A stretch of DNA of 20,350 nt from a virus, in IMG/VR virus record IMGVR_UViG_3300012202_000013, positions 1 to 20,350 of that record, one strand, 5' to 3'. The notes below the pieces were generated by a model. That model ran no database searches. It saw only the letters and a list, made by a program, of their open reading frames with translations, and had not been told where the DNA came from. The position numbers were made by a program, and so were the translations under genes. This document shows positions 1 to 20,350 of this stretch, piece by piece. Each line of letters begins with the position of its first letter. Within the stretch, counting starts at the first letter, position 1.

Positions 1-4
1 AACT

Positions 5-26
5 TTCCCAAAAGCGGGAATTTTAT
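5..26 (+). terminator. Possible intrinsic terminator of an upstream gene
   Basis: A 5-bp stem (TTCCC at 5-9, GGGAA at 16-20) with a 6-nt loop is followed by TTTTAT. The stem is short and the window begins just upstream, so it may be part of a longer hairpin. A promoter-like box follows about 40 nt later, which fits a boundary between transcription units. Confidence 0.45.
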
Positions 27-61
27 AGAGCTTACTAGCACTTTGTTTCTGGACTTTTCGT

Positions 62-67
62 TATAAT
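62..67 (+). promoter_or_regulatory. -10 box (TATAAT), leaderless-type promoter
   Basis: A perfect TATAAT ends 6 nt before the ATG at 74. No convincing -35 hexamer is seen, and no Shine-Dalgarno sequence precedes the ATG. Transcription from this box would start at or next to the start codon, giving a leaderless mRNA. The same arrangement recurs at 1633, 12013 and 15703. Confidence 0.5.
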
Positions 68-73
68 CTAAAT

Positions 74-388
74 ATGCCTCTTAAAGTTTATAAAAATAAA
101 AATACAGCAGAAGAGCGTAGGTCTCTTAAAGTTTTAGATCCGGTCTTCTGGGAAGAGCTTATAATGGCACCAAATCAAAAATTTACGGTAGTATCTAATC
201 CAGAAAAACGCACTTCTAAATTAAAAAATTCTACTAAAATTTTAACAGCTAGAGCTAGAAACCACTCTAGGGACGTAGATATAGACGACACCATACAAAT
301 TAATAAAGCTAATGGCCTCGAATTACAAGTAAAACAAAACTTATTAAACTCTAAAGGAGAGAAACGACGTAAGGTAGACGATATATGA
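74..388 (+). CDS. Unknown basic small phage protein
   Basis: This 104-residue protein is not recognised. It is rich in Lys and Arg and has no Cys, no signal peptide and no membrane segment. Its C-terminal end is strongly charged (KGEKRRKVDD). The start at 74 is chosen because a TATAAT box lies 6 nt upstream and it is the first ATG of the open frame. The stop overlaps the ATG of the phosphoesterase gene (ATGA junction at 385-388), so the two are probably translationally coupled. The basic composition would allow nucleic-acid binding, but no motif shows this. Confidence 0.7.
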   Translation: MPLKVYKNKNTAEERRSLKVLDPVFWEELIMAPNQKFTVVSNPEKRTSKLKNSTKILTARARNHSRDVDIDDTIQINKANGLELQVKQNLLNSKGEKRRKVDDI

Positions 389-990
389 ATAATAGAAAGT
401 CTATATTTTTTAGTTCTGATTGGCATTTAGGGCATGAAAATGTTTTAAAATACGACCAACGTCCTTTTAAAGATTTGAATCATATGCACGAGGTGCTAGT
501 TAATAACTATAATTCTATAGTTTCAGATGATGATATTTGTTATTTTTTAGGGGATATAGGATTTTTCGGCAAAGAGGTGGTAAGGAAGATAATAAGTAGA
601 CTGAACGGTACTAAGGTTTGTATTTTAGGAAACCACGACAAGGGAATAAACTCGGTCCATACCTCAGGTTTTGACGTAGTTCTATACGGAGCTAAAATGG
701 TTATTGCAGATAACTTAGTTACGCTGTCCCGCTGTCCGCTACTTGGCGTATTTAGAGAAAATGTAGATCCAACGAAGGGATCTAAACCTGGAGAAAATTG
801 GCACGGTGAAACCAGACATGCCCGACATTCTTTTAAAGATTTTGGTCAATTTCATTTGCACGGTCATACTCATAAAAAACCAGAAGAAAGAACATCTTTA
901 AAACAGTTCGATGTTGGAGTCCGGGCTAACAACTATAGGCCCGTAAGTATTTCTGTAATTGAGAGTTGGATATCTACATATGGGCGTTAA
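385..990 (+). CDS. Calcineurin-like metallophosphoesterase
   Basis: This is a 201-residue protein of the calcineurin-like phosphoesterase superfamily. The metal-binding motifs appear in the usual order: DWH (D12, H14), GD (D57), GNHD (82-85), and GHTH (160-163) preceded by HLH. These residues bind two metal ions that hydrolyse phosphoester bonds. The set is complete, so the enzyme should be active. The substrate cannot be read from the sequence: members act on nucleotides, nucleic acid ends or phosphoproteins. It lies directly before a RuvC-like resolvase with no gap, so a role in DNA or nucleotide metabolism is plausible but inferred. An AAGGT about 9 nt before the ATG could serve as ribosome binding site. 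Confidence 0.88.
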   Translation: MNNRKSIFFSSDWHLGHENVLKYDQRPFKDLNHMHEVLVNNYNSIVSDDDICYFLGDIGFFGKEVVRKIISRLNGTKVCILGNHDKGINSVHTSGFDVVLYGAKMVIADNLVTLSRCPLLGVFRENVDPTKGSKPGENWHGETRHARHSFKDFGQFHLHGHTHKKPEERTSLKQFDVGVRANNYRPVSISVIESWISTYGR

Positions 991-1587
991 GTGAAATATC
1001 TATTATCGTTAGATATGTCTACAAATTGTACCGGTTGGTCAGTATTCGAACTAGATACCAGAAAATTAATAACGTACGGTATAGTAGTGGGCAAATCCAT
1101 TAAAGACAGTAGTTCCTATAGACGTACTTTAAGAAAGTTGGAGTACATGGCTAATTCTATATTAAATTTAATTGAAAACTATAAACCACAGTATATAGTA
1201 GTGGAAGAAGTTGCAGGATCTAAGAATCGAATAAGTCAGAAAACGTTAGATATGATGCACGGTATTTTGTGGAAAACTATAGACAAGTACTTAGATATAG
1301 TTTCATATTTGGATGTATCCGGAGCCGCTGGTTGGAGAACACTTTTGGACATAAGATTAAATGACGCAGACAAGTTAGCCAATGCTGAAGCTAGGAAGAT
1401 AAATAAACAACTAGGAGCCAGTTACACAGAACTACCTATTATAGGTTGGAAAGACCTAGCATGTCGCTACGTAAACTATAACTACTCTATAGTTTTAAAT
1501 TCTCAGGAGCAGACTACAGATGGAGACATAGCCGATTCAATTTGTTTAGGAAGTGCCTGGCTAAAGTTTAAGCGTCAAACTACGTAG
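991..1587 (+). CDS. RuvC-like Holliday junction resolvase
   Basis: This 198-residue protein has an RNase H-like (RuvC-type) nuclease fold. Strand 1 carries the catalytic D8 in LSLDMSTNCTGW, strand 4 ends in the acidic pair E72-E73 (YIVVEE), and a C-terminal GDIADS supplies D179 and D182. These are the carboxylates expected for two-metal cleavage of branched DNA. In phages such enzymes clear Holliday junctions and branches before packaging, which fits its place a few genes before the terminase. The start is a GTG immediately after the TAA of the phosphoesterase gene; no in-frame ATG lies nearby. The window does not show whether it cuts Holliday junctions or another branched substrate. Confidence 0.8.
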   Translation: MKYLLSLDMSTNCTGWSVFELDTRKLITYGIVVGKSIKDSSSYRRTLRKLEYMANSILNLIENYKPQYIVVEEVAGSKNRISQKTLDMMHGILWKTIDKYLDIVSYLDVSGAAGWRTLLDIRLNDADKLANAEARKINKQLGASYTELPIIGWKDLACRYVNYNYSIVLNSQEQTTDGDIADSICLGSAWLKFKRQTT

Positions 1588-1632
1588 GTTTTACTTGGTA
1601 AAAAATAGTTGTATAAAAGTATAGTTACGGGG

Positions 1633-1638
1633 TATTAT
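1633..1638 (+). promoter_or_regulatory. -10 box (TATTAT), leaderless-type promoter
   Basis: TATTAT ends 7 nt before the ATG at 1646, in a 58-nt gap between genes. The stretch from this box to the ATG closely resembles the one at 12013-12028: both read TATWATTAYAGTTATG. A possible weak -35 (TTGTAT, 1609-1614) lies 18 nt upstream. There is no well-placed Shine-Dalgarno sequence. Confidence 0.5.
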
Positions 1639-1645
1639 TATAGTT

Positions 1646-2140
1646 ATGGATAGCGAGAGTAACGCGGCTAAGTATCAAGTAGCTGGGCTAAAGTGGATGT
1701 TAGAACTAGAGTTACTAGATCCTCTCAACCCAGCACCATTAAATGCGCTTAAGTTAAACGTTTTAATGACGTCTAACCGTATTAAAGAAGTTGAATTTTT
1801 AATATTTAGGGAAGGTAGGCAGATGTTAGTTTTGCTAGACCTATCCTGGATGGGCCGTAAGTTCTTTAAGAGGGAAATATTCACAGACGTTCATGAAGTA
1901 TTGAAGCAAATGTTGCCCAATTTTAGTTTTAGGATTACTGAAGATCCTAAGATTTTAAATATGGCTATAGCTAAAGTACAGAATATTTTAGGAGGGATGG
2001 ATGAAATACGCAATAAACTTGATGACCATCGGGTCGATGATATTGATAAGTCTTCCAGCTCAAAACAGTTCACTGGTCATGAGGCAGGTACCTTGTATGG
2101 ATCTGGAACAGACCAAAGTCCTAAACCAGATAATAAATAA
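1646..2140 (+). CDS. Unknown protein overlapping the lytic enzyme gene
   Basis: This 164-residue protein is not recognised. The first two thirds look like a compact mixed alpha/beta domain, with a hydrophobic strand near FLIFREGRQMLVLLDLSW. The last 45 residues are polar and charged and appear unstructured. It begins behind a TATTAT box 7 nt upstream, without a ribosome binding site. Its final 140 nt are shared, in another frame, with the secreted lytic transglycosylase that starts at 2001. The disordered tail is therefore encoded by the DNA that also encodes the transglycosylase signal peptide. No function can be assigned. Confidence 0.7.
   Translation: MDSESNAAKYQVAGLKWMLELELLDPLNPAPLNALKLNVLMTSNRIKEVEFLIFREGRQMLVLLDLSWMGRKFFKREIFTDVHEVLKQMLPNFSFRITEDPKILNMAIAKVQNILGGMDEIRNKLDDHRVDDIDKSSSSKQFTGHEAGTLYGSGTDQSPKPDNK
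1990..1995 (+). promoter_or_regulatory. Strong internal ribosome binding site (AGGAGG)
   Basis: A perfect AGGAGG lies inside the upstream coding region, 5 nt before the ATG at 2001. It decides the start of the transglycosylase gene and shows that the long overlap between the two frames is genuine. Confidence 0.8.
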
Positions 2141-2576
2141 TAATCCTAGGTTGTCAAAAGAATATAGGCATAGTCTAACTTTACAAATAGTAAAAAGTAG
2201 TCATAAATATGGTATCGCGTCTAAATTACTAACTGCGATACTTATGCAAGAATCTCGCTATAATTTAAAAGCTGTCCATAAAACTTGTGGATATTCCTTA
2301 GGAAAAAACTCGCATAAGGTGTGCATAATTACTGATTTTGGAATTTCCCAGGTACATTTCAAAAATATTGAAAGGTTTCATTTTAATAAAGATCGACTAC
2401 TATCAGATTTGGAGTATAGCGTGGATGCAGGTGCTTTAATAATGAGTCAATATCTTAAGTATAAAAAAGTTGAACCTAAAACGTGGTGGTCTCGCTATAA
2501 TTGCGGTACCGGTAAGTATGATACAATACAGTACGTATGCAAACAGTATCAAACTTTAGTAGCCAAGAGAATGTAA
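2001..2576 (+). CDS. Secreted lytic transglycosylase (SLT-like lysozyme fold)
   Basis: This 191-residue protein resembles SLT-type lytic transglycosylases, which cleave the MurNAc-GlcNAc bond of peptidoglycan. The helix LLTAILMQESRY carries the putative catalytic E84, TDFGISQVHF (111-120) matches the usual GLMQ-type strand, and WWSRYNCG (162-169) matches the late Tyr-Asn motif. Residues 1-20 form a hydrophobic segment after a Lys, which looks like a signal peptide or release-type anchor, so the protein should act in the cell envelope. It could be the endolysin or a virion-associated wall enzyme; no holin is seen nearby. Cys 95, 108, 168 and 180 could form disulfides after export. An AGGAGG 5 nt upstream fixes the start, and 140 nt overlap the previous gene. 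Confidence 0.82.
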   Translation: MKYAINLMTIGSMILISLPAQNSSLVMRQVPCMDLEQTKVLNQIINNNPRLSKEYRHSLTLQIVKSSHKYGIASKLLTAILMQESRYNLKAVHKTCGYSLGKNSHKVCIITDFGISQVHFKNIERFHFNKDRLLSDLEYSVDAGALIMSQYLKYKKVEPKTWWSRYNCGTGKYDTIQYVCKQYQTLVAKRM

Positions 2577-2582
2577 AATGTC

Positions 2583-3215
2583 GTGGAAGATGACAAAAAG
2601 AGTATAGTCAAACTAATCCCCGCGCGCGATACCGGAATGTCTCATACGTCAATTCCTGTTGAGCACATAAAATCTGTATACATTTGTGAAGGTCTATCGC
2701 CGCTAGAAATAGCTAATCGTTTCTTTCTATCCGAAGGTCAGATTAAAACCATAATTAGTGAATATAAGTTAGAAGAACTTAGGTCTGCCTATTTACGACA
2801 AGGTATAGCAGATCTTCAAAATGTTCAAGTTAATCAAGCTCAAAAATTAATGAATTTAGAAACTAAATTTAAAAGTATGAGGATTCTTCAATTAGAAAAA
2901 GTATTGGAGGACTATTTAGCGTATCACGCTCGCCATGGGCATTTTTATAAATTACATCCAGTAACTCAGGAAGTTCTTAGAGACACAAATGGATTAGCTT
3001 TACAAATAAAAATTCCAAATATAACTAAAGAGATTACTGATTTAAAAGAAACAGTATCTTTGTCAGAAGGACTAAAACAGCTACTGTCAAAGTTAGATGA
3101 CATCATAAATAAACCGCGCGATGTTGAAAAGATAGATCCAGACGCGTTGGATATGGCGCAATTTGGAAATATATTTGAAGCTCGATCTTTAAGAGACGAA
3201 GATGATGGTGAATGA
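2583..3215 (+). CDS. Probable terminase small subunit
   Basis: This 210-residue protein lies directly before the large terminase gene. Residues about 25-55 form a helix-turn-helix of the kind small terminases use to bind packaging sites (GLSPLEIANRFFLSEGQIKTI). A long helical middle (about 60-110) could make the oligomer core, and the C-terminal tail is acidic (RDEDDGE), as often seen where it contacts the large subunit. The family assignment rests on position, size and the HTH, since small terminases are poorly conserved. The start is GTG at 2583. An ATG at 2578 lies in another frame and stops after nine codons. An internal ATG at 2637 is less likely. Confidence 0.65.
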   Translation: MEDDKKSIVKLIPARDTGMSHTSIPVEHIKSVYICEGLSPLEIANRFFLSEGQIKTIISEYKLEELRSAYLRQGIADLQNVQVNQAQKLMNLETKFKSMRILQLEKVLEDYLAYHARHGHFYKLHPVTQEVLRDTNGLALQIKIPNITKEITDLKETVSLSEGLKQLLSKLDDIINKPRDVEKIDPDALDMAQFGNIFEARSLRDEDDGE

Positions 3216-3253
3216 TTTTATAAAATTAAATATGTTATTTTTTGAAAGTATAT

Positions 3254-5086
3254 ATGTCTTTAGACGTATCTAAACTTACGAATCAGCAATTTGCAGTTTT
3301 GTTTTCTAAAATAATAAATAGAATACAGCAAGATCCTATAGAGGATTTTATAAAAGCTCAGGGTTTTCTTGATTTTATACCGTCTCCAGCGCAGGAGGTA
3401 GTTTTCAAAATAATATTTGGAAAAGAATTAGATTCGGTAGTTCCTAAACAAGTCAAAGTTGAAAGTCGAGATGAAAAGGGATTATTTTCTTTAAAGTCCC
3501 AAACCATGACCGAGTATGAGATATATGAATTTTTAACTGAACATCAGTACGATCCTAGCTCCGTTAAAGAAATAAGAATAAATAAAATAGACCTAATATG
3601 TGGTCGCAGGTCCGGAAAGACGCTATTAGCGGCGTCTATAGCTATATATTGCGCGGTTTCTAATAATTGGAAACCTTTTTTAAAGAAACATCCGTTTGCC
3701 ACGGTTCTTATTATGTCGCATTCTAGAGAGTTCTCTGATGAAGTTTTAGAAGTCATACGTAGTCTTATTGAGTCGTCTCCGGTTTTAAGTAGATTAGTAA
3801 ACCAAGATAAAAAAAATACAACTTCTACAATGAACTTAAAGGTTCCCTGGATAGTAGATGGCGCGATACAGTGGTCTAGGGTTCAAATAAAAGTGGCAGC
3901 GGCCTCTAGCAAAACAACCAGGGGCGTGGCTGCGTGCGCCATTATTTCTGACGAAATAAGTTTTTGGAATTTGTCAGAAGATATGAAGGAAACAGACGCA
4001 AAAATAATGGCAGCTGTCCGACCTAGTATGAAACAATTTGGTGAGTTTGCTATGTTAATTAAACTGTCGTCACCAGGTATAAAACAAGGAGTTTTATATG
4101 GAGAATACAAGAAATCTAAAGAAGGAGAGCTTCCTAAAAGTTACGCTGTGTTTAAAGCACCAACTTGGATGATGAACGAAATCATAAAAGAAAACGAATT
4201 TGCAGAAGAACATAAATTAGATCCTGACGGATTTGATACAGAATATAGAGGAAATTTTGCAGACTCTTTGAGTAATTTTATAGTGCCCGAATACATAGAT
4301 ATGGCTATAATGAAGGGATCTACTTTCAATGCCCCGGAGACTGAGTCAATAAAATATGCCGCAGCTATAGACGCCGCGTACAAGGGAGATTCTTTTACTT
4401 TTACCGTCACTGGGTTCATAAATAGTAGACTACGTCAATATGTTTCTAAAGGCTGGAAGGGTACAAAGAAGAATCCTGTATCATCTTATGAAGTAGCGGA
4501 GTATATCAGAACTATATGTAAAGAATTTAACATAGACTTTGTAGCAGCAGACCAATATTCATTTGAGCCGCTGCGAGAGATTTTTGACAAATACGGGGTA
4601 ACCTTAGAAGAGTATACCTTTACCTCGGATTTTAAAAAGAAAATTTACTTTAATCTTAAAAAATTAATACACTCACAGCAGGCCGACCTGTTAGATTCAG
4701 AAGTACAAACTAAAGAATTAAAGGAATTAATAGTAGAACAGGGTAACATGGGGTCAATCCGGATAGGACATCCCTCGGGGGGATCCGATGATTACGCTAC
4801 ATCTTTAGCCATTTCATCTTACCTCGCGACTCAAGACGCGGCAACCGGCAATTTTGAATTTGTGGGTGGATCCTCCACTAAATCTTATGGACTTGCGGTA
4901 GATAAAAATGGAATTTCTTTTAAAGCCCCCAGCGCTCAGTTATTAGTTAGATCCGGGCACCTACCGGAGAGCGTAGAAGACAATTCAGACCAGTTTGAAA
5001 TAGATCCAGAAACTGGCAAGTTAATTAGAAAGAGCGATAAGAAGGACTCAGACGATTCCGACGATGGTACCCATATCATTTTCTAA
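3254..5086 (+). CDS. terL: Terminase large subunit (packaging ATPase/nuclease)
   Basis: This is the motor that translocates DNA into the procapsid and cuts the concatemer. The N-terminal ATPase has a Walker A motif (GRRSGKT, 117-123) and a Walker B motif with catalytic Glu (IISDE, D233-E234). A coupling-type segment (LIKLSSPG, about 269-276) follows. The C-terminal RNase H-like nuclease shows AIDAAYKGDSF (D373), AADQYSFEPL (D433) and GSDDYAT (D512-D513). About 610 residues is a usual length for a complete terminase. The ATG at 3254 is preferred because GAAAG lies 5 nt upstream; the in-frame TTG at 3242 would add four residues without a ribosome binding site. The C-terminal 25 residues are very acidic and may contact the portal. 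Confidence 0.95.
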   Translation: MSLDVSKLTNQQFAVLFSKIINRIQQDPIEDFIKAQGFLDFIPSPAQEVVFKIIFGKELDSVVPKQVKVESRDEKGLFSLKSQTMTEYEIYEFLTEHQYDPSSVKEIRINKIDLICGRRSGKTLLAASIAIYCAVSNNWKPFLKKHPFATVLIMSHSREFSDEVLEVIRSLIESSPVLSRLVNQDKKNTTSTMNLKVPWIVDGAIQWSRVQIKVAAASSKTTRGVAACAIISDEISFWNLSEDMKETDAKIMAAVRPSMKQFGEFAMLIKLSSPGIKQGVLYGEYKKSKEGELPKSYAVFKAPTWMMNEIIKENEFAEEHKLDPDGFDTEYRGNFADSLSNFIVPEYIDMAIMKGSTFNAPETESIKYAAAIDAAYKGDSFTFTVTGFINSRLRQYVSKGWKGTKKNPVSSYEVAEYIRTICKEFNIDFVAADQYSFEPLREIFDKYGVTLEEYTFTSDFKKKIYFNLKKLIHSQQADLLDSEVQTKELKELIVEQGNMGSIRIGHPSGGSDDYATSLAISSYLATQDAATGNFEFVGGSSTKSYGLAVDKNGISFKAPSAQLLVRSGHLPESVEDNSDQFEIDPETGKLIRKSDKKDSDDSDDGTHIIF

Positions 5087-5139
5087 GGCATCCTTTGATA
5101 CAATTATGATTAATAACTATACTTTAAAGGACCATTAAA

Positions 5140-7152
5140 ATGGCGGATGCTAATAGTAACAAACCAATGTCCTTCTTCCAAAAAGTGATCGACGCAGGAA
5201 ATGTCTATTTAGATAGTCAGATATTAAAAGCCAAGTCTAGTATTATAAACTCAAATATAGAAGATGACTTTTTTTATAGTAAAGCTGTAATAGAAGATCC
5301 TAGCTATTCTCTGCATTCACAAGGATGGAGAGATAAACCATCGCGCTTGCAAAATGGCCACTTAAAGCAAATGTCTTATCAAGATTCAGCAGTCGCCGCA
5401 GTTATGCAAACCCGCATGAATCAAGTTGCGTCTCACTCCACTTTGGTTAAAAATACATTAAAAAAAGGGTGGATGATCGTACTAGCTGATGAAGAGAGTT
5501 TGTTGGCTAAAATTAAACAAGAACTAAAAGCAGAAATGGACGCTGCTAACTTGGTTCTGGTAGATCCAAATAAAGATCCTACGGATACCCAGCAAGAAGA
5601 TCCGTCTATAGATGAAGATCGCAATGTCATGAAAGCTGGAGAAGACCCTGGAGGTCATGGAGATGCCCCGTTTGACGACCAGACTCCAGATGATAACTCA
5701 AAAACCGACGATGAAGTTGAAAAATATAGTTTTGAATTGGAACGTAAGGCCAGAGAGAAGTTAAATAAACAATTTGAAAAAGCGCGTAGGGAAGTAGAGC
5801 AATACGTTACTAATTGCGGTAAAATTAATAATCGTCCTTTTGAAACCAAGCGTTGGAACTTTGATACGGCTCTTAGAGCGTGGGTACGGGATTCTTTGAC
5901 ATACGACCTGTTTGCCACTGAGAAAGTTCCAGATAGAGCAGGACGTCCTCATTATTGGTTTCCGGTGGACGGAGGAACTATAAAATATGCGTCTAGTGAT
6001 TTAAAAAAATATAAAGATATGTCTGCAAATTTTTATAATGTAGATATCCTGTATCCTGAAAAATCGCAAGAATCCAAAGAAAAGCAAAAAATAATAGAAC
6101 TTAATCCAAAACTATTAAAAATAGACGCGTATAAGTGGGTTCAAATAATCAAAGGTAGGATAGAACGAGCGTATACTGAAGACGAATTAGGTGTAGGTAT
6201 TCGAAACATGACTACTGACATTTATAGCAACGGGTATGGATTGTCAGAGTTAGAACTAATGACCTGGTTGGTTACGGGACACTTAAATGCGGAATATTAC
6301 AATCAGTCATACTTTACTCAGGGGTTTTCTGCTAAAGGCATTCTTCATATTAAAGCCGCTCTAAATCGGCGTAAGGTAGAAACCGTAAAGATGCAATGGC
6401 AACACATGTTAAAAGGAGCCCGTAATTCTTTTCAAACTCCTATTTTTGCGGGGGTAGAAGACGTTCATTGGATTCCGCTAACTCAAAATCATAACGATAT
6501 CGGATTCGAAGGGTGGATGAGATATCTAGTAACTATGCTATGCGCTATTTTTCAAATAGATCCGGCAGAAGTTGGAATACACTTTAAAGGCGAGGGCTCT
6601 GGAGGTAATTTAAGTGGGGACAATACCAAAGAAAAAATTCAACATTCTAAAGATAGGGGTTTATTTCCTCTTATTAAATATATTGAAGGATACGTAAATC
6701 GTCATATCGTTGGACCGTTTGATTCTAGATTTCTTCTTAAATTTACTGGAATCGATGGAGAAGACGCGAAGCAATCTTTAGAACGTCAAGAAAAAGAAGT
6801 AAAATTTAAAAAGACTGTTAACGAAATACGAGCTGAGGACGGGTTACCGCCTCTCCCAGGATGCGACGAGATTATATTAGATGCTCAATATATGTCTTGG
6901 TTTAATACTCACTCCGATAAAGCACAACAAAAAAGTGAAAAAAGTCATCAAAATACTATGCAACAATTACAGTACGGCGTAGACGATGAATTCGGTGAAA
7001 ACGGAGAAGTTCCACAGGTAAACCCAGAAGAAGATATTTATGGAGAAGGCGCGCTGCACGCTGCCATAGATAAGCCTAAACAATTTGGTAAATCAAATAA
7101 ATTAAAAAAATCTAGACCGTTAGTAATAGAAGTCTATAAGATAGAGGATTAG
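5140..7152 (+). CDS. Portal protein
   Basis: This 670-residue protein is the portal, the dodecameric ring at one head vertex through which DNA passes. Recognised features are the core segment GLSELELMTWLVTGHLNAE (about 365-383), the IFQIDPAEVGIHF segment (about 469-481) that precedes the crown region in many portals, and the segment ending in RAEDGLPPLPG. It follows the terminase and precedes a MuF-like gene, the classic order. It is longer than most portals (about 400-550 residues). Part of the excess is a strongly acidic, probably disordered insertion near 140-195 and a polar tail from about 600. AAAGGA lies about 9 nt before the ATG. Confidence 0.92.
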   Translation: MADANSNKPMSFFQKVIDAGNVYLDSQILKAKSSIINSNIEDDFFYSKAVIEDPSYSLHSQGWRDKPSRLQNGHLKQMSYQDSAVAAVMQTRMNQVASHSTLVKNTLKKGWMIVLADEESLLAKIKQELKAEMDAANLVLVDPNKDPTDTQQEDPSIDEDRNVMKAGEDPGGHGDAPFDDQTPDDNSKTDDEVEKYSFELERKAREKLNKQFEKARREVEQYVTNCGKINNRPFETKRWNFDTALRAWVRDSLTYDLFATEKVPDRAGRPHYWFPVDGGTIKYASSDLKKYKDMSANFYNVDILYPEKSQESKEKQKIIELNPKLLKIDAYKWVQIIKGRIERAYTEDELGVGIRNMTTDIYSNGYGLSELELMTWLVTGHLNAEYYNQSYFTQGFSAKGILHIKAALNRRKVETVKMQWQHMLKGARNSFQTPIFAGVEDVHWIPLTQNHNDIGFEGWMRYLVTMLCAIFQIDPAEVGIHFKGEGSGGNLSGDNTKEKIQHSKDRGLFPLIKYIEGYVNRHIVGPFDSRFLLKFTGIDGEDAKQSLERQEKEVKFKKTVNEIRAEDGLPPLPGCDEIILDAQYMSWFNTHSDKAQQKSEKSHQNTMQQLQYGVDDEFGENGEVPQVNPEEDIYGEGALHAAIDKPKQFGKSNKLKKSRPLVIEVYKIED

Positions 7153-7153
7153 T

Positions 7154-7399
7154 ATGGCTAGGATTAAAATATTTCTAGACGGTGGCGAAACTTTAGATGG
7201 AGCAGAGTCAGATCTTCTTAAAGCTATGGTGCACCATGCATCAGGAGCCGTACACGACAGTGAGACGTTCGCAGACCCAGCCATGAAAGCTGTGGCTTCT
7301 AAATTAGAAGATCTACACGTTGAAATGTACAAAAAAATGATAAGTGAGATACTCGAAGCTATAGAAAACGAATATAGGTTAGATCTTGGTAACAAGTAA
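7154..7399 (+). CDS. Unknown small protein between portal and minor head genes
   Basis: This 81-residue acidic protein is not recognised. It is mostly helical, with a predicted long helix over the second half (AVASKLEDLHVEMYKKMISE). It starts 2 nt after the portal stop behind AGAGGA (7143-7148, 5-nt spacer), and its last 14 nt overlap the minor head gene. The tight coupling on both sides suggests a head-assembly or packaging accessory role, but nothing in the sequence defines it. Confidence 0.75.
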   Translation: MARIKIFLDGGETLDGAESDLLKAMVHHASGAVHDSETFADPAMKAVASKLEDLHVEMYKKMISEILEAIENEYRLDLGNK

Positions 7400-8294
7400 A
7401 AATACTTTAAATCTTATAAAGAGGATTGTAGATAATAATTATAATCGCTTAGCTATTTCAGTTTTAGGAAATGGCGCACTAACAGATACGGAACTTAAAC
7501 AATTAAAAGAGTCTGGAGTAGACGTTTCTAATCAAGATTCTTTAATGAGTATGGTTTATCATTATAATTATATAAATCACCCTGCAGGTAAGAACTCGCC
7601 AATTACGGTAGAAGACATGAAAAATCAACAAAGAATTAAAGATATCAAACCGGACGGTATAGTTCATAAGTATTCAGAAGAATCTACGAACGATAAGATG
7701 AAACAATTTATAGATAAGATGAAAGTCGATGTAGGTACTAGATTGATTAGTATAGTAAGGCAGAATAATGATTCGTATAAGGTTAATTCTATTCAAAATC
7801 CGAATCGTTCTTTAATTCTAGATGAGTTGATGAAAGAATCTACTTTAGGAGACTTAAGACAAAAATTACAAGATACTTCTGGAGACGGCAACAGAGATTG
7901 GATGAGAGTCGCCACCACGGAAATTAGTAACATAATAGGTATAGCGTCTGCCGATAGAATTGTAACAGACAACGTTGATAAAGACTTAGACGACGTGTTT
8001 GTATTTAGAATTATAGTTAATGATGCTAAGACTTGTAAATATTGTAGACGGTTTTATTTGGATTCAGACGAAACTCCAAAAGTCTATAGACTATCTACGC
8101 TACTGGCTAATGGGTCAAATTATGGTAAAAAAACTGATGATTGGCATCCATGCGTGGGCGCTACGCATCCTAACGAGAGATGCTCCCAGACTATAGAACT
8201 TAAGCCAGGGTGGGTATTAAATACCGGGGGCTCTATGGCGTATACGGGTCTGGACAAGTGGCGAAATTATATATTCAATAAGCTCTCTTCTTAA
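7386..8294 (+). CDS. Minor head protein, MuF/SPP1 gp7-like
   Basis: This 302-residue protein resembles phage head morphogenesis (MuF-type) proteins, which bind the portal and enter the procapsid in few copies. The C-terminal half has the typical helix with TTEISN (about 178-183) followed by a Cys/His cluster: CKYC (C217, C220), WHPC (H254, C256) and ERC (C266), which probably binds zinc. It follows the portal, as in SPP1-like and HK97-like modules. The start is TTG at 7386, inside the previous gene, with a weak AGG upstream. No plausible ATG occurs before residue 54, and starting there would lose conserved-looking sequence. Confidence 0.78.
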   Translation: MVTSKNTLNLIKRIVDNNYNRLAISVLGNGALTDTELKQLKESGVDVSNQDSLMSMVYHYNYINHPAGKNSPITVEDMKNQQRIKDIKPDGIVHKYSEESTNDKMKQFIDKMKVDVGTRLISIVRQNNDSYKVNSIQNPNRSLILDELMKESTLGDLRQKLQDTSGDGNRDWMRVATTEISNIIGIASADRIVTDNVDKDLDDVFVFRIIVNDAKTCKYCRRFYLDSDETPKVYRLSTLLANGSNYGKKTDDWHPCVGATHPNERCSQTIELKPGWVLNTGGSMAYTGLDKWRNYIFNKLSS

Positions 8295-8330
8295 TTTACC
8301 AATCAACTAAAAATAGATAATATTCTCCAT

Positions 8331-8335
8331 GAGGT
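8331..8335 (+). promoter_or_regulatory. Ribosome binding site that decides the start at 8341
   Basis: GAGGT lies 5 nt before the ATG at 8341. It overlaps the ATG at 8329, so that upstream start is unlikely to be used. Confidence 0.6.
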
Positions 8336-8340
8336 GGCAC

Positions 8341-8544
8341 ATGGGTCTTATTCCAGAGGCTGGGGAAATCTACGAATCTCCAAAATTTGATCGTTACATT
8401 TCTGTTTTAGCCATTGACAAAGAAGACTCTTCTGGGTATACTTTGGCTATTCTATGGGTTGACAAGAAAACTAACCAGACAGAACCTGGCGATTTAGTAG
8501 TAACTCATAGTGATGTAGACCAATGGAGACAGGTTAATGTCTAA
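8341..8544 (+). CDS. Unknown small beta-rich protein
   Basis: This 67-residue protein is not recognised. Its pattern suggests a small beta barrel of SH3/DUF1653-like size: a turn (PKFDRYISVLAIDKED), a strand (YTLAILWVDKK) and a terminal strand with VVTHSDVDQWRQV. The ATG at 8341 is chosen for its ribosome binding site; the ATG at 8329 would add MRWH. Its last 8 nt overlap the next gene, which suggests coupled translation. The role is unknown. Confidence 0.65.
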   Translation: MGLIPEAGEIYESPKFDRYISVLAIDKEDSSGYTLAILWVDKKTNQTEPGDLVVTHSDVDQWRQVNV

Positions 8545-9136
8545 AATTCAGGATCAAATAAAGGCTCTTCAACAAAAGCAGAAAAAATTAGACTATTTAT
8601 CTTATATCTCAGATCTTCTTAAAAACGATAAACATTGTCTTGATTTTAAAGAGATAAAAGAGGAAGTTTTAGGACTAATGGACCCTGTAATTTTAAATAT
8701 TATGGAGACTATTGAAAATGATGGTGGTAAATCAGAAAAGAGTTCGGTTATTCCAGTTAACGTAGAACTAACTGGCGATGAAAAATCAGTGTTGAAGGCG
8801 ATAGCTCAGGAAGCGGCTAAACGTTTAAATATTGGAGCATCTCCCAAATCTGAAAAAGTGGAGCCTGGAGGTAATTTATTTACTAAAACTGAAAGTTCTA
8901 CAGTACCTAGTTTATCGTTAAATTCTAATGTTAAGCCTCCTAATAGGAGTACTCACGAAAAAATGACTTTTGCGTTAGATAATCGGCACTTGGGCGGAAA
9001 GCGAGTAAACGTATCTAACGATAGAAACGTAAAAATTGAAGGAACTGTAGTAGGATTAGACGCTCCGTTCATTATAGTTAAAACAGATACTGGTCCAACT
9101 ATTGAAGTTCCAATTGAACAAGTAAGCCTAGTTTAG
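8537..9136 (+). CDS. Unknown protein: coiled coil plus small beta domain
   Basis: This 199-residue protein is not recognised. Residues 1-20 form a Gln/Lys-rich helix likely to be a coiled coil (KIQDQIKALQQKQKKLD). A low-complexity Ser/Pro-rich linker spans about 100-140. The last 50 residues look like an SH3/KOW-type beta barrel (GKRVNVS, KIEGTVVGLDAPFIIVKTD, IEVPIEQVSLV). Such barrels often bind RNA or protein. It overlaps the preceding gene by 8 nt and is followed after 7 nt by another unknown gene, so these appear co-expressed. Confidence 0.7.
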   Translation: MSKIQDQIKALQQKQKKLDYLSYISDLLKNDKHCLDFKEIKEEVLGLMDPVILNIMETIENDGGKSEKSSVIPVNVELTGDEKSVLKAIAQEAAKRLNIGASPKSEKVEPGGNLFTKTESSTVPSLSLNSNVKPPNRSTHEKMTFALDNRHLGGKRVNVSNDRNVKIEGTVVGLDAPFIIVKTDTGPTIEVPIEQVSLV

Positions 9137-9143
9137 GGGGAAT

Positions 9144-9608
9144 ATGGCCAAAAAGAAAACAAAATCAATTGTAGGATTCGAACGTCAGCATGCAGTAGTC
9201 CAAGATCAAATTACTCGTATGGAGCCTGCAAAACAAGCTGTCGTCAGAGAGATGCAAGACAAAGTTAGTGCCTGTATTGAAGAAGAGAATGAATTTATAT
9301 TCAGTGACTCCGCCTTTGAAAGTGATCGTCGCTGTAAGAACGCTAGGGATTTAGAAGTCAAGTCTATAGTAGGAAAGATCTTCACCCACGATGGGAATAT
9401 ATTAATCAAAACACCTTTCGAAACCGTAATCCCGGCACAAGTTTATGTAGATGTTCTACAAGACCGCGTCATTGGGGTAACGGATGAACTTACAAAAGTG
9501 AAACAAGAAGTCTACGACTTGTCTAGTAAGTTGGGACTATATCATAGTCTTACATTCTTAGGTTTAATTAAATTGGCATTTAAACGTCTTTTTGGAAGGA
9601 ATAATTAA
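9144..9608 (+). CDS. Unknown protein with hydrophobic C-terminal tail
   Basis: This 154-residue protein is not recognised. It opens with a Lys-rich stretch (MAKKKTKS), has helical segments, a central beta-looking part (GNILIKTPFETVIPAQVYV) and a C-terminal helix (about 115-132). The last 25 residues (LTFLGLIKLAFKRLFG) form a basic amphipathic or hydrophobic segment that might touch membrane or a partner. A strong AGGGGGA precedes the ATG by a few bases. Its tail holds the ribosome binding site of the next gene. Confidence 0.68.
   Translation: MAKKKTKSIVGFERQHAVVQDQITRMEPAKQAVVREMQDKVSACIEEENEFIFSDSAFESDRRCKNARDLEVKSIVGKIFTHDGNILIKTPFETVIPAQVYVDVLQDRVIGVTDELTKVKQEVYDLSSKLGLYHSLTFLGLIKLAFKRLFGRNN
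9596..9600 (+). promoter_or_regulatory. Ribosome binding site (AAGGA) for the gene at 9610
   Basis: AAGGA (within GGAAGGA) lies 9 nt before the ATG at 9610. It supports that ATG over the TTG at 9592, which precedes the motif. Confidence 0.6.
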
Positions 9609-9609
9609 A

Positions 9610-10197
9610 ATGGGAAATAAAAAAACTACCAACGGTAACACTCATCAAACTCAGTCTTTTGGACAAATGGTTTCAAAGGCAGCTCTAACTCAGTTACTTC
9701 CAAATATTGAGCAGATGGTCTCTAATTTGGGAAGTAGGCTTGCAACCCAGCAAGCTAGAACTTATGAATTGGTATTTTCCAGAATTTTAGTTCTAGAAAA
9801 GATAGTTATGGAAAAGTTTAAAATCACCGAGGTTGACTTAGCTAATAAATTTGCAGACGTAGAGGACGAAAGATCTAAACTTATTAAAGTTGAAGAGATT
9901 ACATCAGGAGATACCGTTAGGTTGGAAATTAAAACTAAACCAACTACTGACTTAGAGTACCACGGAGAAACTCGTTTAAAAATTCAAAACATCGGAACTG
10001 GCGCTAATTTAGGAACTGAATTAGAAACCGCCACTCTGGGAATGAAGACCGGAGAAACTAAAGAAGTAGTTTTTGGACAAAACGGAGAAAACGTAGCTAG
10101 TATCTTTATCAATAGAGTCTCAAGACCTCTAAATCCCCCTAAAAAAGTAGAAACCGCGACTAAGGAGACTTTAAATGAAGATACAACTTCTAGGTAA
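9610..10197 (+). CDS. FKBP/trigger-factor-like protein, possible folding helper
   Basis: This 195-residue protein has a helical N-terminal half (about 1-95) and a C-terminal beta domain (about 96-185) resembling the FKBP-like peptidyl-prolyl isomerase domain of trigger factor. The matching pattern is GDTVRLEIKTK, then EYHGET, an IGTG turn, LGMKTGETKEVVF (the GMK-GE-K signature before the last strands) and FINRVSRPLNP. In this fold the domain binds proline-containing chains; the active-site aromatic residues are not clearly kept, so it may be a binding module rather than an isomerase. It overlaps the GroES-like gene by 23 nt, which supports a chaperone role. It could also be an unrelated beta-sandwich protein. 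Confidence 0.6.
   Translation: MGNKKTTNGNTHQTQSFGQMVSKAALTQLLPNIEQMVSNLGSRLATQQARTYELVFSRILVLEKIVMEKFKITEVDLANKFADVEDERSKLIKVEEITSGDTVRLEIKTKPTTDLEYHGETRLKIQNIGTGANLGTELETATLGMKTGETKEVVFGQNGENVASIFINRVSRPLNPPKKVETATKETLNEDTTSR
10162..10167 (+). promoter_or_regulatory. Ribosome binding site (AAGGAG) of the GroES-like gene
   Basis: AAGGAG lies 7 nt before the ATG at 10175, inside the upstream gene. It supports the start and the 23-nt overlap. Confidence 0.65.
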
Positions 10198-10447
10198 GCG
10201 AGTCGCCGTAGAAAAACTTAAAAAGTCATCAAATAAAAACGATGGCTTTTTAGTTATGGTTGAATCTGAAGAATTTCTAGGCATAGTGAAATATGTAGGT
10301 ACTGGGTCTGGCCAAGTAATGTTAAGTGTTGGTCAAAAAGTTTATTTTGGAACTAAGTTTCAATTGGTCCGTATGGCTGGTTCTGAAGTTTGCGTAATGG
10401 ACGAAGAGAACGTACTGGCGGTAATTAAAGATGAAAATGAACAATGA
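10175..10447 (+). CDS. GroES-like co-chaperonin (Cpn10 family)
   Basis: This 90-residue protein matches the GroES fold in length and order of motifs: LGKRVAVEKL at the N-terminus (as LHDRVIVKR in GroES), a charged mobile loop with the hydrophobic patch GFLVM (compare GGIVL, the GroEL-binding tripeptide), GIVKYVGTGSG, VGQKVYFGTKF, and the closing segment VCVMDEENVLAVIKD. Phage GroES homologues such as T4 gp31 replace or modify host GroES so that GroEL can fold the major capsid protein. Its place inside the head gene block, after an FKBP-like gene, fits that role. It probably acts as a heptameric lid on host GroEL in the cytoplasm. Confidence 0.82.
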   Translation: MKIQLLGKRVAVEKLKKSSNKNDGFLVMVESEEFLGIVKYVGTGSGQVMLSVGQKVYFGTKFQLVRMAGSEVCVMDEENVLAVIKDENEQ

Positions 10448-10778
10448 ACAGGAAGATTGTAAATATGAAGATGGCGAAACTGTAATATATTATAATCCTG
10501 GTAATGTTTGGCATCTATCCGAGTTTAAAGCTTATAAATCTAAATATACCGCTAATGCGTTTCGCTTAAAGGGAGAAAGTATGGAAGTTTTAGCAGATAT
10601 CTTAGAACTTAGAAAATTAGATGGCTCCTCTGTGTCTAAGCAATCAGACCAGTATGTTCCTATTATGAGCTTTGATCAATTAAAATTAAAATTATTTAAC
10701 TACAATGATACTTACCCTAAGCACACTACTGGGTTTGAAATAGGTAAAGACGGAGGGGCGAGTCCTAAAAGTTCGTAA
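10431..10778 (+). CDS. Unknown small protein
   Basis: This 115-residue protein is not recognised. It contains aromatic-rich strands (ETVIYYNPGNVWHLSEFKAY), a helix (MEVLADILELRKL) and a polar tail (GKDGGASPKSS). It overlaps the GroES-like gene by 17 nt. Two starts are possible, ATG 10431 or ATG 10437; a weak TAAAG upstream fits 10437 slightly better. No conserved catalytic motif was seen. Confidence 0.65.
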   Translation: MKMNNEQEDCKYEDGETVIYYNPGNVWHLSEFKAYKSKYTANAFRLKGESMEVLADILELRKLDGSSVSKQSDQYVPIMSFDQLKLKLFNYNDTYPKHTTGFEIGKDGGASPKSS

Positions 10779-10805
10779 ATATTACATAATTATGGATAAC
10801 ACTAT

Positions 10806-11561
10806 ATGAGTTTAATAAAATTATTTGAACAAACCCTAAATGATGAAAAAAGATATGTTTCAAAAAAGTCTCCCCACTTTAAAATCAAACCTTCAGTCTT
10901 AGGATCTCCGTGTATGAGGAAGGTCTTCTACTCCACTGGGATGGTTCCAGAAGACTTCCAAGACGACGTTAAAAGTAAAAAAAGAATGGCCTTAGGCGAT
11001 TGTATGCATGGAACGTTTAAAGACGTCTTTAGAAAATCTGGCAAAATGGTGGAATATACTAGCCCAGATGGAACTACGCCAATTGGCATAGACGGGAAGC
11101 CAGATGGCGAATTCCCTTTGACGTGTCCGGAACTCTATATTGAGTACGCTAAGATTGACGGAGTCTTTATTATAGACGGTAAACTATGGTTAGGAGAGTT
11201 CAAATCCATAAAACATGACTATTTTGTGGCTCTACACTCTACCAAACCAGAGCATCTTATTCAGGGTGTTATTTATTATTATGTTTTTAATAAACTATTG
11301 GAAGAAGGAAAATTCAAGCATATTAAAGAACTTGACGGATTCACTAAAGCTCAAGGAATAATATTCTTATATGCTAATAAAGATAACCAAGAATTAGTAG
11401 AGTTTGGATTTACCGAAGCGGATCAAGTGTTTAAAGGTATAGTCAATAAAATCATGATAGCTAAGCATAATTATGATCATCAACTGCTTCCACCAAAAAC
11501 TCCTGATTTTTGTAGAACCTGCTCTTGGAGACTCAAGTGTCAAAAAAATGAATTAAAATAA
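10806..11561 (+). CDS. Cas4-like PD-(D/E)XK nuclease with Fe-S cluster motif
   Basis: This 251-residue protein carries the full signature of the Cas4/RecB/AddB nuclease group. One Cys lies near the N-terminus (C36 in GSPCMRK) and three near the C-terminus (C236, C239, C245), the usual four ligands of a 4Fe-4S cluster. Between them are H68 (GDCMH), D118 (KIDG), E131 and K133 (GEFKS) and Q153 with a Tyr-rich helix (QGVIYYYV), the metal-binding residues and motif. Related enzymes are 5'-3' exonucleases or endonucleases on single-stranded ends. No CRISPR array or cas1/cas2 lies in the window, so a role in phage recombination, replication or DNA-end processing is more likely. It is an intact gene with no strong ribosome binding site. 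Confidence 0.85.
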   Translation: MSLIKLFEQTLNDEKRYVSKKSPHFKIKPSVLGSPCMRKVFYSTGMVPEDFQDDVKSKKRMALGDCMHGTFKDVFRKSGKMVEYTSPDGTTPIGIDGKPDGEFPLTCPELYIEYAKIDGVFIIDGKLWLGEFKSIKHDYFVALHSTKPEHLIQGVIYYYVFNKLLEEGKFKHIKELDGFTKAQGIIFLYANKDNQELVEFGFTEADQVFKGIVNKIMIAKHNYDHQLLPPKTPDFCRTCSWRLKCQKNELK

Positions 11562-11580
11562 TACTGTATAAATAGTTTAC

Positions 11581-11586
11581 TATTAT
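11581..11586 (+). promoter_or_regulatory. Possible -10 box (TATTAT)
   Basis: TATTAT followed by AG lies in the 49-nt gap before the gene at 11611, resembling the boxes at 1633 and 15703. The distance to the ATG is 24 nt, so this transcript would have a short leader. TATAAATA at 11567 is an alternative box. No clear -35 is seen. Confidence 0.3.
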
Positions 11587-11610
11587 AGTGGTTTAAAGCA
11601 ATAATATAAA

Positions 11611-11994
11611 ATGAAACAAGGTTCTGATACATCTATATGTACAGAAGCCTGCAAAACTGCTGACGGTGATTCAAACAAAAATCAAGGTTCTGAAAATAAA
11701 AAGTGCGTCTGGTATATAAATTCTCCAGATCATTTTAATTGTTTTTGGCACTATGTTCATGACAAATCTTCGCCAGACGGTTCTATGTGCGAGTTAGTTC
11801 AGTCACAAATAGCTTCGTTGATGGGCTGGTCAAATACTAAGACCCATTTTATGCTTAAACAGGCTACTATTGACTTGATAGCTGCTTTAAAAGCTAATAA
11901 TGCAAATCAATTGTTAGGTCAAGATAGCGAGGCCTCTGTAGGCTTTGATGTAGTTATCGATACCATATATCCTCCGTCAAGTGACGATGAATAG
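11611..11994 (+). CDS. Cys-rich protein with sigma region 4-like HTH
   Basis: This 127-residue protein is not assigned to a named family. Five Cys (10, 14, 32, 44, 60) and nearby His residues in the first half could form a zinc site (KKCVWYINSPDHFNCFWHYVH). Residues about 62-93 (ELVQSQIASLMGWSNTKTHF, then a helix ending DLIAAL) fit a helix-turn-helix of the sigma-70 region 4 type. The tail is acidic. A role as transcription regulator, perhaps of late genes, is an inference from the HTH and its place just before the protease promoter. It is far too short for a complete sigma factor. Confidence 0.6.
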   Translation: MKQGSDTSICTEACKTADGDSNKNQGSENKKCVWYINSPDHFNCFWHYVHDKSSPDGSMCELVQSQIASLMGWSNTKTHFMLKQATIDLIAALKANNANQLLGQDSEASVGFDVVIDTIYPPSSDDE

Positions 11995-12009
11995 TTAAAA
12001 TAGTCATTA

Positions 12010-12018
12010 TGATATAAT
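12010..12018 (+). promoter_or_regulatory. Extended -10 promoter, leaderless type
   Basis: TGATATAAT is an extended -10 (TG-N-TATAAT). The hexamer (12013-12018) ends 7 nt before the ATG at 12026, and there is no Shine-Dalgarno sequence. The -10-to-ATG segment is nearly the same as that at 1633-1648. Transcription should begin at about the start codon. Confidence 0.6.
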
Positions 12019-12025
12019 TACAGTT

Positions 12026-12892
12026 ATGGAAGATAGTTTTAAAATAGTAATTCCAGCCGATTTAGAAAAGTCAAAAGACGGAGAGTGGCGTATAAGTGGT
12101 CTAGCTTCTTCGTCCAATGTTGATCGCCAAGGTGAAGTTATAATGCCTAGCGGCGTAGATTGTACTCCAATAGACTCCGGTAAAGGTTTTTTTAATTTCG
12201 ATCACGATAATTCTCCAGAAAATACCATAGGTTTACTGGAACGTTATAAAAAAAGCGAAAAAGGGCTATTTGTTCAGGGTAAACTTTTTAAAAACCATTC
12301 TAGAGCTAAGGCTGTCTATGAGATAATGTCTAGTTTAAACAAAAATGAAAAAGGTAGAGTCGGACTTAGTGTAGAAGGTAAAGTAATAGAAAGAGATTCG
12401 TTTAATCCAAAAATTATAAAAAGATGTATTATAAAAAATTGCGCAGTGACTTTTAATCCAGTTAACGAAGACACATACGTAGATTTAGTTAAGTCTTTAT
12501 CTGGGTCTGAAATACAATTCGAATCTACTGGAAAAGTAGAATCTACGACTACCACTACTACGTCCGTTGAATCAGAACCTTTAACTTTTACCGCAAGTCA
12601 GGTAGTTTCTATTTTAGAAAAAGCTTTAGGTATAAGTGGCTCCGCAAGTTATGGTAATACTCCCCCAGCTCAACTTTCAGGAGGTTCGGCTCTTCAGCAA
12701 GAAGAGTCAGAAAAGAAAAAGAAGTTAAAAAAAATGTCTAGAGAGCTCTATAAGTCTAATATGATTACTATTTTAGAAAAACTTCAAGTACTTTATCCAC
12801 AAAATAGTAGATTTGAGTTATGGGAAGCAGTTAAAGATCGAATGGAAACTAGATATCCTCAGATTTTTGATATTAATGATCCTAAGCCATAA
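12026..12892 (+). CDS. Prohead maturation protease (HK97-like)
   Basis: This 288-residue protein is a head maturation protease of the HK97/herpesvirus-type serine protease fold. Matching segments are ISGLASSSNVDRQGEVI (23-39), NFDHDNSP with the putative catalytic H60, RVGLSVEGKV with the putative nucleophile S115, and CAVTFNPVNEDTYVDLVKSL (139-158). The domain ends near residue 160. The remainder has a Thr/Ser-rich linker, a Lys-rich patch and a helical end, and may be a scaffold-like or regulatory tail. The enzyme cleaves scaffold and capsid precursors inside the procapsid. It precedes the scaffold and capsid genes, as usual, and has its own promoter. Confidence 0.88.
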   Translation: MEDSFKIVIPADLEKSKDGEWRISGLASSSNVDRQGEVIMPSGVDCTPIDSGKGFFNFDHDNSPENTIGLLERYKKSEKGLFVQGKLFKNHSRAKAVYEIMSSLNKNEKGRVGLSVEGKVIERDSFNPKIIKRCIIKNCAVTFNPVNEDTYVDLVKSLSGSEIQFESTGKVESTTTTTTSVESEPLTFTASQVVSILEKALGISGSASYGNTPPAQLSGGSALQQEESEKKKKLKKMSRELYKSNMITILEKLQVLYPQNSRFELWEAVKDRMETRYPQIFDINDPKP

Positions 12893-12913
12893 ATAAAAGA
12901 ACTTTAATTTAGA

Positions 12914-12919
12914 TATAAT
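12914..12919 (+). promoter_or_regulatory. -10 box (TATAAT)
   Basis: A perfect TATAAT lies in the 63-nt gap after the protease gene. A leader of about 30 nt would carry the ribosome binding site AGGAG (12943-12947, 8 nt before the ATG at 12956). No -35 consensus is visible. Confidence 0.45.
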
Positions 12920-12955
12920 TTTTATTAGTTTATAACGTAGTTAGGAGTTTAAAAC

Positions 12956-13267
12956 ATGCTTTCAGTAAGACAGGTAGAAAAACTTGAAGTTGCGTTGACG
13001 GATGCCGCCGCAGCAGATCAATTAGCGTCTGCTGCTGGATTATCTGCGGCTACAGATGTTGCAGCTAATAGTGCGGCAGCAGCCATTACTATTTCTGCCG
13101 GTATAAGTACATCTGGCGGCAATACCTATAGTGACGCTGCGGTGAACACCGCGATAAATACTGCTGTGAATGGTGCTTTAGTTTCAGTTATTGCTGATGT
13201 TAATGCCGACCGTACTCAAATTAATGCTATCTTGTCAGCTCTTAAAGCTGCAGGATTAATGTTGTAA
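12956..13267 (+). CDS. Ala-rich small virion protein candidate
   Basis: This 103-residue protein is rich in Ala, Ser and Thr and has no Cys. It ends in a regular helix of small hydrophobic residues (INTAVNGALVSVIADVNADR followed by TQINAILSALKAAGLML). Such a tail, after a Gly/Ser-rich hinge (STSGGNTYSD), looks like a short trimeric coiled coil as found in small head-decoration or fibre proteins. Its place between protease and scaffold, with its own -10 box and strong AGGAG site, suggests high expression and a structural role. This is inferred from composition and context; no family was recognised. Confidence 0.6.
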   Translation: MLSVRQVEKLEVALTDAAAADQLASAAGLSAATDVAANSAAAAITISAGISTSGGNTYSDAAVNTAINTAVNGALVSVIADVNADRTQINAILSALKAAGLML

Positions 13268-13281
13268 TAGGAGACTCCAAA

Positions 13282-14109
13282 ATGGGCGACTTGAACAAAG
13301 CAATTGAAGACTTTATTGATGAGTTATTTTCAGAACCAGTCAATAAATCTAGTGAAAATTTTGAAGTAGCTAACGCTGCTAAAACTACAGCGGATGCTGT
13401 TATAAATACAGTTTCTAAGTCTCCAAATGATCAAAGTAGAGGCGCCGGCCGTCCTAAAGATGATCATGACGTCCCGGATATTGATAAAGATGGAAATGCA
13501 GCTAAAGGCTATGACGCAGTTCAGGCGGTCCAGTCTGAAATGTCCAATCCAGAAGTTAATCAATCTGGAGCTTCGACTCAAATCTCCTCAGAGGGTAGAC
13601 TGGCTTCTGTAAAGCAAATGAAAGATCCTAGACTTTCTAAATCCCTAACGGACGAACAGTTTGAAGAATATCAAGAATTAAAGAAAGCTAAAGATCTTGA
13701 AATTAAAAAACAAAAAGAGCAAGAAGATCTTATAAAAGCTGAAGTTTATAAAAAGACACAAGAAGATCTGATCAAGTCCGCCATTGAGTCTAATTTAGGT
13801 CCAATTCGTAAAGAGAACGAAGACTTGAAAAAAGCATTTGCAGAGCAAAGCGCTCTATTGAAAGCTATAGCTAGTCAACCTCTTCAATCTAAATCTATTA
13901 CTGGAATCCACGCTTTAAATAAATCTTTCGACCCGGACGTTAGTGGTCCTAGAGAGTTTTCTAAATCTGAAAAACTTGATGCGGCAGAGAGACTAGTTAA
14001 ATCTAATAAACTTCCTGTAGATGCTGTCATTGAATTGGAAAATACGCACACCTTATACAATCCTCAGTGGAGAGCTATGGTGGAGCAAGAGCTAGAAAAA
14101 CAAAATTAA
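13282..14109 (+). CDS. Probable head scaffolding protein
   Basis: This 275-residue protein is strongly charged and mostly helical, with a polar N-terminal third, a long coiled-coil region rich in Lys, Glu and Gln (about 115-200) and a helical C-terminus (EFSKSEKLDAAERLVKSNKL). It lies between the protease and the major capsid gene, the usual place of the scaffold, and starts behind AGGAGA 15 nt after the previous stop. Scaffold proteins direct capsid assembly and are degraded or expelled before packaging. Assignment rests on composition and position; sequence conservation in this family is low. Confidence 0.7.
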   Translation: MGDLNKAIEDFIDELFSEPVNKSSENFEVANAAKTTADAVINTVSKSPNDQSRGAGRPKDDHDVPDIDKDGNAAKGYDAVQAVQSEMSNPEVNQSGASTQISSEGRLASVKQMKDPRLSKSLTDEQFEEYQELKKAKDLEIKKQKEQEDLIKAEVYKKTQEDLIKSAIESNLGPIRKENEDLKKAFAEQSALLKAIASQPLQSKSITGIHALNKSFDPDVSGPREFSKSEKLDAAERLVKSNKLPVDAVIELENTHTLYNPQWRAMVEQELEKQN

Positions 14110-14114
14110 TAGTT

Positions 14115-14123
14115 TGCTATAAT
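14115..14123 (+). promoter_or_regulatory. Extended -10 promoter of the capsid gene
   Basis: TGCTATAAT is an extended -10 located 80 nt before the capsid ATG. The leader contains a short hairpin (GGTT at 14168-14171, AACC at 14176-14179) followed by a T run, then AGGAGA (14191-14196) 7 nt before the ATG at 14204. A dedicated promoter fits the need for many capsid copies. Confidence 0.55.
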
Positions 14124-14203
14124 TAAAATATAGTCTATAACATTCTTTTTACAGATCACTAACAGTTGGTTTATTAACCTTTTTTTCTTTAGGAGAAAAA
14201 ATA

Positions 14204-15622
14204 ATGGATACTATTATTGAACAGGTAGCCAATGACCCGTCGGTAACCGGCTTTGGGTCTATGGACGCCGCTAAGGTGGACGCATTGCAAAAAGCCTTGG
14301 CAATTTCTCAAAACTACGGTACTACGGCGCCAAACGCACTTAGCAGCGGGTCTGCTTTGTCGGTTGAAGACTTAGATCGTACCTTGAAACTGGTCACCCA
14401 CGGTCTGGAACATCTTAAATTGTGGAAAGACATTATTAAAGAAAAAGTTACGCAAGCAGTGCACGAGTACAACGTTCAGAATAGCTACGGTCAAGAAGTT
14501 AACCCGTTCTTTGCAATGGGCGGAACTCCAGTAGCCACTGACGCGTTTTATCAACGTGAATTTATCCAAGTGAAGTATCTAGGAACTCAAGGACAAGTTC
14601 AACATAACTTGACTCTGATCCAAGCTGCTCACGGACCAGTTATCGCTCGCGAAGTTAAAAACAAAACAGTAGAACTTTTGGCCCGTAACGAGCGCTTTAT
14701 GTTTGAAGCCGATTCAAGTATCAATCCTCTTGAATACGACGGTATCAACAAACAAATTAGAGTTAAAATGGCGGAATCTCAATATAAATCTACCGCCTTT
14801 CAAGGCTTTGACACTGTCGGGGCCTCTAACTCCGTAGTTGTGGATGTTCGTGGCGTTTTCGACGATATCATTGCTGAAACAATTGCGCTGACTAACGTTA
14901 ATAACTTCGGCATGGCAATGGATATGTATCTTGGTACTGATATTCATTCTACGTTTTCTAGAAATTACTACTTGAAACAGCGTACCCTTCCTGGTGAAAC
15001 TTTGACATCTGGTAACAGAGTTAAGGAACATACAGGATCTATCGATTATCGTTTCAAGCCTAGTCTGTTTAATCGTCCTAGAATTTCCGCACTTGCCAGT
15101 GCCGTTTCTGCGTCTGCCGCTCCTACGTTGGCAACATTTGCAGTAGCTTCTGATGCTAATTCATCGTTTGGATCTGCAGATGCTGGTACTTACGGATATG
15201 TGCTTAGCTCGGTGTATTCTGATGGCGAAACGTTGCCGTCAAGTGAAATTTCTGGTGCGGTTGCCGCGGGACAGGGTGTTTCAGTTAGTCCTTCATACTC
15301 TGGATCTCCTTTGTACTTTAACGCGTTTCGATCTCCTAAAAATGGAGCTGGTTCAGGTTGGATGTTCATTGGACGCGTTAGACCTCTTGGTTCAGGTAAC
15401 CCAGTTTTGATTGACGAAAATGCTCAAGTTCCTGGATCAGGAAGAGCCTTTTTGTTGATGCACGACTCTGATGTACTTTGCTGGAAGCAATTAGGGTCAA
15501 TGATCAAGTATGATCTGGCAGTAACAGATACTTCTTACCGATGGTTACAGTTAATGTACGGAACCCCGTTGGTCTCTGCCGCCCGTAAGAATACAATTGG
15601 AGATAATATTACCCTTAGCTAG
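14204..15622 (+). CDS. Major capsid protein (HK97 fold) with surface insertion
   Basis: This 472-residue protein is the probable major capsid protein. It follows protease and scaffold genes, has the strongest expression signals in the window (own promoter, AGGAGA site, terminator behind it) and a distinct base composition. The N-terminus (MDTIIEQVANDPSVTGFGSM) and the C-terminus (YDLAVTDTSYRWLQLMYGTP) resemble capsid proteins of large tailed phages. Residues about 308-405 form an extra beta-rich segment with an FN3/Ig-like strand pattern (GTYGYVLSSVYSDGETLPSS), probably exposed on the capsid surface. The protein may be cleaved at its N-terminus by the protease, but the site is not visible. 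Confidence 0.85.
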   Translation: MDTIIEQVANDPSVTGFGSMDAAKVDALQKALAISQNYGTTAPNALSSGSALSVEDLDRTLKLVTHGLEHLKLWKDIIKEKVTQAVHEYNVQNSYGQEVNPFFAMGGTPVATDAFYQREFIQVKYLGTQGQVQHNLTLIQAAHGPVIAREVKNKTVELLARNERFMFEADSSINPLEYDGINKQIRVKMAESQYKSTAFQGFDTVGASNSVVVDVRGVFDDIIAETIALTNVNNFGMAMDMYLGTDIHSTFSRNYYLKQRTLPGETLTSGNRVKEHTGSIDYRFKPSLFNRPRISALASAVSASAAPTLATFAVASDANSSFGSADAGTYGYVLSSVYSDGETLPSSEISGAVAAGQGVSVSPSYSGSPLYFNAFRSPKNGAGSGWMFIGRVRPLGSGNPVLIDENAQVPGSGRAFLLMHDSDVLCWKQLGSMIKYDLAVTDTSYRWLQLMYGTPLVSAARKNTIGDNITLS

Positions 15623-15650
15623 TTGTAGTTACTTTTAAGTTAAATATAAG

Positions 15651-15683
15651 AGCCCTAGGATAAAACTTAGGGCTTTTATTTTA
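15651..15683 (+). terminator. Intrinsic terminator after the capsid gene
   Basis: AGCCCTAGG (15651-15659) pairs with CTTAGGGCT (15666-15674) around a 6-nt loop, giving a 9-bp stem with one G-T pair, followed by TTTATTTTA. This closes the capsid transcription unit before the endonuclease gene. Confidence 0.85.
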
Positions 15684-15702
15684 CTACGGACTGTTTCCAA
15701 GA

Positions 15703-15708
15703 TATTAT
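15703..15708 (+). promoter_or_regulatory. -10 box (TATTAT), leaderless-type promoter
   Basis: TATTAT ends 8 nt before the ATG at 15717 and 2 nt before the ATG at 15711, with no Shine-Dalgarno sequence. The placement favours a leaderless start at 15717. Confidence 0.45.
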
Positions 15709-15716
15709 AGATGTAT

Positions 15717-17249
15717 ATGGAAACTATACTTTGTAAAATCTGCCAAGTCGAATTAACCAATAAAAGGTCCAAAACCTGTGAGATTTCTAAATGTAAGTCT
15801 CAATGGAAAATGGAACGTAATAAAAACCTATCTCCGGTTACTAAGAATTGTTTAGGATGTCATAAACAGTTTCAAACTGTAGATAGACGAAATAACACCT
15901 GCTCTCCTAAATGTAAATATGCTATCACGTCTAAAACTATTATGGCTGAATATGGAGTGTCTAATCCTAATCAAATTCCAAAATCTGAAATCCGTGTACA
16001 GGAGATTAGTCGGACTAAGTCTAAAGCATCCACCGCTATGTGGTCTAATATAAATATTATTAAAACACGTAACATAAATAATATTAAAAAATATGGTACA
16101 TCGTGTACTTTCAATATTTCAGAATCTATTGAAAATAGAGTTTCGTCTTTAGAAGAAACTTATGGCACTAGAAGCGCGAGACTAGTTCCTATATTAAAAA
16201 ATAATGGATTTAATAGCTATCAAGATTTTTCTAAAGCAATTGTTTGTTTAATTGAAACTTCTAAGTTAAATCCATTTTCTGAATCTTTTAAACTAGTTTT
16301 AAAAGATAAGTTTGACGTAAGTACTGAGGTTATAGATGACGCTTTAAAGGATCAGAATCGCTTAGATTTAGTACATAAATTTAAATCATCAGGAGAGTCT
16401 GAAATATATGAATTTGTAAAATCTATGAATTTTGAATGTGAGGCTAATACAAGACCTACATTTATGGAAGGAAGAGAGTTAGATATACTAATCCCAAGTC
16501 AAAACCTGGCTATAGAATTTCACGGATTAGTTCACCATTCGTTACGCCCCGTGTTTGGACCCAAAGACTATTCAAAAATTCAAAATCAACATCTTATCAA
16601 ATATAAGTTATGTAAAGTTAATGGTATTAAATTAATTCAGATTTTCGAAGACGAGTGGAGAGACAAACGTTCCATTATAGAATCAGTTCTTACTTCAAAA
16701 TTAGGTAAGTCACCTAAAGTTGTGTATGCTAGAAATTGTAAAATTAAAGAATTAGAATCTAGTGTTTCTAAAGACTTTTTTAATAAAAATCATGTTTCAG
16801 GATATACCGGGGCTAAGTATAGATACGGGCTATATGAAAATGACGTATTAGTATCTGCTATATCTTTTAGATCGACTTGGAACAAATCATACGGCGAAAG
16901 AGTGATAGAAATAGCTAGGTTTGCATCATCATTAAACACCCAAGTAGTTGGAGGTTTTCAAAAACTATTAAAACACGGCACTTCAGTTTTGAAAAGTTAT
17001 GGGTATGAAAAAATATTAACATATGCCGACTGTAGATTCGGATCAGGAGACGTATATTTAAAGGCTGAATTCGAGCACTTAGGACATACTGGATCTAACT
17101 ATTTTTATGAGAAAAACGGGATTAGAGAGCATAGGTTTAAACATCGAAAAGATAACACTAAACTAGGAACTGAAAGAGATCAAAACGAGTTACAGGGCTG
17201 GTATGCTATTTATGATGCTGGTAGCGAGATCTATTTAAAATCAATTTAA
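15717..17249 (+). CDS. Vsr-like (EDxHD-type) homing endonuclease candidate
   Basis: This 510-residue protein has three parts. Numbering is from the alternative ATG at 15711. The N-terminal region has two zinc-finger-like Cys sets (C8, C11, C23, C28 and C47, C50, C64, C68) and repeated YGV/YGT segments (near 81, 128, 151) of the kind seen in DNA-binding parts of phage homing endonucleases. A Vsr-like nuclease core follows at about 225-330: E256-D258, E269-H271, H275, then H294/K297 and the IFEDEW strand. The C-terminal part (about 350-480) looks like a GNAT/Mom-like fold (YGLYENDVLVSAISF, GGFQKLL, YADCRF). It sits alone after a terminator at a strand switch, as expected of a selfish insertion, and is more AT-rich than its neighbours. 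Its last 9 nt overlap the end of the convergent gene. Confidence 0.8.
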   Translation: METILCKICQVELTNKRSKTCEISKCKSQWKMERNKNLSPVTKNCLGCHKQFQTVDRRNNTCSPKCKYAITSKTIMAEYGVSNPNQIPKSEIRVQEISRTKSKASTAMWSNINIIKTRNINNIKKYGTSCTFNISESIENRVSSLEETYGTRSARLVPILKNNGFNSYQDFSKAIVCLIETSKLNPFSESFKLVLKDKFDVSTEVIDDALKDQNRLDLVHKFKSSGESEIYEFVKSMNFECEANTRPTFMEGRELDILIPSQNLAIEFHGLVHHSLRPVFGPKDYSKIQNQHLIKYKLCKVNGIKLIQIFEDEWRDKRSIIESVLTSKLGKSPKVVYARNCKIKELESSVSKDFFNKNHVSGYTGAKYRYGLYENDVLVSAISFRSTWNKSYGERVIEIARFASSLNTQVVGGFQKLLKHGTSVLKSYGYEKILTYADCRFGSGDVYLKAEFEHLGHTGSNYFYEKNGIREHRFKHRKDNTKLGTERDQNELQGWYAIYDAGSEIYLKSI

Positions 17250-17516
17250 ACCATCTACTGAGTTTTCTTTTAAGTGTTCCCATACTAAAGACCTATTATG
17301 CGCGTGAGATAGTTGTATATCTGTAACTTTAAAACCTGAGTCTTCTGGGTATATTGCAAAAACATAACCGCTTTCGTACTGAATACCTATTTTTTCTTTA
17401 CCTTTATCCGGAGATGAAAATACAATACAATTGTAACCGTCACTATCAGTTAGGAAGATATCGTAACCAGCTAATATTTTGCTTTTATAAATTTTGAGTA
17501 TATCTGATATAGTCAT
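17241..17516 (-). CDS. Unknown small protein, last gene of the minus operon
   Basis: This 91-residue protein is not recognised. It has an N-terminal helix, then several beta strands (GYDIFLTDSDGYNCIVFSS, KIGIQYESGYVFAIYPED) and a polar end. Its ATG directly follows the TAA of the preceding minus-strand gene (TAAATG), so it is probably translationally coupled. The 3' end overlaps the end of the convergent endonuclease gene by 9 nt. Confidence 0.7.
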   Translation of the reverse strand: MTISDILKIYKSKILAGYDIFLTDSDGYNCIVFSSPDKGKEKIGIQYESGYVFAIYPEDSGFKVTDIQLSHAHNRSLVWEHLKENSVDGLN

Positions 17517-17780
17517 TTATTTTTTCCCGGACTGGTTAACTATAGCATCCGCACTTTCAGCTAAAGTTCTTAATTGTACTTTAGGTCCGTCTACGTGCAA
17601 AATTGAAACTAAATATAATCCTCCATCTGGAGTTTGTACCGGAACCTTTACGTAACTAAGTTCTTTGTTCTCTGGATCGTGGGATAATAGTCCCAAAACG
17701 TGCATAAAATACTCTTGATGAACTATAGATAGTCCCGCGTCTATTTCTTCTTTAGTAAACTTTTTTTCAATAACTTCCAT
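17517..17780 (-). CDS. Unknown small protein
   Basis: This 87-residue protein is not recognised. It has an N-terminal helical part (EVIEKKFTKEEIDAGLSIVH), then strands (LSYVKVPVQTPDGGLYLVSI) and a helical end. The ATG at 17780 is chosen because AGGAG lies 7 nt before it; a longer reading from 17843 would overlap the upstream gene by 53 nt without a comparable site. It is 10 nt from the hypermodification-like gene and belongs to the same operon. Confidence 0.7.
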   Translation of the reverse strand: MEVIEKKFTKEEIDAGLSIVHQEYFMHVLGLLSHDPENKELSYVKVPVQTPDGGLYLVSILHVDGPKVQLRTLAESADAIVNQSGKK

Positions 17781-17787
17781 TAAAAAT

Positions 17788-17792
17788 CTCCT
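17788..17792 (-). promoter_or_regulatory. Ribosome binding site (AGGAG) for the gene starting at 17780
   Basis: On the minus strand AGGAG lies 7 nt before the ATG at 17780, at the very end of the upstream gene. It decides the start. Confidence 0.65.
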
Positions 17793-18804
17793 ATCCAAGA
17801 ATCTTTGTAATTCTATCTTGTACAGCTTGTGGGTAAACCCCATTGATTTTTAGTGTACAGTTATTTTTAGTCTCTTCTGGAGAAAGGTGATCATATCCTT
17901 TGGGGACGTACTCCTTGATGTATCTGATATAATCGCAGCAGACGTCTTCGACATCGTACGGGCGACCTCCAACTTCCTTACAAATTTCTGCCATACATTT
18001 TTCATAGTAGTCATTTTTCTTAGGATCTCCTTTTTCTCGTTCAAAAATCAATTCAAAAGACTTAATGCAGTTCGCACCGTAATAGCAGTGAGACTCAGGA
18101 TCAACAAGTCCTGGGTAGTATTCGGCGGTATCCATAACAAAAGCAGTAAGTACAAATTTCCATTGTTTGAAACCTCTATCTTTATGCCATTTACAAGAGA
18201 AGTCCACCGCATCCTTAATTCCTCGACGTTGTGTCTGAACGTACTTAACATAATCGATGATAAATTCTTTTCCAAAATTATCAAAATAATATTGCTGAGC
18301 TAATCTATATTTATCAGGATTTCCATTCTTAATGGATGGCGGTTGGTTGCCGACAGAGGTAACCATAGGTTCTTTACACTGGACAACGAATTTAATCATT
18401 AATTCAATCGTTCCGGTTTTGGCCAGTTCTTCTGATTTTGAATTTTTGTAACCATGCTCACTTGGATTTCTAGTTCCGTCTGGCAAGAACGTAGGTTGAA
18501 AACTTGCACCAGATCCTGTGAATCGATGAAATAGATGGATGAAATGAAACTCTTCAATCGGAAGGATGTCTGAATAATTTCCAAAACGAAATAAGAAAGC
18601 TGGATCTCGTGTTCCATGTAAATCTTCCAAGACCTTACTAAATCCAGCGAATCGTCGATTAACTGTATCATAGATGGTGATGTTGTCCATCAGCGGATCG
18701 TAGGCTTGAAACGTTGGTGGAACTAATTTTAAATTCTTTTCTTGGAGAATCTCAGCTTTATTATAATACTCAACGAAATCATTAAAGAATTCAGTCTTTA
18801 TCAT
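17791..18804 (-). CDS. DNA-base hypermodification-like protein (HMUDK_hel/aGPT-PPlase type)
   Basis: This 337-residue protein resembles the phage family that includes the helical domain of 5-hmdU DNA kinases and the alpha-glutamyl/putrescinyl thymine pyrophosphorylases, which act in thymidine hypermodification. Matching elements in order are PPTF..YDPLMDNITIYDTVNRR (29-51), a motif around FHFIHLFHRFTG (86-97), GF..WKF...FVMD (211-225), YGANCIKSFELIF (242-254) and a DVEDVCCDYIRYI end motif (284-296; the family often ends in D-x-x-x-x-LCEF-x-KY). No P-loop is present, so it is not a complete kinase. It overlaps the aldolase gene by 14 nt, within one operon. The assignment is by motif memory only; an unrelated helical enzyme remains possible. 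Confidence 0.5.
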   Translation of the reverse strand: MIKTEFFNDFVEYYNKAEILQEKNLKLVPPTFQAYDPLMDNITIYDTVNRRFAGFSKVLEDLHGTRDPAFLFRFGNYSDILPIEEFHFIHLFHRFTGSGASFQPTFLPDGTRNPSEHGYKNSKSEELAKTGTIELMIKFVVQCKEPMVTSVGNQPPSIKNGNPDKYRLAQQYYFDNFGKEFIIDYVKYVQTQRRGIKDAVDFSCKWHKDRGFKQWKFVLTAFVMDTAEYYPGLVDPESHCYYGANCIKSFELIFEREKGDPKKNDYYEKCMAEICKEVGGRPYDVEDVCCDYIRYIKEYVPKGYDHLSPEETKNNCTLKINGVYPQAVQDRITKILG

Positions 18805-19426
18805 TTGGACTTACTCCCGATGCCAATACAATTTGGCAAATATGTTCCAACCGTTCTATATGTTCAAATGCATCCCATGGTGATTTTCCTATCGCACAAA
18901 CTCCATGAGCTTTTTGACCGACGATGTCATAAGCTAGTTTTTCATTAACTCCACCTTGGTCAACGATCGTCATAGCTTGAAAAGTTGCTTTGGCCAATTC
19001 TGGTGATACTACCGGTAATACCGGAACTTCAGGTCCAACTCTAGTATACCGACTTACTTCTGGAAATTGAGAAGCTAATTCTTGAAGTGAAAATCCTCTG
19101 TGCATTGCTGCGATAATATGCGTTGGGTGAAGATGAACCACACTACGGGCTGACTTTCCGCTGAAGTCTACCGTCTGCAATAGCTTATGCATCTCTAATT
19201 CACCTGACGGTTTTCCTACATTTTCAGTCAACCACTCTAGCGTAGTCTGATTGTAATTTTTGATTTTGGCCTTCAGAACAGTCTCCGGAATAACTGTGAC
19301 TTTTCTGACCCCAGAAGGACTGATGTACAATGAATTGCCCAGACGAACAGAGATGTTTCCGTCACGCGTGGTAAGCCAACCGCGTTTATAAGCTTCTCGT
19401 AGGACATCTCCGATAGCAGTAATCAT
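18791..19426 (-). CDS. Class II aldolase/adducin-family enzyme
   Basis: This 211-residue protein is a class II aldolase of the fuculose-phosphate aldolase, ribulose-phosphate epimerase and MtnB dehydratase type. The active site is complete: GNISVRL (23-29), YISPSG (34-39), KPSGELEMH with catalytic E76, HLHPTH with zinc ligands H98 and H100, and AHG with the third ligand H174. The C-terminal helix (FEHIERLEHICQIV) matches the family. Members cleave, form or dehydrate sugar phosphates or hydroxy acids; the substrate here is not readable. Its start overlaps the stop of the PLP gene by 1 nt (TAATG) and its end overlaps the hypermodification-like gene by 14 nt, so the three proteins probably form one pathway. 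Confidence 0.85.
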   Translation of the reverse strand: MITAIGDVLREAYKRGWLTTRDGNISVRLGNSLYISPSGVRKVTVIPETVLKAKIKNYNQTTLEWLTENVGKPSGELEMHKLLQTVDFSGKSARSVVHLHPTHIIAAMHRGFSLQELASQFPEVSRYTRVGPEVPVLPVVSPELAKATFQAMTIVDQGGVNEKLAYDIVGQKAHGVCAIGKSPWDAFEHIERLEHICQIVLASGVSPNDKD

Positions 19427-20319
19427 TAGTCTCTAACCTCTCCCCAGGCTCTGGCAGAATCGGTACGATCTATAATAGTAAGATCATTCAATAAAGGTTC
19501 GCATCCGACATTCCATGCCCAGACGCGTGCTTCAGGATTCTGAGATTTATATTCTTTGGTATACTTCCAAATTTTTGCGTCGTACGAAAGAACTGTAGGA
19601 TACGGAGGATGATTAATCTTTCGTTCTGGAGTCTGGAATTCTACGGGTTCAATTATAGGTTCGGCTCTTCCTAGTTCTCCTGTCTTCATATTTCTTGCCA
19701 CGGTTACTGCGTAAAATTTGGTGTTGGGCCATCCAATTTGAAGACCTCTGACTAATACTCCAGTAGACGTCGCTACAAAACAAACATCAGGTGTTTTACC
19801 ATAAAATTCAGTGATGTTCATGGCTACTCTAGCCGCGCATGCAACCACTAATTCGTGCTTTAAACCTAGCGGTATAAATTTTGCACCATTAGCTTCAGCC
19901 CAGGCTTTCGCAATCCTGTTCAAATTAGGCATAGCCGCTACACGTCTAAATTTAGGAGTAGCTCCTCGTTCGATACATACTGCTTGATGCAAACTAATTT
20001 CTTTAGAGGATGGCATGAACAACACTACTTTTTTACCGTAGCGTTTAGCCACATTAAGAATTGATTGTCCGGCGAGTCCGACTCTAGGTTGTACATAGAC
20101 TAAGGTATCTTCTTTGATTGACTGAACCAATATATCTGCAAATCTGCATTTAGATCCATTGATTAAATCATCTCGAACTACCATAATTCCGTCATGTTCT
20201 ACAACGGTTGGAGTTCCGAGTGGATCAATCCAATCCTTAGTTGTTTCAATGAACCACTCTCGTCCTAGACGATCCAATTCTAAATGTTTACCATCAACGA
20301 TATGATTATTGTGACTCAT
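19426..20319 (-). CDS. PLP-dependent enzyme, fold type II (desulfhydrase/ACC deaminase-like)
   Basis: This 297-residue protein resembles the tryptophan synthase beta-type PLP enzymes, near ACC deaminase and D-cysteine desulfhydrase. Key elements are RDDLINGSKCRFADI with putative Schiff-base K57, the PRVGLAGQS loop (78-86), KKVVLFMPSS (96-105), an ERGA turn (117-120) and the phosphate-binding loop TSTGVLVRGL (184-193). Such enzymes carry out beta-elimination, replacement or deamination on amino acids. The length is slightly short for the family. The ATG is supported by GGAG 8 nt upstream. It is the first gene of the minus-strand operon. A role in preparing or trimming an amino-acid-derived group on DNA is an inference from its neighbours. 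Confidence 0.82.
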   Translation of the reverse strand: MSHNNHIVDGKHLELDRLGREWFIETTKDWIDPLGTPTVVEHDGIMVVRDDLINGSKCRFADILVQSIKEDTLVYVQPRVGLAGQSILNVAKRYGKKVVLFMPSSKEISLHQAVCIERGATPKFRRVAAMPNLNRIAKAWAEANGAKFIPLGLKHELVVACAARVAMNITEFYGKTPDVCFVATSTGVLVRGLQIGWPNTKFYAVTVARNMKTGELGRAEPIIEPVEFQTPERKINHPPYPTVLSYDAKIWKYTKEYKSQNPEARVWAWNVGCEPLLNDLTIIDRTDSARAWGEVRD

Positions 20320-20350
20320 TTGTACGACTCCAAATATTTTATTAATGACT

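Follow-up and report, generated by a model that had tools for sequence, protein, structure and literature searches.

Genes A, B, and C, which lie on the minus strand at the right end of the window, make up, with a probability of roughly 65%, the portion inside the window of a cassette for phage DNA hypermodification that would be cytosine-directed, as in the pathway proposed below. The window is the whole stretch of DNA that was analyzed; it is a complete IMG/VR record, a virus fragment of 20,350 bp, and its plus strand carries head and packaging genes. DNA hypermodification is supported by the predicted fold of C, by the membership of A in the family of M6 gp52, and by the hydroxymethylase gene found beside the cassette in related contigs. 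The computed basis comprises the gene linkage, the C fold, the A family, the dCMP-type Asp of the neighboring hydroxymethylases, and the SGNH fold of a further protein, U1. The description that fits the system best is a variant of amino-acid-type DNA hypermodification directed at cytosine, with no precedent in the literature searched.

Gene arrangement and conserved neighborhood

Table 1. Cassette genes in the window
Gene	Position	Strand	Product
A	19426..20319	(-)	297 aa, predicted fold-type II PLP-dependent enzyme (PALP; PHROG 7093)
B	18791..19426	(-)	211 aa, predicted class II aldolase/adducin-type enzyme
C	17791..18804	(-)	337 aa, divergent all-helical protein with predicted aGPT-pyrophosphorylase / amino acid:DNA transferase / HMUDK_hel fold

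Genes A and B overlap by 1 nt (TAATG), and B and C by 14 nt. These end-to-end overlaps, first described in a sequence-only reading of the window, were confirmed from the open reading frames and the sequence. The identical A-B-C order was found in two further contigs (L002 and L003, 61–78% identity), and this recurrence indicates that the arrangement is not due to chance. L002 also shares the capsid module of the window (ORF at 14204–15622, 74% identical), and its genes follow the order U1-A-B-C on a single strand. U1 would be the next cassette gene, located just beyond the end of the window. The trio recognized earlier is real; its SGNH-like partner U1, lying outside the window, had been missed.

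Because the window is the entire virus record, the rest of the genome could be searched solely through relatives. In IMG/VR scans, C was found at 60 loci, B at 54, and A at 2, the patterns used for A being narrow; the C family thus comprises about 60 viral loci. When all loci were searched by tblastn, nearly all those with C also had A, mostly next door. ORF clustering revealed a constant neighborhood consisting of a hydroxymethylase of the thymidylate synthase (TS) family, a dCMP deaminase, C, often its paralog M7, A, and U1, followed by RecA and DnaB genes. A MazG-like gene was also present among the dNTP-pool neighbors of the cassette. After clustering at 90% identity, 25 independent C groups remained. 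A was located within 5 kb of C in 22 of the 25 groups and also in L007, where it had been hidden by ORF calling. Two contig groups had no A beside C, and in the group L047/L049 A was found elsewhere in the genome. U1 directly neighbored A or C in all groups in which this could be tested (23/23), the hydroxymethylase was present in 17/18, the dCMP deaminase in 15/18, and M7 in 14/19 testable groups. Five MAG contigs contained the same cassette genes. Mutase and glycosyltransferase-like genes were observed upstream of the cassette in L021, and the U1 homolog of Aeromonas phage 25 lies near a UDP-galactopyranose mutase gene (L121:5746–9017).

Among all loci searched by tblastn, B occurred together with A and C solely in the window, L002, and L003. 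Its relatives are common in unrelated phages without A or C, often near sugar nucleotidyltransferase-like genes, and B was rejected as a core partner of the cassette because of these A- and C-free occurrences. Gene B is a clade-specific addition to the cassette, and the central role once assigned to the aldolase was not borne out, as B is present at only three C-bearing loci. M7 was not found in the window, G007, or G008 by a search that had no positive control. In the clade of the window, the aldolase may replace M7, giving a different product.

Families and predicted folds of the cassette proteins

Gene A matched PALP in Pfam (E 4e-9) and phrog_7093 in PHROGs (E 7e-32). The same PHROG is matched by M6 gp52 (2e-159), which is encoded at 39.3–40.1 kb of the M6 genome, a few genes from the M6 HMUDK_hel gene (gp55) and TS gene (gp58) and thus inside the cluster for thymidine hypermodification of that phage. 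The Schiff-base Lys57 of A lies in the motif GSKCR and was invariant across 25 homologs. In its PLP loop TSTGV (184–188), Ser185-Thr186-Gly187 were invariant or nearly so in the same homologs. The A family ends with the motif PP[FY]P..YD.K.W....WN[VI]G. Pairwise BLASTP alone gave no significant match between A and M6 gp52; the two proteins have in common the PLP lysine context and the unusual C-terminal motif P[FY]P..YD.K.W.....WN[VI]G. By homology and the PLP lysine, A is predicted to be an M6 gp52-type PLP enzyme. In phages R6L (L119:18852–21272) and Mae-JY30 (L118:19105–20696), the PLP domain of the A family either is joined to an N6_N4 DNA methylase domain or lies beside one, and in R6L methylase-like motifs flank the PLP domain on both sides.

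Gene B matched Aldolase_II in Pfam (E 7.5e-21). Its metal/acid site, formed by Glu76, His98-x-His100, and His174, is complete, with the motifs GELEMH (residue 75), HLHPTH (98), and AHGVCA (173). The Aldolase_II domain, together with the Glu and the three metal-binding His, identifies B as a predicted class II aldolase. The active sites of both enzymes are thus complete, as had been read from the sequence at the outset: Lys57 and the PLP loop in A, the Glu and three His in B.

Gene C had no matches in Pfam or PHROGs, and a Pfam scan of 32 C members returned nothing below E 0.03 and nothing to a HMUDK_hel-type family. Its motifs are YDTVNRRFAGF (45), HRFTGSG (93), VTSVGNQPP (148), CYYGANC (240), and EDVCCDYIRY (286). 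An AlphaFold2 model of C, built from a 32-sequence alignment, had a pLDDT of 82.3 and a pTM of 0.82. When this model was compared with BFVD by Foldseek, the top three matches were close relatives, one of them named amino acid:DNA transferase. Seven named matches followed (ranks 4–8, 10, and 11), and then noise. The names at these ranks were amino acid:DNA transferase, aGPT-pyrophosphorylase clade 1, and 5-hmdU DNA kinase helical domain, with a PhiW-14 protein among them. The Foldseek probability was 0.92–1.00 for ranks 4–8 and 0.54–0.60 for ranks 10–11, and the TM-scores, normalized to C, were moderate (0.33–0.50 over all seven, 0.37–0.50 for ranks 4–8). Against PDB, Foldseek gave no match below E 1.3, the only matches being weak and HhH-glycosylase-like.

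Aligned directly by hhalign, C and the canonical aGPT proteins gave no significant match (E 0.12–0.21). C aligned with its neighbor and paralog M7 at E 3e-4, and M7 with canonical aGPT proteins at E 0.003–0.006; all hhalign E-values refer to single pairwise comparisons. M7 had no useful matches in Pfam or PHROG, and tblastn of C and M7 against cultured phages found none. According to its model, C is a fold-level relative of the aGPT/amino acid:DNA transferase family and not a sequence-defined member of it, and it probably works like these transferases. The earlier description of the 337-residue protein as hypermodification-like had no library match to rest on; the fold search bore it out, as the predicted structure falls with the hypermodification families.

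U1 is a Rossmann-like and SGNH-like protein with invariant GDSH, ID.RHH, and S.H motifs. In Foldseek, its model (pLDDT 82.6) matched esterases and acyltransferases of the GDSL/SGNH type (best E 7e-6). U1 homologs were found in 43 phage records, 38 of which are Aeromonas phages. In phage 44RR, U1 is fused to a HMUDK_hel-like domain in the 795-aa ORF233c (L120:7953–10340); this second domain matched HMUDK_hel at E 0.0036 and aligned by hhalign with canonical aGPT proteins at 8e-4. Phages 44RR, 31, and 25 possess gene 42 and no glucosyltransferases, and it was not known in 2010 whether such phages bear other hmC modifications (Petrov et al., PMC2993671). The 44RR fusion independently ties U1 to an aGPT-type domain and to 5hmC. 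ORF233c is a candidate for the DNA modification of 44RR.

The target base and the competing explanations

No hydroxymethylase gene is present in the 20-kb window itself, and the assignment of cytosine rests on relatives. In the TS family, Asn at the position of E. coli residue 177 specifies dUMP and Asp specifies dCMP, and this position has been tested against modified-cytosine contigs (PMC8670742). All 39 hydroxymethylases neighboring C carried Asp here. The same dCMP-type Asp was found in the hydroxymethylase of G008, the contig of L003 and the closest cassette relative, and in 44RR gp42. Asn occupies this column in td and, if a one-residue shift is allowed, also in M6, ViI, and PhiW-14. The Asp in all neighboring hydroxymethylases, including that of G008, makes 5hmC the likelier handle, and the target of the modification is probably cytosine and not thymine, judging from this residue. 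G008 additionally contains dUTPase_2-like and thymidylate-kinase-like genes beside the hydroxymethylase. The search for hydroxymethylase, kinase, and dUTP-handling genes suggested in the sequence-only reading, run in the relatives, thus recovered the hydroxymethylase, of dCMP type, and the dUTPase_2-like gene, but not the kinase.

The 5hmdU DNA kinase family was taken as phrog_800, recognized from its position within the M6 cluster. Its E-values ranged from 1e-42 to 1e-70 in M6, ViI, and PhiW-14, whereas 15 cassette contigs, mostly fragments, gave weak generic P-loop matches or none. Searches with AAA_33 and for T4 gp1-type DNMK, the latter found only in 44RR and 25, likewise yielded no conserved cassette kinase. 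With no dedicated DNA kinase found in the cassette contigs, the activation step known for 5hmdU appears to be missing. Two other candidates were rejected: the AAA_28 gene downstream of C in L002 as the cassette kinase, because it occurred in no other record searched, and a carbamoyltransferase as the true 5hmC decorator, because, of 15 cassette contigs tested, a single one had Carbam_trans_C. The cassette contig G011 encodes a domain of this kind (PF16861, the carbamoyltransferase C-terminal domain) at G011:55004–55501; the known 5hmC carbamoyltransferase belongs to the same family. M6 gp54 (L190:3186–3749; NC_007809 41685–42248) is annotated as "terminase small subunit" and belongs to phrog_800, which bears that name. 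It sits in the hypermodification cluster, also matches a thymidylate-kinase PHROG, and is probably a misannotated P-loop kinase.

These results bear on hypermodification of thymidine by the route of M6, ViI, and PhiW-14, where 5hmdU in DNA is phosphorylated and the thymine methylene would receive an amino acid through C. The families of C and A are otherwise known from that pathway, and the neighboring dCMP deaminase would supply dUMP. Given the dCMP-type Asp at 39 of 39 loci and the contrast between strong phrog_800 matches in the three phages and their weakness or absence in the cassette contigs, we consider this route unlikely. Of the DNA base modification originally proposed for the trio, hypermodification is thus supported (C fold, A family, linked hydroxymethylase), whereas the thymidine route and a central aldolase are not.

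Modification of free 5hm-dCMP or 5hm-dCTP before polymerization, by enzymes that never touch DNA, would fit the dNTP-pool genes that neighbor the cassette (dCMP deaminase, MazG-like, hydroxymethylase); however, aGPT-type transferases and M6-type PLP enzymes are known to act on DNA post-replication. The 5hmC carbamoyltransferase does accept 5hmdCTP as well (PMC8670742), but action on DNA has been described for the 5hmdU kinase and the steps that follow it (PMC6449724), and we regard a free-nucleotide route as improbable. The third alternative is a role in plain metabolism. The Pfam names PALP and Aldolase_II, and the frequency of B relatives in phages lacking A or C, often near sugar nucleotidyltransferase-like genes, would suit a salvage pathway for amino acids or sugars that combines an enzyme resembling threonine dehydratase with an aldolase of the fuculose/methylthioribulose type and has no connection to C. 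The DNA-modification fold of C, the place of A in the M6 gp52 family, the homologs of A that neighbor or are joined to DNA methylase domains in Mae-JY30 and R6L, and the hydroxymethylase linkage all argue against such a role, which we judge very improbable.

Proposed pathway and comparison with known systems

In the cytosine-directed cassette, the dCMP-hydroxymethylase would most likely produce 5-hydroxymethyl-dCMP, which would be incorporated into viral DNA. C, as a divergent amino acid:DNA transferase, would then join an amino acid, or a similar nucleophile, to the 5-hydroxymethyl group, and A, as an M6-gp52-type PLP enzyme, would reshape the attached amino acid by decarboxylation, elimination, or replacement. 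U1 could activate the hydroxymethyl group, or acylate or deacylate the product, and in the clade of the window B could add a carbon unit to the donor or the side chain, or remove one. Here we infer the cytosine substrate in this phage, the amino acid donor, the order of the steps, and the roles of U1 and B. A more far-reaching version is tentative and on balance doubtful: a widespread, undescribed kinase-free class in which 5hmC in viral DNA receives an amino acid, U1 activates the hydroxymethyl group, the PLP enzyme reshapes the product, and the aldolase extends or cleaves it in this clade, with the U1-transferase pair explaining the modification of 44RR and 31.

The clusters of M6, ViI, and PhiW-14 combine 5hmdU, a kinase, an aGPT-PPlase/amino acid:DNA transferase, and PLP and other trimming enzymes, and thymine hypermodifications shield phage DNA from bacterial defenses. 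The cassette shares with these clusters a TS-type hydroxymethylase, a transferase of the same predicted fold, and a PLP enzyme from the PHROG of M6 gp52. It differs from them in the dCMP type of its hydroxymethylase, in that the phrog_800 DNA kinase was not found, in the additional SGNH-like U1, the second paralog M7, and, in one clade, the aldolase, and in that its C protein is beyond Pfam detection. T4/44RR-type 5hmC systems depend on gene 42 and decorate the base by glucosylation, arabinosylation, or carbamoylation. They resemble the cassette in having a dCMP-hydroxymethylase with the same Asp, and U1 is present in 44RR, 31, and 25; in contrast, the tailoring enzymes of the cassette are not glycosyl- or carbamoyltransferases.

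An amino acid also ends up on phage cytosine in the CmoX/CmoY system, which yields carboxymethylcytosine-glycine; its handle is a carboxymethyl group, which a DNA methyltransferase introduces using Cx-SAM, and the route also involves an ATP-dependent ligase (PMC12783734). Such a carboxymethyl/ligase route is not proposed for the cassette. The 5hmC carbamoyltransferase system has the same upstream module, with a TS carrying Asp177 and dCMP deaminase and MazG-like neighbors (PMC8670742), whereas the set of decorating enzymes in the cassette is different.

Taken together, the analysis suggests that amino-acid-type DNA hypermodification has a cytosine branch, carried by dozens of uncultured phages. 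In cultured Aeromonas phages such as 44RR, the fusion of U1 with a HMUDK_hel-like domain is a concrete candidate for the modification. New modified bases would lead to new enzymes for DNA labeling and to new targets in the arms race between phages and bacteria.
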